The notes under the pieces are model-generated. The model did no database searches. It had not been told where the DNA came from and worked only from the letters and a program-made list of their open reading frames with translations. Made by a program: the position numbers and the translations under genes. A stretch of DNA of 64,000 nt from Terriglobia bacterium (GTDB lineage: Bacteria > Acidobacteriota > Terriglobia > Terriglobales > Acidobacteriaceae), in the NCBI GenBank assembly GCA_020072585.1, contig JAIQGL010000004.1, positions 1-64,000 on the forward strand, in the 5' to 3' direction. Of the stretch, positions 1-64,000 are shown piece by piece; the stretch's first letter is position 1; each line of letters starts with the position of its first letter.

Positions 1-90
1 TTCCGCTAAATTCTCTCCTGCCTGTACCCTCGCCACCGCCGCCTGCCAAAACTGCAGCCCGCGTTTCTTGGCCCCTTTTAAATTCGCCAC
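1..90 (-). CDS. Partial hypothetical protein (N-terminus only)
   Basis: A minus-strand reading frame opens with GTG at 90-88 and runs off the left edge with 30 codons and no stop. GGAG sits six bases upstream of the GTG, a good ribosome binding site. The visible peptide is basic (LKGAKKRG) followed by an amphipathic stretch (FWQAAVARVQAG). I do not recognise the family. A small DNA-binding protein is possible, but the fragment is too short to decide. Confidence 0.4.
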   Translation of the reverse strand, partial: MANLKGAKKRGLQFWQAAVARVQAGENLAE

Positions 91-504
91 TCGCAGCTCC
101 TTTTCTGCTCTGTGGGGATATTATCTCTGTCTCACTTTCGGGGTGCAGGACAAGCCCTTATCGAAAACATCCCCATTTGATCCCCATTTCGGCTGAGAGA
201 TCAGGCAGAGGGTCACAGCCCCAAAATGCAAAAACCCGGCATCAAGCCAGGTTTCTAAGACACTTTCTCATTGTTTGAACTGCAGCCGTCCGCGACTGTG
301 GCTTTCTATCAACAAAATATGAAATTATCCTATCATCACCGCTCAACTCCAGCAACCAAGCCACTTGTACTAGCAACGGTGCTGCCCCTTAGAAAATCCA
401 AGCGCCACTAGGCGCTTGTGAGAATAACCCTAGTCTCGCAAGGGATGCTGAAGCTAATCGCGAGCCTCTCTGTATCCGAAAACCCACTAAAACATCAGTT
501 CTAA
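91..504. other. Intergenic stretch, low GC, no gene seen
   Basis: No convincing reading frame on either strand. The region is AT-richer than most of the window. The only element I can support is the hairpin at 399-418, listed separately. Confidence 0.5.
391..418 (-). terminator. Probable terminator of the 505-1428 gene
   Basis: A perfect 8-bp stem (399-406 with 411-418, CAAGCGCC/GGCGCTTG, loop ACTA) is followed on the minus strand by GATTTTC. It lies about 90 bases beyond the stop of the minus-strand gene. The U-tract is short, so termination may be partial. Confidence 0.5.
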
Positions 505-1428
505 CTATCCTTTACTTCTCGGAACAAGCGAGATGACAAGGTGCCATTTTGACAGTTCATTCTGAGTAACTCCAAATGCGCCCGTTGGCCCGATGAAACG
601 TTGGAATCCAAAGCGGAGTAATTTCGCGAATTCGATTCCTGCTGCAAATTGAGTAAGCAGAAATTTATTTTGGCTGCCCAACCCAAGTTGCTGAGCAACT
701 TCGGGTTGAATATATTGGAGCCCTGTACGAATATCGGCATACATCAAGCCGCCCTGTTCGAGAGCCCTCCATTCCCCATAGCTTTCAACGGAAATATTGA
801 AGTTATACTCATTTGCTTGAGTAATCGTCGCCTCTGAGCCAAATCCGGAAAAGTTTCCTGCAAGCCTTGGAACAGCGAAAATCATACCGCCCCAATGCGT
901 TCGATTTCTATATATCAGTGGATAGGCGAAGCGCACGAATAAATCACCACCCTGTTCAATCTTTGAAATGGCGGTTGAGGGTGTATCAGTGGTAAGAGTT
1001 GATGTTGTTTGTTGCGGGGGACCACTAGGAGGCGTGATTGTAGTTGTTACTGTTGACGTGGTAGATGTCCCCATTGTAACGCTCTGCCCGAGCGTTGCTT
1101 GGAGCCCGCCAGGAAATTGTATTGATACGAGATCGGAAGATAGAGTCTTGCTATCACCCCCTCCAAAGCCATATAAGAATTTTACTTGGTTAATCGCGTC
1201 GACAGCGTTCTCTGTTCCGTAAAAACATTGGACTGTGTTTGAGTCTGCTTTCCATAGAGGGAGATAGAAGTGTGGCAGTCCGCACACATCCTTGTCTGCC
1301 GATGTGCCTGCGGCAACAGCGGTAGTACGCAATTGTCCCGGCGGAATAGACTGCGCACTTGCTAAGACTCCTAGTAAGAGCGATGCACAAATGCTTTTTG
1401 CCATAGCTACACACAGAGATCTCGACAT
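505..1428 (-). CDS. Secreted protein of unknown function
   Basis: About 307 residues. The N-terminus has a Sec signal peptide: a short positive region, then a hydrophobic core (SICASLLLGVLASA) with a likely cut after ASA. A Thr/Ser/Pro-rich linker lies in the first half. The second half has alternating aromatic and polar residues, as in a beta-rich or porin-like fold, and ends with a predicted strand. An in-frame TTG at 1434 is an alternative start; AGAGG lies at suitable distance for either. I recognise no family. It is probably periplasmic or outer-membrane associated (inference). Base composition is lower in GC than the central window, consistent with accessory DNA. Confidence 0.7.
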   Translation of the reverse strand: MSRSLCVAMAKSICASLLLGVLASAQSIPPGQLRTTAVAAGTSADKDVCGLPHFYLPLWKADSNTVQCFYGTENAVDAINQVKFLYGFGGGDSKTLSSDLVSIQFPGGLQATLGQSVTMGTSTTSTVTTTITPPSGPPQQTTSTLTTDTPSTAISKIEQGGDLFVRFAYPLIYRNRTHWGGMIFAVPRLAGNFSGFGSEATITQANEYNFNISVESYGEWRALEQGGLMYADIRTGLQYIQPEVAQQLGLGSQNKFLLTQFAAGIEFAKLLRFGFQRFIGPTGAFGVTQNELSKWHLVISLVPRSKG

Positions 1429-1891
1429 ACTCAAGTATCCTCTTGTTCTTTCTTGAATAAATTAGAAGCAGTTAACTAGGCGAAATCTTATGTATGGGTA
1501 GTTAGGGATAAAAGTAGCAAGGTTGGTTCTAGTTGCATATTAGCTCAGGCGTTTTCTAAGAAAAACCTTAGACGATAAGACCTGCAGTTAGCTTGACGGT
1601 CTCCCAATCAGGGCTCTAGCTTTTCTTAAACACTGGCATAATCTGATATTTAAGTGAAAAGAAGCAAAAGGTGCGAAAGTGCCATGTAGAATACAGTATC
1701 CGCCATACTATAAAGTGCTTCGGTGGCAGAGGGGGTGCATTTAAGATGTTTCTGAACCTCTTCAATATCTGATGGTGCAATTTTCTCATTGTGTCGCACC
1801 TACGGCACTCGCCATTTCAAAAATAAAGCCCAGCGCTTACGCGCTGGGCTCAATAATCCCGCCCCTTGCAGGGCTGTGTTTGGCTTAAACG
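1429..1891. other. Intergenic stretch holding promoter region and a terminator
   Basis: No reading frame with a plausible start was found. The part near 1440-1520 is AT-rich and probably carries the promoter of the secreted-protein gene. The terminator of the next minus-strand operon is at 1821-1850. Confidence 0.4.
1815..1850 (-). terminator. Rho-independent terminator
   Basis: A perfect 10-bp stem (1827-1836 with 1841-1850, loop TTAC) is followed on the minus strand by TTTATTTTTG. It lies 40 bases past the stop of the minus-strand gene 1892-2311 and closes that transcription unit. Confidence 0.85.
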
Positions 1892-2311
1892 TTACGCCCT
1901 ATGTGATTCACTGTGGATCAGCGGCCATTTCTTGATCGGGCGCGAGTCGCCGGTCTTCCAGTCCGCGTGCTCCGTCTCCAGGGTAAAGGCGGGTTCAATG
2001 GCGAATGTCAGCGCGGTTTTGTCGTCAAAGCGAATGTCCACGCAGTTGTATCCGGCGCAGACAAACACTTCCACAAAATCCACGGTCTTCCCTTTGACCT
2101 CATGGAACTGGTAAAAGGTGCGGCCCTGATAGCGGCGGATGGTGGTCTTGCCGCGCTTGGTCTCGGTAAAGCGCAGGGACTCGGGAATGCGCTCGCGTGT
2201 CTTCTTTTTTTTGGGGGCTTTTCTGGGGCTTCGATGCTCGGCGGCGGGGTGCTGTTGGTGGGCGCGGGGTTGCGCCAGGGAAATAGAGCGTTTACTTTCA
2301 TTAGCAGCCAT
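1892..2311 (-). CDS. Small orphan protein, paralogue of 57528-57800
   Basis: 139 residues. The first 60 are basic and probably disordered (a KKKK tract, Pro, Arg). A folded domain of about 70 residues follows. It contains EVKGK, a V-E-V strand, D-D-K-T, and a closing W-K-x-G...IKKW motif. The same motif order occurs in the protein at 57528-57800, with EVKGK, a V-E-V, D-N-T, and K-K-G-N-W-K-S-IK-Q-W. The two are therefore paralogues in one genome. The function is unknown to me. AGGAGG lies five bases before the ATG, a strong ribosome site. It probably shares a transcript with the HTH gene 78 bases upstream and ends at the terminator 1815-1850. Confidence 0.75.
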   Translation of the reverse strand: MAANESKRSISLAQPRAHQQHPAAEHRSPRKAPKKKKTRERIPESLRFTETKRGKTTIRRYQGRTFYQFHEVKGKTVDFVEVFVCAGYNCVDIRFDDKTALTFAIEPAFTLETEHADWKTGDSRPIKKWPLIHSESHRA

Positions 2312-2388
2312 GTTGCCTCCTAATAAGGCGATTTTGGTTAGGGCGCGTTCGGTGTCGTTAGCACTGGGCGCGTCCGTTGGTTGTGGTT

Positions 2389-2643
2389 TTACTTCTTCTT
2401 TGTTGGCGAACTTCTGGGTTGCTGGCTCTCCTGTTTCCTGCGCGGTTTCTTCCTGCCGTTCTTGAGCGTCGGCAGGATCTTGCGGACCTTCTCAATCTCC
2501 GCCTCTGTCCACAGATGCAGGGTCATGCCGCCGCTTTTCGCCATCTTTGGGGCCGGCACCTTTCCGGTGGCGATGTAACGGCTTAGTTTTGACATCGCGA
2601 TACCCAGCTTCTTGGCAGCGTCGCGGGTTGAGAAGTGTTCCAT
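2389..2643 (-). CDS. Small HTH (MerR/excisionase-like) DNA-binding protein
   Basis: 84 residues. Residues 1-50 match the MerR/excisionase-type winged helix: FSTRDAAKKLGIAMSKLSRYI, then a turn and W-T-E-A-E-I-E-K-V. The last 25 residues are a Lys/Arg/Ser-rich tail, as in many small DNA-binding proteins. It is the first gene of a likely two-gene unit with 1892-2311. An inverted repeat lies directly upstream of its ATG (2651-2668), which would suit autoregulation (inference). It could instead be a recombination directionality factor left from a mobile element; no integrase is visible. Confidence 0.7.
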   Translation of the reverse strand: MEHFSTRDAAKKLGIAMSKLSRYIATGKVPAPKMAKSGGMTLHLWTEAEIEKVRKILPTLKNGRKKPRRKQESQQPRSSPTKKK

Positions 2644-2650
2644 GGCTCTA

Positions 2651-2668
2651 TGATCTAGATCAGTGATC
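2651..2668. promoter_or_regulatory. Candidate operator of the HTH gene
   Basis: TGATCTAGATCA (2651-2662) is a perfect 12-bp palindrome, and a further TGATC half-site follows at 2664-2668. It begins eight bases upstream of the HTH start codon. Three TGATC-type half-sites in 18 bases are unlikely to be chance next to a DNA-binding gene, but binding is only inferred. Confidence 0.4.
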
Positions 2669-3008
2669 CAAATGTCAAGAAAAATTTACGGTTTTTTCTC
2701 GCTGCGATCTAAAAAACGTCCTTTATTCACCACACGTAACAGGGTATGACTTCAGTCATGCCGTAAAGCGCTTGAAAGAACTATTCCTTGCCCCGCAGGC
2801 TTGCGCGCAGCGAAGCGGAGCGCACGAAAGCTAAAACACTTGACCCAGCACTTACGCGCCTCGTTTCGCTACGCTCCAGGCCGGGCTGACACACCCGCCC
2901 GTGACTCCCATCACAGACCTGGACGGCATACGCGCCATATGCTTTTTGTGTATCGAATCCCCCATCGAAACAGGAAATGCTTGTCCAGTTCGCGGGAGGT
3001 GAGCTGCC
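2669..3008. other. Intergenic stretch before the lipoprotein gene
   Basis: No gene is seen. The middle (2790-2880) carries GC-rich patches of the AGCGAAGCGGAGCG type and its approximate inverse, so it may fold. A strong ribosome site (GGGAGGTGAG) closes the stretch in front of 3009. Confidence 0.4.
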
Positions 3009-3866
3009 ATGGCAAGACACTGGCCCACCGCCTTAATTCTCCTGCTTTTCCTCATTGGCTGCGGCGGACATTTGCCTCCCCCGGCCACCGCTGACCAGTC
3101 CCCCCTCACGGGTGCGTCCGTTTTTAACGAGTCCATGGTCGGCCAGACCTGGTGTTTTCAGAACGGCCACGGCGATGCCAACTGCATTGAGATTCAATCC
3201 GCGCCGCCCAACGCCGCTTGCCGTGGCGGCCACAATCTGGTCATGCACTTCACCAAGACCCAGGACCGCACTTACTGGGCCCTTGGCGTCCCGCAGGCTG
3301 AACTCTGGTTTGTGCTGCATCAAAACCCTGACGGCTCGTGGCGCTCGTCGGCCAGCCTCATCAACATGCCGCAGGGCTGTCCCTGGTGCCCGCCCGGCCC
3401 GTACATCGTCTCGTCCGACGTGTTCGATGCTCAACCGGGAATGCCCCTGCCGTATCTGATCGCTCCGCCGGACACCCTTGGAGTGGTGCAGGATGGATTG
3501 TTCAACGAAACCCGCGTCAATTACACCAGCGAACCGGGACTGAGCTTCAACTGCAACATTCCCTCTGCCGCCCCGCTGGTGGGCCCCAAGGATGGTGAGT
3601 ACTGGAGAACTGATTTCTACCAGTCCAGCGTGACCACTCCGGTCTACTCTGGTCCTGCGATTGTCAGCGATCAGTATGAGGGCATCTGCGGCCATGAGCG
3701 CTGGTACTTCGCTCCCAATCTTGGCCTCGTCAAAATCGAGTCACCCTACGATGGCGGCGAAATAAAAAACGACCCGATGTGCGATAACTGGCCGGTCGGA
3801 GATCATATTCTGGTGAACGGCGCCTGGACACACGATCCGAATATGACGATTGAACGCATCCATTAG
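3009..3866 (+). CDS. Lipoprotein of unknown function
   Basis: 285 residues. The N-terminus is a lipoprotein signal: hydrophobic stretch ALILLLFLIGC with the lipobox Cys at about position 18, followed by GG. The mature part is rich in Trp, Pro and Cys (a C-P-W-C-P-P stretch near residue 125, further Cys near 180, 226 and 258), which suggests disulfides in the periplasm. GGGAGGTGAG precedes the ATG. The gene stands alone between a divergent HTH unit and the convergent selenoprotein gene. I recognise no domain. Confidence 0.75.
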   Translation: MARHWPTALILLLFLIGCGGHLPPPATADQSPLTGASVFNESMVGQTWCFQNGHGDANCIEIQSAPPNAACRGGHNLVMHFTKTQDRTYWALGVPQAELWFVLHQNPDGSWRSSASLINMPQGCPWCPPGPYIVSSDVFDAQPGMPLPYLIAPPDTLGVVQDGLFNETRVNYTSEPGLSFNCNIPSAAPLVGPKDGEYWRTDFYQSSVTTPVYSGPAIVSDQYEGICGHERWYFAPNLGLVKIESPYDGGEIKNDPMCDNWPVGDHILVNGAWTHDPNMTIERIH

Positions 3867-3890
3867 CGGCTGTTTCTGGAGATGGTTCTT

Positions 3891-3913
3891 CATCAACCCC
3901 CTGAGCGTTGATG
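3891..3913. terminator. Hairpin between convergent genes
   Basis: CATCAAC (3891-3897) pairs with GTTGATG (3907-3913) around a 9-base loop. It lies between the stop of the lipoprotein gene and the stop of the convergent peroxiredoxin gene. There is no long T-run, so a bidirectional terminator role is only possible. Confidence 0.35.
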
Positions 3914-3915
3914 AG

Positions 3916-4782
3916 CTACTTCAGCCCCTTGGCCGCGGCCAGCATCTCGTCTGCTTTGGCGCGGATTCGGATGTCTTCCGCGAAGTTCGTCCAGCGCACC
4001 ACGCCGCTCGAATCCACCAGAAACTCCGCTGGGCGCGCAATGTCACTGCCCTCGGGCCCGCCGCCTTTGTGCAGCAGGTTGTACCGGCGGATGGTTTCAG
4101 TCTTTGGATCGGAAAGAATTGGAAATGTATAGCCGGCCTTGCTGGCCAGATTGCGCGAGACCTCCGGCGCGTCCACGCTGATGGCCACCGGCCGCACGCC
4201 TGCCGCTTCAAACTCCTTCAGGTTTTTCTGTACACCCCGTAACTCGAGGTTGCAGAACGGTCACCAATAGCCACGATAGAAAATCAGCAACACGGCCTTG
4301 GGCGCGGCCGAGGCAGAGACGTTGGCAGGCGATCCTGCGGCATTCGGGCCCATGGCAAGCGCTGCTCCGTCGCCTTTCCCCAGCAGCTGCGCCAGTGACA
4401 CGGGAGCGCCGTTGGTATCGGCCAGCGCAAAGGCCGGAACCTTCTGGCCTACCTGCGGCGCTGCGCCCGCGGCAGGCAGATCACGCGAGTGGATGGAGGC
4501 AACCCCGGCCAGCGCGCAGATGAGCAGCGAAAGCACGCCCAGAATCGGACTGGAAATCTTGCCGCCATACACCTGCGGTTGCCGGAACGCGCGCATCACT
4601 CCAACTACGGCACAGACCAGTGCGGCGATCGCCAATACCAGGCTCGCCATCGGGATCAGCTTGTCGCCGGGAAGCCCGAGAAAGAATCCGGCATTGGAAA
4701 ACAGGGCGGCCAGAGCAAGCAGCAATCCAGCCCAGGGCGCCCAGTTGCGTTGGCGTGGCGTCAGTTCCGTCATTTCTGGCAT
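3916..4782 (-). CDS. Membrane-anchored peroxiredoxin-like selenoprotein (in-frame UGA = Sec)
   Basis: Read through one UGA, this is a single 288-residue frame. Residues 13-35, 42-63 and 76-97 are three hydrophobic membrane segments. An AhpC/TSA-type thioredoxin-fold domain starts near 106 (QVGQKVPAFALADTNG). The catalytic loop reads FYRGYW-U174-PFC177, where family members have FYRGxWCPFC. Behind the UGA the same frame continues with the rest of the fold (RPVAISVDAPE, FPILSDP, PAEFLVDSSG) to a normal stop. A SECIS-like hairpin follows the UGA at 4226-4257. Sec therefore replaces the peroxidatic Cys, and C177 would resolve it. A nonsense mutation is the alternative. Standard gene calling would split this into a 173-residue and a 93-residue piece. 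The selA/B/C/D genes are not in the window. Confidence 0.82.
4226..4257 (-). promoter_or_regulatory. Bacterial SECIS-like hairpin
   Basis: On the minus-strand mRNA, starting three bases after the UGA: an outer stem UUCUG/CAGAA (4257-4253 with 4230-4226), a small internal loop (CA / GUA), an inner stem ACCUCG/CGGGGU (4250-4245 with 4239-4234, one G-U pair) and the apical loop AGUUA (4244-4240). The UGA-to-loop distance is 16 bases and a G is among the first two loop bases. Both agree with the published bacterial SECIS consensus as I remember it (16-37 bases, early loop G). Confidence 0.75.
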
Positions 4783-4843
4783 ATCGAGAGGAGTTTAGCA
4801 GATTGGATGGCGCGGTCTTGTCAACCCGGAGACGTTCCGCTCT

Positions 4844-5350
4844 TTACGGTTTTTCGTTCCACGCTCTCATCCTGGGCCACCAGCGTCTCACGTGTTTGCA
4901 ATAGTTGCTGTATTCGCTGCCGAATTTGCCGCGCAGTGTTGGCTCTTCATAGAGCAGCACAAACAAGTGGAATCCCACCACAACGGCCAAGCCATACTGC
5001 AACACCTGAACGCTGCCGAAGAATAGTCCCTGGCCAAAGACCATCGCTGAAACCGCCACGTACATGGGATTGCGCACATAGCGATACAGTCCGCTGACCA
5101 CCAGATGCCGCGGCGGCGCAACGGGAGCCGGCGTTCCCAAGCCCTGAATCGCAAAGCGGGCAAAGGAATCCAGCAGGAGCGGCAGGCCAGTGACGATCAG
5201 GACCGCGCCAACCACGCGGATGGCGCTCCAGCCAAGCAGCGGCGGCGCCATATGCCATTGGCAAATCCAGTACGGCATGAGCACGGCAATGGTTCCCGGC
5301 GCAATCACCAGGAAAACGGCGGATCCAAGGATGGCGGCTGAGCGGTTCAT
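4844..5350 (-). CDS. Isoprenylcysteine methyltransferase-like membrane protein
   Basis: 168 residues with four or five hydrophobic segments. The C-terminal half has the ICMT/PEMT-type signature: LVVSGLYRYVRNPMYVA (R-x-P/N-P-M-Y), then E-E-P near a short segment and Y-x-x-Y-C-K-x-V-R-R-W. Such proteins are S-adenosylmethionine-dependent methyltransferases, or uncharacterised relatives in bacteria; the substrate cannot be told. The ATG at 5350 is preferred over an in-frame TTG at 5374. It is transcribed in the same direction as the selenoprotein gene, 61 bases upstream of it, so cotranscription is possible. Confidence 0.75.
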   Translation of the reverse strand: MNRSAAILGSAVFLVIAPGTIAVLMPYWICQWHMAPPLLGWSAIRVVGAVLIVTGLPLLLDSFARFAIQGLGTPAPVAPPRHLVVSGLYRYVRNPMYVAVSAMVFGQGLFFGSVQVLQYGLAVVVGFHLFVLLYEEPTLRGKFGSEYSNYCKHVRRWWPRMRAWNEKP

Positions 5351-5430
5351 GGAAAGAAAGCTTGTCCCACGCAAACGCAGGCAGAAGAAGAATATTCCTC
5401 AGGGTGGAATTTTCAAGATGCATAAATTGA

Positions 5431-5459
5431 TTGACAGTAACGATAAATATCGCATTAAA
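5431..5459 (+). promoter_or_regulatory. Promoter with embedded palindrome ahead of modA
   Basis: A consensus -35 box TTGACA (5431-5436) is followed after 17 bases by ATTAAA (5454-5459). The spacer contains the inverted repeat CGATA-AA-TATCG (5441-5452), placed where a bound regulator would block RNA polymerase. The CGATA...TATCG arms recall ModE-type sites, but no modE is visible, so the regulator is unknown. Confidence 0.5.
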
Positions 5460-5474
5460 TCGTATTAGTTAGAT

Positions 5475-6440
5475 ATGAGTGCAAAGATAACGTGCATGAA
5501 ATCTCACTCCCCACAGACTCGGCGGGAACTTCTGCTGCGTCTCAGCTGGCTCGCTATGGGAGCGGCCTGCGCGGGGTTTCCCATCCGTCTGCTGGCCGGC
5601 GATCTTGCCGCGCTGGATGTGGCGTATGCCGGCTCCATGGGATCGATGATGGAAGGTCCCATCAAATCTTCCGTGGCGCAGGGTCTGAAGCTCGATTTCC
5701 ATGGACGCGCCCAGGGCTCCGGCGCGCTGGCACAGCTGATCGTCGGCGGCGCCATACGGCCTGACGTCTTCATCCCTGTTACGCCCGGACCGGCGCTCAT
5801 GGTTCTGCGCGCGGGCAAAGCTGATTCCGCACAGCCCATCGCCAAAACAGAAATGGTGATTGCATACAGCCCCAAGAGCCGGTTCACTTCCCGCTTTGAG
5901 GCCGCTGCCAAAGGTAAAGAAGATCTGTGGAAGATCCTGCTCGATCCCGGCCTGCGCTTCGGACGCACCGATCCGGTGACTGATCCACAGGGACGCAACA
6001 TCATCTTTACCGTGATGCTGGCCGCCAAGGCAGCCAGGCAGGCCGATCTGGTGGAGAAAATTCTTGGATCTACGATCAATGAGAAACAGATTTTTACCGA
6101 ACCCACCGTGATGGCGCGCCTGCAAAGCGGCGCGCTGGATGCTTCTTCGGCTTACAAGATCCAGCCTGGTCCGCTCAATCTGCCTTACGTCACACTGCCA
6201 AAAGAGATCAACCTGAGCGGACAAAACGTTCATGCTGACCATCCGGACGTGACGCTGTCCGTCGGTGGCAAGACATACAGTCCCGAACCGCTCATCTACT
6301 ATGCGTCTGTTTTGAAGGAGTCGCCCAACGGCAAAGGTGCGGCCGCTTTCATTGAATGGCTCAAAGGGGCCGAAGCGCAAAGTATCTTCCGCCACTACAA
6401 CTATGACGCTCCCGGTGACGCGTCATCGCTTCATGCGTAG
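5475..6440 (+). CDS. modA: Molybdate/tungstate-type ABC substrate-binding protein
   Basis: 321 residues from the ATG at 5475, or 314 from the ATG at 5496; neither has a clear ribosome site. The N-terminus has an RR motif followed by a hydrophobic core ending near LLAGD, so a Tat or Sec signal. The mature part begins with the ModA/WtpA-like strand LDVAYAGSMGSMMEGPIK and continues with AQGSGALAQLI, PDVFIPV and AYKIQPG. This is the extracellular binding protein fold (family 11) for oxyanions. Genes for ModB and ModC are not adjacent, so it is an orphan binding protein, or its transporter is elsewhere. Its stop nearly meets the convergent gene 6444-6770. Confidence 0.8.
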   Translation: MSAKITCMKSHSPQTRRELLLRLSWLAMGAACAGFPIRLLAGDLAALDVAYAGSMGSMMEGPIKSSVAQGLKLDFHGRAQGSGALAQLIVGGAIRPDVFIPVTPGPALMVLRAGKADSAQPIAKTEMVIAYSPKSRFTSRFEAAAKGKEDLWKILLDPGLRFGRTDPVTDPQGRNIIFTVMLAAKAARQADLVEKILGSTINEKQIFTEPTVMARLQSGALDASSAYKIQPGPLNLPYVTLPKEINLSGQNVHADHPDVTLSVGGKTYSPEPLIYYASVLKESPNGKGAAAFIEWLKGAEAQSIFRHYNYDAPGDASSLHA

Positions 6441-6443
6441 CTG

Positions 6444-6770
6444 CTATTTCGGGCTTGGCGTGGGCTTTGGCGGTGGATTGTCATGCTGGGTCGATCCTCC
6501 GCCGCTCTTTTGTGGCGGATCAAAGCTACCCTTGCCGCCATCGTTCTTGCCGCCGCTGTTGCTGGTATTACCGCTGTCTTTATTTGAGCCCTTGTCTTTG
6601 GCTGTGCTTTTGTCTTTGGATTTAGACTTGTCTCTCTTCGTGTCTTTGTCCTGGGCTTTTCCGGTTATCACGGCGGTTGCGGAAAATGGAAACGGTCCGC
6701 TGATGGCCAGCGTCAACGCACCCGTTGCCAGCCAGGCCGCAAATTTTCTTAAGGTTGTATTGTGGCGCAT
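6444..6770 (-). CDS. Small secreted low-complexity protein
   Basis: 108 residues. Residues 1-35 form a signal peptide (basic start, then AAWLATGALTLAISGPFPFSATA). The mature protein is almost all Lys, Asp, Ser, Gly, Asn and Pro (repeated KDK / DKS units) and is surely disordered. GTGAAAGAG precedes the ATG. The clear signal peptide argues for a real gene although the remainder is low complexity. Function unknown; it may bind the cell surface by charge (inference). Confidence 0.55.
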   Translation of the reverse strand: MRHNTTLRKFAAWLATGALTLAISGPFPFSATAVITGKAQDKDTKRDKSKSKDKSTAKDKGSNKDSGNTSNSGGKNDGGKGSFDPPQKSGGGSTQHDNPPPKPTPSPK

Positions 6771-6913
6771 CGCTCTTTCACCCTGAATGGCTTTTCCACT
6801 ACTCCCATCGAATAAGTGACGTTGAGCGGGATTTCGTTACAAGGAAAAATACGATATTTTTCAGGATGTGGCTTGCCCCCGTAAACACGCGCCATTTATC
6901 TATATCCGATTGC

Positions 6914-9340
6914 TCACTCGCTTCTGAGCGCGATCAGCGGGTCCACCTTCGTCACCCGGCGTGCAGGCACGTAACTTGCCGCAAAGCCCACAGCCAGAAA
7001 CATCAGCGCCACACCCGCAAACGTCACGGGATCGTTGACCGTGGTCTCAAACAGCAGCGCCCGCATCACTCGCGAAAAGACCAGCGCGGCCGCGATGCCG
7101 GCAACCAGTCCAACGCAGATTACGCGCATACCCTGCATCAGGACCATGCGCATCACTTCGCCACTCTGCGCGCCCAGAGCCATACGTATCCCTATTTCCC
7201 GAGTACGCTGGCTTACCATCAATGCAGTCACGCCGCTTAATCCAGTGGCCGCGATCACTAATGCCAGCCCTGAGAACAGTACCAGTAGAAGAGTTGTAAG
7301 CCGCGATTGCACCAGCGCGTCGCCGCGCAGTTCATTGAGCGTTTCTATCGTGTTGACAGGTTGTTCCGGATCGACTGAGAAGACAGCCTCGCGCACCTGC
7401 TGTGCGAAATTCATGGGATTGCCGGCGGTCTTCACCAGCAGGCTGCCGACCATGGGCATTTGCGCGAACGACAGATAGGCTGTGTCCAGTGCTTCCTTGT
7501 CCAGACCGTAATACTTCACGTCACCCACCACGCCCACAATTTTCAGCCAGGTTTTCCCGTTGTCCGCGGAGATGCGTTTGCCGATGGGGTCTTCATTCGG
7601 GAAATAGTGGCGCGCCAGCGACCGGCTGATGATGACAACCTGGGGCGCCTCGGCGTTGTCGTGCGGCGAGAAAAACCTGCCGCTGATCAACGGAACGCCC
7701 AGCAGCTGAAAGCAATCCGGCGACGCAATGTTAAGGTCCGCTGTTGGCAGCGCTTCATGTTCGCCCATCGCCCGGCCTTCCACCGTGAACGTCTGGTTAT
7801 ATGGATGCCCCGGCGCCAGTGGTGCTCCGCTGTTCACACCCACCGCCAGAACGCCCGGCGTTCCTTCCAGTTTGCGCATGACGCGATCAAAAAATTGAAT
7901 CATGTCAGGGTTGGAGTGGTACTTGCTGAAGTTCAGAGGAATGTTGGCCGTAAGCACGTTCTCAGGGCTGTACCCGGCGTTGACCTGCTGTAGCTTGATA
8001 AAGCTTCGGGCCATCAGGCCGGCCGCAATCAGCAGCACAAAACTCAGCGCAACTTGTCCGGCCACCAGAACGTTGCGCAGACGCACACCGCCGCTCTTCA
8101 CCGTGGCATTCGCGCTGCCTTCCTTGAGCGAGTTCACCAGGTTCAGCCGTTGGGAGAGTGCCGGTATTGATCCGAAGATCAGGCCGGTGAGAACGGAAAC
8201 ACCCAGCGTGAACAGCAGGACTTCCAGGCTGATGCGGACTTCAGCCGCGCGCGTGGTAAAACGGCCGACAAAGCGCACCAACAACTCCAGGCAACCGGAA
8301 GCCATCAGCAGGCCCAGCAATCCGCCGCCCAGACTAAGCAACGTGCTTTCCGTTAGCAGTTGGCGGAGAAGCCTGCTGCGGTTGGCGCCCAGTGCGGCGC
8401 GTACCGCCATTTCCTGTTCGCGGCGCATGATTCGCGCCAGCGCCAGGTTGGCTACATTGGCGCATGCAATCAACAACACCAGTCCGGCAGTGCCCAGCAA
8501 AACCAGCAACATGGGACGCACCTGATGCGTAAGCTGGTTTTGCAGTCCGTCCATGCTGGCGTTGAATCCGCGCGACGCCGGATAGTCAGCCGGATATTGT
8601 TGTTGCAGCCGTGCAGCCACAAGGCTCACATCGCTGTTCCCTTGCCTTACGTCCGTGCCTGGTTTGAGCCGTCCGAAAGCCTGCATCATGCGTGCACCGC
8701 GGTTTGCCATCGCCTGTGGCGACGAGCTGAAGGGGCACGCAACCGTCGGCATGTAAACGTCGTTTTCGCGCGGATACTGCGGCACCGGCGGCAGCACGCC
8801 CACCACGGTATGCACCTTGTCATTCATGCGAAAGTGCCGGCCAAGAATGCCCGCATCGCCGCCATAGCGTGTCTTCCAGTAGCTGTAGCTCAGTATCAGC
8901 ACTGCGTCAGCGCCAGAGATATTGTCCGCGGAGGTAAAAAAGCGGCCCAGATATGGCTGAATGCCCAGCAGGTCAAAGAAGTGCGCGGAGACCACGCCTG
9001 TTCTTACTTCGTTCGGCTCCTGCCCGTCCAGCAGGACGAATGACATTTGATGGTACTCCTCAATTTGCGCCAGTGACTTCGCCTGCTCGCGATAGTCATG
9101 GATCTCCTTGACTGAGAAGCCGATATTCAAAGCGTTCGCTTTGGGAAAGTCCTGTTGCAGCACCACCAGTTCCTTGCCTTGCGCGTATGGCAGCGGCTTT
9201 AGCAACACACCATAAACCACGCTAAAGAGCGCCGTGTTCGCGCCGATGCCCAGTGCCAATGCCAGCAACGCCACCAGCGTAAAGCCAGGGTTCTTCCGCA
9301 ACATGCGAAAACCGTAACGCAGGTCCTGAATGAATGTCAT
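6914..9340 (-). CDS. ADOP-family MacB/FtsX-like permease
   Basis: 808 residues. It has the architecture of the acidobacterial duplicated orphan permease family. The sequence runs: [15 protein letters not shown] and a first membrane helix; a MacB-type periplasmic domain to about 260; an FtsX block with three helices near 280-400; then a fourth helix (about 425), a second periplasmic domain and a final FtsX block (680-800) with the [13 protein letters not shown] motif. The family resembles MacB permeases but lacks its own ATPase gene next door, as here. The substrate is unknown. GGAG lies seven bases before the ATG. The divergent broken AraC gene begins 350 bases upstream. Confidence 0.93.
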
Positions 9341-9690
9341 AAGAGCTTCTCCAAATCTGTTACGCGCGTCTCCTATTCAATACTGCGTTCACTTCAGAGT
9401 CTTGTACCAATGCAAGGCTTGCTGAGATTTATACGCCCCTTGATGGCCAGGGGTTTGCTCTTACTCGATGCGGCAACATTTGCAAGGCATTTGCCGAACC
9501 GACTGGGCTATTGGTCTAAGTTATTGATAAAGCACCCTAAAAAGGGGATTATGGTTCACCCTGGTGGTCAGTCAGGTGTTCGCAAATGAGCATTGACTGC
9601 GCGGAAACGAACAGCCAGCGTGCTGAAAGGTAACACTTTCGTTTCCAGATCAGTCAAAATAAAGCGGGGCAAATAGCGGTAGTAAAAGAG
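9341..9690. other. Divergent intergenic region
   Basis: No intact gene. It separates the ADOP gene from the decayed AraC gene and should hold the ADOP promoter. Short minus-strand frames here are shadows. I see no clear -35/-10 pair. Confidence 0.4.
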
Positions 9691-10452
9691 GTGAGTTTGT
9701 CCAGATCGCTCAACATGGGCCAGTTCTTCGGGAATATTACGGAACGATGGGCTGTAGATTCCGTGGTGGTAAACCGCCTGGTCCACAAGCAGGCGCGCGC
9801 ACTTCCCAGCCATGCTCATCAGGCCGGATTTGTCTCTCTTATGCTGGAAGGGCAGTACCGTGAAACAGCAGGCTTCACCCAGCTTGGCTAATTCAAGCCT
9901 GAATTGTTGAGTGACCTGGATCTCGCCTTCACCGCCACTTATCTGCGGTCCGTCATCGATCTATCAGGCGCACAGCCGGCATGGGACCTTATGGACCTTT
10001 ATCGCCGTATCACCACCCGCCAGGGAAATCAGCTGGATCTTGAATCGCGTGCGGTTGCTCTGGCGTTTTCCATCGTGCGCCGCTCCGCGCGTGTACCGCG
10101 TGATCTACAGTCACTGCGGCGTGCCTGTGAATATGTTCACGCCCATTTCGGCCAGAACCTCACTTTGGCCCAGGTCGCGCGCGCCGCCGGCATTCATCCT
10201 GTATATCTGGGGCAGGTTTTCCGGCAGGAATTCGGGGAAACGCTGGGTGAATATCTGAATCGCATCCGCGTACGTGCCGCCGCGGAGTCCCTGGCCAACT
10301 CTGATCTTCCGCTCAGCACCATCGCGCTCGACTTTGGTTTTTATGACCAGAGCCATTTCACCCGGATTTTCCGCCAGCTCACCGGCGCAACGCCTGCCGT
10401 GTTCCGCGCGGACTACGCATCCCGCAAGACCTCTTTTTCTGCGGTGCATTAA
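9691..10452 (+). pseudogene. Broken AraC-family regulator
   Basis: One frame carries both halves of an AraC regulator. 9691-9888 encodes part of the cupin-like sensor (LPSHAHQAGFVSLMLEGQY), then TAA stops it at 9889-9891. The same frame resumes to 10452 with the full C-terminal double HTH (LAQVARAAGIHPVYLGQVF ... IALDFGFYDQSHFTRIFRQ). The sensor is also shorter than usual: after the GQYRE strand the expected 50-60 residues with the second half of the cupin are missing. So there is a nonsense codon and probably a deletion. The HTH half could still be made from the TTG at 9904, but lacks its sensor. It may once have controlled the divergent ADOP gene (inference). Confidence 0.7.
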
Positions 10453-10495
10453 TCCCCGGAAACAAATCAGCTATTTTTTTAGGTAAGGCCTTCCT

Positions 10496-10771
10496 TCAGG
10501 CGGTTTTTCTCTCTCGCCGCAGCACTTCCACCTGTCCTTCAATTTGCCGCAACGTGAATTGCCGGGCACATCTGGCGCACAGCCAGAAGTTTTCGATTGC
10601 TTTGTTCCTGGTTGGGAAGCCAAAAAATCTGCCGCCATCCATGCGCATCAGGACTTTTGAGCATTGCGGATTGGCACACTTCGAGATCATAGATCGGTGA
10701 ATCGGTGGCTGCTTCTGACTATTGTTTTGACGCGAATCTGCCGCGCCATGCCGCCTGCTAATCGGAAGCAC
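10496..10771 (-). CDS. Small zinc-ribbon protein
   Basis: 91 residues from a GTG, or 64 from the ATG at 10690 (MISKCANPQC), which matches the domain start better. The pattern C-x4-C ... L-C-x2-C (CANPQC and LCARC) is a zinc ribbon. A basic C-terminus (VLRRERK) follows. It is a single gene convergent with the AraC remnant. The role is unknown; nucleic-acid binding or regulation is possible. Confidence 0.6.
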   Translation of the reverse strand: MLPISRRHGAADSRQNNSQKQPPIHRSMISKCANPQCSKVLMRMDGGRFFGFPTRNKAIENFWLCARCARQFTLRQIEGQVEVLRRERKTA

Positions 10772-10892
10772 CCGAACCAGGCGACTTGAAATCCAGGCGC
10801 CCTGAAAAACCGGGCATCCGGAAGAACACAGTCACTCTGGAACAACGAACAATGACTTGTCAGCACTCGTCCCAGACTGCTGTAAACTGCTC

Positions 10893-11711
10893 ATGTCAAC
10901 CCCAACTCCAGAAGAGGCAGCGGAACTCGTGGCAGAAACCGTACTTGAAACCCGCGCATTGCGCCGGACCTTTGGTCCGCTGGTCGCCGTCGACGATCTC
11001 AATCTCACGGTGGAGAAGCAGCAGTTCTATGGCTTTCTGGGCCCGAACGGAGCAGGCAAATCCACCACCATCAAGATGCTGACTGGCCTGCTGCGTCCTA
11101 CCAGCGGTGAGGTGCGGATTCTTGGCCGCGACCTTGCGCGGGAGAGTGTTGAGATCAAGCGGCGCATTGGCGTGGTGCCGGAAGGGCTGGCGTTGTTTGA
11201 ACGGCTCACCGGCGCGCAGCTTCTGAATTTTGTCGGGCGCATGTATGGCCTGGATCGCGCCCGCGCCGCTGAGCGCAGCGCGGAGCTGCTGGAATTCATG
11301 GACCTGAAGGACTCGGCGGACAAGCTGGTCGCTGACTACTCGCACGGCATGAAGAAGAAGACGGCTCTCGCCGCCGCCGTGATTCACGGCCCGGAAATAC
11401 TTTTTCTTGACGAACCCTTTGAAGGCGTTGATGCCGTTGCCGCCACCACGCTCAAGCGTCTCTTGCAGCGCTTTATCTCCCACGGTGGCACGGTTTTCCT
11501 CACCTCGCACGTTCTTGAGGTCGTGGAGCGTCTCTGCACGCACATCGGCATTATTCAGAACGGGCGCCTCGTTGCATCCGGATCGCTGGAAGAGTTGCGC
11601 ACCGGTGTGCAGATCGCCGGGCATGACCACTCTCCACTCACTCTGGAAGAAATATTCCTACAGGTCGTCGGCGGCGCCAAGCAGGATGCGGAGGTGCTCT
11701 CCTGGCTCTAG
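10893..11711 (+). CDS. ABC transporter ATP-binding protein
   Basis: 272 residues from the ATG at 10893 (an in-frame TTG at 10857 is unlikely). The nucleotide-binding domain is complete: Walker A GPNGAGKST (residues 50-58), signature YSHGMKKK in place of LSGGQ, Walker B EILFLDEPFEG, and the H-loop TSHVLE. It belongs to the export class (DRA/CcmA-like) that works with ABC-2-type permeases. The next gene, 32 bases downstream, encodes a large permease, so the two form one exporter. The substrate is unknown. Confidence 0.92.
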   Translation: MSTPTPEEAAELVAETVLETRALRRTFGPLVAVDDLNLTVEKQQFYGFLGPNGAGKSTTIKMLTGLLRPTSGEVRILGRDLARESVEIKRRIGVVPEGLALFERLTGAQLLNFVGRMYGLDRARAAERSAELLEFMDLKDSADKLVADYSHGMKKKTALAAAVIHGPEILFLDEPFEGVDAVAATTLKRLLQRFISHGGTVFLTSHVLEVVERLCTHIGIIQNGRLVASGSLEELRTGVQIAGHDHSPLTLEEIFLQVVGGAKQDAEVLSWL

Positions 11712-11743
11712 CCGACTCCAACAATCATTTCTTTTTGTTGCTG

Positions 11744-13315
11744 ATGTTGCGATGGCGGCTGTTTGTGAACTCTCTGCGCCGTGCCAACCGTCGCGCTGAG
11801 CTGGGAATGCAGGTGCTCTGGTTCATCTTTGGCGGTGGATTCATTTTCCTGCTCTGTGTCGCCTTTTTTGGCGGGACGTACGGCCTGTTGCAGACGGGGC
11901 GGTCCGATCTTCTCGATCTGTTGCTGCTGGGGCTGTTTCTTCTCTGGCAGCTTGCTCCCATTTTGTTTGAAGGTTATTCGCCGGGCCTGAGCTTTCGCGA
12001 AGTAGCGCGTTATCCAATTTCTTTCCGCCTGTATTTCCTCCTCAACCTCGTCTATGGACTTTCCGATCCCGCCGCCATTACCTGCCTGCTCTGCCTGTTC
12101 AGTATGTGGCTGGCGGTGCTGCTGGCAAAGCCTGAGCTTGCTCTTCTGGCGGCGCTGGCTTTCCTGCTGTTTGGCCTCTTCAACCTGCTGTGCAACCGGA
12201 TCATTGTCGGCCTCTTCGAACGTTTCCAAAGCACGCGCAAAGGCCGTGAGCGCATGGTTCTATTGACGCTCGTTATTCTTCTGCTTCCACAATTGTTGCA
12301 GTTCGCCACCGGCGCATGGACCACGGGCCGGGCTTTCAGGCTTCCCCACTGGGTGCTCACCGCATTTTCCTGGCTGCGCGAGTTTATGCCTCCCGGCTTG
12401 ACCGCCCGCATCTTCCTTTTCGAGAACGGCGCCGAACTCAGGGCTATTGCCGGATTGCTTCTCTTCATCGGACTCACTCTACTGCTGCTGTTCCGCCAGG
12501 TGCATGCCGTCTTTCGGGGTGAGATCTACGCGGAAACCTATACGGTCCGCCGCGATCTCAAGGTTCACCAGGGCTGGCGCGTTCCTGCTGTCGATGAAGT
12601 CACCTCCGCCATCGTGGAAAAGGAGATGCGCTACCTCCGGCAGAATTCCCGGCTATTGCTGCAATTGATCTATCCGCCCATTATTTTTCTTCTGCTGGCT
12701 TTCAATGGATCGGCCCGCAAACTTCCCTTTGCCGGAAAACCTGCTGGGCTTCTTGCCGGTCTCGCCGGCTTCCTGCTTCTCTCTTTGCCGAATATGGCCT
12801 ACAACACCTTTGGCATGGACAAAGAAGCCTTCGGCCGCTGGCTGCTTTCTCCCCTGCCGTTGCGTAAAGTTCTGCTGGCCAAGAACCTCACCCACGGCGG
12901 CATTCTTACTGTCCTTTACCTGGTAGTGGCCGTGATCGTTGTGGCTATCACACACGTTGCTCTTTTACAGGTGGCAACGGTCACGGTGGGCTTCTTCGCG
13001 GTGCTGGTTGTTCAACTTGGTGCCGGGGACCTTATCTCCGTGCATTGGCCCAAGCGCATTGAGCTTGGCCAGATGAGCTCCAGAATGGCCTCTAATGCCG
13101 CGGGCGTCGCCTCACTTCTTGTTGTTCTTCCACTCGTGGCCATTTGGGGCCTGGTAGCTTTTGCTGCAAGGTATTGGCAACTTCCCTGGTTGCCTCTGGT
13201 GCTTGGCATCGCTATTTTTTTCGGCGGACTCAAGCTTTATTCCTTTCTTTTGGACCGCTCGGTCGCCTACATTTACGGCCATATTGAGGAAATCACAGGC
13301 AACCTTGGCGCCTGA
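11744..13315 (+). CDS. ABC transporter permease, large multi-pass
   Basis: 523 residues from the ATG at 11744; three upstream in-frame TTG/CTG codons are less likely. About twelve hydrophobic segments alternate with short polar loops. A cytoplasmic loop near 270-305 (VRRDLKVHQGWR ... EKEMRYLRQNSR) separates two membrane halves. It resembles the ABC-2 permeases that partner single ATPases in Acidobacteriota. It is cotranscribed with 10893-11711 and forms the membrane part of the same transporter. Confidence 0.85.
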   Translation: MLRWRLFVNSLRRANRRAELGMQVLWFIFGGGFIFLLCVAFFGGTYGLLQTGRSDLLDLLLLGLFLLWQLAPILFEGYSPGLSFREVARYPISFRLYFLLNLVYGLSDPAAITCLLCLFSMWLAVLLAKPELALLAALAFLLFGLFNLLCNRIIVGLFERFQSTRKGRERMVLLTLVILLLPQLLQFATGAWTTGRAFRLPHWVLTAFSWLREFMPPGLTARIFLFENGAELRAIAGLLLFIGLTLLLLFRQVHAVFRGEIYAETYTVRRDLKVHQGWRVPAVDEVTSAIVEKEMRYLRQNSRLLLQLIYPPIIFLLLAFNGSARKLPFAGKPAGLLAGLAGFLLLSLPNMAYNTFGMDKEAFGRWLLSPLPLRKVLLAKNLTHGGILTVLYLVVAVIVVAITHVALLQVATVTVGFFAVLVVQLGAGDLISVHWPKRIELGQMSSRMASNAAGVASLLVVLPLVAIWGLVAFAARYWQLPWLPLVLGIAIFFGGLKLYSFLLDRSVAYIYGHIEEITGNLGA

Positions 13316-13478
13316 TGTCAGAAAGCCCTGATTTCCCGGAAAAAATTACGAGTCTCTGCTGCTCAACAGCTCTAATTGTCTTTTACTTTCAACTACATAT
13401 AGTGGTTCTACAGTTGCCTTAACACATATCGATTGGATCGCTTGAATTCCAGATTTTTGAGAATTTTTGGAGAAAGTT

Positions 13479-13718
13479 GTGCAGCAAGATAAGCCTATAA
13501 AAAAATTCGGAGAGGTTGCATACCCAAGCGGAGCAACCGTTCCAACTTCTGGTATGTGGCGCACCGGCCACAAGGAGTGTTTTAACGCTCCGGATCTGTG
13601 GCTGCGCAGACAGGCAACATTCCCTCCCTGCCCCGGCTGTGGCCTGGATGCAGGCTTCCATTTGCTGGAAAAGATCGTGCATATTTCTGAAGACCCAGAC
13701 TTTCAAGAACCAGCCTAA
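13479..13718 (+). CDS. Small zinc-ribbon protein
   Basis: 79 residues from GTG at 13479, which has GGAG six bases upstream; a TTG at 13469-13467 region is worse. The body has the pattern SGMWRTGHKEC, then W-L-R-R-x-x-T-F-P-P-C-P-x-C-G, a knuckle seen in small bacterial zinc-ribbon proteins of unknown role. It stands alone behind the ABC exporter. Composition and ribosome site support a real gene. Confidence 0.6.
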   Translation: MQQDKPIKKFGEVAYPSGATVPTSGMWRTGHKECFNAPDLWLRRQATFPPCPGCGLDAGFHLLEKIVHISEDPDFQEPA

Positions 13719-13729
13719 GCGCGGATAGC

Positions 13730-13888
13730 ATGCTGCTCTACGGATTGGTGGAGTTTGGACAGGAAGCTGCTGGCCTTCTTGGAGCATATCTACGGAACAA
13801 AGGTCGCTCTATATGGCTGCGATGGAAAGGTAAAATCGGTAGAACACGTACCAGCACAAGGACTGATATACCCCCTCTGAGTGAATGA
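13730..13888 (+). CDS. Possible 52-residue protein
   Basis: ATG at 13730, stop TGA at 13886-13888. The peptide begins with a weakly hydrophobic half (LYGLVEFGQEAAGLLGAYL) and ends basic (WLRWKGKIGRTRT). There is no clear ribosome site. It could be a small membrane-associated protein or chance; I keep it only as a candidate. Confidence 0.25.
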   Translation: MLLYGLVEFGQEAAGLLGAYLRNKGRSIWLRWKGKIGRTRTSTRTDIPPLSE

Positions 13889-13959
13889 ATACTGCTCACG
13901 CTGAATTCAGCCTGGCTTCCTGCAAGTTATAATTGCTTCCAGAACGCCTGGGGGTAATG

Positions 13960-15012
13960 ATGAAACAAAGCGATAGGAAACGGGCCATTGCCGGTACACT
14001 GGTGAGCGCGCTGCTGCTCTCACTTTCCACACCTTGTTTTGCGGATTTCCAATACACAGAAACCAGCAAGATCACCGGAGGCGCCGCCGCCGGCGCCATG
14101 AAGTTTGTGGGTGTTTTCAGCAAGGATGCCCGTCAGGCCACGCAGGGCACAACTTCCACCATCAGCTTCAAGGGCAACAAAATGCGGCGTGAAGACAGCC
14201 TGGGACAAATCGAGATCATTGACCTTGACGCCCGCAAGATCACGCAAATTGATACTAAAAAGAAGACTTATTCTGAGATGACGTTTGACGAGATGCGGGC
14301 TCGCATGGAAGAAGCCCGCAAGAAAGCTGCGGAGCAACAGGCCAAACACAACAAGGAACAGGGCAACGTAAAATTCGTTCCCAAGATCGCGGTCACCCCG
14401 GGAACCGGCACTAGGAAAATTCTCGACTACACCGCCAAAGAGATGAAAGTCCGCGTCGACATGGAGATGACTTCCGACGATCCCAAAACCAAAGGCCAGA
14501 CCGCGAACATATGGGTCAACTCAGATGCATGGATCGCGCCTGTGAAGGGCTATGACGAGGTAAAGCACTTCTACATGCGTATGGCCAAGGAACTGGACTG
14601 GGTCCCCGGAGCGGTTCTGGGTGCAAACCCGCAGATCACGCCTGCCATGGAGGAGTACCGCAAGAGTGCCGCGGCCTTGAACGGCATGCCGTTGTTTTCA
14701 CTCGTCAGCGTAGGTATGGCCGGACAGCCGGGGCAAGCCGGCGCGCCTCAGGCTTCCAATGACGACCAGAAACAGTCCAGCGGTAACCCGCTCACCAAGG
14801 GCATTGGCGGACTCTTTGGCAAGAAGAAAAAGAAAGATGACGACGCACAACAGGATAAATCTGGCTCGTCAAACGCCGCTCCCAGTGGCACGCCCGGTTC
14901 GCTCATGGACACCACGGTTGAAGTGACGTCTATTTCGAACAACACCGTTGACGGCAGCTTGTTCAAGATCCCTGAAGGATACAAGCAGATACAGGCCAAA
15001 GGCGCGCAGTAA
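13960..15012 (+). CDS. Secreted protein with DUF4412-like domain
   Basis: 350 residues from the ATG at 13960; GGGGG lies five bases upstream and another ATG sits at 13957. A signal peptide (residues 1-28, cut near CFA|DF) leads a beta-rich domain with KGNKMRREDSLGQIEIIDLDARKITQIDTKKKTYSEMTFDEM-type strands, as in DUF4412 outer-membrane/periplasmic proteins. A Lys/Gln-rich helix follows (120-140), then more strands to 240. The tail is low complexity with a KKKKK run near 285. Its neighbours do not indicate a role. Confidence 0.75.
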   Translation: MKQSDRKRAIAGTLVSALLLSLSTPCFADFQYTETSKITGGAAAGAMKFVGVFSKDARQATQGTTSTISFKGNKMRREDSLGQIEIIDLDARKITQIDTKKKTYSEMTFDEMRARMEEARKKAAEQQAKHNKEQGNVKFVPKIAVTPGTGTRKILDYTAKEMKVRVDMEMTSDDPKTKGQTANIWVNSDAWIAPVKGYDEVKHFYMRMAKELDWVPGAVLGANPQITPAMEEYRKSAAALNGMPLFSLVSVGMAGQPGQAGAPQASNDDQKQSSGNPLTKGIGGLFGKKKKKDDDAQQDKSGSSNAAPSGTPGSLMDTTVEVTSISNNTVDGSLFKIPEGYKQIQAKGAQ

Positions 15013-15065
15013 GTTTTTCTCTGGGGAAGAAAAGTAACAGGAAAAAGAAAACGCCATCCCGAGAA

Positions 15066-15106
15066 GCCCTATATGTCCGCGCTTTTTTCTAGCGGACGTA
15101 TAGGGC
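15066..15106. repeat. Long stem-loop between convergent genes
   Basis: A 15-bp stem with one G-T pair (15066-15080 with 15092-15106) encloses an 11-base loop containing TTTTTT. It lies between the stops of two convergent genes. It could act as a bidirectional terminator or be a small mobile hairpin element. Confidence 0.5.
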
Positions 15107-15151
15107 CCGGGGGACCCGCTCCGCAACAGATGGCGACCGCGTGTCTCGCAC

Positions 15152-15613
15152 TTACTTCGTCCCTTTTTTCCTTTTTCGCGACCAGTTCTCCAGCCAATAC
15201 TTGAGTGACGCGCATTCCTGGATCACCGCTTCCAGCTTCGGAATCGTCGTCTTCAACTCATTCTCTTCCACAATTCCGTCGGCCATGGTGTTGGCTATGC
15301 CCTCCAGGGCAACGCCAACATCCTTAATAAGGTTGGAAATGGCCCTGAATTCTTCTTCTGACGTCTGCTTAGGATCGGGGATCTTGAACGCCACCCGCCC
15401 GGCCTGGCTCTCCAGCAGGTCCAGCGGTTCATAATTGCGCAGAATAGTACAGATTCTGGGTAGCAGATAGGCGGGCAGGTGCCTGTCACCGCGCATCCAG
15501 TACATCAGGGACCGGTAGTTGGTGCCGAGTTGCTGCGCCAGCAGCCGCACATCATACTCGGCTTTGGCCTCAATCACCTGGCTAAGGACTGCGGGAAGGG
15601 TTTTGGCGGGCAC
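15152..15613 (-). CDS. HTH protein resembling phage CII-type regulators
   Basis: 153 residues from GTG. Residues 15-60 form an HTH: YDVRLLAQQLGTNYRSLMYWMRGDRHLPAYLLPRI, as in phage regulatory CII-like or Cro/C1-type domains. Helices with a heptad-like pattern follow (80-140) and a basic end (WSRKRKKGTK). It may be a domesticated phage regulator, but no other phage gene lies nearby. Confidence 0.65.
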   Translation of the reverse strand: MPAKTLPAVLSQVIEAKAEYDVRLLAQQLGTNYRSLMYWMRGDRHLPAYLLPRICTILRNYEPLDLLESQAGRVAFKIPDPKQTSEEEFRAISNLIKDVGVALEGIANTMADGIVEENELKTTIPKLEAVIQECASLKYWLENWSRKRKKGTK

Positions 15614-16041
15614 AAGATAATCCAGAGTTTGAGATTTGTCAGTTCAAAAACCGCGTCATTTTGAACGGTGAAAGTGCTCATTGTAGCTGAATTGCTTTCC
15701 CGCTATATACCAGTTGTAATAAAGATGAATACGGGGATAAGTGGTTTTGTTCTTGGTGTACTGATGGTTACATTTTCTATAATCTTTGCGACTGGACGAG
15801 CGCCCGGGGAAACAGTGGAGGATGGGATTTGACAAGAGCTGCGGTTCAGAAGTACTTTTCCAATCCAGATCAGCGACATATTTTCCTCACGGGTACTTCT
15901 CCTAAAGTCAGGGCTTTAGCGGCAATCTTTCCTTGTCGGCCTTGCCGGGTTGCATTGACAGGGGAATGCATGGCGCGGGGGCGTTTGATAGAAGTTGCTT
16001 GATAAGGTTGCTTTGACGGTTTGCCTGACCGGAGTCACACC
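15614..16041. other. Intergenic region before the PspA/ABC/AAA cluster
   Basis: It holds the divergent promoters of the HTH gene and of the cluster starting at 16042. A consensus TTGACA lies at 15955-15960, but I see no well-placed -10. A small reading frame at 15725-15832 is listed separately. Confidence 0.4.
15725..15832 (+). CDS. Possible 35-residue membrane peptide
   Basis: ATG at 15725, TGA at 15830-15832. Residues 5-23 are a hydrophobic segment (SGFVLGVLMVTFSIIFATG), followed by an acidic end. The ribosome site is weak (AATAAAG). It could be a small single-pass protein upstream of the envelope cluster, or chance. Confidence 0.3.
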   Translation: MNTGISGFVLGVLMVTFSIIFATGRAPGETVEDGI

Positions 16042-16731
16042 ATGAAGAAGTGGTACAACTATTTCGTTTCAGTCGATGAAGCCGGTAACCCCGTCGCGGG
16101 CGATGCGCAGGCCGCCGGCCAGCCGGGTGCTGCCGCGGCGCCAATGAGTCCCGCGCAGACCGTGGCTGAGATCGCCTCCAGCGTATCGGCAGAGCCAAAA
16201 TTCACCACGCCCGTCTCCACGGCCGGCTCATTCGAAGAAATTTATCAGGCGGCGGAAATCCCGCCTGCTCCTCAGGGTTATTCCATCATGAAGGTGGCTG
16301 ACATGCTCCAGAGCGAGCATATCCGCTCCATGCCAACGGATGTAAAGCGCTCCACGATTCTCGTCGCTCTGGATGCCGCCGGTGTGGATATCAAAGACGT
16401 GATTCAGGATGCGGTCCGCCGTGATAAGGCGCTCGATGGCTATGAACGAGTCCAGGAACGCGCCATCACTGACCTGGAAGCCAAAAAGAGCCAGGAAAAC
16501 GCCCAGATTCAGGCGGAGCTGGATAAATATGTCGCCGAGCAGCGGGCCAAAATTCAAAGCAACAATGATGACATCACCAAAGAGAAAGAGCGCTTCTTCG
16601 GCTGGCGACTGAAAAAGCAGCAGGAAGAAAAGAAGATCTCAGACGCTGTTGCGCCTTTCGTTACTGAGAACCCAATTACTAGCGGCGCCGGCAGTGCACC
16701 GCCCGCGCCCAAGCAAGGCCCAAAGACGTAA
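16042..16731 (+). CDS. Uncharacterised helical protein, first gene of the PspA cluster
   Basis: 229 residues from the ATG at 16042, which has GGAG nine bases upstream. It begins MKKWYNYFVSVDEAGNP, has an Ala/Pro/Gly-rich linker to about 75, then a conserved-looking segment (YSIMKVADMLQSEHIRSMP, ILVALDAAGVDIKDVI). A Glu/Lys/Gln-rich coiled coil spans roughly 125-205. There is no signal or membrane segment, so it should be cytoplasmic. It ends 15 bases before pspA and is likely cotranscribed. A soluble PspA partner that binds through its coiled coil is the obvious guess. I do not recognise a named family. Confidence 0.75.
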   Translation: MKKWYNYFVSVDEAGNPVAGDAQAAGQPGAAAAPMSPAQTVAEIASSVSAEPKFTTPVSTAGSFEEIYQAAEIPPAPQGYSIMKVADMLQSEHIRSMPTDVKRSTILVALDAAGVDIKDVIQDAVRRDKALDGYERVQERAITDLEAKKSQENAQIQAELDKYVAEQRAKIQSNNDDITKEKERFFGWRLKKQQEEKKISDAVAPFVTENPITSGAGSAPPAPKQGPKT

Positions 16732-16746
16732 GCAAAAGGAGCTTTT

Positions 16747-17481
16747 ATGTGGCAGCGCTTAACCCGAGTCATCCGTTCTTTCATCGGTTTCTTCATCTCC
16801 ACGGCGGAAAACCCGGAGATCATCCTGCAACAGAACATCCGCGACATGAATGACCAGGTGCCGCGCATGAATGAAAGCATTGCCATGGTCAAGGCCAACC
16901 AGACTCTGTTGCAGCGCGAAGAAGCGAAATACAAGGACGACGTTGCCAATCTCACCGCCAAGGTCAAAGCAGCGATCCAGGCCAACCGCGATGACATTGC
17001 AGCCAGCTTCGCCAACCAGCTGCAATCCACCAAGGCTGCTCTGGCGCGCACGCAGGGCCAGCTCACCACGGCAAGCGCCGCCTTTGATAAGGCCATGGCC
17101 GTCAAAAAAGCTTTCATGCAGGAAAAAGACCGCAAGACCCAGGAAGCTCTCAGCGCCATTGCCGATTATCGCCGCGCTCAGTGGCAGAAGAAGGTTGCTG
17201 ACGTAATGGAACAATTTGACGTGGCCGGCATCAGCCAGACGCATGACGAGATGGTCCGCAAAGTTGAAGAGATGACCGCCGTGAATGAAGCGCGCATGGA
17301 TATGGCCATGGGCAACGTTGATCAGCAGAAGATGAAGATCGAGGAAGAAGCGCAGAACATCCAGGCCGGCGAACTGGTCAAACAATTCAAGATTGAAATG
17401 GGACTGGCTTCGCCTTCCAGCGCCGGAGCCAGCGCCACGCCGGAAAAAACCATCGGTGGCAAGGAACCGCAACGGACCTAG
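16747..17481 (+). CDS. pspA: PspA/IM30-family membrane-remodelling protein
   Basis: 244 residues, almost wholly helical, with the PspA/IM30 pattern. It opens with an amphipathic helix (MWQRLTRVIRSFIGFFIST) for membrane binding, then AENPEIILQQNIRDMNDQVPRM, and long coiled coils from 25 to 200. The typical family length is 220-230, so it is complete. PspA proteins polymerise on the inner membrane during envelope stress and are members of the ESCRT-III superfamily (established). AAAAGGAG lies before the ATG. Downstream genes encode an ABC transporter and an AAA ATPase rather than the PspBC/PspF partners of enterobacteria, so control must differ. Confidence 0.92.
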   Translation: MWQRLTRVIRSFIGFFISTAENPEIILQQNIRDMNDQVPRMNESIAMVKANQTLLQREEAKYKDDVANLTAKVKAAIQANRDDIAASFANQLQSTKAALARTQGQLTTASAAFDKAMAVKKAFMQEKDRKTQEALSAIADYRRAQWQKKVADVMEQFDVAGISQTHDEMVRKVEEMTAVNEARMDMAMGNVDQQKMKIEEEAQNIQAGELVKQFKIEMGLASPSSAGASATPEKTIGGKEPQRT

Positions 17482-17537
17482 TAGGTGGATTGATATGCCG
17501 CAGCCAAGGGGTGAACCAGATCGTTAAGGGCGAGCCA

Positions 17538-17774
17538 GAGCTGGAAACCGTTAGCATAGACAAACCCTGTAGCGGTTTGGAGCGAAGCGACAAGGATTAA
17601 GAAACAAGGGCGAGGCCGACCACGCGCCGAGCCCGCTATATCAGGAGCTGGAAACCGATAGCATAGGCAAAACCTGTGGCGGTTTTGGAGCGAAGCGACA
17701 AGGATTAAGGACGAGCCCGCTGTATCAGGAGCTGAACACGGTTAGCAAGGGCGAATCTCAATAGCGGTTTGAGG
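17538..17774 (+). repeat. Tandem hairpin repeats between pspA and the binding-protein gene
   Basis: Two full copies, 17538-17601 and 17645-17709, share about 64 bases with few differences. Both start GAGCTGGAAACCG and end AGCGACAAGGATTAAG. A diverged partial third copy (17729-17774) runs into the ribosome site GAGGAGG of the next gene. Each full copy can fold through AAACCG...CGGTTT. A flanking segment (GAGCCCGCT.TATCAGGAGCTG) is also repeated at 17629 and 17713, giving an 84-base period. No protein frame is evident, so it is probably an mRNA-level element within the operon. Confidence 0.7.
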
Positions 17775-17778
17775 AGGA

Positions 17779-19353
17779 ATGATGGCGGTAAAGATTGAAA
17801 AAGGCGGATGGATCATGATTTTCCTGGTTGGACTGGCGCTGGTCGGCTTCAGCCTGGTGAAATATGGCGTCATCGACAGCAGCAAGTTTGGCGGCAGCAA
17901 GAGCTCCCCAAGCGGCGAAAAAGTTGACACATCCAAGCCACTTGAGCTTCCTGCTTCCTCCTCCACCTCTGACGATGCGGAAGTCCGTGTGCGCGTCAAC
18001 GTATGGGTGGGCTGCGTGGGCGGTCTCGTGGCCAATGGTGGTTTGGAAACCGCGCCTGATTCCATCTTCGCCAAAAAAGGCGTGAAGGTTTCCTTCAAAA
18101 TCATTGACGACTGGACGGAAGGCGCATCCGCGCTGGCCACCAACAACGTCGATGTGATGCTAACCACGCTCGACGTCTATGCCAAAGACTATGGCCAATT
18201 CCAGGAGAAAGGCTTCGGCTCGCACGCATTCCTCATGGTTGATTGGTCCCGCGGCGCCGATGGCGTGATCGGCAAGCAGGGCATCAACAGCATTGAAGAT
18301 CTCGCCGGCAAAACTGTGGCCTTCGCGCCGTACACGCCGTCGCACTTCCTGCTGTGGAACGGCCTGAAAGCTTCCGGTCTGAGCACCGAGCAGCGCAATG
18401 AAATTTTCAAGAATGCCGTCCATACCAAAGACGGTATTGAGCCCGCCGTTCTTTTCGCCCAGGAAAAAGTGGATGCCGCCGTGGCCTGGGACCCGGACAT
18501 GAGTGATGCCGTCACCAAGCGCCAGGGCGCCAAGAAGATTTATGACACGCGCGTCGCCAACCGGCTGATCGCCGATATTCTCGTCGTCAGCGATCGCTTC
18601 GCCGCCAAACATCCCCAGACCGTGCTTAAGCTGGCCCAGGGCTGGCTTGAAGGCGTTGAATTCATCCGCACCCAACCCGCTCGCGCCTACAATCTGATCG
18701 GCACCATCAAGGACTTCAACATTCCCTCTGACCTGGCAAAGACCATGCTGGAAGGCGTGAAGCTGGCGGACTATGCTGACAATACTTCTTTCATGGGCAC
18801 ACAGGGCTCAAATTCTGACTATGCCAACGTCTTCGGCATGGCGGAGGACATGTATCGCGAACTGCGTATGATCAAGCGCACTTCAAGCGCTGAAGATAGT
18901 CTTGACCGGCGCTACATCAAGCAGATGAGCGGCAGCTTCTCCACCGCTTCCACCGAGCAGCCAATCGAATATCACCAGCCCAGCAAGAGCGCCACGCCGA
19001 TTGCCACGCAGCACCGCTCTATCTACTTTGATCCGGCTTCCGCGCATATGAGCCTGGATTCACGCGCCGTGGTGGATGAGGTCGGCGGACAGATGCGCGC
19101 CTACGAAAACACGGTGGTCGATATTGAAGGCAATACTGACTCCACCGGCCAGCGCGCTTACAATATGCAGCTCTCGCGTCAGCGCGCCGATGCGGTCCGG
19201 CAATACCTGATGGAAAAGTATGGCTTCCCCGGGGCCCGTCTGCGCACCGTCGGCAATGGTCCGGACAAACCTCTGGATTCAAATGCCACACCGGAAGGCC
19301 GCGAGAAAAACCGCCGGACTGACATCAAGCTGTATGCCAATCCAGGGCAATAA
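17779..19353 (+). CDS. Membrane-anchored substrate-binding protein fused to an OmpA domain
   Basis: 524 residues. Residues 9-30 are an uncleaved-type hydrophobic anchor (WIMIFLVGLALVGFSLVKYGV). A Ser-rich linker leads to a periplasmic binding domain of the SsuA/NMT1 kind (about 65-360): LATNNVDVMLTTLDVYA, GINSIEDLAGKTVAF, DAAVAWDPDMSDA. Residues 405-522 are an OmpA-type peptidoglycan-binding domain, with D454 (NTDSTGQ) and R469 (LSRQRA) at the diaminopimelate-binding positions. Binding protein and OmpA in one chain would tether the receptor between inner membrane and peptidoglycan. The gene has GAGGAGG before its ATG and precedes the matching permease and ATPase. Confidence 0.88.
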   Translation: MMAVKIEKGGWIMIFLVGLALVGFSLVKYGVIDSSKFGGSKSSPSGEKVDTSKPLELPASSSTSDDAEVRVRVNVWVGCVGGLVANGGLETAPDSIFAKKGVKVSFKIIDDWTEGASALATNNVDVMLTTLDVYAKDYGQFQEKGFGSHAFLMVDWSRGADGVIGKQGINSIEDLAGKTVAFAPYTPSHFLLWNGLKASGLSTEQRNEIFKNAVHTKDGIEPAVLFAQEKVDAAVAWDPDMSDAVTKRQGAKKIYDTRVANRLIADILVVSDRFAAKHPQTVLKLAQGWLEGVEFIRTQPARAYNLIGTIKDFNIPSDLAKTMLEGVKLADYADNTSFMGTQGSNSDYANVFGMAEDMYRELRMIKRTSSAEDSLDRRYIKQMSGSFSTASTEQPIEYHQPSKSATPIATQHRSIYFDPASAHMSLDSRAVVDEVGGQMRAYENTVVDIEGNTDSTGQRAYNMQLSRQRADAVRQYLMEKYGFPGARLRTVGNGPDKPLDSNATPEGREKNRRTDIKLYANPGQ

Positions 19354-19427
19354 CCCTGGCTGCTTACCCAGGGCATAACCCGCTCAGGCTTGTGCCCTGA
19401 CTTGGTGCCCTGACTAGGGTGAAAGAG

Positions 19428-19484
19428 CGCGGCCTTTTAGGGCCGCGTCGAGCGATCAAAAAAGGATTTTGGGGCTTCGGCCCC
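19428..19484 (+). promoter_or_regulatory. Two stable hairpins ahead of the permease gene
   Basis: Hairpin one: CGCGGCC (19428-19434) pairs with GGCCGCG (19441-19447). Hairpin two: GGGGC-TTCG-GCCCC (19471-19484), a UUCG tetraloop ending 13 bases before the permease ATG. Neither is followed by a T-run, so they look like mRNA stabilisers or translation-level controls inside the operon rather than terminators. Confidence 0.5.
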
Positions 19485-19497
19485 CTGAAAAGAGACC

Positions 19498-20355
19498 ATG
19501 TCTGAGCTCTTAACAATCCGCAAAGAGACCTCGCGCACCACCAAGCTGGCTCTGGCTGCCGGCGCGTGGGTTCTGGTGATCGTCATCTGGTCGCTGGTCA
19601 CGCGCTGGGAGCTGGTCAGCAGTTACGTATTCCCCACTCCTCTGGAAGTCTTGCAGGCATTTCCGGCGCTTTTCTCTGAGCGGGGGCTGTTGGGCAACGT
19701 GTATGCCAGTTGGTTTCGCATCGCCCACGCCTTTCTTTGGTGTGTGGTCATTGCTGTCCCGCTCGGACTGCTTATGGCGAGCTTCCGCTGGCTCAATGAT
19801 CTCATCAACCCCGTGGCTGCGCCCATGCGCTCCATGCCCATCACCGCCTTTCTTCCGGCGTTTATCGGCATCTTCGGGATTTATGAAACCATGAAGGTGG
19901 CGTTCCTCTGGTTCGGCATGTTCTTCTACCTGCTGGCCGTAGTGGTGGAAGAAGTCAATCGCGTGGATACATCTCTGCTTGAAACCGCTTACACGCTTGG
20001 CGCTAAACGCTATCAGGTTCTGTGGCTGATGTTTCGGGCATCCATGCCCGGAATTTTTTCGTCCTTCCGCATTCTCTATGACATTGGCTGGACCTACGTG
20101 ATTCTGGCTGAAATCGTGAATCGCAGCAAAGGTGTGGGCGCCATGGTGCAATCAGCCTATGAATTCCACCGGCCCGATCTGGTTTATGCCGGGATCATCG
20201 CCATTGGAGTTGCGGCATTTCTCTTCCGCGCGCTGCTCACTTTGCTGGAAAAGGTTCTTTTCCCATGGCGGCAGATAACGCAGTCCGCTTCTGATTCTTC
20301 CGGGACCGGCTCAATCGGCCGATTACGTAAAAAGGCGGTGAGCCATGGAAGCTAA
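19498..20355 (+). CDS. ABC transporter permease, SsuC/TauC type
   Basis: 285 residues with six hydrophobic segments (first at 16-36). The binding-protein-dependent permease motif sits at about 160-190 (ETAYTLGAKRYQVLWLMFRASMPG), the coupling helix that contacts the ATPase. Such permeases import sulfonates, nitrate or thiamine precursors in other systems. Here it should work with the OmpA-fused binding protein just upstream and the ATPase whose start overlaps its end by 11 bases. Substrate unknown. Confidence 0.9.
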   Translation: MSELLTIRKETSRTTKLALAAGAWVLVIVIWSLVTRWELVSSYVFPTPLEVLQAFPALFSERGLLGNVYASWFRIAHAFLWCVVIAVPLGLLMASFRWLNDLINPVAAPMRSMPITAFLPAFIGIFGIYETMKVAFLWFGMFFYLLAVVVEEVNRVDTSLLETAYTLGAKRYQVLWLMFRASMPGIFSSFRILYDIGWTYVILAEIVNRSKGVGAMVQSAYEFHRPDLVYAGIIAIGVAAFLFRALLTLLEKVLFPWRQITQSASDSSGTGSIGRLRKKAVSHGS

Positions 20356-21178
20356 CAAAAAATCCAAGATCACCATCAAGGACGTTTCTCGTGTCTTCTT
20401 TTCTCCCAGCGGCGAGAGAATTGAAGCCATCAAAGACGTCAACCTGGAAGTGGAAGATGCTTTCTCTCCCGCCGGCCGCGACATCGGCGAGTTCCGTGTT
20501 CTGCTTGGCCCATCCGGCTGCGGCAAGTCCACACTGCTGCGCATGATCGCCGGTCTGGACAAGCCTACCAGCGGCCAGGTGCTCGTCAACGGAGAGGTCG
20601 TCACCCATCCCGGCAAAGACCGCGGCATGGTCTTTCAGAAATACACCTCATTCCCCTGGCTTACCGTGGCGGAAAACGTCGCCTACGGCATGAAGATCAA
20701 CGGCGTTCCTGAGGCCCAGCGCAAAGAAACGGTAGATCGCCTTCTCAAGTCCGTGGGGCTGACCGAATTTGCTGATGTCTACCCAGAAACTCTTTCCGGC
20801 GGCATGCAGCAGCGTGTGGCGATCGCCCGCACCCTCGCGCTCCGCCCCTCAGTCATCCTGATGGACGAGCCCTTTGGCGCTCTGGACGCCCAGACCCGCA
20901 GTGACATGCAGCAGCTTTTGCTCCAAATCTGGGACGAAACCGCGTGTACAATTCTGTTTGTGACGCATGACGTGGAAGAGGCGGTTTATCTGGCCGACAG
21001 GATCTTCATCATGAGTTCGCATCCTGGAACCATCGTGGAAGACGTGCATGTTCCATTCGACCGTCCGCGCAACCTGGAGCTAAAAGAAAAGAGCGAGTTC
21101 CACGACCTTCAGCACTACGTGCTGGGCCGGCTCAAAAGCGCTCCCGGTATCGGCGGCCATGTGAGGGTGAGCATCTAA
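20345..21178 (+). CDS. ABC transporter ATP-binding protein, SsuB/TauB type
   Basis: 277 residues. Walker A GPSGCGKST (from residue 55), Q-loop MVFQKYTSFPW, signature LSGGMQQR, Walker B VILMDEPFGALD and H-loop VTHDVEEA are all present, so it should be an active ATPase. Compared with SsuB it has a slightly long N-terminal insert (EDAFSPAGRDIGEF) before Walker A. It overlaps the permease gene upstream and shares one base (TAATG) with the next gene, typical of translational coupling. Confidence 0.92.
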   Translation: MEANKKSKITIKDVSRVFFSPSGERIEAIKDVNLEVEDAFSPAGRDIGEFRVLLGPSGCGKSTLLRMIAGLDKPTSGQVLVNGEVVTHPGKDRGMVFQKYTSFPWLTVAENVAYGMKINGVPEAQRKETVDRLLKSVGLTEFADVYPETLSGGMQQRVAIARTLALRPSVILMDEPFGALDAQTRSDMQQLLLQIWDETACTILFVTHDVEEAVYLADRIFIMSSHPGTIVEDVHVPFDRPRNLELKEKSEFHDLQHYVLGRLKSAPGIGGHVRVSI

Positions 21179-22086
21179 TGGGGTTCGGCGGCAGCTATCC
21201 AGGATCGAGCTTGCCGGATGCTCCCGGCCCGGGCGATCCCAAAAAAGAACCTAACTTCGTTAAAGAAGCATTCAATATCCAATACAACTGGATAGCGCTC
21301 GGCGCCTCCGCCGCTTTTGCGGTCGTCACCGGCACCGTGGTTCCCCTCGCGCTTGCCGGCGGTCTGGAGCTGATGTATCTCGCCGTGGTTTCGCAGCATC
21401 CTCGCTTTCAGCGTCTTGTCCGCTCCTGGAAATTTGCTGAAGAGCAGAAACAGCACGAACAAAAACTGACGGAGATGTTGCGCAGCCTGCCTCCGGACAT
21501 GCAGGGCCGTTACGTCAAACTGGCCGAGGTTTGCCGCTCCATCCGCGGCAACTACTCTCAGCTCACTTCCACCTCGCAAATTTTTGTTCAGCAGATGGAT
21601 TCTCGCCTGGAAGGATTGCTCCACGGTTACGCCCGCCTTCTTTCTGCCGCCTTCCAGCAGCGCCAGTACGTCAAAACCACTGACCCGGACGGGATCAAGA
21701 AAGAAATCGCGGCTCTACAGCAGCACATGGATTCCGATCCGCCCCGCGTTCAGGAAATCAACAAAAAGCGCGTTGAAATTCTCAGCAAACGCATGGAGAA
21801 ATACCAGAAGATCCTAGAGAACCGCCAGGTGGTGGACGCGCAATGCTCGGCCGTGGAAGACGTGCTCCAGCTTGTCCGCGACCAGTCAGTTACCATGCGC
21901 GATCCGCAGCAGGTGAGCGACCAGCTTGCCAACCTGGTGCATGATGTTGAACAGACCGAACAGACCGTACAACAGGTGGAATCCATTTTCAGCGGGCTCA
22001 CTCCGGATATGGAAGGCATCATGCAGGATGTGGGATCGTCAGACTCCAGCAGCAGTTCGGCGCAGCGCACAAGGATTGGAAGCTAG
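21178..22086 (+). CDS. Membrane-anchored coiled-coil protein of the PspA cluster
   Basis: 302 residues. After a Gly/Pro-rich start, one or two hydrophobic segments lie at about 38-70 (WIALGASAAFAVVTGTVVPLALAG, ELMYLAVV). The rest is Gln/Glu/Arg-rich helix with coiled-coil character (75-275) and a Ser-rich tail. It resembles no named family that I know. Its start overlaps the ATPase stop by one base and its stop is two bases from the AAA gene, so these products are made together. A role as membrane adaptor for PspA or the AAA protein is an inference from order and shape. Confidence 0.8.
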   Translation: MGFGGSYPGSSLPDAPGPGDPKKEPNFVKEAFNIQYNWIALGASAAFAVVTGTVVPLALAGGLELMYLAVVSQHPRFQRLVRSWKFAEEQKQHEQKLTEMLRSLPPDMQGRYVKLAEVCRSIRGNYSQLTSTSQIFVQQMDSRLEGLLHGYARLLSAAFQQRQYVKTTDPDGIKKEIAALQQHMDSDPPRVQEINKKRVEILSKRMEKYQKILENRQVVDAQCSAVEDVLQLVRDQSVTMRDPQQVSDQLANLVHDVEQTEQTVQQVESIFSGLTPDMEGIMQDVGSSDSSSSSAQRTRIGS

Positions 22087-22088
22087 CT

Positions 22089-23846
22089 TTGCCCTCATCT
22101 TTATCCAGCACCGACAAGTATCTTGACGCTCTCCCCGGATGGGCGCGCGAGCTCTCAGAAAAATACTATTCGCGCTCTTACGCCCTCTTTGTTCTTTACG
22201 GCAACGTGCGCGACCTGGTCCCCTGCCGCCAACCGAGCGGGACTGATTTCCTATCACTGGACCAGTTTCTCTCCGGCGCTCTCTTCGGCCAGCGTGACAT
22301 CGTCCTGCACTATGATCGTGGAGGACTGAGCTTTGGCAACGCCGAGTCACAGGCTGATTTCCGCCGCGCTCTTGAAGGCTATGACAGCTTCCACGGAACC
22401 GGCTTCTCCCAGGGAGGTCTGCCACGCAACCCTGACGCGGTCCTCAATATCCTGGACAATTACCTGCGTCTGCGCATTGCCGACGGAAAAAAGATCGCCC
22501 TCGTGATCGACTTTGCCGAGACCATCGCCCCTGCTGGCGACGTCTCCAACATGTCTGCTGAAGACCGCAATTCGCTGGTCATCTTCAAGCGTTGGGCGCG
22601 CAACCCTGATTTTCTCAACGCTGATGTCACCATTTGCCTGATCTCAGAAAACCAGATCGAGCTGAACCAGGGCATTGTGCAGAACCCGGGCGTGGCCTCC
22701 ATCGCCATACCTCTGCCTGACGAAGCCGAGCGGCTGGATTTTGTCCGCTGGCAGCTTCGCACTCACCCGCTTCCCCAGAACTCAGAAGTCAGTGATGAGA
22801 TTCTCGCCAAGCTGGCCGCCGGGCTCAAGCGCGTACAGTTGCAGAGCCTGATCGCCCATGCCGTGCAGAACAAGCAGCCGTTGACGATGAAGTTCCTGAA
22901 TGAGCGTAAAAAAGAGCTGATTGAATCTGAATCGGGCGGGCTGCTTGAGTTTATCCAGAGCCGTTTCGATCTTTCTTACGTCGCCGGCAATGACATGGCC
23001 AAGCAGAAGCTCAAGGACGCCGCTGCGGCCATCAGCTCTGGAAACGCTGACGTGCTGCCTATGGGCTACGTGATCTGCGGCCCCGTGGGCACCGGCAAAA
23101 CTTTTATCACAACTTGCTTCGCCGGCGAGGTCGGAATTCCCGCGGTCATGCTCAAGAATTTTCGCAGCATGTGGCAGGGCGTGACGGAAGGCAATCTGGA
23201 GCGTGTGCTCAATCTGCTGAAAGCCATGAGCCCCATTGCCGTAGTGATCGACGAAGCTGATGCCCAGCTTGGCGACCGCTCCAGCTCTGGCGACAGCGGC
23301 GTAAATAACCGCGTCTTCGCCCAGATCGCCCAGTTCATGGGCAATACAGAATATCGCGGCAAGGTAATCTGGTTCCTGTTGACCTGCCGCCCTGATCTGC
23401 TACCCGTCGATCTGAAGCGCCAGGGCCGCGCGGAAGAACATATCGCGCTGTTTTATCCTGACACTCCGGATGAGCGCCGCGCTCTGCTGAGCGCCATGCA
23501 GAAGAAGGCCCACATGGCGCCCTTTACCCCGGAGATGGAAAAGCTTTTCCTGGACAACTCGGGCTCGCTCTCCGGCGCTGACATAGAAGCCGTGCTGGTG
23601 CGCAGCCGCATGCGTGCCGCGCTCGCCAAGCGGCCTGCGGTCACCGATGCCGACATCAAAGGCGCGCTGGAAGACTTTATTCCGCCGTCTTACCCCACGG
23701 AGATCGACCTGCAGAACATTGTGGCTGTGCTGGAGTGCACCAGCAAGAGCCTGCTGCCCAAAAAATACCGCGACGCCGACCGCGGCGAATTGACCCGCCG
23801 CGCCAATGAACTGCTTGTGCTCACCAGGCAGTCGGGCGAGGGATAA
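22089..23846 (+). CDS. Tandem AAA protein (degenerate D1, active D2)
   Basis: 585 residues from a TTG two bases after the previous stop. The N-terminal half (about 25-270) looks like an AAA domain without Walker A. It keeps a Walker-B-like strand (residues 136-144, IALVIDFAE) and a lid motif (PLPDEAERLDFVRWQL). The C-terminal half is a full AAA domain: Walker A GPVGTGKT (331-338), Walker B VVIDEAD (385-391), a sensor strand and Arg in RQGRAEEHI, then a lid. The dead-plus-live layout resembles Ycf46-type or Vps4/FtsH-like AAA proteins. No protease motif (HExxH) is present. A hairpin terminator follows at 23861. Confidence 0.88.
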   Translation: MPSSLSSTDKYLDALPGWARELSEKYYSRSYALFVLYGNVRDLVPCRQPSGTDFLSLDQFLSGALFGQRDIVLHYDRGGLSFGNAESQADFRRALEGYDSFHGTGFSQGGLPRNPDAVLNILDNYLRLRIADGKKIALVIDFAETIAPAGDVSNMSAEDRNSLVIFKRWARNPDFLNADVTICLISENQIELNQGIVQNPGVASIAIPLPDEAERLDFVRWQLRTHPLPQNSEVSDEILAKLAAGLKRVQLQSLIAHAVQNKQPLTMKFLNERKKELIESESGGLLEFIQSRFDLSYVAGNDMAKQKLKDAAAAISSGNADVLPMGYVICGPVGTGKTFITTCFAGEVGIPAVMLKNFRSMWQGVTEGNLERVLNLLKAMSPIAVVIDEADAQLGDRSSSGDSGVNNRVFAQIAQFMGNTEYRGKVIWFLLTCRPDLLPVDLKRQGRAEEHIALFYPDTPDERRALLSAMQKKAHMAPFTPEMEKLFLDNSGSLSGADIEAVLVRSRMRAALAKRPAVTDADIKGALEDFIPPSYPTEIDLQNIVAVLECTSKSLLPKKYRDADRGELTRRANELLVLTRQSGEG

Positions 23847-23860
23847 AGACATCTCGCGCG

Positions 23861-23886
23861 CATGTGCCCCGCACATGTTCTTTGTG
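23861..23886 (+). terminator. Terminator closing the PspA/ABC/AAA cluster
   Basis: CATGTGC-CCC-GCACATG (23861-23877) is a perfect 7-bp stem with a 3-base loop, followed by TTCTTTGT. It starts 14 bases after the AAA stop. Confidence 0.6.
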
Positions 23887-23916
23887 GCATAATGCACCGC
23901 CTGGAAAGATCCACAG

Positions 23917-24780
23917 ATGAACCAGTACAAAGAAAGGGCGGCGGCCTTCTCGATAGTGGTATTTGTCCTAGTAGAGTTCCTTTTCCTTAGTCATGGCTCT
24001 TCCGCTAACATAAAAACGCTCATTTCCGATCAAACTGCTTTGTATTGGATGTTGCTTGAACTCCTGCAAGCGACAGTGTGGGGCGCAAGTGCAGTCCTGT
24101 TGGTGACCGGAGTGATTGAACTCTGGCAAAAGTTCGCGCTGAAGCCGACGATAAGCACCGTGTCGCGCGCTCTCTTGATTCCGTTGATGCTGCTGTTTGT
24201 CTCCCATAAGCGCCAGTGGGACCTGGGGCCTTACAGCTTCTTGACCATACGAACGGCTTCCATCATGGGATACATTGTCGCTTTCGCGGCCGTCGGCGGC
24301 ATCCTGATGGCAGAAATGGCCCTGGCAGCGCGTTCCATCGACGTGAATGGTCCCGGCAAGCCAGATGTTGATGCCTATTTCCGGTTGCGAGCTTACACCC
24401 AGCGGTTCTTGCTGATTGCGGTGGTAACGCTGGTGGCGGGCACTCTGGTCTCCTTACAAACCAGCTCGTTTCTGCTTGCTGCCAGCAAGGAAAACATTGA
24501 AGCGCATTCCCTGGCCAAAGTCTTCGGGACAATCGCGTCGATAGCGCTGGCTTTTTTTTACGCCCCGACACATGCGGCCTTTTACTCTTTTGGCGCGGCC
24601 GCAAGAAACGCGTTGATCGGTGAATCGGCGCCAGCCGAGGTTGGGCCTCTCCTGGAGTGGTCTGAACAACGGAGCAAACTTGAGTCTGTATTACAACTGC
24701 AGATTACGACGTGGGATACGTTCGGCCCGGGCATTTCTGTGTTGGCCCCGGTGTTGACAGGCCTTCTGCTGGGCAAGTAA
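23917..24780 (+). CDS. Multi-pass membrane protein of unknown function
   Basis: 287 residues with about seven hydrophobic segments (near 8-27, 42-65, 85-95, 110-137, 165-185, 205-225, 265-285). A polar loop lies between 230 and 260. I recognise no family. It lies 70 bases beyond the AAA gene in the same direction, but a terminator intervenes, so it is probably a separate unit. No SD-like site is obvious before the ATG. Confidence 0.7.
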   Translation: MNQYKERAAAFSIVVFVLVEFLFLSHGSSANIKTLISDQTALYWMLLELLQATVWGASAVLLVTGVIELWQKFALKPTISTVSRALLIPLMLLFVSHKRQWDLGPYSFLTIRTASIMGYIVAFAAVGGILMAEMALAARSIDVNGPGKPDVDAYFRLRAYTQRFLLIAVVTLVAGTLVSLQTSSFLLAASKENIEAHSLAKVFGTIASIALAFFYAPTHAAFYSFGAAARNALIGESAPAEVGPLLEWSEQRSKLESVLQLQITTWDTFGPGISVLAPVLTGLLLGK

Positions 24781-24856
24781 GAAGTTTTGAAACTGGGATT
24801 CACCCTCAACCAACCCGCATTGCACACTTGCTTCGAATCTGCGGGGGTGTATTTCA

Positions 24857-25621
24857 TTAGTCCGACGCAAAAAATTTTTTTATCCGCTTCCAATATCTCT
24901 GGACGATCATCTCCGTACTGAGATGTCCGCCGCGCTCAAATAGATTGAGCTTCACGCCAGTGCGCTCGGCAAATTTTTTTACCGACTTGTACGGCACATA
25001 CGGATCGTCTTTCGCGTGAAACATCATGACCTTTGCCGCCTTGATTTCCCGCGCATGATGCACAGGGCTGTAGAACTTGCCGTTACTCAGCTTCCGCCAG
25101 TTCCGGTCCGAGAGGCGATACCCATTGCCAAACGCTTCGCGAATATACGCGGCATAATTGGGGTTGGATGTCTCTGCTTTTTGTTCTTCGTCAAGAATGG
25201 ACCAGTCCACCACCGGGCAATTAGCGACCACTTTCTTTACTCGCGCATCCAATGACGCCAGAATGGCGGCAGCGCCGCCAAAGCTCCCGCCAATGACAAA
25301 GATCTCATCCGGGAACAATTCAAATCTCTTGCCGAACGCCAACTCGCGAACGCCTTTCGGCAATTCGTCAATCACGTCAAGGATGTCCTTATGCGGTGAC
25401 TCTTGCAGAAACTCGCCTGCGCTCTCCCATGCTCCCCGGTATCGCGGATAAAAAACCCAATATCCTTTTGCCGCAAGGAATGTCATCAACGGCTGTTTGC
25501 GAGGGATTCCGGGCATTCCGTCGCACAGAATGATTACCTTCTGCTTTTTTCTGGGCTGGGCAGGCGGCAGAAACTCAGCCACAATATCCTTCTTGAATCT
25601 CGCCCGGAAAGCCCAGCTCAT
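24857..25621 (-). CDS. Alpha/beta hydrolase
   Basis: 254 residues with the alpha/beta-hydrolase order: an oxyanion strand (VIILCDGMPG), nucleophile elbow GGSFGG (Ser near 113), an acid in HAKDDPYVP (near 207) and the His in RGGHLS (near 234). The dipeptidyl-peptidase/acyl-peptidase-like spacing fits prolyl-oligopeptidase relatives or esterases. No signal peptide, so cytoplasmic. Its start overlaps the stop of the NTF2-like gene by four bases (ATGA), so the two are cotranscribed. Confidence 0.85.
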   Translation of the reverse strand: MSWAFRARFKKDIVAEFLPPAQPRKKQKVIILCDGMPGIPRKQPLMTFLAAKGYWVFYPRYRGAWESAGEFLQESPHKDILDVIDELPKGVRELAFGKRFELFPDEIFVIGGSFGGAAAILASLDARVKKVVANCPVVDWSILDEEQKAETSNPNYAAYIREAFGNGYRLSDRNWRKLSNGKFYSPVHHAREIKAAKVMMFHAKDDPYVPYKSVKKFAERTGVKLNLFERGGHLSTEMIVQRYWKRIKKFFASD

Positions 25622-26013
25622 TTGCCCTCAATCGCGTCCCATACCTTCTTGGTATCAACGTTCTGCGTGTACTTCACGATCTTGCCGTCCTTAAAATTCC
25701 ATATGTGCGCGAAGACAGCATCCATGACTCCCCCGGATTTTTTGTACGTTCCCAGGTATCTGCCGGTCACCACAATAGTGTCTCCTGCGTCATAAAAATT
25801 GTCCGTCACAGCGCGGTACCCGTCCCACTCCGTGGCCAGACGGGCAAACACGTTTTTTCCTACCTCTTCCATGCTGTGATAGGTGCCGGCGTAAGGGAAG
25901 CCCGCCGCTTCAGTCCACTCAAATTGCGGCGCCAGGGCCGATTGCAGGATCCTGGCAATTTGTTCAGGACCGCCGTTGTAAATGCCTTTAATGACCTCAA
26001 GGTTGGTTTTCAA
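25618..26013 (-). CDS. NTF2-like (SnoaL-type) protein
   Basis: 131 residues from a TTG at 26013 with AAGGAAA about six bases upstream; an earlier frame start at 26115 gives an unlikely basic extension. The pattern fits the NTF2/SnoaL cone fold of the DUF4440 kind: a first helix (EVIKGIYNGG), AGTYHSMEEVGKNVFARL, a strand DTIVVTGRYLG, and HIWNFKDGKIVKYTQNVDT. Such proteins are small isomerase- or cyclase-like enzymes or binding proteins. It is translationally coupled to the hydrolase. Confidence 0.75.
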   Translation of the reverse strand: MKTNLEVIKGIYNGGPEQIARILQSALAPQFEWTEAAGFPYAGTYHSMEEVGKNVFARLATEWDGYRAVTDNFYDAGDTIVVTGRYLGTYKKSGGVMDAVFAHIWNFKDGKIVKYTQNVDTKKVWDAIEGK

Positions 26014-26196
26014 GTCAATTTCCTTTCTAGCCCGCTGGTTATGGGACGGAAAAACGCATATTTTACGCCTTTTTGCGGAATCGCCCCAGAATTCTGTTAA
26101 AATGCCCAGAAACATCGAAACGCGCAGGGTGGATCCTGCACTACAACCTGGAATAAGTTAGATCGCTGTATCGATGGCGGCTGGGAAGGAGCTTCC

Positions 26197-27423
26197 ATGT
26201 ACGATGCGATTGTTGTCGGCGCTCGCTGTGCGGGCGCGCCCACTGCTCTTCTGCTGGCGCGCAAAGGCTATAAAGTCCTGCTGCTTGATCGCGGTACTTT
26301 CCCCAGCGACATGCCCTTCTCCAATCATTACATGCATCAGACCGGCTCGGCGCGCCTGAAGCGCTGGGGACTTCTGGATGCGCTTAAGGCATCCAACTGC
26401 CCGCCCATTCTGACCAATCATTTTGACTACGGCGCATTCTCTTTGACGGGTTCGCCGGTTCCGGCTGAAGGCGGGGTCACGGAAGCGTTTGCACCGCGCC
26501 GCATCAAGCTCGATCCCATTCTTGTTGACGCTGCCGTGGAGTCAGGTGCTGAGCTGCGCGAGGGCTTCTCCGTGCAGGAGCTGGTCTTTGAAGACGGACG
26601 TGTCACGGGAATTCGCGGCCATCAGAAGAATGGCGCCACCATCACCGAGCATGCGCGCATCACCGTCGGCGCGGACGGCATGTTCAGCGTGGTCGCCAAA
26701 GCTGTGCAGGCCCCGGAATATAAAACCGGCCCCGCGCTGGAAGGCTCCTGGTACGCCTATTTCAGCGGCGTTCCAATGATCGGATGGCATCTATGGCTAC
26801 GCCCTGGGCGCGTGATTTTCGCCTACAACACCAATGACAATCTGTCTCTGATCGGCGTTGCCTTCGCCGCTCGCGATCTTCCTGAGGTCCGCACCAACGT
26901 TGAAAAGCACCACAGCAGCGTGATCGCGGAACATGCCCCTGAGTTATGGGAGCGCATGCGGGCCGGAAAGCGCGAATCGCGCTACGTGGGCGGCGCTATT
27001 CCCAGTCACGTGCGCAAACCGTATGGGCCGGGCTGGGCGCTGGTGGGCGATGCCGGCTACCAAAAAGATCCATGCACAGCCTCTGGCATTACAGACGCCT
27101 TTGGCAGCGCTGAATGGCTGGCGGAAGCCATTGACGCTGGTTTGAGCGGTCGCCAGCCCATGGAACAAGCCCTGGCCGCTTACGAGGAGACGCGCAATCG
27201 GACGGAGCTGCCTTACTTTGATTTAACCACGCAGCTCTCGGCGCTGGAGCCGCCCCCCGCCGAGGTCCAGCAGCTTCTTGAAGCTCTGCGTGAGAATCCG
27301 GAGCAACGCAGCCGTTTCTTTGGTGTGCTGGCACACACGGTACCGGTAACTGAGTTCTTTTCTCCGGACAATACGCAGGCCATCTTCAGCAAGCAGAAGC
27401 AGACTGCGGTATCAAGTACGTAG
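26197..27423 (+). CDS. FAD-dependent oxidoreductase (geranylgeranyl-reductase-like)
   Basis: 408 residues. The N-terminal dinucleotide fold reads YDAIVVGARCAGAPTALLLARKG with an acidic residue ending the second strand (LLDRG). The second FAD motif GWALVGDAGYQKDP is near 285. A substrate domain with HARITVGADGMFS lies between. The family covers flavin monooxygenases and geranylgeranyl reductases; the loop DPCTASGITDAFGSAEWL resembles those seen in halogenase- or monooxygenase-like members. AAGGAG lies before the ATG. The gene stands alone, so the substrate is unknown. Confidence 0.88.
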   Translation: MYDAIVVGARCAGAPTALLLARKGYKVLLLDRGTFPSDMPFSNHYMHQTGSARLKRWGLLDALKASNCPPILTNHFDYGAFSLTGSPVPAEGGVTEAFAPRRIKLDPILVDAAVESGAELREGFSVQELVFEDGRVTGIRGHQKNGATITEHARITVGADGMFSVVAKAVQAPEYKTGPALEGSWYAYFSGVPMIGWHLWLRPGRVIFAYNTNDNLSLIGVAFAARDLPEVRTNVEKHHSSVIAEHAPELWERMRAGKRESRYVGGAIPSHVRKPYGPGWALVGDAGYQKDPCTASGITDAFGSAEWLAEAIDAGLSGRQPMEQALAAYEETRNRTELPYFDLTTQLSALEPPPAEVQQLLEALRENPEQRSRFFGVLAHTVPVTEFFSPDNTQAIFSKQKQTAVSST

Positions 27424-27515
27424 CCGCTGACCGTGAAACCACAGCTCTCTCCCCTCATTCGACATGCAATGCCTGTGGTTCTCACTCTTTAAGCATATGG
27501 CGGGTTCGACGGCCA

Positions 27516-27533
27516 GAAACGTTGCAACGTTTC
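27516..27533. promoter_or_regulatory. 18-bp perfect palindrome, candidate operator
   Basis: GAAACGTTGCAACGTTTC reads the same on both strands. It lies 74 bases upstream of the start of the DUF6875-like gene, in the intergenic space where that unit's promoter must be. The AACGTT arms recall LacI-family operators, but no LacI-type gene is in the window. Confidence 0.55.
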
Positions 27534-27607
27534 CGCGCCTGGTTGCACAAATGGAAGCTCGTGGGTTTGGTTCGACGACCGGACACAAATGAATCGAGGG
27601 GGGCCCT

Positions 27608-28243
27608 ATGTTTTCTAACGCTGACATTCACGTCGCCACCGCAGTTTTGCAGTGGGCCAATGAGCATCTGTGCACACCGAATGAAAAGATGCGCCGTTCC
27701 CAGGCTGGTTCGGCAGAGGCGGTTTGCCCGTTCGTAAAACCGTCTCTGGCTGCCAACTCTTTTTATGTTGATATCCGGCGCGAGATCAATGGTCTCAGCC
27801 CCGAGCCAATTGTGAATGCCATGCTGGAATACCGTGAAAGACTTCGCGCCGTTCCCCCGTTCAACGCGGACGAGCAGACCCTCAAAACCATCATCGTTGT
27901 CTTCCCGGAAATCAGCGCTGAGGCTGCTCCCGTACTGGACCTGGTCCATTCTCAGATCAAGAGCGCTTTCGTTCACGATGGGCTGATGGCTACTCAGTGC
28001 TACCCCGGCTGCGACATGCGTTCCGTGAGAAACCCGGTGCTAAGGGCTTACGATTCACCATATCCACTCATGGCCATGAGAATGATGGCGATTCACGATA
28101 TTTTGTTTGTTAGCGATTGCGAGTGGTTTTCCGCTTATTCTTTGCGGTTCGGCATGCGCTTTCGTGACGCCAGGACACTGAAGGATTACGAACAGCCTTT
28201 ACTCGAAGAGTTTTCACGCGCAAAAGCGCGCTTTGTCAAATAG
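27608..28243 (+). CDS. DUF6875-like protein, partner of the fusion enzyme
   Basis: 211 residues without signal or membrane segment. It has a conserved-looking A-V-C-P-F-V-K-P-S motif near 40, a strand TIIVVFPEIS, then GLMATQCYPGCDMRSVRNP and SPYPLMAMRMMAIHDILFV. This combination (CPFV...FYPG...P.L.iR.m..HD..F) resembles the family now labelled DUF6875, found beside biosynthetic genes; I recall this from memory and cannot check it. It is 93 bases ahead of the monooxygenase-aminotransferase fusion in the same direction, so they probably form one unit. Catalytic role unknown. Confidence 0.7.
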   Translation: MFSNADIHVATAVLQWANEHLCTPNEKMRRSQAGSAEAVCPFVKPSLAANSFYVDIRREINGLSPEPIVNAMLEYRERLRAVPPFNADEQTLKTIIVVFPEISAEAAPVLDLVHSQIKSAFVHDGLMATQCYPGCDMRSVRNPVLRAYDSPYPLMAMRMMAIHDILFVSDCEWFSAYSLRFGMRFRDARTLKDYEQPLLEEFSRAKARFVK

Positions 28244-28336
28244 GGCCGGCAATGGCTCTCGCCGGCGGTAACTTCCGGCGAGATTGCCGGGTACAAGCTG
28301 AAAGCATTGCAAATCATTCTTCGTGAGGTTGCCCAA

Positions 28337-30661
28337 ATGGACATAGCAATCTTTGGCGCCGGAGTCGCCGGCCTGATGGCTGGAGTTGCCTTACGCAAGC
28401 AAGGACACCGCTGCCGCCTGTATGAGCGCCTGCGCCAGAACCAGGAAACAGGCATGGGATTCATCCTGATGCCTGAGGGCGTCAATTGCATGCAGGGCTT
28501 TGGGGTGAAGCTCGCCGGAGAGTACGGTGGATCTCCTCTGCACCGCTACTGCTGCCGCAACTCCGCCGGTCAGATCCTCTATGAACAGCCTCTGCCCGCG
28601 GGCGCGCGCAGTTATCGCCGCCGTGATCTGATTGCCGCTCTGATGCTTGCCCTGCCGCCGGATGGAGCCCCTCTCTTCAATGCAGAACTTGCCGGCCTGG
28701 ATTTTGACAGCGCGGGAAACGTTACCCAGGCCCGTTTGAGTACCGGCGAGACGATGAAAGCCGGCCTCTATATCAGCGCTGAGGGCATTCGCTCACGGGC
28801 AAGGCAAGCTTTGTTTCCCGAATGGCCGGCCCCTCAAGCACAGGTATTGGAGATTGTGGGACTGGTACGCTGCGCGGACACCGTCCGGTGGTGCAACAAC
28901 AATCTCAATAAACTTCATGCCACCGAGGGCGGTATCGCTTTCGGCATTATGGCTGTTGATGCTGAGCATCTCGTCTGGTACATACAGTTTGACGCGGCGC
29001 GGTTCCCCCCGCCTCCTGACGATACCGAAAACTCAGCACGGGCTCGTGAGTCGTTCGTTAAGAGGCTGGTAAGTGGCTGGGCGGCCCCGGTGCCGCACCT
29101 GCTTAGCATCACCAATTTTTCGCGTACGCACCTCTGGCGGCCGCTGGACACTGACATGGTTCCCGCGTTTTATCGTGGCAATCTGGTCTTGATAGGCGAT
29201 GCCGCGCATCCGCTCTCACCCTTTACCAGCCAGGGGGTTTCCTCGGCGGTTTCTGATGCCGTGGCCCTTGCGGAAAATTTGAAGACTGAGCCTGATCTGG
29301 AGCATGCCCTGGCCCGCTATTCGCGCGAAAGGCGCGAGCAATGCGCCCCTTATGTAGCCAGAGGACGCGAATTGACCCGGTATTTTCTCTCGCCGCAGAT
29401 CGACAGTACGCTTCTGCTGCCCATAGCCAAGTCGAACGGCACAGAGCCGGGCTCATTCTCAGACAATAGTGTCCGCCTTGACCTGCTGCGGGAGCGGGCT
29501 TTCAACCTGCGCTGGGCGCAACAGCCTGCGGACGTGATACCACTCACGGCTGCCGATCCGGATTTTCCCATCTGCCCCGCGATCCAGGAGCATCTTGTCC
29601 GCCATGTCCGTGATGGCGTGCTCAGTTATGGCCCGCCGGAAGGGCTGCCTCAATTCCGCGAAGCCGTGGCCAGATGGATGCACAACACTCGCCAGATGGA
29701 CTGTGACTCCGAAGAGGTTTTCGCCACTGACAGCGCGGCTTCCGGTATGGCCGTGGTGGCGCGGGCCAGCCTCTCTCCGGGTGATGAGGTGCTCATTCCT
29801 GATCCCGTGGATTTTTTGCTGCATCATACGGTGCAGCGCGCCGGCGCCGTGCCGGTGCGCGTGAGAGTTGGACCGCACACCACCGCGGAACAATTTATTT
29901 CCGGCATGGAGTCCCATTTCACGCCGCGCACCCGTATGCTGTGGCTCTGCAATCCGCATAATCCGCTCGGTGTGGTGTATTCGCGGGCGTGGCTGCAAAG
30001 CGTTGCTGAGTGGGCCATCCGCCGCGGGCTGCGCATTGTTTCTGACGAAATCTGGTCAGACATCGTCTATACGCCGCACCAGCATGTGAGCCTGGCCTCC
30101 ATCGCGCCGGAGATCGCCCAAAGCACTGTCACGGTCTATGGGTTCTCCAAGAATTTTGCTCTCGCCGGGCTGCGCGTGGGCTGCGTAATCTGCCCTGATG
30201 CCGAGTGGAAAAAAAAGATCGTCGTTGCTTCAGACGCGGAGAGCACGGTTTACGGCGTCTCTGTGCTTTCGCAGGTCGCCGTGATTGCCGCGCTCAATGA
30301 CGGCCGCGAGTGGCTTGCTGCATTTGTCCAGCACTTGCAGGCGCAACGCGATTATGTTGTGGACCGCGTTACCAGATGGCCCGGCGTTACCGTGGACCCG
30401 CCACAAGGCACCTACGTTACGTTCCCGGACGTCCGCAGTCTTAGTGACGATTCAGAACGCTTATGCCAGCAACTTCGCGAACAGGCCCGCGTAGCTCTTG
30501 TTCCTGGTGCTCCCCGCTGGTTTGGTCCCGGCGCCAGCGGACACCTGCGCATATGTTTTGCCACTTCACGACGCATCTTGCAGCAAGCGTTTGACCGCCT
30601 GGATCCGATAGTGGGCCAAATCGCGCAGGAACGCCTGCAACAGAAAGTTGTCCATACCTGA
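28337..30661 (+). CDS. FAD monooxygenase-PLP aminotransferase fusion
   Basis: 774 residues from ATG 28337 (GAGG eight bases upstream; an in-frame TTG at 28307 is less likely). Residues 1-370 are a UbiH/PHBH-type flavin monooxygenase: MDIAIFGAGVAGLMAGVAL, and LVLIGDAAHPLSPFTSQG near 285. Residues about 385-770 are a class I/II fold-type I aminotransferase of the MalY/PatB kind: PLTAADPDFPICPAI, LWLCNPHNPLG, SDEIWSD, and the Schiff-base Lys605 in YGFSKNFALAGLRVG. Both active sites look intact. One chain could oxidise an amine or amino acid and act on it through PLP. With the DUF6875-like partner it forms a likely small-molecule pathway. Confidence 0.9.
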   Translation: MDIAIFGAGVAGLMAGVALRKQGHRCRLYERLRQNQETGMGFILMPEGVNCMQGFGVKLAGEYGGSPLHRYCCRNSAGQILYEQPLPAGARSYRRRDLIAALMLALPPDGAPLFNAELAGLDFDSAGNVTQARLSTGETMKAGLYISAEGIRSRARQALFPEWPAPQAQVLEIVGLVRCADTVRWCNNNLNKLHATEGGIAFGIMAVDAEHLVWYIQFDAARFPPPPDDTENSARARESFVKRLVSGWAAPVPHLLSITNFSRTHLWRPLDTDMVPAFYRGNLVLIGDAAHPLSPFTSQGVSSAVSDAVALAENLKTEPDLEHALARYSRERREQCAPYVARGRELTRYFLSPQIDSTLLLPIAKSNGTEPGSFSDNSVRLDLLRERAFNLRWAQQPADVIPLTAADPDFPICPAIQEHLVRHVRDGVLSYGPPEGLPQFREAVARWMHNTRQMDCDSEEVFATDSAASGMAVVARASLSPGDEVLIPDPVDFLLHHTVQRAGAVPVRVRVGPHTTAEQFISGMESHFTPRTRMLWLCNPHNPLGVVYSRAWLQSVAEWAIRRGLRIVSDEIWSDIVYTPHQHVSLASIAPEIAQSTVTVYGFSKNFALAGLRVGCVICPDAEWKKKIVVASDAESTVYGVSVLSQVAVIAALNDGREWLAAFVQHLQAQRDYVVDRVTRWPGVTVDPPQGTYVTFPDVRSLSDDSERLCQQLREQARVALVPGAPRWFGPGASGHLRICFATSRRILQQAFDRLDPIVGQIAQERLQQKVVHT

Positions 30662-30679
30662 GCGTAAACAACTGGAAAC

Positions 30680-32107
30680 CTACTCCGTACGGCTCTTCGC
30701 CGGTTCCGGCTCCTGAATGGAAACCGACTTCACATTTACGAACTCGCGGATACCGTGATGGCTCAACTCGCGTCCATAGCCTGAGTGCTTGACTCCGCCA
30801 AAAGGAATTCGCGGATCAGATGCGACCATGCCATTGATAAACGCCAGCCCCGCCTCAATCTCATGGATGAACAGATCGCGCTCTGTGCGATCGTTGGTCC
30901 ATGCGCACGCTCCCAGGCCGAAGATTGAGTCGTTGGCAATCTCAATCGCATGCGCCATATCTTTTGCGCGATAGAGCGACGCAACGGGGCCAAAAAGTTC
31001 ATCCTCATGCGCCGGAGATCCCTTCGGAATATCCGCCAGCACGGTTGGCGCAAAGAAATTGCCCTTGCGATCAATTCTCTTTCCTCCCAGAAGCACGCGC
31101 GCACCCATCTCAATTGTTTTGTTGACCTGCCCTTCCAGTCCCTGCAAGACGTCTGCGGTGGCCAGCGGACCCACGTCAGTGTTCGTATCCATGGGGTCAC
31201 CCACTTTGAGCGAAGCCATACGGGATACAAACTTCTTCTCAAACTCCCCGGCGATCCGCTCATGCACGATAAACCTCTTGGCGGCGATGCAGGATTGACC
31301 GTTGTTGATCACTCTGGCCTGCACCGCGACTTCCGCGGCTCGATCAAGGTCCGCGCTTGGCATCACAATAAACGGATCGCTCCCGCCAAGCTCCAGGACG
31401 CTCTTCTTGATCTCCTTGCCGGCCACCGCAGCCACGCTGCTGCCCGCGCCCACGCTGCCCGTAAGCGTCACTGCGGCAATGCGACGGTCAGCAATCACTT
31501 TGTTCACGCGGTCAGAGCCGATCAGCAGCGTCTGGAAAACTCCTTCAGCAAAACCGGCACGACGAAAAATATCTTCAATGGCCAACGCGCACTGCGGCAC
31601 GTTGGAAGCATGCTTGAGCAGACCCACGTTGCCCGCCATGAGCGCTGGCGCGGCAAAGCGAAATACCTGCCAAAAAGGGAAATTCCACGGCATCACCGCC
31701 AGAACCGGGCCAATTGGCTGATATCGCACAAAACTCCGGCTGGCATTCGTCTTTGCCTCTTCGTCCGCCAGGAAGCGCTCCGCGTTCTCAGCATAAAAGC
31801 GGCATCCAAACGCGCATTTCTCGGCTTCCTGCACGGCGGATTTGAACGTCTTCCCCATTTCCAGGGTCATCATCCTGCCGAAGGTCTCTTTTTCTTTTTC
31901 CAGAATTTCGGCGGCGCGCGCCAGTATCGCGGCGCGTTCCGCAAACGGCACTTTACGATATTCGCGAAAAGTAGCGGCAGCGAGCGCGAGTTTGTCCTCA
32001 ACCGCATCATCCGTGTGCTGCTCATACTCACGCAGCAACTCGCCGGTCAGCGGGCTAACGCTGGCCACGGCACGCCGGGGCAGCTCAACAACTTTTTGTG
32101 TGCTCAT
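30680..32107 (-). CDS. NAD(P)-dependent aldehyde dehydrogenase (succinate-semialdehyde type)
   Basis: 475 residues from the ATG at 32107, which has AGAGGAG upstream; the frame is open to 32203 but that extension is not protein-like. Motifs: PIGPVLAVMPWNFPFWQ, the glycine loop LTGSVGAGSSVAAVAG, catalytic Glu in LELGGSDPF, catalytic Cys in NNGQSCIAAKR, and ELFGPVASLY. It is closest in flavour to GabD/SSADH of the Sad type, oxidising succinate semialdehyde to succinate, but substrate range is broad in the family. Convergent with the fusion gene, 18 bases apart. Confidence 0.92.
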   Translation of the reverse strand: MSTQKVVELPRRAVASVSPLTGELLREYEQHTDDAVEDKLALAAATFREYRKVPFAERAAILARAAEILEKEKETFGRMMTLEMGKTFKSAVQEAEKCAFGCRFYAENAERFLADEEAKTNASRSFVRYQPIGPVLAVMPWNFPFWQVFRFAAPALMAGNVGLLKHASNVPQCALAIEDIFRRAGFAEGVFQTLLIGSDRVNKVIADRRIAAVTLTGSVGAGSSVAAVAGKEIKKSVLELGGSDPFIVMPSADLDRAAEVAVQARVINNGQSCIAAKRFIVHERIAGEFEKKFVSRMASLKVGDPMDTNTDVGPLATADVLQGLEGQVNKTIEMGARVLLGGKRIDRKGNFFAPTVLADIPKGSPAHEDELFGPVASLYRAKDMAHAIEIANDSIFGLGACAWTNDRTERDLFIHEIEAGLAFINGMVASDPRIPFGGVKHSGYGRELSHHGIREFVNVKSVSIQEPEPAKSRTE

Positions 32108-32217
32108 CACAAATCTCCTCTTCTTTCCCCGCTCAATTGGATGCCGCAGGGCCATGCCGCGCTCTGCGGGCCACACTGGCCGCAAGAGTGCGCATGCGGC
32201 CAAGTTATTCAGCTATT

Positions 32218-33027
32218 TTAGCGGGGTGTCCAATGCGGATGGCTGGTAAAAAGGCCGCCGGCAAAGCCAATCTGATAGACCAGCAGCATTCCAAAGGCAA
32301 GACTCAGCAGACCGGAGACCAGCCCCAGGCGTTGTGAGAAACTTTGCCGGCCCTTTCCAACAAACGCGAAAGCGGAAGCAATGCTCATGGTGATCAACAT
32401 CATGCCGCCAACAGTCCCCAAGCCAAAAACCAGCAGGTAAGCCACAGCCCAGCGTGGATTGGGAATGGTAGTCAGCACCAGCAAGGCCACCGCCGCCGAG
32501 CCGGCTAGTCCGTGAACCACGCCGACAATGAAGGGCCGCATCGGACGATAGAAGGCAAGCTTGCCGAAGAGACGGTCCAACAGAGCCAGCGGCGTGTGGT
32601 CTGGGCGATGCGGATGTGACTCTGGAGAGTGGCCGTGCGTATGGCTGTGGACGTAATCGCCATGCGTGTGCGCATGCGAGTGCAAAACTTCAGCACCAAT
32701 GCTTGCGCTGGCCACAACCGATGGCGTGGCACGCAAAAATGCAGCAATGTTCATCGCGCCAAGAACAATCAGCATCAGGGCCACTGAGAACTCCATGCTC
32801 AGGCCAATCCGCGTTGGAATGACCACGTTAAAAAGAATAATGACGGCGCCCACCACAAGGATCGTCAGCGTATGGCCAATGCCCCAGAAAGCGCCCGTCA
32901 GCGCGGCGCGGGTGAGTTGGCGCTGGCGCGTAACAATGGTAGTAACCGCAATTACATGGTCGGGGTCCGTGGCGTGACGCATCCCCAGAAAAAAACCTAC
33001 TGCGATGATGGAAAGAAGGCTGACCAT
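32218..33027 (-). CDS. NicO/HoxN-like Ni/Co transporter
   Basis: 269 residues from the ATG at 33027 (AAAGAG upstream). The signature of nickel/cobalt permeases, H-x4-D-H, is in the first membrane segment (GMRHATDPDHVIAVTTI). A His-rich loop in the middle (HSHAHTHGDYVHSHTHGH plus more His) would bind metal. Six or more hydrophobic segments surround it. It should import, or in the RcnA branch export, Ni or Co; the His loop does not decide this. No urease or hydrogenase gene is in the window. Confidence 0.85.
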   Translation of the reverse strand: MVSLLSIIAVGFFLGMRHATDPDHVIAVTTIVTRQRQLTRAALTGAFWGIGHTLTILVVGAVIILFNVVIPTRIGLSMEFSVALMLIVLGAMNIAAFLRATPSVVASASIGAEVLHSHAHTHGDYVHSHTHGHSPESHPHRPDHTPLALLDRLFGKLAFYRPMRPFIVGVVHGLAGSAAVALLVLTTIPNPRWAVAYLLVFGLGTVGGMMLITMSIASAFAFVGKGRQSFSQRLGLVSGLLSLAFGMLLVYQIGFAGGLFTSHPHWTPR

Positions 33028-33213
33028 TTTTTCTCTTTTGAATTTTAGCTTATGCCGGCGTTGCCGCATGCACCGGCTGACCGCCGCGCCCAAGGCGCGT
33101 CAACCTCTTCGGTCCAACCACGCTGTTCCAAGCTAACTCATTTTCAGCTCGCTTGGGACCACCCTGCCGGCATGACGATTCCATGGTGAAGACTAAAGAG
33201 GACTAGCCATTCC

Positions 33214-34638
33214 CTATTCCACCGCGTGACCGATGCGCAGCACCGTGCTCTCATCAAAATGCCTGCCCAGCACCTGTAGTCCGATGGGCAGCCCCGACTG
33301 GGTGTTGCCGCATGGAACGCTGATCCCCGGGACACCGGCCAGATCGGCGGTGACCGTATAGATGTCAGCCAGGTACATGGACAGGGGATCGTCCGCTTTT
33401 TCTCCGAGTTTGAAGGCCGGAGTTGGCGCGGTGGGTGTAACGATGGCATCGACTTTCTGAAAAGCCTCTGCAAAGTCACGAGTAAGCAAAGTGCGTACAC
33501 GCTGGGCTTTCAGATAGTAAGCGTCATAGTAGCCGGAGCTGAGCGCGTAAGTGCCCAGCATGATGCGGCGCTTCACTTCTGTGCCGAAACCTTCATCGCG
33601 GCTTTTGCGGTACATCTCAGCGAGTGTGCGCGCGCCTTTGGCGCGATGCCCGTACCGCACCCCGTCAAAACGCGCCAGATTGGCCGACGCCTCAGCCGTG
33701 GCGATTACATAGTACGTTGGAATGGCATACGCCGTGTGCGGCATGGAGATGTCCACGATCTCGCAGCCGGCGGAGCGCAGCTTTTGAATTCCCGCCTCAA
33801 CCGCGGCGCGGACTTCCGCGTCCAGACCTTCGCCAAAATATTCTTTGGGGACACCAATCCTGAGTCCGCTCACCGGCTTGGCGAGTTCGGCTTCATAGTC
33901 GGGAACCGGTATGTCAGCCGAAGTCGAGTCGAGCGGATCGCGGCCGGCGATCACGCGCAAAAGAATCGCAGCGTCTCTTACGGTTTTGGTCAGCGGGCCG
34001 ATGTGATCGAGCGAAGAAGCAAATGCTATCAGGCCGTAACGCGAGACGCGTCCGTAGGTCGGCATGAGTCCAACCACACCGCAAAAGGAAGCGGGCTGGC
34101 GGATGGAGCCTCCTGTGTCAGAGCCCAGCGTGGCCACGGCCATTCCCGCAGCCACGGCAGCAGCTGAACCGCCGCTGGAGCCGCCGGGAACGCATGACGT
34201 GTCGCGCGGGTTGCGCACCGGCCCGTAGGCGGAGTTTTCATTTGATGAGCCCATCGCGAATTCATCGCAGTTCATTTTGCCCAGCACGATTGCGCCCGCC
34301 GCTTCCAGCCTGGCGACGGCGGTGCAGTCATACGGTGGAATAAAGTTCTCAAGGATCTTTGAGCCTGCGGTGGTGCGGACGCCCTTGGTAACCATCACGT
34401 CCTTGATGCCGACAGGAACGCCAGCCAGCGGCGGCAGAGGAGCACCCTTTTGCGTCAGATCGTCGATGACTTTGGCTTGCCTTGACGCGCGGTCTTCGCA
34501 AAGAGTCAGATATGCGTGAATCCCGGGATCCTCGGCTTTGATTTTGCCGTAGAACTGTTCGACCAACGCCGACGCGGTGCATCGTTGCTCCGCGATGGCG
34601 GTGCGCGTGGATTCGATGGTGAGAGAGTTCAAGTCCAT
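33214..34638 (-). CDS. gatA: Asp-tRNA(Asn)/Glu-tRNA(Gln) amidotransferase subunit A
   Basis: 474 residues. The amidase triad of GatA is complete: Lys79 (GVPVGIKDV), cis-Ser154 (GGSSGGS) and Ser178 (SDTGGSIRQ). It releases ammonia from glutamine and passes it to GatB, which amidates mischarged Asp-tRNA(Asn) or Glu-tRNA(Gln). The C-terminus ends soon after the STVLRIGHA helix, about ten residues shorter than usual. gatC lies upstream with a 189-base gap that contains a dispersed repeat; gatB is not in the window. The ATG at 34638 is chosen because residues before it do not fit the family. Confidence 0.96.
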
Positions 34639-34667
34639 TGCGCAGCACCCGGCATTGAGGCAAAAAT

Positions 34668-34705
34668 CCACCACGGTGACACGGAGACACGGAGAGAACC
34701 AAAAC
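34668..34705. repeat. Dispersed ACCACAGAG-type repeat, copy 1
   Basis: The gap between gatC and gatA contains CCACGGTGACACGGAGACAC followed by GGAGAG. The same CACGGAG/CACAGAG theme occurs at 39482-39629 and 55660-55695, always between genes. Confidence 0.5.
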
Positions 34706-34827
34706 TTTTGCAACGCGGAACGGAGGCCGCGGAGGAACGAAAGAGCAGTTCGTGTCGTCCAATGGGGGCGATCACCAGACCGCGCGGGTGCACCCGGTCA
34801 GCCTGTTTTTGCGCATTGCTGGTGGAG

Positions 34828-35136
34828 TTATTTTTCAATGACTTTCGGTACCTTAAAAAAATCGCCGTCGCTTTCAGGTGCATTCTTGAGAGCTTCCGCA
34901 TGCGGCAGCGAGGGACGCGGCGTATCTTCGCGCCAGGGATATGCTGTGCGTGATTCGCCAAACTTGTCAGAGATCTGCGCCATTGGAGGCACATCAGAAG
35001 TGTCGAGTTCATTGAGGCGATCGATGTAGTCAAGAACTGAATTCAGGTCTTTGAGCATGCGCTGGCGCTCCTGGTCAGTAAGTTCCAGGTTCGCCAGATC
35101 GGCAACGTAAGTGACGTCTTTATCTGTGACTTTCAT
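34828..35136 (-). CDS. gatC: Asp-tRNA(Asn)/Glu-tRNA(Gln) amidotransferase subunit C
   Basis: 102 residues from the ATG at 35136. It has the GatC pattern: VTYVADLANLELTDQERQRM, LNSVLDYIDRLNELDTSDVPPMA, R-x-D-x-P ahead of LPHAEALKNAPESDGDFFKVPKV. It stabilises the GatA-GatB complex. It is the usual partner upstream of gatA. Confidence 0.95.
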   Translation of the reverse strand: MKVTDKDVTYVADLANLELTDQERQRMLKDLNSVLDYIDRLNELDTSDVPPMAQISDKFGESRTAYPWREDTPRPSLPHAEALKNAPESDGDFFKVPKVIEK

Positions 35137-35222
35137 TGTTAGCACCCAGTAATCAGCACCCAGAAAAAATCAGCATCAGCTTCGCATCCTTGATGTCCTT
35201 ACGCAGTTGGTCCGCCGTAGAG

Positions 35223-35543
35223 TTAGCGCGGCCCAGGTTTGGCTGAAGGCTGAGTGCTAACGGTTGATGGCTGTACCTTGAATTGCACGCTCCGCACTAC
35301 CTGCCCCAGCAGCGCTTCATATCCGCCGATGTATCTGGAGACAAATGACTGAAGCTGGTTGCGCCAAGCTGTGTCCGGCACTTCCACGACCAAGTTGCCA
35401 TCAGCGAAGCTTATGGCCCGCGTGCGTGCTGCCACTTCTTTGCCACATACCAGCGGCCATGCCAAAGTCACGGCTTCTTCCGCCGGCCTTGTGCGCAGCA
35501 GGTCCTGCATGATCTGGCGCAAACCGGTGCGCACAGGCTCCAT
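35223..35543 (-). CDS. dciA: DciA (DUF721) family protein
   Basis: 106 residues. The DUF721 core is present: a first helix with LRTRPAEEAVTLAWPLVCGKEVAARTRAISFADG, then NLVVEVPDTAWRNQLQSF and a final VRSVQFKV strand. In most bacteria DciA loads the replicative helicase DnaB; the short form here is typical of Acidobacteriota-like members. GGGAG precedes the ATG. A different frame just after the stop (LGRANSTADQLRKDIKDAK) is protein-like, so the C-terminus may have been altered by a frameshift. Confidence 0.75.
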   Translation of the reverse strand: MEPVRTGLRQIMQDLLRTRPAEEAVTLAWPLVCGKEVAARTRAISFADGNLVVEVPDTAWRNQLQSFVSRYIGGYEALLGQVVRSVQFKVQPSTVSTQPSAKPGPR

Positions 35544-35786
35544 GGGGCAACTCCCGGCTAAATTCTGATTTTAGCATCCGGGCTGCAAGGGTAAACCCGG
35601 GAGCTCACGCCATTCAAGGAGGCCTTCTTTTCGCCGATGAAATGCGAGGTCATTTGACGATCAAAAAAATGACGATCAAAAAAGCCACGGCGGTTCAGTT
35701 AGTGGTTGTGCCGCGTTTACGGCATCCGGCTGTGGCATCATTGGGCAGTAGCACTTCGAGAATTCGACGCGAAAGGAACTAGCGAC

Positions 35787-36956
35787 GTGGTGACCCTACA
35801 TACTGAGCAGTTTTCCTCCCGGCTGCGCGAACGGCTCTCCGAACCTGCGATGCTGGACCTTACGCAGCGGTTGATCGCGATTCCATCGGAAAATCCACCC
35901 GGGAACCAATACGAGGAATGCGCCCGAACTCTCCTGGAAGAATTGAACAGGCTCGGCTTCGATGATGTGAGACGCGAAGGCGCGTGTGTACTCGCATCGG
36001 CCGGATCCGGCGAGCGAACTCTTTATTTCAGCGGTCACTACGATGTTGTTCCCGCGCAGAGCCGCGATCAGTTTCAGCCACGTGTAGAAGGCGCAAATCT
36101 GTTCGGTCGCGGCTCGTCCGATATGAAAAGCGGCCTGGCTGCGATGATTCATGCAGCGGCTGCGGCACGCGATGAAGGATTTCTAAAAAATGGCCGTATA
36201 GGAATCGTGCTGGTGCCAGATGAAGAAACCGCCGGTCCGCGCGGGTCTCGCGATCTACGTGCACGCGGGCTGCTTGGGAGAGACGGGATCGGTATGTTAA
36301 CGCCGGAGCCCACCGGCGGCGTTATTTGGAACGCCAATCGCGGAGCTATTACGCTGCGCGCCACCATGCGCGGGAAGCCAGCGCACGTTGGCCGGCAATT
36401 CGAAGGCGTGAACGCATTTGAACGCGCGTTGCCGGCAATGACGCGGCTTCTCGACATCAAAAAGGAAGTTGAGCTTCGCGAAACGCAACACAACATCGCT
36501 CCGGCAGCGGCGCGAAAATCCATTCTGATGCTTGGCGGGCGTGCCGAGGCAGGCACAAATTTCAACGTGACGCCCGATTTCTGTTCCTTCACGATTGACC
36601 GCCGCATCAATCCCGAAGAAAAGCTCGAAGAAGAAAAGCGCCGATTGCGCGACACGCTGGAAGGTTTCGAAATCGAGATGCTTCAGGAGGAGCCCGCAGC
36701 GGCGACTCCGGCGCAAGATCCGCTCGGCGCGATTCTATCGCGTCACATCGCGAGCCTGACCGGCAAGGAACCTGCGTTCGAAATGTGTCCAGGCCTGCTC
36801 GAAACGCGGTTCTACGCGGCTTACGGTGTTCCCGCGTTCGCCTATGGACCGGGATTGCTGACCGTGTCTCATGGACCGAATGAGTTCGTTCCCATCCGCA
36901 ACATTGCCCAATGCGCGGCGATTTACGCGCTTACGGCGGCGGAGATGTTGCGCTAA
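35787..36956 (+). CDS. M20-family metallopeptidase (ArgE/DapE/CPG2-like)
   Basis: 389 residues from GTG 35787 (AAAGGA nine bases upstream; the frame is open upstream but not protein-like). Zinc ligands and catalytic residues appear in order: SGHYDVVPA (His, Asp), GRGSSDMKSGLAAM (Asp), VPDEETAGPRG (Glu pair) and the late His in VSHGPNEF. A dimerisation domain lies in between (MRGKPAHVGRQFEGVNAF). It should hydrolyse an N-acyl amino acid or small peptide in the cytoplasm. No clear operon partners. Confidence 0.9.
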   Translation: MVTLHTEQFSSRLRERLSEPAMLDLTQRLIAIPSENPPGNQYEECARTLLEELNRLGFDDVRREGACVLASAGSGERTLYFSGHYDVVPAQSRDQFQPRVEGANLFGRGSSDMKSGLAAMIHAAAAARDEGFLKNGRIGIVLVPDEETAGPRGSRDLRARGLLGRDGIGMLTPEPTGGVIWNANRGAITLRATMRGKPAHVGRQFEGVNAFERALPAMTRLLDIKKEVELRETQHNIAPAAARKSILMLGGRAEAGTNFNVTPDFCSFTIDRRINPEEKLEEEKRRLRDTLEGFEIEMLQEEPAAATPAQDPLGAILSRHIASLTGKEPAFEMCPGLLETRFYAAYGVPAFAYGPGLLTVSHGPNEFVPIRNIAQCAAIYALTAAEMLR

Positions 36957-37358
36957 TCGAGCTTACGTGTCCCTCGTCATATCATCTATCTCGTAGATGA
37001 GGGCTCGATCCAAAACGGGAGTTCCCGATCACCGGATCGCACCTCAAGATTCGCCAACAATACCCGTATGGATTCAAGACCCAAAAAGGGCGCACCAGCG
37101 TTAGTTGCTTTTAACAAAGACAGTTTGTAAAGCCGTCGTAAAGTATAGTGCTTTAAAACCAATGACTTAGGCTGCTTTTATCCTCTCCGTTTAATGCTGA
37201 ACACAGCCGCTGAACCATGATTTATACCCATTCAGACAAACCTTGTTAAACAATCCGTGTCCTGTTGACTAATATAATGTCGATTCAATATCCCGTTTTG
37301 ATTCTGTCTCATAGCTTGGAAGAGGGCGTCGAAAGCGGCGCAAGGAGAGGCACATACG
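36957..37358. other. Intergenic region before the Tes-like gene
   Basis: No gene seen. A small hairpin CATCTA-TCTCG-TAGATG lies at 36983-36999 behind the M20 stop. An AT-rich part with TTGACT at 37265-37270 and CAATAT about 15 bases on is a possible promoter of the radical SAM gene, with sub-optimal spacing. Confidence 0.4.
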
Positions 37359-39473
37359 ATGCACAAGCCGGTAAAGTACGCAGAGAAAGTCTTGACCTAC
37401 GCAGCTAAGGGCACATGGGCCGTTTTTGAAAAAGTGAACAGCATTAAACCGCGGCCATCATTCACGCCCAAGTGGTCAGACAAACCGATATTGAAGTCGT
37501 GGCAAAAAACCAAGCCTCCGCTGGGCTGGCCTCGCTCCACGGATTCTCTCTGCCCCAAGTGCGTTCCGGAAATCCGGCAGCAGATTGTTGACGGCAAGTT
37601 GCCGCACGAGATCCTGCTCAATGAAAAAGCCGGTGAGATTAAAGCCACCATCGTGGAACGTGAAGGCAAGATCCTGATGGTGAAAGATTGCCCCATCCAT
37701 GGCCATTTTGAAGATGTGATGGCAGTGGACGTTGAGTTCTTCAAGCATCTGGAAGATGTTTTCCCCGGGCGCGATATCCTCGCCCACAATGACGAAAAGT
37801 TACACAATCACGGTACCAGCACCGTAAAGCATGGCCGTGGTTCGGTCCTCACCATCGATCTGACGAACCGCTGCAACATGATGTGTGATCCCTGCTTCAT
37901 GGACGCGAACCAGGTCGGTTTTGTGCATGAGCTGACGTGGGACGAGATCAAGACCATGCTGGACAACGCGATCTCGATCAAGCCGCGCCGCCAGATGTCG
38001 GTCCAGTTCTCCGGTGGCGAGCCCACGCTCTCCCCGTACTTCCTTGACGCCGTCCGCTACGCCCGCCAGGTTGGTTACAACTCAGTGCAGGCGGCCACGA
38101 ACGGAATCGAGTTTGCCAAGTCGCCTGAGTTCTGCCGCCAGGCTGCTGAAGCCGGCCTGCGTTATGCGTACTTGCAGTTTGATGGCATCGGCAACGCCGC
38201 CAACTCCCATCGCCAAGTTGGCAACCTGTTTGACGTGAAGCTGCGCGCTATCCACAACCTGCATGAAAACGGCGTGGACATTGTTCCGGTTACCACTATC
38301 ATCAACGGCATCAACAATGAGCAGGTCGGACGCATTATCCAGTTCGCGCTGGACAATCCCAAGACGATCAGCTTCCTCAGCTTCCAGCCGGTTTCATTCA
38401 CCGGCCGTGACGAAGAGATTACTGACGATCGCCGCCAGGCGCAGCGTTACACGCTGAGCCACCTGGCGCATGACGTAAAGAACCAGACCGGACTGGGCGA
38501 GCCCAAGCGTGACTGGTTCCCGATTTCCTTTATGTCCACTTTCTCTGATTGGGCCGATCTGATCCATGGTCCCACTGCTGATTGGGGACAGTTGAGCTGC
38601 GGCTGCCACCCGAACTGTGGCGTGGGCATGGCGGTAATGATCGATAAAGAGACCAAAGAAGCGGTTCCCGTCACGGCGTTCCTGAACGGTGACCGCATCG
38701 CGCAGGACGTGGCCAAGGTGAATGACGCCGGCCGTGGCAGGTTCCTCTCTGTCTTCGGCATGGCCCTGGCTCTGGCGCGCAATTACGATCCCTTCCATGC
38801 GCCCAAGCATTTCAAGCTGATCGACCTGCTCCGCAAGTTTGACAAGACGTTTGGCGCCACCAAGAAGGCTGACACCAAATACGGCAGCGTCTCCGGCGAT
38901 CGCACGATTGAAGACATTAAGAAGCGCCGCACTGACCGGTGGAACTTCCTGTTCATCGCTGGAATGTGGTTCCAGGACCTCTATAACTATGATTTCCGCC
39001 GTACTGAGCAGTGCATTATCCCTTACGCCACGCAGGAAGGCGAGATCAGCTTCTGCGCTTACAACACCGGCGTGGGCTGGCGCAACATCATAGAGAAGAT
39101 GCACATGACGGCCACGCTCACCAAGTGGTATGAAGAGCATGGACGGCATGAAATCTTTGCCGGCGGCAAGGCTGTGGGCCTGAACCAGAGCGCGCACAAG
39201 CTCAACCTGAACGACGCGCATGTTCACGCGGAGCGCAACCACACGCTGGACGATCTGGGCATTGCCAAGACCGCCCGCGAAGAGAAGCTGCGCGCCCGCG
39301 ATGAAAAGCTCAAAAAGACCGCGGAAGACGCCCGCATGGAAGCACTCTATCGCGAGCACATCCTGAAAGAGCCCAAGGCGGAAGGCGGGTTTGTTCCCCT
39401 GGGGGCCATCGCACCGGCTGCTCCGAAAGCAGAGCCGGCAGTGGAAAAGAAGGAAGAAGTTTTCGGAGACTAA
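37359..39473 (+). CDS. Tes/MJ0619-like radical SAM protein
   Basis: 704 residues. The radical SAM cluster motif is C172-NMM-C176-DP-C179F, followed by FSGGEPT (SAM binding). An N-terminal metal site is suggested by C65-PK-C68 and C111-PIHGHF; further Cys pairs are at 414/416/420 and 552/566. This layout matches the MJ0619/Tes group, which includes tetraether synthase, the archaeal enzyme that joins lipid tails by sp3 carbon coupling. Acidobacteriota make membrane-spanning iso-diabolic acid and branched tetraethers, so a lipid-coupling role is plausible. A methylase role is the alternative. The last 60 residues are a charged Ala/Glu/Lys tail. Single gene with its own promoter region. Confidence 0.85.
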   Translation: MHKPVKYAEKVLTYAAKGTWAVFEKVNSIKPRPSFTPKWSDKPILKSWQKTKPPLGWPRSTDSLCPKCVPEIRQQIVDGKLPHEILLNEKAGEIKATIVEREGKILMVKDCPIHGHFEDVMAVDVEFFKHLEDVFPGRDILAHNDEKLHNHGTSTVKHGRGSVLTIDLTNRCNMMCDPCFMDANQVGFVHELTWDEIKTMLDNAISIKPRRQMSVQFSGGEPTLSPYFLDAVRYARQVGYNSVQAATNGIEFAKSPEFCRQAAEAGLRYAYLQFDGIGNAANSHRQVGNLFDVKLRAIHNLHENGVDIVPVTTIINGINNEQVGRIIQFALDNPKTISFLSFQPVSFTGRDEEITDDRRQAQRYTLSHLAHDVKNQTGLGEPKRDWFPISFMSTFSDWADLIHGPTADWGQLSCGCHPNCGVGMAVMIDKETKEAVPVTAFLNGDRIAQDVAKVNDAGRGRFLSVFGMALALARNYDPFHAPKHFKLIDLLRKFDKTFGATKKADTKYGSVSGDRTIEDIKKRRTDRWNFLFIAGMWFQDLYNYDFRRTEQCIIPYATQEGEISFCAYNTGVGWRNIIEKMHMTATLTKWYEEHGRHEIFAGGKAVGLNQSAHKLNLNDAHVHAERNHTLDDLGIAKTAREEKLRARDEKLKKTAEDARMEALYREHILKEPKAEGGFVPLGAIAPAAPKAEPAVEKKEEVFGD

Positions 39474-39481
39474 GAACAAAG

Positions 39482-39629
39482 TTTTAACCACAGAGAACAC
39501 AGAGGGCCACGGAGGTTTTTCCTGCGTGGTCCTCATTGTTTTCCAGAGTCTTTTCGTGCCACATGGGGTCATAAACACAGCTCTGCGAGATTCCTCTGTG
39601 ATCTCTGTGGCCTCTGTGGTTAAATTTTT
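39482..39629. repeat. Dispersed ACCACAGAG-type repeat as an inverted pair, copy 2
   Basis: Left arm near 39482-39516 begins TTTTAACCACAGAG. Right arm near 39586-39629 ends CTCTGTGGTTAAATTTTT, its inverse. Together they form an imperfect 148-base inverted repeat between two genes and could act as a hairpin or small non-autonomous element. Confidence 0.6.
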
Positions 39630-39631
39630 AC

Positions 39632-40069
39632 ATGCGCCTGATCGCAGTCATTATTTTCGCGTTGGCCCTTGCGGGCTGTGCCGGTGAGCCGAAGCATCCA
39701 ACCTGGAACAACGCCACCGGAGCGGAGCAGCATGAGCGGTTGATGTGGAAGGCGATCCAGGAGAAAGACTGGGCCAACGTCGAGCGCCATCTCTCGCCAA
39801 CATTCATTGGCGTGGAAGCGGACGGACAGATGTTTGATCGCGCAGGCTGGCTACAGCACTGGAAGAGCGCGCTGGCCGGGGAATTCTCATTGGGTGAGGT
39901 GCAGGTCCAGCCTGAAGGGCCTGATATGAAGGTGACCTACGTATTCCACGTTCAGGGAAATGGGACCGGGCCGGCGCCGCCTGCCGGTCTGCGCGTTGTC
40001 TCGGTGTGGCAGCAAATTAAGACCCGCTGGACACTCACGGCCACGTCAATCACACCGGTCCTCAAATAA
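39632..40069 (+). CDS. NTF2-like lipoprotein
   Basis: 145 residues. Lipoprotein signal RLIAVIIFALALAGC with the lipobox Cys at 16. The mature part looks like the DUF4440 NTF2 fold: a helix (HERLMWKAIQEKDWANVERHLSPTFIG), GWLQHWKSALAGEF, and strands ending WTLTATSITPVLK. Function unknown; it is probably anchored to the outer or inner membrane facing the periplasm. Its ATG follows the repeat element closely and has no clear ribosome site. Confidence 0.7.
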   Translation: MRLIAVIIFALALAGCAGEPKHPTWNNATGAEQHERLMWKAIQEKDWANVERHLSPTFIGVEADGQMFDRAGWLQHWKSALAGEFSLGEVQVQPEGPDMKVTYVFHVQGNGTGPAPPAGLRVVSVWQQIKTRWTLTATSITPVLK

Positions 40070-40083
40070 CTTAAGACTCAATG

Positions 40084-40112
40084 CAATGCCCCTTTGCGGG
40101 GTATCCTTCCTG
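40084..40112 (+). terminator. Possible weak terminator
   Basis: A 7-bp stem including one G-T pair (40086-40092 with 40098-40104, loop TTTGC) is followed by CCTTCCT. It lies 16 bases behind the lipoprotein stop. Confidence 0.35.
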
Positions 40113-40336
40113 CGCTCGCGCGTTCGCGCCATTTCTAAGAATTATTTTATAAGAATTTATTTGTTACCTTCATAGTTCCAAAATAGGACGGCCGCACAGG
40201 CCCCGCATGCACCAAGGTTACCTATGTCAAGCGCTACCCAGCGTTAGAATCAAGCTCGCCAACCCCCAATGGGCAGCCATTACGAGTGTTGGTTTTTCGA
40301 AGATCGCGCTAAATCAGCGGTAAATCACAGGAGTTT

Positions 40337-40972
40337 ATGGTGCATCAGAACTGGCCCGAAAAACATAATGGAGATCACCTGGTGGGCGGAGACAAGGGAT
40401 TCTCCCTGCTTGAATTGCTGATCGTCTGCGCAGTGCTCATCATAGTTTCCACGCTTGCCGTGCCGAACATCATGCAAATCAATACGAATTACAAGCTGGA
40501 CGCGGCTGGGCATTCGGTGGCCAGCCTGCTACAGCAGGCGAGGATGCAGGCGGTAAAAACCAACCAGCCCGCCTATGCAAAATACGACAGCACCACGAAC
40601 ATTGTGTTCGTTACTGACGACCCGAGCGACGCATACACCAGCGGCAATCCTGATGTGGCACTGGCCGGCGGGCTTTCTTTCCAGACTGCGCCGCCCGACC
40701 ACACCCAACTGGACGCATATGTCGGCGGGGGATCGCCGCAGCTTGTACCGAACATCGGGTTCAATGCGCGCGGCTTGCCCTGCATCGGAAACGTTTCGAA
40801 CCCGTCGGTTTGCCCGAACGTTACCTCAGGGTTTGAGTGGTTCGTTCAGAATGCCAGCCGTGGAGGCTGGGAGGCGATCACGGTAACGCCGGCAGGAAGG
40901 ATCAAGAGCTGGCGTTTGTCCAAACAAACTGGTGGCACAGCTGATTGCGGATACACCGCATGCTGGCAATAG
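40337..40972 (+). CDS. GspH/FimT-type minor pseudopilin
   Basis: 211 residues. The type IV prepilin site is G|FSLLELLIVCAVLIIVSTLAVP, with Glu at +5 and a hydrophobic helix. The long 21-residue leader is unusual but ends in G as needed. A globular part with AGHSVASLLQQARMQAVKTNQPAY fits FimT/GspH. CACAGGAG lies before the ATG. First of a five-gene pseudopilin operon; such minor pilins prime type IV pilus assembly at the inner membrane. Confidence 0.88.
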   Translation: MVHQNWPEKHNGDHLVGGDKGFSLLELLIVCAVLIIVSTLAVPNIMQINTNYKLDAAGHSVASLLQQARMQAVKTNQPAYAKYDSTTNIVFVTDDPSDAYTSGNPDVALAGGLSFQTAPPDHTQLDAYVGGGSPQLVPNIGFNARGLPCIGNVSNPSVCPNVTSGFEWFVQNASRGGWEAITVTPAGRIKSWRLSKQTGGTADCGYTACWQ

Positions 40973-40979
40973 GTGGATT

Positions 40980-41525
40980 ATGAAAAGAAGTAGCAAGACC
41001 AACCGTCGGAAGATCGAAGGATTTTCGTTGATTGAACTCATGGTTGCCATGTTCATTCTGTCTGTGGGCGTTCTCGGTGGAATGATGATGGTCATTCTGG
41101 GCATGACCCGGGACAACAGCAACAGGTTGGACACCACGGCAACGAACGCGGCCCAGGCGGTTCTGGAACAAATCGCCGGGGCCCCATCGACCAGCAATCC
41201 AATTTTTACGGTGACTGATTGCCTGGGAAACACCCCACAGGTCAATACCACCGGTAGCGCTTCACCCGGTTCAGGCGCCCCGCTGCTGAACAACGGCGAT
41301 ATCGATTTCAGCAAGGCGGCGGTTGCGGGCTATCAGATGAATTACACGGTCTGCGGCACAAACGGGCTACAGACGCCCTATGACGTGCGTTGGCACATAA
41401 CTGCAATCGGTCCGGGAAACTCGGGCAAGCTGGTCATTGTTTCGGCACGGCAGCCCTTCATGGCAACGAACAGAGGGATAGGCTTTATCGCCCCGGTTAC
41501 GTTGCGCACGATTGTGGGAATGTGA
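40980..41525 (+). CDS. pilV: Type IV pilus minor pilin PilV-like
   Basis: 181 residues from the ATG at 40980 (AGGTGG upstream). Leader KRSSKTNRRKIEG, then FSLIELMVAMFILSVGVLGGMMMV, the prepilin helix with PilV-type LSVGVLG. The rest has TNAAQAVLEQIAGAP and a Cys pair. Seven bases after the GspH-like gene and nine before the PilW-like gene. Confidence 0.88.
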   Translation: MKRSSKTNRRKIEGFSLIELMVAMFILSVGVLGGMMMVILGMTRDNSNRLDTTATNAAQAVLEQIAGAPSTSNPIFTVTDCLGNTPQVNTTGSASPGSGAPLLNNGDIDFSKAAVAGYQMNYTVCGTNGLQTPYDVRWHITAIGPGNSGKLVIVSARQPFMATNRGIGFIAPVTLRTIVGM

Positions 41526-41533
41526 GGCTCGGG

Positions 41534-42238
41534 ATGACTACAAAAAACAAGCGGCGGAAAACAGACGGATTTTCACTGCTCGAACTTCTGATGGTGGTGC
41601 TGCTTCTCACCATCGTTGTGGGAGCGCTCTTTTCCCAGATCGAACGGGCCCAGGTGCGCTATCGGGTGGAAGACCAGAAGCTGGACCTCACCCAGCAGGA
41701 GCGGGAGTTTATTGACCAGTTCACGCGCGACCTGCACCAGGCCGGGTTTCCTAACGTGGCGGTCTTCGGAAACCAGTATGACCTGACACGCAAATATACA
41801 GCGGCCGGCGTATGGTCCATCTCCGATACCGAGTTGCATATGGAAGGCGATGTGGACGGAGACGGCGTGGTAAAGAGCGTGGTCTATAACTATTTTGATG
41901 GCGCTGGATGGGCTGGCCCGGGGCCGAATCCCTGTCCCTGTCTGCGGCGAAGCTCAAACCCGAAGCAGGACAATACAGCCCCTTCGGCGCAACCCGTGGG
42001 AGTGTACTTCACGGAAGTGGAGAACATTATCCCAATCAATACCCAGCCGATTTTTGCCGCCTATGATGCCAATGGAAATGCGGTTTCCATCAATCCGGCC
42101 ATCACGGATGCCAACGTGCTGAAGACCATCAAGACGGTCCGCATTACCGTGACCACGCAAGGCAAGACAAAGGACACCGACGCGCACAAAGACATTCAGG
42201 TAACCATGACGGGAATGGCGCGGCTGGTGAACAACTAA
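41534..42238 (+). CDS. pilW: Type IV pilus minor pilin PilW-like
   Basis: 234 residues from the ATG at 41534; the frame is open upstream inside pilV but that part is a shadow. Prepilin site KTDG|FSLLELLMVVLLLTIVVGALFSQIERAQ. Next a helix with QQEREFIDQFTRDLHQAGFPN, typical of PilW, then strands ending in VRITVTTQGK. It should act in the pilus tip complex with PilV and PilX. Confidence 0.88.
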   Translation: MTTKNKRRKTDGFSLLELLMVVLLLTIVVGALFSQIERAQVRYRVEDQKLDLTQQEREFIDQFTRDLHQAGFPNVAVFGNQYDLTRKYTAAGVWSISDTELHMEGDVDGDGVVKSVVYNYFDGAGWAGPGPNPCPCLRRSSNPKQDNTAPSAQPVGVYFTEVENIIPINTQPIFAAYDANGNAVSINPAITDANVLKTIKTVRITVTTQGKTKDTDAHKDIQVTMTGMARLVNN

Positions 42239-42250
42239 AGGAGTTACACC

Positions 42251-43873
42251 ATGAACAGGAAAACAAAAACACATCTCAAACACCAGCGCGGAATAGCCAT
42301 GCTGGTGGCGCTGCTGTCACTGGTGTTGCTGGCGGCGATCGGCATGGGCTTGATGTTCATGGCTGATACGGAAAACAGTGTGAACAACAACTATCGCGAT
42401 TCACAGAAGGCATACTTTGCAGCGCGGGCCGGCGCGGAGAATGTACGGCTACAGCTGGCAGGCAGCGGCAGCTTGAATACCGCAGCCACAAACCTGACCA
42501 TGCCACTCGCGGCAGCAGGCACGGGAATCATCTACGTCAAGAACCCCACAGCCGGGGAAGCCATAGATCCCACCAGTGCGGCGGGAGCGACTCTGGTAGA
42601 CAATCCTTACCTGGACGATCAGCTGTGCTGGGAGAAGTACACCGGACTGGCTGCGCTCACCCCGGGAACGGCAGGTCCTTGCGGCTCCAACAGCCAGTCA
42701 TCGCAGCTGATGAGCTCTTCAACGGCCTTCAGTACGATCACCCTGCCAACATCGCCCGGCATCAACGGGCCGGACGCTCTGCCATTTAAGTGGGTCAGGA
42801 TCACCAACAAGCAGAACCTGATCGGGCCGCTCAACAAGACCGTGAATGGAGCGGCACTGAACGGTGTCCAAGTTTGCTGGAACGGCGGGAAAGAGGTGAC
42901 GCTCCCTGCTGGAACCCCTTCGTGCGACGCGCTGGTGCCTAACGCCATGCCTGTTTGGGAACTGACCTCTCTGGCCGTGACTCCGAAAGTAGGCCAGAGT
43001 CCCGGAGCGCGCCGCATGGTGCAAATGGAAGTTGCCCTGAATCCGGCGGTAATTCCGCCCGCGCCCATCGCGACCCAGGCGCCGGTCAATTTGCAGGGAA
43101 GTTATGTTTTGAATGCCTATGACAACTGCTCTTGCGCTTGTACAACGACAGGATCGGGATCAAGCACGGTAACCACGTGCAGCAATGCCGCCGGCAAGAC
43201 ATGTGTCGATAAGGCACACGCGGTCTACACGACAAACACGGTTTCCGTGACCGGCGGGTCGGGGCAGACCATTACCAGCTATGGTACGGATCCAACTAAA
43301 GCTGCCTCCGTACAGGGAGTGGATCCCTGGCCTGACAACCTCAAGATTGACAATCTGATTAACCAGTACAAGCCCAGCGCCCAGATGCCGAGCTGGGCGA
43401 CTGGTAACGCCTGTACTGGGACACAGAACCTCACAACCATTCCTCCGTCTTTCCTGAATTGCGGTACACAGAGCAACCAGACATTTGGAACGTACCCCAG
43501 CGGCCTGCCAACTGAGCCCACCACGGTCAACGGCGTGACCGAATACATTCCAGGCAGCGTAAAGCTGACATCCGCCGCAAGCGGCGCGGGCATATTGATC
43601 GTGGATGGCGATCTGGAGATTAACGGCGGCTTGAACTGGTACGGGCTGATTCTTGTCCGCGGCCAGGTTTCCTTTACCGGTGGCGCGGGTCCCAGCGTAA
43701 ACCTGTATGGGGCTATCCTGGCGGGCAGGGACGTGAATGCTACGGATGTATCGCTGATCGATACCGATAAGTTCGGCGGCAGCATCAACTTCCACTATGA
43801 CGTGTGCGCCTTGAAGAATGCGGGAGGATCAACGCCACCAAAGCTGCTGGCGACGCACGAGATCATGTATTAA
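42251..43873 (+). CDS. pilX: PilX-like pilus assembly protein
   Basis: 540 residues, long for PilX. The N-terminus RGIAMLVALLSLVLLAAIGMGLMFMADTENSVNNNYRD is the PilX/PilW-type membrane helix and following motif (GIAML.ALL..LLL..IG). A Ser/Thr/Gly-rich middle and an Ala/Gly beta-repeat-like end (GILIVDGDLEINGGLNWYGLILVRG, LYGAILAG) follow, as in the polymer-forming C-terminal regions of large acidobacterial PilX proteins. AAAGGAG before the ATG. Part of the pseudopilin operon. Confidence 0.82.
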   Translation: MNRKTKTHLKHQRGIAMLVALLSLVLLAAIGMGLMFMADTENSVNNNYRDSQKAYFAARAGAENVRLQLAGSGSLNTAATNLTMPLAAAGTGIIYVKNPTAGEAIDPTSAAGATLVDNPYLDDQLCWEKYTGLAALTPGTAGPCGSNSQSSQLMSSSTAFSTITLPTSPGINGPDALPFKWVRITNKQNLIGPLNKTVNGAALNGVQVCWNGGKEVTLPAGTPSCDALVPNAMPVWELTSLAVTPKVGQSPGARRMVQMEVALNPAVIPPAPIATQAPVNLQGSYVLNAYDNCSCACTTTGSGSSTVTTCSNAAGKTCVDKAHAVYTTNTVSVTGGSGQTITSYGTDPTKAASVQGVDPWPDNLKIDNLINQYKPSAQMPSWATGNACTGTQNLTTIPPSFLNCGTQSNQTFGTYPSGLPTEPTTVNGVTEYIPGSVKLTSAASGAGILIVDGDLEINGGLNWYGLILVRGQVSFTGGAGPSVNLYGAILAGRDVNATDVSLIDTDKFGGSINFHYDVCALKNAGGSTPPKLLATHEIMY

Positions 43874-43887
43874 AAGAAGGAACTCTC

Positions 43888-44439
43888 ATGAAGCATTTTA
43901 TTCTTACAGCCATGTGCTGCCTGTTGCTGGCAGGAGGAGCTTGTTTTGCCCAGACGGCACAGCCGTCTTTGGCGGACCTGGCCGCGAGGGGACGCCATTC
44001 CACCAGGAAGGCATCCAAGATAATCACCAATGATGATATTGCCACAGCTACTCCGCACACCGGCAACGAACAGGCAGCGGCCAAAGTGGCTCCGGCAGCC
44101 GGCTTCTCGGCCGCAACCAGTTCTCCAGGGAAGTCCGCCGAGAAAACGGAAAGCGCCAAGAACAATTCCTCCACATCCAAGGACTCACCGGCTGTTGCTG
44201 CGCTGAAAAAGCAGCTGGATTCCTACAAAGAACAGCAGGATGGCTGGAAGCACTCCGTCAAAAAATATGAAGATCTGCTGGCCACTGAAACCAGCGACTT
44301 CCGTCGCCAGATGTATCAGGACGCCCTGGAGGGCGACAAACATAATGTCGCTCTTTTCCAGGAGAAAATTGATCAGACGCAGGCCGACCTGGCCAAGGCC
44401 CAGAAGGAGGCCTCTTCCGGTCATGGCGGTTCCAATTAA
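43888..44439 (+). CDS. Secreted coiled-coil protein at the end of the pilus operon
   Basis: 183 residues from the ATG at 43888 (AAGGA upstream). A signal peptide (HFILTAMCCLLLAGGACFA|Q) is followed by a disordered Ala/Ser/Lys region, then a charged coiled coil (105-175). It starts 14 bases after pilX, so it is cotranscribed and may be a periplasmic pilus accessory. No family recognised. Confidence 0.7.
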   Translation: MKHFILTAMCCLLLAGGACFAQTAQPSLADLAARGRHSTRKASKIITNDDIATATPHTGNEQAAAKVAPAAGFSAATSSPGKSAEKTESAKNNSSTSKDSPAVAALKKQLDSYKEQQDGWKHSVKKYEDLLATETSDFRRQMYQDALEGDKHNVALFQEKIDQTQADLAKAQKEASSGHGGSN

Positions 44440-44530
44440 GCGTGAAGCGCAGCCGGCTTTACTAATCGAGCGGCTGCGGCCACCTGCGGCGAACGAATGC
44501 GGGCCTAGCTGAGCTACAATTCTTTTCAGC

Positions 44531-45505
44531 ATGGCCCAGCCCTTTGCCACCATTAACTCCGCGCAAGCCCTTGTTTTTCGCGGGGCCCTGCTATGTTGGT
44601 TCCAGAAACACCAACGCACACTTCCCTGGCGCGGAGAAAGCGATCCTTACCGTATTCTGGTTTCTGAAATCATGCTCCAGCAGACGCGTGTGGCTGTTGT
44701 GGAAGAGCGCTATAAAAAGTTCATCGCACAATTCCCCACGGTCGAGCGGCTGGCACGCGCCAGAGAGCAAACGGTCCTGGCCGCATGGAGCGGGCTGGGA
44801 TATTACCGGCGTGCCCGCAATCTTCATGCAGCCGCAAAACAGGTTGCCGGAGGCAACGGGTTTCCCTGCACCGCGCAGGCGTTGCAGGAATTGCCCGGCA
44901 TCGGACGCTACACGGCAAACGCAGTCGCCAGCATCGCATTTGGTGAACAGGTGCCGGTGGTCGATGGAAACGTCAAGCGTGTTTTGCAGCGGTTTAGCGG
45001 CAGAGAGCTTGGCAAAGAGCAGTATTGGCAAGCTGCCGGCATGCTTCTTGCCCCAGAGTCTCCCGGAGATTTTAACCAGGCAATGATGGAGTTGGGTGCA
45101 GTCATCTGCGTTCCCGGCAATCCTTTGTGTACGGTTTGTCCCGTGGTTGACTTGTGTGTCTCTCGTGGCGCACATGCCCAAGCAGAACGAGCCGCACGCA
45201 AGAAAGCAGTCATCGAATATTCGCTCTGCCTTAAAAATAGAAGTGTGTTGTTGCAGCGGCGTCCTCAGAATAGTTCTCTCATGCCCGGCATGTGGGAACT
45301 GCCGCCTTGCAAGGGAAAAGGGAAGACTGTGCAACCGCTGATGAGACTAAAGCATTCCATCACAACCACGGACTATTCAGTGCTTGTCTTTGCGGGAAAT
45401 GGACGCAACAAGGGGCAATGGGTGCCATTGAAAAATACTGAACGCTTTGCGCTTACCGGATTGACCCTAAAAATACTCAGGAAATTGAAGGGGGCAGCAT
45501 CATGA
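44531..45505 (+). CDS. mutY: A/G-specific adenine glycosylase
   Basis: 324 residues. MutY features in order: LPWRGESDPYRILVSEIMLQQTRV (catalytic Glu), helix-hairpin-helix LPGIGRYTANAVASIAFGEQVPVVDGNVKRV (catalytic Asp), the iron-sulfur loop C-x6-C-x2-C-x5-C (CVPGNPLCTVCPVVDLC), then a NUDIX-like C-terminal domain (VLLQRRP..SLMPGMWELP) that reads 8-oxoG. It removes A opposite 8-oxoguanine. The C-terminal domain is somewhat short. Its stop overlaps the next start by four bases. Confidence 0.95.
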   Translation: MAQPFATINSAQALVFRGALLCWFQKHQRTLPWRGESDPYRILVSEIMLQQTRVAVVEERYKKFIAQFPTVERLARAREQTVLAAWSGLGYYRRARNLHAAAKQVAGGNGFPCTAQALQELPGIGRYTANAVASIAFGEQVPVVDGNVKRVLQRFSGRELGKEQYWQAAGMLLAPESPGDFNQAMMELGAVICVPGNPLCTVCPVVDLCVSRGAHAQAERAARKKAVIEYSLCLKNRSVLLQRRPQNSSLMPGMWELPPCKGKGKTVQPLMRLKHSITTTDYSVLVFAGNGRNKGQWVPLKNTERFALTGLTLKILRKLKGAAS

Positions 45506-46557
45506 AGGTGTGCTCCAGAACATTGCGTAGATACGCAATGGTTGCGGCGCTTTTTATGTGCATTGCCACCTGGCCGGCTGCCCGCGCGAATGACTCAGCA
45601 GCATCCAGCGCGGCCGGGGGCATTCGGCTAAAGCGCGAGCCGCGCATCTCCATGGCGAAAGAGAAGCTGACCATCAGTACAAAGAAAATCACGGTTGAGT
45701 ATGAATTCATCAACGAAAGCGACCAGGACATTACGACCGAGGTAGCGTTCCCGGTGCCTCCATACAGGCAAAATATGAGTCCCCAGGGAGACCGCACCTT
45801 CAGTGATTTCCGTTTATGGGTGAATGGCGTGCTTAAAAAATATAAAACAGAATCAAAAGCCACGCTCAATGGAAAAGATTGTTCCGCTTTGCTGCGGAAA
45901 TACCGTATTGACATTGCAAGTCTTGGACACTATATCGATAACGACAAAGAAGGGCCTGCCTCCCGCGATTTTCGCAATCTCTCCAAGCCATTGCAGGAAG
46001 AATTGATAAATGCCGGCTTTTTTGATCGGGAAAACCAGTTCCCCGAATGGTCCGTCGAGAAGACATATCACTGGCAGCAAACATTTCCGGCGCATCAAGT
46101 CCTGCACGTACGCCATGAATATGAGCCGGGAATAGGGTTCATAATGGTAGATAAGGATCAAGCGAATACTGCGAAGCCGAAACTAGCCCCTCAAAATAAG
46201 GACCTTGCCGGGTATCCATCCTCAGATCAATTTGCTTATGAGCTCCATGCTGCGTGTGTAGATCCTAAGCTAAGAGAGGCGATTACCAAGTCTGCCAGTA
46301 AGCATGGACATGTCAGCATGCAATGGGTCGATTACATTCTGACCACGGCAAATAGCTGGAAGAGGCCAATCAAAAGCTTTGAACTGATCGTGGAAAAAAG
46401 TTCCCGAAAAGACTATTCAACGCGTTTTGTAAGTTTCTGCTGGGATGGAAGAGTAGAGCGTGTAGAGCAAAATGGATTCAGGGCGACGGCGATTGACTTT
46501 GTCCCGAAAGCCGATCTGCACGTCGCATTTTTTGATATGCCCAAGACTGGGGAGTAG
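45502..46557 (+). CDS. DUF4424 secreted protein
   Basis: 351 residues. Signal peptide cut near ARA|NDSAA. The mature start NDSAASSAAGGIRLKREPRISMAKEKLTISTKKITVEYEF ... DITTEVAFPVPPY is the DUF4424 signature. The rest holds strands and YHWQQTFPAHQVLHVRHEYEP. The family is periplasmic and of unknown function. It overlaps mutY by four bases (ATGA), which is probably just operon packing. Confidence 0.88.
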   Translation: MKVCSRTLRRYAMVAALFMCIATWPAARANDSAASSAAGGIRLKREPRISMAKEKLTISTKKITVEYEFINESDQDITTEVAFPVPPYRQNMSPQGDRTFSDFRLWVNGVLKKYKTESKATLNGKDCSALLRKYRIDIASLGHYIDNDKEGPASRDFRNLSKPLQEELINAGFFDRENQFPEWSVEKTYHWQQTFPAHQVLHVRHEYEPGIGFIMVDKDQANTAKPKLAPQNKDLAGYPSSDQFAYELHAACVDPKLREAITKSASKHGHVSMQWVDYILTTANSWKRPIKSFELIVEKSSRKDYSTRFVSFCWDGRVERVEQNGFRATAIDFVPKADLHVAFFDMPKTGE

Positions 46558-46600
46558 GCGCATCTCGTTAGCGGACGCCAATTGTTTGGTGATGTGAAGC

Positions 46601-48076
46601 ATGCATAAGATCAAAATTATTTTCTTGTTTGTAGTGTTGACCTGCGGATCAGCCGCAGCAAATACCTCTTCAGATTGCTCAACAGAGCCAAGTTCTTTAC
46701 CAGTCGACACTTCGCGGGTTTACATCGCTCTCCGCAATGGCGTGGACGGTTCCGGTTCATCGATGGCTGATGCCCGTGACGGCAGCACGGTTACAGCGTT
46801 TGACACGATCCTGCGCTGCTACAGCGAAGGCTGCACAGATTCCCAAAATTCAGGCAAGCCGGTGGCGAAGACGGAGAACCTGGTCGTATGCCTTGGTCCG
46901 GGGACGTTTTCAACCATGGGCTCTTACGATTTCATCATCGCCGTGCCGCATACCACGGCCAACGGCTTCACCATCGGCAAGGGATGGAAGATCCATGGGG
47001 CAGGAAAAGAAACAACCACGCTGAAGCTGAGCACCTACCTGCCAATCACCGACCCCAAAGACCCGCGCAATATGCCGGTGGACACGGGATTAGGCCTGGT
47101 TTTGGGCACCAACTCCGATGGCGCTTCAGGGATTGAAATTTCCGATCTCACGATTGATGGCAACTACCCAGAATTGAAATCGCGCTCACGCCAGCACGGC
47201 GTTCGAGCGCTCATCCTGGACGCGATCCACCTGCGATCCGATCTGGGCGGCCACTGGATCCACGATGTGAATGTGATCAACGCGGCTGCGGAGATCGGAG
47301 AGATCAGCGGCCGGTATGAGGCATTTCCGGTGGAGATTGCATCGGTGCAGCGGTCCAAGCCGGAGCAGAATCGCGGCAACCTGATTGAGAGAGTCGCCAT
47401 GATGCGGCACTTTGGCAATGTCTGCACGGCCATTGCAGTGGCGAACGCTACAGCAGAGGTCAAAGACAATCTGGTGGATGGCTACCAAATTGGCTACGGC
47501 GGATGGGACCTGCATGAAAGCGTGTTTCACGATAACATTGCGATCAACACGGAATATGGCTTCAACATTGACAGCCTGGTGAACAGCGGCGTGAGAATTG
47601 AGAGAAACAAGATCATCCACCCGAGGAAATACGGCATTGTGATCGGCGGAGCAGGGACTTTTGCCGGCTTCAAGTTCCTGAACAACGTAATTCAGCTCGA
47701 TAAGCCAGGCACGATCGGATTTGTTTTCAACGGCAATGTTACCGGGGCCGTGATTGCGGGGAACAAAATCCTGGTTGAATTTTTTCCCGGCGCACGCGCC
47801 ACGGCCTTTAGAAACTACTCCGCGAGTAAACAGGCCGGTCCCAATCGCGATAACATATATCAATCCAACCAGATCGCCGGCGGAATGGCTGTTACTTTTG
47901 AAGGGCCGTCCCAGAAATCGCAAAACTGCTTCTTCGATAATCGCGATGAGCATGGCAATCCGCACAAAGGCCTGCCAGATAACCATGGCGGCCCGTGCAT
48001 CGCAGGTTCGCAGAAGGCCGCGCTAACGGCAGCGGAAAGCCGGGGTTCTGCCGGTCTCCAAAATTATCTACAATAG
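46601..48076 (+). CDS. Secreted right-handed beta-helix protein
   Basis: 491 residues. Signal peptide (KIKIIFLFVVLTCGSAAA). A pectate-lyase-like repeat fold is suggested by regular strands and turns: GIEISDLTIDGN, IHDVNVINA, NLIERVAMM, VKDNLVDGY, VFHDNIAIN, IERNKIIHP, FLNNVIQLD, VIAGNKIL. Such proteins bind or cleave polysaccharides, but I see no clear catalytic residue set. Probably exported to the periplasm or beyond. Single gene. Confidence 0.82.
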   Translation: MHKIKIIFLFVVLTCGSAAANTSSDCSTEPSSLPVDTSRVYIALRNGVDGSGSSMADARDGSTVTAFDTILRCYSEGCTDSQNSGKPVAKTENLVVCLGPGTFSTMGSYDFIIAVPHTTANGFTIGKGWKIHGAGKETTTLKLSTYLPITDPKDPRNMPVDTGLGLVLGTNSDGASGIEISDLTIDGNYPELKSRSRQHGVRALILDAIHLRSDLGGHWIHDVNVINAAAEIGEISGRYEAFPVEIASVQRSKPEQNRGNLIERVAMMRHFGNVCTAIAVANATAEVKDNLVDGYQIGYGGWDLHESVFHDNIAINTEYGFNIDSLVNSGVRIERNKIIHPRKYGIVIGGAGTFAGFKFLNNVIQLDKPGTIGFVFNGNVTGAVIAGNKILVEFFPGARATAFRNYSASKQAGPNRDNIYQSNQIAGGMAVTFEGPSQKSQNCFFDNRDEHGNPHKGLPDNHGGPCIAGSQKAALTAAESRGSAGLQNYLQ

Positions 48077-48106
48077 AGAATCAAGATTAGGTTTGTGAGG
48101 GAACAA

Positions 48107-48607
48107 ATGCCTGCACTGGAAGCTGGCGTACATGCGCCGGAGTTTGAACTGCAATATCTGGATGGACGCAAATTTTCACTCAAAGAAGAGCGTAAGAAAG
48201 GTCCCGTGGTGGCCGTGTTTTTCAAGGTGAGCTGCCCGGTGTGCCAGATGGCATTACCGTATCTGGAGCGCATTTTCAAAGCCTATGAGAAGAGCGGCAA
48301 CATCACGTTTGTGGGTGTTTCCCAGGACAATGCCGCGGATACCAAGGCGTTTAACCGCCAGTTTGGCGTGACGTTCCCGGTATTGCTGGATCCGGCGGGA
48401 AAATATCCTGCTTCCAATGCGTACGGGCTGACCAATGTGCCCACGACCTTTCTGATTTCTCCTGAAGGTGAGATTGAGTTCTCCACGGTCAGCTGGTCCA
48501 AGGCAGATGTGGAACAGTTGAACCGCCGTCTGGCTGCGGCGGGCAACATGGCTGCCGCGCAAATCTTCCAGCCCGGGGAAAACATTTCAGAGTTCAAGCC
48601 GGGTTGA
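48107..48607 (+). CDS. Redoxin (TlpA/AhpC-like) with CPVC active site
   Basis: 166 residues from the ATG at 48107 (GAGGG upstream; an in-frame GTG at 48095 is the alternative). Thioredoxin fold of the AhpC/TSA-Redoxin kind: APEFELQYLDGRKFSL, VAVFFKVSCPVCQMALPYLERI with the CxxC pair, FPVLLDPAGKY, and the cis-Pro loop NVPTTFLISPEGEI. No signal peptide, so cytoplasmic. It should reduce disulfides or peroxides. Contrast with the Sec-containing relative at 3916-4782. Confidence 0.88.
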   Translation: MPALEAGVHAPEFELQYLDGRKFSLKEERKKGPVVAVFFKVSCPVCQMALPYLERIFKAYEKSGNITFVGVSQDNAADTKAFNRQFGVTFPVLLDPAGKYPASNAYGLTNVPTTFLISPEGEIEFSTVSWSKADVEQLNRRLAAAGNMAAAQIFQPGENISEFKPG

Positions 48608-48694
48608 GAGTCAAAGAATTAATCCGCGGTCGCGGAAGAAAGCAATTAGCGGTCTGCCGTCGGCAACTCAAGCAATTAGTCAAAAAGAGGAACC

Positions 48695-50344
48695 ATGAAA
48701 AGATTCGGCGCCATTCTGTTCATCGTCAGCTCTTGTCTGTTAACCGCATACAGTCAATCCACTCTGCCAGCAAGCGCGCAAAAAGCCATGAACGCCATTG
48801 ACGCGGAGAAGATCCGCGCCACGGTGAAGTATCTCTCTGACAATACCTTGCAGGGGCGCGGTACGGGGCAGAAGGGCGGTGACATGGCTGCTGACTGGAT
48901 TGCCGCCCAGTTCAAAAGCTATGGTCTGGCGCCCGCAGGCGACGAGGGTACCTACTTCCAGAAAGTCAATTTTTTCGGCGTGACCACTGATGCCAAACAG
49001 ACCCGGTTCGCCTTTGTTCCCCAGTCAGGGCCGGGGATGGCCCTCAAGTTCGCTGACGATTACGTGGCCACAGACCAGACACATTCGCAGAAGTCGGAGA
49101 TTGACGCTCCCATTGTTTTTGTCGGCTATGGAATCAATGCCCCGGAATACAACTGGGACGACTACAAGGGCGCTGACCTGAAGGGCAAAGTGCTGCTCAT
49201 GCTGGTGAATGAGCCGCCTTCAGACGATCCAAACTTCTTTAAAGGGCGCGCTCTCACTTATTACGGCCGATGGACTTACAAGTATGAAGAAGCGGCGCGT
49301 CGTGGCGCGGTGGGTGTTGTCCTGATCCACAAAACGGAGATGGCCAGTTATGGCTGGGAAGTGGTGCGCAATTCGTGGAGTGGAGAATCGTCTCTGCTGC
49401 GGGATGACAAGGACCCAAAGCTGAAGTCAGCAGGGTGGATCCAACTGGAGGTTGCGCGCAAGCTGGCGCACGCCGCGGGCATGGAGCTGGACAAGATGCT
49501 GCATGACGCAAACTCACGCAGCTTCAAGCCGGTGGAACTGCCAGTCCGGGTGAAGGAGACGATCATAAGCCAGGTGCGACCGTTTGCTTCAAGAAATGTT
49601 CTGGGGCAGGTGAAAGGTTCTGACGCCAAAGCAGCGCAGCAGGCAATTTTGTATACGGCGCATTATGACCATCTGGGAATCCATGCGAATGAACCCGGCG
49701 ACAACATCTATAACGGCGCTGCTGACAATGCCACTGGATGCGGCATCCTTCTGGAGCTTGCGCGGGTGTTTGCCGCAGCGGGCGAGAAACCCCGGCGGAC
49801 AATTATTTTTGCCGCGGTCACGGCGGAAGAGCAGGGCCTGCTGGGATCAAAGTATCTGGGGCAGCATCCGCCGATTCCAGCGCAGGATATCTCGCTGAAC
49901 CTGAATTATGACGATGTGCAGCCATTGGGCGAGCCGCAGCAACTGGTGGTTTCCGGCGCGGAGCGCACAAGCGTATATCCACTGGTGCAGAAGGTCGCAG
50001 GAGATTTTGCGCTGGCCATCCAGCCAGATAATCATCCTGAAGCCGGCCATTACTATCGCTCAGACCACTTCAGCCTGGCGCGTGTGGGCGTGCCTGCATT
50101 CAGCGTGAATGAAGGGGCCCTCTTCAAGGGACATGACCTGGCCTGGGGTGAAGAGAAGCAACGGGACTATGTGGCGCACCGCTATCACCAGCCTTCTGAT
50201 GAGTATCGGGCGGACATGGACTTTAGCGCGGACGCCAAACTAGCAAGGTTCGGTCTTGTGCTGGGCTGGAAAGCCGCGAATCAGGCTGATCTGGCGGGCT
50301 GGCAAACAGGCGATGAGTTTGAGAAAGCCAGAAAGGGCCAGTAA
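48695..50344 (+). CDS. Secreted M28-family aminopeptidase with PA domain
   Basis: 549 residues. Signal peptide (GAILFIVSSCLLTAYS). A PA insert (about 110-260) precedes the M28 catalytic domain. Zinc ligands and catalytic acids in order: YTAHYDHLG (His), NGAADNATGCGILLEL (Asp), TAEEQGLLGSKYL (Glu pair), NLNYDDV (Asp), HQPSDEY (final His). It should trim peptides in the periplasm or outside. AAAGAGG precedes the ATG. Confidence 0.92.
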   Translation: MKRFGAILFIVSSCLLTAYSQSTLPASAQKAMNAIDAEKIRATVKYLSDNTLQGRGTGQKGGDMAADWIAAQFKSYGLAPAGDEGTYFQKVNFFGVTTDAKQTRFAFVPQSGPGMALKFADDYVATDQTHSQKSEIDAPIVFVGYGINAPEYNWDDYKGADLKGKVLLMLVNEPPSDDPNFFKGRALTYYGRWTYKYEEAARRGAVGVVLIHKTEMASYGWEVVRNSWSGESSLLRDDKDPKLKSAGWIQLEVARKLAHAAGMELDKMLHDANSRSFKPVELPVRVKETIISQVRPFASRNVLGQVKGSDAKAAQQAILYTAHYDHLGIHANEPGDNIYNGAADNATGCGILLELARVFAAAGEKPRRTIIFAAVTAEEQGLLGSKYLGQHPPIPAQDISLNLNYDDVQPLGEPQQLVVSGAERTSVYPLVQKVAGDFALAIQPDNHPEAGHYYRSDHFSLARVGVPAFSVNEGALFKGHDLAWGEEKQRDYVAHRYHQPSDEYRADMDFSADAKLARFGLVLGWKAANQADLAGWQTGDEFEKARKGQ

Positions 50345-50466
50345 GCCCAGGGTAACCAGCCGCGCCAGCAAGACTACGAGCGGTTTTGAAGGTGCCGATA
50401 GTAACGTAAGGGGAGTAAGAAAGCTGGGATACAATCTGACTTCCCCCCACGTACAGCCGGCCGAAA

Positions 50467-52689
50467 ATGTCGTTTTCGTTCCTTCAACGCGGTAGTTTGC
50501 CTGAACACGCCCGCCAGCTTGTTTTGGCCAGTGACGAGCCCGCGCTTGTTCTGGAATCTCTAGTCACCGGGATCGACAATCTCCGCCATGACGTATATCT
50601 CAGTCCCAAATTTGCAGAGACCGCCCGGCAGCATATCTTCAAGCTTGTGGCCAAACACGGCAACGTGGAAGAGTTGGTCGCGGAAGAACGGACGGCTGTC
50701 CGCGTGCCAGCGCGGCCTAAAGTCCCCGCGAACCGGCAATCGGATGCATCGGACTTCAAACGGCAGCTGACTGAACTGCACGCTATCGCCCTGAACCGCG
50801 CGAAAGCGGAGAACAATGTCTCGCTCGATCTGCTTTTTCGTCTTGCGGTCCTCAAATTTCAGCGCACGGAACTGCTCAACCAATACGGCCAGGTGCTGGA
50901 GCGCTGCCGCGCGCGGGTAAAATTCTATGAAGCGCCCCGGCAGTCGGGCATGAATCGCACACTGGAGATACGTGAGCGGTTGGCCGGCTTCCAGATCAAC
51001 AAAAAGACCGTGCTGCGTCGGGCCGGGCAAGACTTGTTCGTGCTGCTGCGTGAGGCGGAGAAGGAAACCCTGGGCAGGACAAGACGATCGCTATTCGGTG
51101 ATGCCTTGACTGCGACCTATGAGCTGTTCCTCAATCGGCTGGTATTCAGTGAAGACGGCCAGGACAACCTGCTCAACGCCGAACACTACGTGATGCTGGG
51201 CACCTATGATCGCGACCGGGACCGTTTTCAGGCCATGCGGGATATTGCCGCACAGTATCTCAAATCACTCGGCCTGGTCCCTGACGTCGACGATCCGCGT
51301 GTGGACGGCATCCTGAACGTTCCGGAAAATGCGCACGAAATCATGGCCGGGGGGACGCCTGAAGACACCAGTCCCAAGGGCAAGGCCCAGAAGGCCCTGC
51401 TGACTGCCTGGACGGAATTGCTGGAACGCGAAAATGTGATGGGCAACGTGATCGCGTCTTATGAAGCGGTACCGCTCCTGGCACAGTATTCGCCGCCGAT
51501 CAACCCTCAGCAGCTCAAGAACGCGCTTACCTCGCGCGAGGAGCGCAAGCGGGTGGAGACGCTTCTGGAAGAACATGGAAAACTTTCGCCAGATGAGCTG
51601 CATGCCGCGGCAAGAAAAGTGGAAGGCTGCAAGCCGGCTGAGCGGGCCAAGATCGCAGGCCGGTTCTTTGCTGACTTCACGCGCTATCACCGCGACCTGC
51701 GCCGCATGGAAACGGTCATGGCGTCCATGGAGAGCGTGAATGTGCTGGGTAATGAGCGCTTCCGCGAGCTTTCCGCCATCAACAATACGCTTTATGAATT
51801 TCTGCTTGCGGAAGAACAGAAGCCCGCTGAAGAGAGAGTGATCCACCATGTGGTGCTCAAGGCAGACATTCGTGAATCGACCACGCTGACGCGAACGCTG
51901 CTGGAGAAGGGGTTGAACCCAGCTTCTTATTTCAGCTTGAATTTTTATGATCCCATCAACAAGCTGCTGCCGAAGTACGAAGCCAAAAAAGTTTTTATTG
52001 AAGGTGATGCGCTGATCCTGGCGCTGTTTGAGCGTGATGGAGAACCCGCATTGGGCGTGGCCCAGACCTGCGTGCTGGCGAAAGAGATGATTCAGGTGGT
52101 CACGGCGTACAACGAGCGCTCTCTGGCCGCCGGACTGCCCAGCCTGGAAGTGGGGATCGGAATTTCCTATCAGGATTCCGCGCCCATGTACCTGATGGAC
52201 GGCAACAAGCAAATCATGATCTCCAAGGCGCTGAATGAGAGTGACCGTCTTTCCTCCTGTAGCAAGGGCATGCGCCGGCTGCTGGAAGACCGCGAGTTGC
52301 TCTTCAACGTATTTTCCTTCAAGGCCGTTGAGGACGAAGATACCGGCGGCAACCCTGATGAATTTCTTCTTCGCTACAACATCGGCGGCATTCACATTAA
52401 TGCAGCTGCATTTGAGAAGCTGCGTACTGAGATTTCCCTTCAGGCCTTTGATCTGCAAGTGCCCATGATCTGGCAGAAGACTACGGTGCGCGTTTACGCG
52501 GGCGTGGTGCCGCTGGGGCAGGGATCATTTCACCACGTTATCATCCGCGAAGGCCGCATTGCCCACGTGGACGCGCGCGACTTTTCACTCAAACACATTA
52601 CTGACCGCCATTATTACGAAGTGTGCACTCATCCAAAGATTTATCAGGCGATTGAAAGCGTCTCAAACCTGGCCGCCACCGCCCGTTAA
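50467..52689 (+). CDS. Large protein with divergent class III nucleotidyl-cyclase domain
   Basis: 740 residues, no signal peptide. Residues 1-440 are mostly helical and unknown to me. From about 455 a cyclase-like domain appears: VVLKADIRESTTLTRTLL has the first metal Asp (D467) in the class III context (xDIRxST), and KKVFIEGDALILALF has the second (D514). LEVGIGISYQDSAP and a run of HVDARDF strands follow. This is a plausible adenylate/guanylate cyclase or an inactive relative. The usual purine-specifying and transition-state residues cannot be assigned by eye. Single gene, convergent with tonB. Confidence 0.7.
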   Translation: MSFSFLQRGSLPEHARQLVLASDEPALVLESLVTGIDNLRHDVYLSPKFAETARQHIFKLVAKHGNVEELVAEERTAVRVPARPKVPANRQSDASDFKRQLTELHAIALNRAKAENNVSLDLLFRLAVLKFQRTELLNQYGQVLERCRARVKFYEAPRQSGMNRTLEIRERLAGFQINKKTVLRRAGQDLFVLLREAEKETLGRTRRSLFGDALTATYELFLNRLVFSEDGQDNLLNAEHYVMLGTYDRDRDRFQAMRDIAAQYLKSLGLVPDVDDPRVDGILNVPENAHEIMAGGTPEDTSPKGKAQKALLTAWTELLERENVMGNVIASYEAVPLLAQYSPPINPQQLKNALTSREERKRVETLLEEHGKLSPDELHAAARKVEGCKPAERAKIAGRFFADFTRYHRDLRRMETVMASMESVNVLGNERFRELSAINNTLYEFLLAEEQKPAEERVIHHVVLKADIRESTTLTRTLLEKGLNPASYFSLNFYDPINKLLPKYEAKKVFIEGDALILALFERDGEPALGVAQTCVLAKEMIQVVTAYNERSLAAGLPSLEVGIGISYQDSAPMYLMDGNKQIMISKALNESDRLSSCSKGMRRLLEDRELLFNVFSFKAVEDEDTGGNPDEFLLRYNIGGIHINAAAFEKLRTEISLQAFDLQVPMIWQKTTVRVYAGVVPLGQGSFHHVIIREGRIAHVDARDFSLKHITDRHYYEVCTHPKIYQAIESVSNLAATAR

Positions 52690-52706
52690 GCAGAAAGCAC
52701 TGCCAA

Positions 52707-54470
52707 TCAGAAGGGGCTGCGCGGGACCTTGAAGGGCACTCGAACCACAGCTTCCACATCAACCGGCATGCCCTCTTTCGTACCCGGACGGAACCGCCAC
52801 TGAGCCAGCGCCTTGCGGGCATTTTCATTCAACCGCTCATCAAATCCCTCAAGCACGCGGACTTCGCCCACGCTGCCGTCACTGTGAATGACCGCATAGA
52901 GCACCACTACGCCTTCCACGCGGTCATGCATCAGCTCCTGAGGATAAGCAGGATCGACTTTCTTGATCGCCTCAGGCGCGCTCAAGTCAGATTCACCATG
53001 GCCGGCGGCGTTCATCTCCGCAAAACGGATCGTCCAACTCCCTGTGGATGAAGTGAGGTTGGGCATGCTGAGCCGCATGGAATAATGCCTGCGCGTGCCG
53101 AATACCTGTGTGTCAACGCGCGGCAAGTCTGTGCGGTCGGGCGTAAGGGGCTTCGCAGCGGGCGGCGGCGCGGCGGAGGCGACAACGGTGTTGCCGGTAA
53201 CTTTGGCAGGCGGCGCGGACACATAGATATCACCTGGCGATGCGCCGCTGCCAGATCTGTTCGCAGCGCTGGGGCTGCTGCCTTCCTTGGTTTCCGATCG
53301 AGCGATCTCCGGTCGGGCCGTAGCGCCGGCGCGGCCTGATGGGCTGGCGGTGAATTCTCCCGGACGGTTGCCTTCAGGAACCGTGACCGGACCAACCGGC
53401 ACAATGGGGCGCGCATTGAGCACCAGCATCTGGCCCATTTCTTTTTCGCGTGCGGCGCTGCCGCTGATTACAGCTGGCGCGGGCGGTATAGCGGTGGCGT
53501 CCTGCGCAGGCAGTCCCAGGCTGCCCAGGCTTCGGTTGGCGGCTGCGGGAGCGGGCGCAGCAACCTGCGGTGTGGTGAGAGGCGGAATCGACTGGAGGGC
53601 GCGACTGCTTGAAACCTCAGCGGCCGGCGCGGCCACCTGAGGAGGCGCCTGAGCGGGAATCTGAAGTGCGTCTGCTCTGTGCGGCATCATCTCCGGAGCG
53701 GGCGGAATGGCAACGGCGCTTTCCAGCGGCAACGCTTGCAACGTGCGGCGATTGGCCGCTGCTCCCACTGGAGCCACCGCTTCCGGCTGCGCTGCCGGAG
53801 GAAACACCAATGGACGAAGACTGCTTTGCGCCACCACCGGCGCGGGCGGAGCAACTTGTGGCACATTCACCGGCAAAATCTGTAACGGACGATGCATCGC
53901 CACCGGCGCACCGGGAATCGTCGTGGATGCAATCAGGTTGGGCAGCGGCACATCCTGCTTCAGGAAGACTGGGTTCGGCTGCACAATCGTCTGCCGGGTG
54001 CTGATGTGGTTTGCATTGGTCACCACAATCTCCTGCGGCGCAAACTCCGGATCGGCCTTCTGCGGCTTCGCGCGTCGCGGCGGCTCGGGCTTCGTCTTGC
54101 GGGAGTTCACCGCCGGCAGATATTCAGAGAGCTCATAGTGCAGCACAGATTGCGTCCTGGGCGCTTCCGGCAGGATCTGCGGCTGGTTCAGCCATGCCAG
54201 ATTGAGCGCATATACGGCCACAATGACCAGCGTGTGCCCCAGAAATGACTGGCGTACGGCCCGCCACGCCACCGGACGATTGACCAGCGCATCAGCCCAG
54301 TATTCGCCAGGAAGGGAGGTAACCCAGGCAGGCGGCGGCCCCGCGCGGAACAAATCCGCGATGTTGCGCAGAAAGATCCGCACCCACGGCTCAGGCTCAA
54401 TCACCAGCTGAAGGCCGCGATCAGAAGCCGTAACTGCTTCATTTATAACCGCTTTTTTCGCCAACTGCAT
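52707..54470 (-). CDS. TonB-family protein
   Basis: 587 residues. One membrane segment lies at about 75-95 (SFLGHTLVIVAVYALNLAWL), preceded by a 70-residue cytoplasmic start. A very long Pro/Ala/Val-rich periplasmic spacer (115-470) contains repeated PPAP/QVAPPAP. The TonB C-terminal domain (495-580) has VDPAYPQELMHDRVEGVVVLYAVIHSDGSVGEVRVLEG and RKALAQWRFRPGTKEGMPVDV. It should carry proton-motive energy to outer-membrane receptors. exbB/exbD and receptors are not in the window. Its start is 47 bases from the divergent gene at 54518. Confidence 0.9.
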   Translation of the reverse strand: MQLAKKAVINEAVTASDRGLQLVIEPEPWVRIFLRNIADLFRAGPPPAWVTSLPGEYWADALVNRPVAWRAVRQSFLGHTLVIVAVYALNLAWLNQPQILPEAPRTQSVLHYELSEYLPAVNSRKTKPEPPRRAKPQKADPEFAPQEIVVTNANHISTRQTIVQPNPVFLKQDVPLPNLIASTTIPGAPVAMHRPLQILPVNVPQVAPPAPVVAQSSLRPLVFPPAAQPEAVAPVGAAANRRTLQALPLESAVAIPPAPEMMPHRADALQIPAQAPPQVAAPAAEVSSSRALQSIPPLTTPQVAAPAPAAANRSLGSLGLPAQDATAIPPAPAVISGSAAREKEMGQMLVLNARPIVPVGPVTVPEGNRPGEFTASPSGRAGATARPEIARSETKEGSSPSAANRSGSGASPGDIYVSAPPAKVTGNTVVASAAPPPAAKPLTPDRTDLPRVDTQVFGTRRHYSMRLSMPNLTSSTGSWTIRFAEMNAAGHGESDLSAPEAIKKVDPAYPQELMHDRVEGVVVLYAVIHSDGSVGEVRVLEGFDERLNENARKALAQWRFRPGTKEGMPVDVEAVVRVPFKVPRSPF

Positions 54471-54475
54471 TTATC

Positions 54476-54505
54476 TTGACTTCCGGGCCAGTAGAAAGAT
54501 TATAT
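54476..54505 (+). promoter_or_regulatory. Promoter of the secreted-protein gene
   Basis: TTGACT (54476-54481) and TTATAT (54500-54505) are 18 bases apart. Transcription would start near 54512, about six bases before the ATG at 54518, so the mRNA is nearly leaderless. The promoter sits in the 47-base space shared with the divergent TonB gene. Confidence 0.55.
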
Positions 54506-54517
54506 CTGTATACCAAC

Positions 54518-55081
54518 ATGAACCATCCCATGCTTTTCCTTAGAAGAATCATAGGTTTCCTGACCCTGGTTACCATCGCGGTTGCCTGCGCGGCCCAGAG
54601 CGGGCTTTCCACGCGCGGACAAAACCGGCTCGGCCAGCAGGAGGCTGCCCCCATTATTCCGCATGCCGCGGAAGATATCTCCGGCATGTACAGCTTTCTC
54701 AAGGAGGGAGAGTTCGTCCAGATCAACCTGGAAAAGGCCGCCGTTACCGGCTACATCTCCCGCATGGGCGTTTCAGACAGCGATAGCGGCGTCTTTATGG
54801 ACCAGTTCTTTGCCCAAGCCGACGTGCAGGACCACGCCGTCTCATTCACCACCCGTCAGCTGCACGGCACGTGGTATGAATTCAAGGGCAAATTTGACCG
54901 TGGCTCGGCCAGGACCAAGGCGGACGACGGATATTACGTTCTTCGCGGGACGTTGAAGGAGCTCTCCACCAACGCCGATAAGAGCATCGCCACCAGATCG
55001 CGCGAAGTCGAGTTCAAACTACTCGCCCAGCCGGACGACTCCGACGAGGCAGCGCCGGTCAAAGACAAGAAGCCGAAATAG
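54518..55081 (+). CDS. Secreted protein of unknown function
   Basis: 187 residues from ATG 54518; another ATG lies at 54530. A signal peptide (FLRRIIGFLTLVTIAVACA|AQ) precedes about 165 residues with a beta-rich middle: DISGMYSFLKEGEFVQINLEKAAVTGYISRMG, HAVSFTTRQLHGTWYEFKGKFDRG. A basic/acidic tail (DDSDEAAPVKDKKPK) ends it. No family recognised. No ribosome site, in line with the very short leader. Confidence 0.7.
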   Translation: MNHPMLFLRRIIGFLTLVTIAVACAAQSGLSTRGQNRLGQQEAAPIIPHAAEDISGMYSFLKEGEFVQINLEKAAVTGYISRMGVSDSDSGVFMDQFFAQADVQDHAVSFTTRQLHGTWYEFKGKFDRGSARTKADDGYYVLRGTLKELSTNADKSIATRSREVEFKLLAQPDDSDEAAPVKDKKPK

Positions 55082-55202
55082 CTGCTGCTGGAACACCCCC
55101 TTTGAAAACCCAACCGGAGTAAGCGAAGGGATTATCAAAGGAAGCGGTGGGAGCCAGGAAGAAATCGATTCAGCCCGTAGAGAGGGAATCAGGTGACCGG
55201 TC

Positions 55203-55628
55203 ATGGAAGACGGCAGGCGCAGGTTAATCTGGCACGGAATGTTCCTGTTCTTACTCGGTCTGCTCACGGGCTTTGTTGAGCAGAAGTTCGTCAACCCGCG
55301 CATGGGGCTGGCCGCACATCTGGAAGGCGTGATGAATGGGACGTTTCTCATCGCGTTGGGAGCCGTATGGGCGGAGGTGCGACTCGCTCCGCGATTGAAG
55401 ATTGCGGCCTACTGGAGCGCGCTGTACGGCGCATACGCAAATTGGGCGGCCACAACTCTGGGTGCGGCCTTCGGCGTAGCGGCCCTTTCTCCCATTACCA
55501 GCGCCGGTCACAGCGCCCTGCCCTGGCAGGAAGGACTGGTGACGGTACTCTTTATGACCATCGGGATCACAACCGTTGGCTCATCTCTCATCGTCCTTTG
55601 GGGGCTGCGCCGGGCGGCGACCTCATGA
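55203..55628 (+). CDS. HAB-mutase/styrene-oxide-isomerase-like membrane protein
   Basis: 141 residues with four hydrophobic segments. The sequence resembles hydroxylaminobenzene mutase and styrene oxide isomerase: FLFLLGLLTGFVEQKFVNPRMGLAAHLEGVMNGTFLIALG (NPRMGLxxHLEGxxNG), then YGAYANWAATTLGAAFG. These enzymes rearrange aromatic or epoxide substrates in the membrane. A small-molecule isomerase role here is inferred; no nitroaromatic genes are near. AGGTGA precedes the ATG. Confidence 0.8.
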   Translation: MEDGRRRLIWHGMFLFLLGLLTGFVEQKFVNPRMGLAAHLEGVMNGTFLIALGAVWAEVRLAPRLKIAAYWSALYGAYANWAATTLGAAFGVAALSPITSAGHSALPWQEGLVTVLFMTIGITTVGSSLIVLWGLRRAATS

Positions 55629-55659
55629 TCCATAGCCGCTGGTAGCGCAAGCTGATTGG

Positions 55660-55695
55660 TTTTCCTCTGTGTTCCTTCGTGTCCTTTGTGGTAAG
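55660..55695. repeat. Dispersed ACCACAGAG-type repeat, copy 3
   Basis: CCTCTGTGTTCCTTCGTGTC followed by CTTTGTGGTAAG is the inverse orientation of the element seen at 34668 and 39482. Confidence 0.5.
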
Positions 55696-55712
55696 TGTTT
55701 TTGGGGTCTTCA

Positions 55713-55930
55713 ATTGCCAATTTTGGCAATGCCGGGGCCCCCAGCAAGCCTGACTTTGGCTTGATGGGGTGGAAGGCCGGGGCCCCCAGCAGGCCCGACT
55801 TTGGCTTGATGGGGTGGAAGGCCGGGGCCCCCAGCAAGCCCGACTTTGGCTTGATGGGGTGGAAGGCCGGGGCCCCCAGCAAGCCCGACTTTTTGGCTTG
55901 ACGGGGTGGAAGGCCGGCGATTTTGGCAAT
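55713..55930. repeat. 45-bp tandem repeat array with conserved hairpin
   Basis: Four units start at 55731, 55776, 55821 (45 bases each) and 55866 (47 bases), then a partial unit at 55913. Each unit reads GCCGGGG..CCCAGCA and then CAAGCC-N7-GGCTTG, a 6-bp stem, before ATGGGGTGG. The array is bounded by ATTTTGGCAAT at both ends (55720 and 55920), and the left copy is part of the hairpin ATTGCCAA-TT-TTGGCAAT (55713-55730). The period is a multiple of three, giving 15-residue repeats in a minus-strand frame, but no start or fold supports a protein. Confidence 0.85.
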
Positions 55931-56030
55931 CTCTTCGCCCCCCACCCGCCATTTTTTCACTTCTGTTGAAAACAAAAGCACTTCTGCAAATCGATGCTCG
56001 CATCACGCCTGGGTGTCGCTTGCGTGATCC

Positions 56031-56065
56031 TTGGGTGTCCCTTGGGTGACCCAAGGGTGACCCAA
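56031..56065. repeat. Imperfect inverted repeat
   Basis: Two 16-base arms (56031-56046 and 56050-56065) pair at 14 of 16 positions around TGA; the inner 8 bp (CCCTTGGG/CCCAAGGG) are perfect. No T-run follows. Purpose unknown. Confidence 0.5.
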
Positions 56066-56276
56066 TCCCAACCCCAACAGGCAGAGGGTCGCAATTCTTA
56101 GATTTTGCTTTGGCTGATTGCTAAGTGCTGAGTGCTGACTGCTAATTTTTCAAAGACCAATCCACTTCCAACCCCTGAGGGCTGCCATACTGTAGCGCTC
56201 TTTGATAAGCGAATCAATTGAGAATTAGGACACGTCTTGACAAGACCGGGCCGCGGAACTGTTCGTTTTCGCTCGA

Positions 56277-56409
56277 GTGTCCGCCGTTGCCCTTGGAAGG
56301 CGCGGCGGTCTCAAGGGTGGCAAAGCAAGGGCTGAAAGCATGTCGCCAGAACGGGCGGAAGGAAATAGCCCAGAAGGCATCGAAGGCCCACTGGGCTAAA
56401 AGGGGTTAG
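56277..56409 (+). pseudogene. Frameshifted small GGLKGGKARA-family gene
   Basis: From GTG 56277 the frame gives LGRRGGLKGGKARAESMSPER, then falls out of register. The expected ending, RRKEIAQKASKAHWAKRG and a stop at 56407-56409, is in a neighbouring frame. Removing one G from the GGG in CGGGCGG (about 56356) restores one protein of about 44 residues. This is a widespread small basic family of unknown role (GGLKGGKARA...IAxKAxxARW). One-base insertion or sequencing error are equally possible. Confidence 0.6.
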
Positions 56410-56807
56410 AAAAATACGGCTGGGGACACATGAAAACGCGCACTTAGCCGCGTGATGTGATCTTTAGAAAGGTCACGTTTCCCGTTCAATACATCCGAGA
56501 CAATGCTTTCAGTACCGAACACATCCACCAAATCCTTTTGGCGAAGGCCATGTTGTTCCATCAGATGGCGAATAATGTCTAATGGCCCAGCGTCGGGAAC
56601 CGGATAATATCTTGATTCATACTGTTCCACCAAAACAGTCAGTAACTCAATCAGTTTTGCTTGGGCAGAGGTCGCCTTTTTCATGCTAGTAAGCTTTTCA
56701 AGTAGTGCGATAAATGCCGCATTCTGCTGCTCACTCTGAATTACTTCCGGCTGGATTTCTTTGAGCAAAGCTCCATAATCAATTGCTACTGCGTTCATGG
56801 CCTCCAT
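56406..56807 (-). CDS. higA: HigA-type antitoxin
   Basis: 133 residues. The C-terminal half is an XRE-type HTH of the HigA kind: GPLDIIRHLMEQHGLRQKDLVDVFGTESIVSDVLNGKRDLSKDHITRLSARFHVSPAVFF. The N-terminal half is helical and would wrap the toxin. It overlaps the toxin gene by 13 bases and is the second gene, the order typical of higBA. It should neutralise HigB and repress the operon through the palindromes at 57095-57217. Confidence 0.92.
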   Translation of the reverse strand: MEAMNAVAIDYGALLKEIQPEVIQSEQQNAAFIALLEKLTSMKKATSAQAKLIELLTVLVEQYESRYYPVPDAGPLDIIRHLMEQHGLRQKDLVDVFGTESIVSDVLNGKRDLSKDHITRLSARFHVSPAVFF

Positions 56808-57082
56808 GCCCCCTTGTCATACTCTTTGTGGGTTAACAGATGTTTCACAAAGATCATTTGCCAGCGATACTCAATTTTTACGATTAAGCGATAATTGCCG
56901 CCCTTGATATTGAATACCATAAACGGGTTTACATAGTCCGCGTGTGGATACACGGCTTTGACTTCGGTTATGTTGCTCCAGGTCGCGCAAGTCGCTACTT
57001 TGTGCCACTCAGAAATTGGGCCTTCGAGGGTAGGGTCTCGGGCTATTGCCTCCCTCCACGCGCTTTTGCTAATGACGTGCAC
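56795..57082 (-). CDS. higB: HigB-type mRNA interferase toxin
   Basis: 95 residues, the usual size. The HigB (RelE-like) fold is visible: MHVISKSAWREAIARDP, then a conserved NPFMVFNIKGGNYRLIVKIEYRWQMIFVKHLLTHKEYDKGAW. The K-x-x-N-Y-R and K-H-x-x-T-H-x-E-Y-D-K stretches correspond to family positions. It should cleave mRNA on the ribosome when freed from HigA. First gene of the toxin-antitoxin pair; its promoter region carries three operators. Confidence 0.93.
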   Translation of the reverse strand: MHVISKSAWREAIARDPTLEGPISEWHKVATCATWSNITEVKAVYPHADYVNPFMVFNIKGGNYRLIVKIEYRWQMIFVKHLLTHKEYDKGAWRP

Positions 57083-57094
57083 TAGATTAGACGC

Positions 57095-57109
57095 TTCGCA
57101 TCCTGCGAA
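57095..57109. promoter_or_regulatory. higBA operator 1 (TTCGCA-N3-TGCGAA)
   Basis: TTCGCA-TCC-TGCGAA, perfect arms, 13 bases upstream of the toxin start codon, within the leader. Confidence 0.7.
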
Positions 57110-57122
57110 GTTGCCAGGAATA

Positions 57123-57137
57123 TTCGCAAAATGCGAA
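57123..57137. promoter_or_regulatory. higBA operator 2 (TTCGCA-N3-TGCGAA)
   Basis: TTCGCA-AAA-TGCGAA, arms identical to operator 1, centre 28 bases away from it. Confidence 0.75.
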
Positions 57138-57192
57138 CTTTTTCACAAGACACAAAATGTAGGGTACATGGAAGGTAAGCAACTCTATGTAT

Positions 57193-57217
57193 AGTATAAA
57201 AATTCGCATTTTGCGAA
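57193..57217. promoter_or_regulatory. higBA operator 3 and -10 element
   Basis: TTCGCA-TTT-TGCGAA at 57203-57217, centre 80 bases from operator 2. On the minus strand it is followed by the -10-like TATACT (57198-57193), so it covers the -35 to -10 region of the toxin-antitoxin promoter. I see no good -35 box. Confidence 0.7.
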
Positions 57218-57527
57218 ATTTTGCTTGACTGACTCTACCCTGCCGCTCAAGCATTTCGGAATGGCGCGTCAAGATTGAATTTGCAGTGTGTTGGTCCCCG
57301 TCGGCACGCCAGCGGGACTCGTGGTTGCTCCGGCGGGCTTACTTTGTTAAGCGGAGACTTAATAAAGTTAAGTGCAATGACAAAGGCTGTGGTTTATGCG
57401 CTAACATTTTTTCGTTTTTCTATTGCCTTTCGCGTATTACTGCGGGTATAAGTTTAAGCGGACCGCGCCAGTGCGCTAACACCGGCGCAGCCCTAACCAC
57501 AAATCACCTTCCAAAGAAAGGCGACTC
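57218..57527. other. Intergenic region between the toxin-antitoxin pair and 57528
   Basis: No gene with a plausible product. AT-rich around 57350-57430, including a T-run at 57406-57419. It should contain the promoter of 57528-57800. Confidence 0.4.
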
Positions 57528-57800
57528 ATGGCTGACCGTAAGACTAACCGTTCCAGCAAACAACCTTCAAGTTACCACCGCTTCCCAGAGGTCAAAGGGA
57601 AGGTCGTCTCACTGGTTGAAGTTGACGACAACGCTTCAGCAATCCTCATTATGTTTGAGGACAACACCGTTCTCGGCTTCGACATTGATTCCAGTCATGT
57701 CGTATTTCCCCAGTTGTCAGACCGGAAAAAGGGAAACTGGAAATCCATCAAACAGTGGCGACCAATCTACAGCCCAATATCCATGGTCAAATGGCCGTAA
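57528..57800 (+). CDS. Small orphan protein, paralogue of 1892-2311
   Basis: 90 residues. After a short Lys/Arg/Ser-rich start it has the same domain as the protein at 1892-2311: F-P-EVKGK, V-E-V, M-F-E-D-N-T, a D-I strand, then K-K-G-N-W-K-S-IK-Q-W-R-P-I-Y-S. It lacks the 60-residue basic extension of its paralogue. Function unknown. AAAGG lies before the ATG, and a good terminator follows at 57829. The gene sits between a toxin-antitoxin pair and a DUF3800 gene in a lower-GC island. Confidence 0.75.
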   Translation: MADRKTNRSSKQPSSYHRFPEVKGKVVSLVEVDDNASAILIMFEDNTVLGFDIDSSHVVFPQLSDRKKGNWKSIKQWRPIYSPISMVKWP

Positions 57801-57828
57801 AAACCTAACCCTCACACATCCTAACCAC

Positions 57829-57856
57829 GAACCCGCCTCCGGGCGGGTTTTGTCGT
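57829..57856 (+). terminator. Rho-independent terminator
   Basis: AACCCGCC-TCCG-GGCGGGTT (57830-57849) followed by TTGTCGTCTT, 30 bases after the stop of 57528-57800. Confidence 0.8.
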
Positions 57857-57969
57857 CTTGCGCTTGCTTGAGGAGGCGGGTCAAGCGATGATGGGGGTGC
57901 AATTGAGGGGCGATTTGAGCAATTGCATAATTCATTCGCCTCAACAAATTTAGAGAAAGTTGCTATGCC

Positions 57970-58830
57970 ATGATCGGTTCATACATGGATGAGAGCTTTG
58001 ATATCCCGCCGAATCACGGCATCTTTGCGGTCGGCGGCATTATGGCGCGAGGTGTCCCGATCTTTGAACTAGAGCGGCGATGGGAAAAATTACTAAAACG
58101 CCCAGACATTGATATCGAATATTTCAAGGCATCTCAGTGTCAGGCAGGCACCAAGCAATTTAAAAAGTTCGTCTCTGATCCCAAGAATATAACTCCGTCC
58201 GAGCGCACAAGACTTGATTCCATTAGTTTGGAATTCCTAGATACGATAGCGCATATGCCGCTTGAACCAAACTCATTCTTGGTTGCCACTGGGATTGGCG
58301 TTGTGCAAGAGGATTTTTATGAAGTCATCAAAGACGATTATGCTCGCTCTGTGCTCGGGAATAGCCCGTACTTCCTAGCCTATCATTTGGCGATGATTCA
58401 ATGTGCATGGTCCATGAAGACTATGCACGATGATGATAAACGGTTTGATGACTCTGTTTCTTTCATCTGTGATCTATGCGAGGAACACAGCGATGCGTCT
58501 TACGAGGCATACCGATTGCTAAAAGAGAAAAACCCTAAAGCTGCTGCATACATGGGTGTTTATGGCGCGGAGGATGAAAAACAATGCTTTCCACTTCAGG
58601 CCGCAGATGCAGTCATTTATGAAATACGAAGGGCATTTCATGTGGCTCTGGGGCAGCGCAAAGAACAATTAAGAAAACAGTTCAACATCTTAGACAACAA
58701 GGCGCTGTTTGCAATGCAGCATTGCAGCAAAAAGAATTTGCTTCACATCGTGGCAACGCATAAACCAGGAGAGCCGTTCAAATTGGACGAGATAATGGAT
58801 GATAAATTCAATGAAGACATCCGATTCTGA
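57970..58830 (+). CDS. DUF3800 protein
   Basis: 286 residues. The family signature is at the start: an early strand ending in Asp (GSYMDESFD) and FAVGGIMA, then ELERRWEKLLKR and E-Y-F-K-A-S-Q. A late acid-rich strand region follows: LPLQAADAVIYEIRRAF-type, here CFPLQAADAVIYEIRR. DUF3800 proteins are thought to have an RNase H-like fold with catalytic Asp/Glu and often sit in phage, plasmid or defence islands (family knowledge); exact activity is unknown. Codon use is AT-richer than in the core of the window. Start context is weak. Confidence 0.85.
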   Translation: MIGSYMDESFDIPPNHGIFAVGGIMARGVPIFELERRWEKLLKRPDIDIEYFKASQCQAGTKQFKKFVSDPKNITPSERTRLDSISLEFLDTIAHMPLEPNSFLVATGIGVVQEDFYEVIKDDYARSVLGNSPYFLAYHLAMIQCAWSMKTMHDDDKRFDDSVSFICDLCEEHSDASYEAYRLLKEKNPKAAAYMGVYGAEDEKQCFPLQAADAVIYEIRRAFHVALGQRKEQLRKQFNILDNKALFAMQHCSKKNLLHIVATHKPGEPFKLDEIMDDKFNEDIRF

Positions 58831-58969
58831 ATTTAAAGTTTTTCCGCATTAAACGAAGCGCCAAGGAAAGGCAGCAACAAAAGAACAGGAAGCACAAGCC
58901 TAAGAAAACCACCGCACGCGGCATCACCCGCGATTCTGGCGGCGATACTTAAAGCACTCTCTATCAGGG

Positions 58970-59003
58970 CTGCTCTGTCCAAGGGGCTAGAGCAGTTTTA
59001 GTG
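58970..59003 (+). terminator. Probable rho-independent terminator
   Basis: CTGCTCT (58970-58976) pairs with AGAGCAG (58989-58995) around a 12-base loop and is followed by TTTTAGTGTT. It would end transcription from DUF3800. Confidence 0.6.
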
Positions 59004-59060
59004 TTAGCGAAACCTTCTAACTCGTCATCCCGACGGCCGTTAAGCGAGCCGCGCGTTTTC

Positions 59061-59102
59061 GCCGGGGTCCCCAACACGCGCGGGTTTCGCGTGATGGGGT
59101 GG
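59061..59102. repeat. Solo copy of the minisatellite unit
   Basis: This 42-base stretch aligns without gaps to the units at 55731-55912 (GCCGGGG.CCCCA.CA ... TGATGGGGTGG). Its stem is CACGCG-N7-CGCGTG where the array has CAAGCC-N7-GGCTTG, so both sides of the stem changed together. Confidence 0.7.
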
Positions 59103-59170
59103 TCATCAGCGCGCGAGTAGGCCGGAGGGACCTTGCGCTTGCCTTAAAAAGTTTACGTTATCTATAAGCT

Positions 59171-60544
59171 CTAGATCAGGTTCCTTTCCTTCACCTTCAA
59201 ATACTGGTTCACCAGATCAGTGGTAAGGCGGCTGGGGGCAATCTCCAGAGCAAGAGCGCCTTTGTTCCGCACTTTGCCGATCAGCGATTCGCGCCGGTGG
59301 ACCATCTCCTGCGCGGCGGCGATTTCATACATCTCCGCGGCGTCCGCGGGAGTTCTGATGGCAAGCGCGTTGAGGTCAGTCTGTGCGATCACGGTAAACA
59401 GCAGCAGGTGCTTGGAGAGGATACGCGAGGCGCTCTCAATCACCTCCGGCGTCATTGAGGTGTCGGCAAGGTCTGTAATCCAGATGATGAGCGCGCGCTG
59501 TTTTTGCAGTTGCAGCAGCACGGAAGCGGCACGGAGATGGTCGGCTTCCGCAATTTCTTCATGGGTTGAGGCCAGGCTTTCCATGATGGCGCGCATGTGG
59601 GTGAGGCCGCGTCCCAGGCCCACGCGCTGCTGGATGTCACGGCCATAGACGATCAGCCCGGTGCGGTCGCCGGAGTAGAGCGCAATCTGGGCCAGGGAGA
59701 GCGCGGCGTTTACAGCCAGGTCGAGCTTGCTCAGCTCGCCTACGCGCGCGCGCAGGAGCCGGCCGGCGTCCAACACGATCCAGACGGCCTGGCTGCGCTC
59801 AACCTGAAAGAGCTTGGTCACGTATTTGCCGCGGCGGGCGGTGGCGGTCCAGCAGATGTTGCGGAACTCGTCTCCGGGCTGGTATTCGCGCAGGCTCTCA
59901 AATTCGCGTCCCACGCCGCGCTGGCGGATCAGCCGGCGTTCCAGCTCGATCTGCCGCGCGCGAGAGAGATAAATGTTCTGGCGCTTGGCGTCTTCCAGAT
60001 CGGGGAAGACGCGGACGGTCTGTTTGAGATCGGCGCGGGCCCAGCGTTCGGCAAAGTGCGATCCGCTCTGGTAGCGCAGGTAGACCGGTCCCAGAGTGAC
60101 GTCGCCACGCTCCAGCGGGCGGGCGGTATAACTTGCAGAGCCGGAATCATTGGCGGGGGCGTTGATTTGAAGCGAAGGCGGTTCAGCGATCAGCGATCTG
60201 GGAGCGTCGTCAATCACGCTACAGGAAACGTACACGCGGCTTTGATTGCGGACTTCCAGCGTTACCTGAGTGTTGTTGCTGAGCGAAGGCGCGCCCGCCC
60301 ACGAACGTTCAACCACAAGGCGCTCAGGTCGCGGCAGCCGCGCAAGATCAACCGCCCAGGCGATGAGCGCGCAGGCGTCCCATGCAGCCATGACCAGAAG
60401 AAAGCGCACGTCCCAGAAAGCGGGCACGGCCCAGAGCACGCCCAGCAGCGTGACGAGAAAGAAGCGCCGTCCAAAGGCAAAGCTCAAGCGTTTGGCGCTC
60501 TGGGCGCGAACGCTCACCGGCTCCGGCGCAAGGTGCGTTGGCAT
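59171..60544 (-). CDS. DUF58 protein
   Basis: 457 residues. Two hydrophobic segments near 27-62 are followed by a beta-rich periplasm-like part (70-180) and the DUF58 core: GREFESLREYQPGDEFRNICWTATARRGKYVTKLFQVERSQAVWIVLDAGR, a von Willebrand-like fold. It starts directly after the MoxR stop. MoxR-DUF58-DUF4129 clusters are envelope or chaperone-like systems of uncertain role. Confidence 0.9.
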   Translation of the reverse strand: MPTHLAPEPVSVRAQSAKRLSFAFGRRFFLVTLLGVLWAVPAFWDVRFLLVMAAWDACALIAWAVDLARLPRPERLVVERSWAGAPSLSNNTQVTLEVRNQSRVYVSCSVIDDAPRSLIAEPPSLQINAPANDSGSASYTARPLERGDVTLGPVYLRYQSGSHFAERWARADLKQTVRVFPDLEDAKRQNIYLSRARQIELERRLIRQRGVGREFESLREYQPGDEFRNICWTATARRGKYVTKLFQVERSQAVWIVLDAGRLLRARVGELSKLDLAVNAALSLAQIALYSGDRTGLIVYGRDIQQRVGLGRGLTHMRAIMESLASTHEEIAEADHLRAASVLLQLQKQRALIIWITDLADTSMTPEVIESASRILSKHLLLFTVIAQTDLNALAIRTPADAAEMYEIAAAQEMVHRRESLIGKVRNKGALALEIAPSRLTTDLVNQYLKVKERNLI

Positions 60545-61492
60545 TTATTTTGGGACCTCAACCGAGCCGGTGATCTCGCTCAGCACGCGGTCGCTGTCAA
60601 GGCCTTCCAGCTCGGCTTCCGGCTTCATCATCACGCGATGGCGTAACACGGGCAGCACGGAGGATTTCACGTCGTCGGGAATGATGTAGTCGCGACCTTC
60701 CAGCGCGGCATTGGCTTTGGCCACCATCATCAGGCTGATGGCGGCGCGCGGACTGGCGCCCAGTGCAAGGGCCGGCCATCCGCGAGTGCGCCGGATGATT
60801 TCAACAATGTAGCGGAACAGCGCAGCTTCTACTTTGACTGTTCTGATCTCCGCTCGCGCCCGCGCCAGCACGTCTTCAGGGAGAGCGGAGAGATGGGCGG
60901 CATCAAGGTTGTGCGCGTCAAATCCTTCATGATGGTGCTGAAGAATGGTGACTTCATTCTCCGCCGAGGGATAGCCGACCTTGATTTTGAGCAGAAAGCG
61001 GTCCAGTTGAGCTTCCGGCAAAGGGTATGTGCCTTCAAACTCAATGGGGTTTTGCGTGGCGAAGACAGTAAAAAACTGTGACAGAGGGTGTGTTATGCCG
61101 TCAATGGTGATCTGGCGCTCTTCCATGGCTTCCAGCACCGCGGCTTGCGTGCGCGGAGGCATGCGGTTGACTTCGTCCGCCAGCAGAAAATCAGTAAAGA
61201 GCGGCCCGCGGTGCAAAGTAAACGTGCTGGTGGAATGGCTGAGCACATTGCTGCCGATGATGTCTGCCGGCATCAGGTCAGAGGTGCACTGCACGCGGCG
61301 GAATTCCAGCGTAAACAGCCGGGCAAAGCCCTTGATCACCAGCGTCTTGGCGATTCCGGGCACGCCTTCAAGAAGCGCATGGCCTCCGCACAAAACCGTC
61401 AGCAGGCACTGGTTGATCAGCTCTTCCTGGCCTACGATGACTTTGGCCAGCTCAGTTCGTCCGTGCGTGAGCACCTGTGACACGTTCTGCAT
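60545..61492 (-). CDS. MoxR-family AAA ATPase
   Basis: 315 residues. MoxR features: IVGQEELINQCLLTVLCGGHALLEGVPGIAKT (Walker A variant), RVQCTSDLMPADIIG, FLLADEVNRMPPRTQAAVLEAMEERQITIDG (Walker B), and TQNPIEFEGTYPLPEAQLDRFLLKI. It should act as a chaperone-like ATPase on the von Willebrand-type neighbour DUF58. Its start overlaps the end of the DUF4350 gene by 41 bases. Confidence 0.95.
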   Translation of the reverse strand: MQNVSQVLTHGRTELAKVIVGQEELINQCLLTVLCGGHALLEGVPGIAKTLVIKGFARLFTLEFRRVQCTSDLMPADIIGSNVLSHSTSTFTLHRGPLFTDFLLADEVNRMPPRTQAAVLEAMEERQITIDGITHPLSQFFTVFATQNPIEFEGTYPLPEAQLDRFLLKIKVGYPSAENEVTILQHHHEGFDAHNLDAAHLSALPEDVLARARAEIRTVKVEAALFRYIVEIIRRTRGWPALALGASPRAAISLMMVAKANAALEGRDYIIPDDVKSSVLPVLRHRVMMKPEAELEGLDSDRVLSEITGSVEVPK

Positions 61493-62669
61493 GAAGGTTG
61501 GTCTCCTGTCTTTGCGTCGAAATCAATTTCAAATTCTGGGTGTGAAAGCTGAGCTGTTGTACCAGATCCAGCGCGAGTGGTTCCGCCAGCTCCGGCGCGT
61601 GCAAGGCGCTTTCAATCTGCTGCAACAGCTCTGCCAGCGAATCGTCTTTATAACGCAGCCGGTTTTTTATTGCGCGGGCCAGGTCTGCCGCGGGGACATC
61701 GGCATTGATCCCAAGTTGTCGTGTGGCCAGCGTGCGGAACCGGACGTAAGGAATCGCCAATGCTGAATGGACCGCATTCGCGCGCCGGTAGAGCTTGCCC
61801 AGAGTATGAACAAACTCCAGCGGAGAGAGCCTTGAAGCTTCCGGCAGCGGATGAACGGGCCCGTTACGCCGCGAGAAGGTAAAAATGAGAGCAAGAAAAA
61901 TCAGCAGGCCTTGCAGCAATCCATATCGAAGAGGAGGATCACCGATGTATGCGCCGAGCGAACTTGTTGTGCCGTGAAAATATTCGTCCCAAAAAACCTG
62001 GACCTCACCGGCCTCACCCAGCGAATTCAGCAGCAGCGCCAGGTTGCCGGACCTGGAGATGGCGGCGTTGGTCAACGGTGTGTTGGCTCCCCACCAGATG
62101 ACTTCACCCAGGCCGACTTTGTAAGAGACAACAATAGGGCGGCCGTCGTCCGCGTAGTGGGCCAGAGACGCAGTAGAACGGCCTTTCCAATACGCGGTGG
62201 GCGACATCTGAATTGTGCCGCCGCGCGTCAGCGGCGTCAGCATTTGCGGTTGGTATTCTTTCCAGCTCGGGGCCGGTAAAGGCTCGGCATCGGATTCCGC
62301 GTGGGGCAGATAAAAAGACGAGCTCACTCCGGTAGCCAGGATTTTTCCGCCACGGCTCAGGTAGTTTTGCAGTGCGGTTTTTTCTTCAGCTAACGGAGGC
62401 CGAAAAGGCGATGCCAGCACCAATACGGTATGCGCAGGATTGTCCGGAAGTTCGGTTGGAGATTGCTCCCACCGTTCCACCTTGTAGCCTGCGTCCTGCA
62501 GAAGAAGGAAGGCCGCTTTTGCGCCCGGCCCCTGCGCTGAATACGTGCTGGGAACTCGGGACTCATCTTCTTCCGGCGAAAGAACTGCCAGCGCCACAAT
62601 CACAAGAACGATGAACACGCCGGCCCAGATCAAAAGCTTGCGGTCGCTCTGGTCGATGTTCACCGGCAT
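61452..62669 (-). CDS. DUF4350-type membrane protein
   Basis: 405 residues from the ATG at 62669; the frame is open to 63149 but that is the shadow of the DUF4129 gene. A membrane segment (LLIWAGVFIVLVIVALAVL) is followed by a DUF4350 domain: YSAQGPGAKAAFLLLQDAGYKVERW, DNPAHTVLVLASPFRPPLAEEKTALQNYLSRGGKILATG. A second membrane segment lies near 275 (YGLLQGLLIFLALIFTFS). It overlaps the DUF4129 stop by ten bases. Part of the MoxR operon. Confidence 0.85.
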   Translation of the reverse strand: MPVNIDQSDRKLLIWAGVFIVLVIVALAVLSPEEDESRVPSTYSAQGPGAKAAFLLLQDAGYKVERWEQSPTELPDNPAHTVLVLASPFRPPLAEEKTALQNYLSRGGKILATGVSSSFYLPHAESDAEPLPAPSWKEYQPQMLTPLTRGGTIQMSPTAYWKGRSTASLAHYADDGRPIVVSYKVGLGEVIWWGANTPLTNAAISRSGNLALLLNSLGEAGEVQVFWDEYFHGTTSSLGAYIGDPPLRYGLLQGLLIFLALIFTFSRRNGPVHPLPEASRLSPLEFVHTLGKLYRRANAVHSALAIPYVRFRTLATRQLGINADVPAADLARAIKNRLRYKDDSLAELLQQIESALHAPELAEPLALDLVQQLSFHTQNLKLISTQRQETNLHAERVTGAHARTN

Positions 62670-63625
62670 CCCAGTTTCTCCAACTGGCCCAGCGCTTCTT
62701 GAAAATCCGCCTCGGCCGCGCTTCCATAGCCATACCACACCACTTCTAGTTTGCGCGTGAGCGCCGCCAGCACGGGATATTGCGCCGCTCGCGTACCGAT
62801 CAGCCGCAGGTACTCGCGTGGGGTTCGCGCGCGATTCGGCTTCCAGGCGCCATGCTCTTCCAGGTATGAAATTCCGGCCCAATACGCCATGTGGATTGCG
62901 TTGCGCCAATCCTGCTGTTGCGCCAGTGCCCGGGCGTCCGCCAGCCATGTGCGCCAGCCGCGTGCTGAAGGAGCAAACGGAATGATTTCCCGTTCCGGAA
63001 TGTCTTCCTGCGGACGCCGCAAGCGGCGTATCGTCCACAACAGCAATAGCGTAACTGCCGCGCCAACCAGCAGATAAATAATCAGCCGCATCCAATCGAA
63101 ATTGCCACTGCCCCGAAACATCAGCTTGCTGAGTATTCGCGATAACCATCTGTAAATGCGTGACAGCAAAATGTCCTTGGCGCTGGGGCCCTGCACTTTT
63201 TTGAATTCGTGCCGCGAGAGGATTTGATCGAGCTTGCCATGTGCAGAGCTGAGATCGGCGCTGTGTTTCTCATAGCTCTCGGCAGCGGCGATAGTCGCCT
63301 GTGTATAACTTTGGATTTGCGGCAAAAGCTCCTGGCGTTTTTTCTCGTCCGCGGCAGCAAAGGCCGCAAGGTTGTCTTTGAGAGTTTTATTATTGACGCT
63401 GATCTCGCCCGAGCTGGTCGTGACTGAAACGTGGTCAGGAATGTCTTTTACAACGTCGCCGGCGGTTTCCGGATGAAGCTGCAACGCATCCACTTTCGCA
63501 TTTATAGTCTGCAACTGTTGCCGGTATTCAGAAACGGGGATGCTTTCCGCCCGGACGCGTGGAGCGCAAAAGAGCGCAATCAGCGCAAGCGGCGCTACCA
63601 TTCCGGTAATTTTGCGGTGTTTCAT
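62660..63625 (-). CDS. DUF4129 membrane protein
   Basis: 321 residues. Signal-like start (VAPLALIALFCAPRVRA), a helical periplasmic part, one membrane segment (LIIYLLVGAAVTLLLLWTI, near 185) and the cytoplasmic DUF4129 domain: AQQQDWRNAIHMAYWAGISYLEEHGAWKPNRARTPREYLRLI. It overlaps the partial upstream gene by four bases. Belongs to the MoxR/DUF58 operon. Confidence 0.88.
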   Translation of the reverse strand: MKHRKITGMVAPLALIALFCAPRVRAESIPVSEYRQQLQTINAKVDALQLHPETAGDVVKDIPDHVSVTTSSGEISVNNKTLKDNLAAFAAADEKKRQELLPQIQSYTQATIAAAESYEKHSADLSSAHGKLDQILSRHEFKKVQGPSAKDILLSRIYRWLSRILSKLMFRGSGNFDWMRLIIYLLVGAAVTLLLLWTIRRLRRPQEDIPEREIIPFAPSARGWRTWLADARALAQQQDWRNAIHMAYWAGISYLEEHGAWKPNRARTPREYLRLIGTRAAQYPVLAALTRKLEVVWYGYGSAAEADFQEALGQLEKLGCR

Positions 63626-64000
63626 CCGAGCGCGGGCGGCACGGCGGCGGCCGCCGGTTGTGAGGCTTGCTGCTGCCCCACGGCTTCCATCATCAATTGC
63701 AGATCAAAAGCCTCTTTGCGAACTCGCTGATCATAGTAAATAAGCGCAATCGCGGTGGTCGCGATAGGGTTTGCTATCACGCCGGCGATGAATCCTCCTA
63801 GATGCTGCAAGATTATTCCAATCACGGCTTGCTTATTGTGCATTGCCACCAGATAGAGCTGTCCTGGCACCGCAAGGACCAGTCCCAAAACAACGCTTAG
63901 GACCCAGGTCAACAGATGGACGAGGATCAGACGCCAGACTGAATCTTTGGTAAGGTGCCAGCTGCGCCGAAGAGATACGCCAACAGGCAGTTTCTCTAGA
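63622..64000 (-). CDS. Partial multi-pass membrane protein (C-terminal part)
   Basis: The frame enters from the right edge and ends at 63622; 125 codons are visible. Motif SLRRSWHLTKDSVWRLILVHLLTW is typical of YciC/DUF975-like and glycerophosphodiester phosphodiesterase membrane domains. Two further membrane segments follow, with a final Y-Y-D-Q-R-V-R-K-E-A-F-D-L motif and an Ala/Gln tail. First gene seen in the MoxR operon, coupled by a four-base overlap to DUF4129. Confidence 0.75.
   Translation of the reverse strand, partial: LEKLPVGVSLRRSWHLTKDSVWRLILVHLLTWVLSVVLGLVLAVPGQLYLVAMHNKQAVIGIILQHLGGFIAGVIANPIATTAIALIYYDQRVRKEAFDLQLMMEAVGQQQASQPAAAAVPPALG

Follow-up and report, generated by a model that had tools for sequence, protein, structure and literature searches.

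Selenoproteins of the peroxiredoxin-like (Prx-like) thiol:disulfide oxidoreductase type, with the domain PF00578 and a UxxC or UxxU motif, are predicted with high confidence in Table 1 of PMC13188914. Among the GOS sequences, the family 'Prx-like 1' comprises 225 Sec sequences and 2,740 Cys homologues, and Prx-like selenoproteins fused to other domains are reported in the same paper (PMC2398784). A 'Redoxin family protein' with a UxxC motif (HEU0032618.1, PF08534; MBA3499694.1) appears in PMC13188914 and in PMC9312934, and the latter, a review from 2022, describes selenoprotein metagenomics outside the ocean as very rare. Selenoproteins of Acidobacteria have been counted since 2006 (three families, four proteins; PMC1794560), and three selenoprotein genes are reported for Occallatibacter riparius (PMC12013277).

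We identified a predicted gene of this general type in the window, by which we mean the whole 64,000-nucleotide stretch of Terriglobia DNA that was analysed. Its product shares the PF00578 domain and the UxxC motif with the Prx-like selenoproteins, and shares PF08534 and the motif with the 'Redoxin family protein'; the two may belong to the same family. The product also has a three-helix transmembrane (TM) anchor that goes unmentioned in the portions of PMC13188914 and PMC2398784 consulted. In GOS Prx-like 1 the Cys homologues outnumber the Sec forms, whereas the relatives examined here include no Cys form of the three-TM protein. The literature searched, which consisted of titles and abstract openings and lay mostly outside subscription journals, holds no description of a three-TM Prx-like selenoprotein. 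Prx-like UxxC selenoproteins are already known, and what is new among them is the three-TM, apparently Sec-only clade; judged from the sequences, we find the apparent novelty in an architecture with three TM helices, in a set of examined relatives that contains no Cys form, and in the spread over phyla.

The whole predicted gene occupies positions 3916 to 4782 on the minus strand and has 288 codons when UGA is read as Sec, an extent it shares with full-length relatives. The frame starts with the ATG at 4782-4780, ends with the TAG at 3918-3916 and contains a single internal stop, the TGA at 4263-4261, which is codon 174. The two open reading frame pieces on either side of this TGA lie in the same reading frame, as the initial annotation had supposed in describing one protein split only by a UGA. 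The motif around position 174 of the joined product is FYRGYWUPFC, and the Pfam matches to the joined protein, AhpC-TSA (PF00578, E 4.9e-29) and Redoxin (PF08534, E 1.4e-18), both cross the TGA. The apparently broken gene is most likely one membrane-anchored redox protein with an active-site selenocysteine. Our fuller reading, to which we give a probability of about 0.6, is that of one 288-residue selenoprotein, decoded through a SECIS hairpin, whose peroxiredoxin fold is held on the periplasmic side by three TM helices and works as a UxxC thiol:disulfide oxidoreductase. Gene-calling programs that halt at UGA would report the gene in two pieces or cut it short, and would miss a protein that apparently lacks a selenium-free form.

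Between the window protein and its closest relative found (L021, 76% identity), codons +12 to +111 after the UGA gave a dN of 0.056 and a dS of 0.613 (dN/dS ∼0.09), so the part downstream of the UGA is under purifying selection as protein. A family-wide pN/pS of 0.42 was obtained for 600 random pairs over codons +12 to +52, where pS was 0.72 and near saturation, and only the close pair was therefore used as evidence of selection. The TGA does break the frame, as it would in a pseudogene or through a sequencing error that left a real stop. This reading is contradicted by the purifying selection past the UGA and by the conservation of the TGA, the same codon being present at 80/80 loci (the best 80 of 279 relatives) on separate contigs; the conserved hairpin described below also stands against it. 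The L021 locus (G081:C17:23394-24263) contains an extra TAA just ahead of its first membrane helix, so its true start would lie downstream of the TAA, or the TAA would be an assembly error.

Conservation of the UGA (Sec174, 4261-4263, minus strand) was followed in three search sets that overlap. In 200 genomes of the order, near-full-length matches were defined as those that start at or before residue 47 and reach at least residue 269. Among the matches listed there are 13 of these, the window and 12 relatives with 43-76% identity, each with a single TGA (L021 also has its TAA near the N-terminus), and the motif FYRGYWU occurs in all 13. W173, U174 and C177 are invariant in the 12 near-full-length matches that were aligned; the alignment omits L028, whose motif with U was read separately. 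Matches outside the 13 include other partial matches, redox-domain-only TGA homologues and two partial matches in one genome (G109:C135:543-1001 and G109:C125:2904-3182) that look like decayed copies, the C135 match having four stops inside (three TGA and one TAA). The second search was run with two peptide patterns from which the Sec codon is absent, and was blind to codon 174. In the best 80 of the 279 relatives it recovered, TGA followed by xxC was found at 80/80 loci; the codon was read automatically at 79 of these and by eye, as TGA, at L100. In a third search, of 396 genomes of the phylum, 19/19 strong matches (E 1e-45), the window included, have exactly one internal TGA, a count made irrespective of its position.

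No Cys form of the three-TM protein was found among the order matches listed, the best 80 of 279 relatives or the 19 phylum matches. Cys occupies the aligned site in more distant, redox-domain-only relatives (L043, L044, L045, L047 and L048). The codon is accordingly conserved as UGA or Cys in relatives, the pattern used to recognise a bacterial selenoprotein, and close relatives lacking both, which would have spoken against the initial annotation, did not appear in the sets examined. The lack of any Cys form in these sets makes the family well suited to asking why certain proteins retain Sec.

The frame would also be open if UGA were read as Trp, or were subject to general read-through, since TGA could then stand for any residue. 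We reject this reading: TGA serves as the final stop of 28 of the 80 genes themselves (the window and 79 loci of the best 80 of 279). A single gene can thus use UGA in both senses, and the code is not simply changed. Aligned relatives carry Cys and not Trp at the site, and the Sec genes are present. TGA also ends 10 of the 37 ATG frames of at least 250 amino acids in the window, counted as frames and not as confirmed genes.

In the minimum free energy fold of positions 4270-4205, a stem begins at the fourth base past the UGA and an apical loop, AGUUA, follows after 16 bases, with G as its second base. This is the geometry given in the initial annotation, and it fits the pattern of a bacterial SECIS, a hairpin close behind the UGA with a G among the first two bases of the loop. 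The conserved apical hairpin starts at the 12th base after the UGA (4235-4249, minus strand) and consists of five pairs, 4249-4245 with 4239-4235, closing the loop at 4244-4240; a possible lower helix (4226-4257, minus strand; 4257-4253 with 4230-4226) is weakly conserved. Folded alone, the window hairpin is not significant (z −0.60; 50/200 shuffles fold at least as well), and single-sequence folding was set aside as a way to prove a SECIS. Of the 80 rows folded singly, 66 satisfy a simple SECIS filter and 14 do not. A search of Rfam gave no match to a SECIS family, the sole Rfam match being a snoRNA on the opposite strand (E 2.2).

We aligned the UGA and the following 45 bases, gapless, from 80 sequences (the window and 79 loci of the best 80 of 279, L100 omitted). 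RNAalifold found the five-pair stem, columns 15-19 with 25-29, and it can form in 80/80 sequences. Compensatory changes occur in two of the five pairs. Among the 79 distinct rows, columns 16 and 28 hold U-A in 39, C-G in 22 and U-G in 18, and columns 17 and 27 hold C-G in 57, U-A in 20 and U-G in 2. When a sixth, weaker pair is included, 93.5% of cells in the upper helix are paired, against 31-56% when the helix is shifted by 1 to 3 columns and 64.3% for the lower helix. The covariation score of the stem was reached by 0/500 shuffles, and the observed number of doubly changed pairs by 36/500. Across the hairpin, the choice among synonymous codons is fixed. Leu at +7 is encoded by TTR in 77/77 rows with Leu (179/986 elsewhere in the same genes), Glu at +6 by GAG in 80/80 (288/512 elsewhere) and Arg at +8 by CGG or CGA in 80/80 (240/791 elsewhere), while Asn at +4 is AAC in 72/72 and Ser at +5 is TCC in 58/58. 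The UGA at 80/80 loci (best 80 of 279), the five pairs in 80/80 sequences and the strong codon constraint together place the hairpin beyond chance.

An AGUU apical loop also occurs in redox-domain-only Sec homologues of the order, where it sits on unrelated stems; it was present at 9 of the 12 TGA loci looked at. The loop lies at +16 in L036, L040, L041, L042 and L049 (L042 and L049 being identical in the sequence printed) and at +25 in L033, L037, L038 and L039. AGUU looks like a lineage-typical SECIS loop.

The source genome (6.9 Mb, 74 contigs, 96.8% complete) encodes all four of selA, selB, selC and selD, the set sought in a genome with a bacterial selenoprotein, and the absence of which the initial annotation had named as grounds for giving up its claim. 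The selA and selB matches score 543 and 385 bits, and the tRNA-Sec (selC), with anticodon TCA, scores 73.9 bits; the second match above the cut-off of the tRNA search is a tRNA-Ser. The selD match (371.5 bits) has one in-frame TGA of its own, and SelD of this genome is probably a selenoprotein too. This selD locus (L018, G000:C72:81590-82516) has a hairpin after its likeliest TGA (KAAGUASK) with a different loop from that of the gene described here. SelB exceeds its cut-off in 86/200 genomes of the order and in 13/13 genomes with a near-full-length copy of the gene, the window's included, a co-occurrence with a chance of 9.9e-6 by a hypergeometric calculation that treats genomes as independent, which kin are not. 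A tRNA-Sec was detected at E 1e-12 in 16 of the 21 genomes searched; it was absent at this threshold from the 590-contig assembly of a congener, G187, which is one of the 13 and in which both the gene and SelB are present.

Architecture and active site were examined in a 77-row alignment, made of the window and relatives from the best 80 of 279 (minus L061, L097, L099 and L100) with the TGA read as C. An AlphaFold2 (AF2) model built from the 77 sequences reached a pLDDT of 91.7 and a pTM of 0.86. The model and hydropathy place TM helix 1 at residues 15-35 (4678-4740), helix 2 at residues 43-67 (4582-4656) and helix 3 at residues 77-99 (4486-4554), all on the minus strand, followed by the peroxiredoxin-like (AhpC-TSA/Redoxin) domain at residues 110-285 (3928-4455, minus strand), which is supported by the Pfam matches and by Foldseek. 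The best PDB matches in Foldseek were the peroxiredoxins Bcp4, BcpB and AhpE (TM by target ∼0.9), and all 50 structure matches listed were peroxiredoxin-type. On the predicted model the protein has a peroxiredoxin fold, which agrees with the earlier suggestion that the frame downstream of the UGA keeps a peroxiredoxin-like fold. The three membrane segments joined to a Sec centre, also pointed out earlier as unusual, are likewise present; they are not peculiar to this genome, as hydropathy gives exactly three segments before the U in 66/80 rows and two to four in 78/80.

The loop between TM2 and TM3 has a mean net charge of +4.1 and is positive in 77/77 rows, and the N-terminus has a mean of +1.5 and is positive in 61/77. 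The other segments give a less clear signal: the short loop joining TM1 to TM2 averages +0.47, close to neutral, and the stretch past TM3 is slightly positive (+0.97; 58/77 rows). By the positive-inside rule, the TM2-TM3 and N-terminal charges indicate an N-in orientation with the redox domain outside the cytoplasm; from charge alone, the domain most likely faces the periplasm. Besides anchoring the domain, the three helices may have a further role, such as bringing membrane electrons to Sec.

The initial annotation had placed the UGA at the peroxidatic Cys and proposed an alignment with AhpC/TSA homologues as a check. That assignment had to be revised. In profile alignments with peroxiredoxins of known structure, Sec174 occupies the place of the Thr/Ser in T/SxxC, three residues ahead of the peroxidatic position, and it is Cys177 (4252-4254, minus strand), the UxxC partner of Sec174, that aligns with the peroxidatic Cys. 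Arg170 (4273-4275, minus strand) stands at the Pro of PxxxT/SxxC and Pro251 (4030-4032, minus strand) at the catalytic Arg of peroxiredoxins. R170, U174, C177 and P251 are each invariant in 77/77 rows, so the PxxxT/SxxC motif and catalytic Arg of a typical peroxiredoxin are both lacking. We found no other conserved Cys in the family, the next best Cys occurring in 29/77 rows. By the fold, the position of Pro251 is also that of the cis-Pro of thioredoxins, and a UxxC pair combined with Pro is a thioredoxin/ResA-type arrangement. The UxxC site suggests that the protein is a thiol:disulfide oxidoreductase and not a peroxidase; the cis-Pro-like placing of Pro251 and the anchoring in the membrane favour this reading as well.

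The same selenoprotein could instead be a membrane-bound peroxidase, with Sec174 reducing hydroperoxides and Cys177 resolving, as in GPx-type enzymes, where Sec occupies the first motif position and reduces hydroperoxides. We consider this less likely. The fold is that of a peroxiredoxin (AF2, Foldseek), 77/77 members match AhpC-TSA and the thioredoxin-dependent thiol peroxidase model (E ≤ 0.001 for the latter), and among solved structures the leading sequence matches are peroxiredoxins and not ResA, which counts against the oxidoreductase reading. The hallmark residues of peroxiredoxins are, however, invariantly replaced (Pro by R170, Thr/Ser by Sec174, Arg by Pro251), and UxxC with Pro is the thioredoxin/ResA arrangement. 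If the protein is an oxidoreductase, its combination of a peroxiredoxin fold with UxxC separates fold from peroxidase function.

For the window protein, no NCBIfam model reaches its cut-off. The best NCBIfam match is to the SelL-related model (NF040769, E 8.4e-12), which is also matched by 77/77 members at E ≤ 0.001; the window protein scores 45.1 bits against a cut-off of 120. SelL has two Sec in UxxU, whereas the window protein has one Sec in UxxC and a three-TM anchor. With ResA/TlpA it shares a CxxC-type site and a membrane anchor. ResA structures were matched (best E 2.1e-15), as was the ResA model by 77/77 members (E ≤ 0.001, best E 1.7e-18), but the ResA/TlpA score of 44.7 bits falls below the cut-off of 170. 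The window protein differs in having Sec for the first Cys, a fold nearer to peroxiredoxins and three TM helices; ResA has one. Bcp/PrxQ and AhpE resemble it in overall fold (TM by target ∼0.9; best profile E 1.9e-24) and differ in their T/SxxC and catalytic Arg, neither of which it has, its Sec lying three residues before the peroxidatic position.

In the mechanism we propose for the oxidoreductase, SelB and Sec-tRNA would read the UGA at 4263-4261 as selenocysteine, as the machinery and hairpin in the sequence imply, with decoding directed by the AGUUR-loop hairpin that begins at the 12th base after the UGA. The three N-terminal helices would tether the peroxiredoxin-fold domain on the side of the membrane that the charges suggest, the periplasmic side. 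Sec174 would then attack a disulfide in the substrate, or sulfur in some other oxidised form, Cys177 would resolve the mixed selenenylsulfide, and a membrane reductant could recycle the UxxC pair, for example the CcdA/DsbD_TM protein encoded in the genome (65 bits).

Alternatively, neither disulfide nor peroxide reduction may be the main work of Sec174 and Cys177, which might instead move electrons or thiols for one specific task through the anchor, such as metalloid handling or the maturation of cytochrome c or copper sites. The matches of 77/77 members to ResA, of 18 to 32 members to DsbE, MauD or StoA models and of 2 members to SCO1 (all E ≤ 0.001) are in keeping with such a role, as is the CcdA-type protein. 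We nevertheless regard it as improbable, given that no operon partner of this kind was recognised nearby (neighbouring ORFs were clustered, not annotated) and that the family has no conserved third Cys.

By submitters' titles, the 77-row tree contains 58 Acidobacteriota, 16 Verrucomicrobiota (among them Candidatus Udaeobacter), one Binatota and one Myxococcota row in addition to the window. With midpoint rooting, Verrucomicrobiota rows lie amid Acidobacteriota and neither phylum forms one side of a branch, in a tree whose root is arbitrary and whose rows may be mislabelled by MAG binning. The window falls inside a starred set of 19 rows, the rest of which are Acidobacteriota. Transfer may have occurred. 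Phyla such as Acidobacteriota and Verrucomicrobiota are common in soil, and the gene suggests that such bacteria have redox chemistry in their cell envelope that depends on selenium. We propose, tentatively and at somewhat less than even odds, that these genes form a Sec-only, three-TM, periplasmic UxxC family of Acidobacteriota and Verrucomicrobiota, with the single Binatota and Myxococcota rows, that is not clearly recognised in the inventories consulted and shares its AGUU SECIS loop with Sec homologues on unrelated stems.

Of the eight neighbours in the window only an FtsX-type permease recurs, at 5/80 loci (many loci hold partial flanks), and gene context therefore names no partner. Immediately upstream, likewise on the minus strand (4844-5374), is a gene whose product resembles a small membrane methyltransferase; it has no counterpart beside any of the 80 related genes. 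A promoter and terminator scan gave one promoter-like site ahead of this upstream gene and one terminator-like site within it, and neither site adjoins the selenoprotein gene. The commonest separate neighbour families of the relatives occur at 13/80 and 11/80 loci. At the 13 loci (L086 4808-5794 and similar) one family is encoded downstream on the same strand, its frame lying 355-544 bases after the UGA in the 12 distances given, and a GTPase-like family recurs on the opposite strand in 11 loci.
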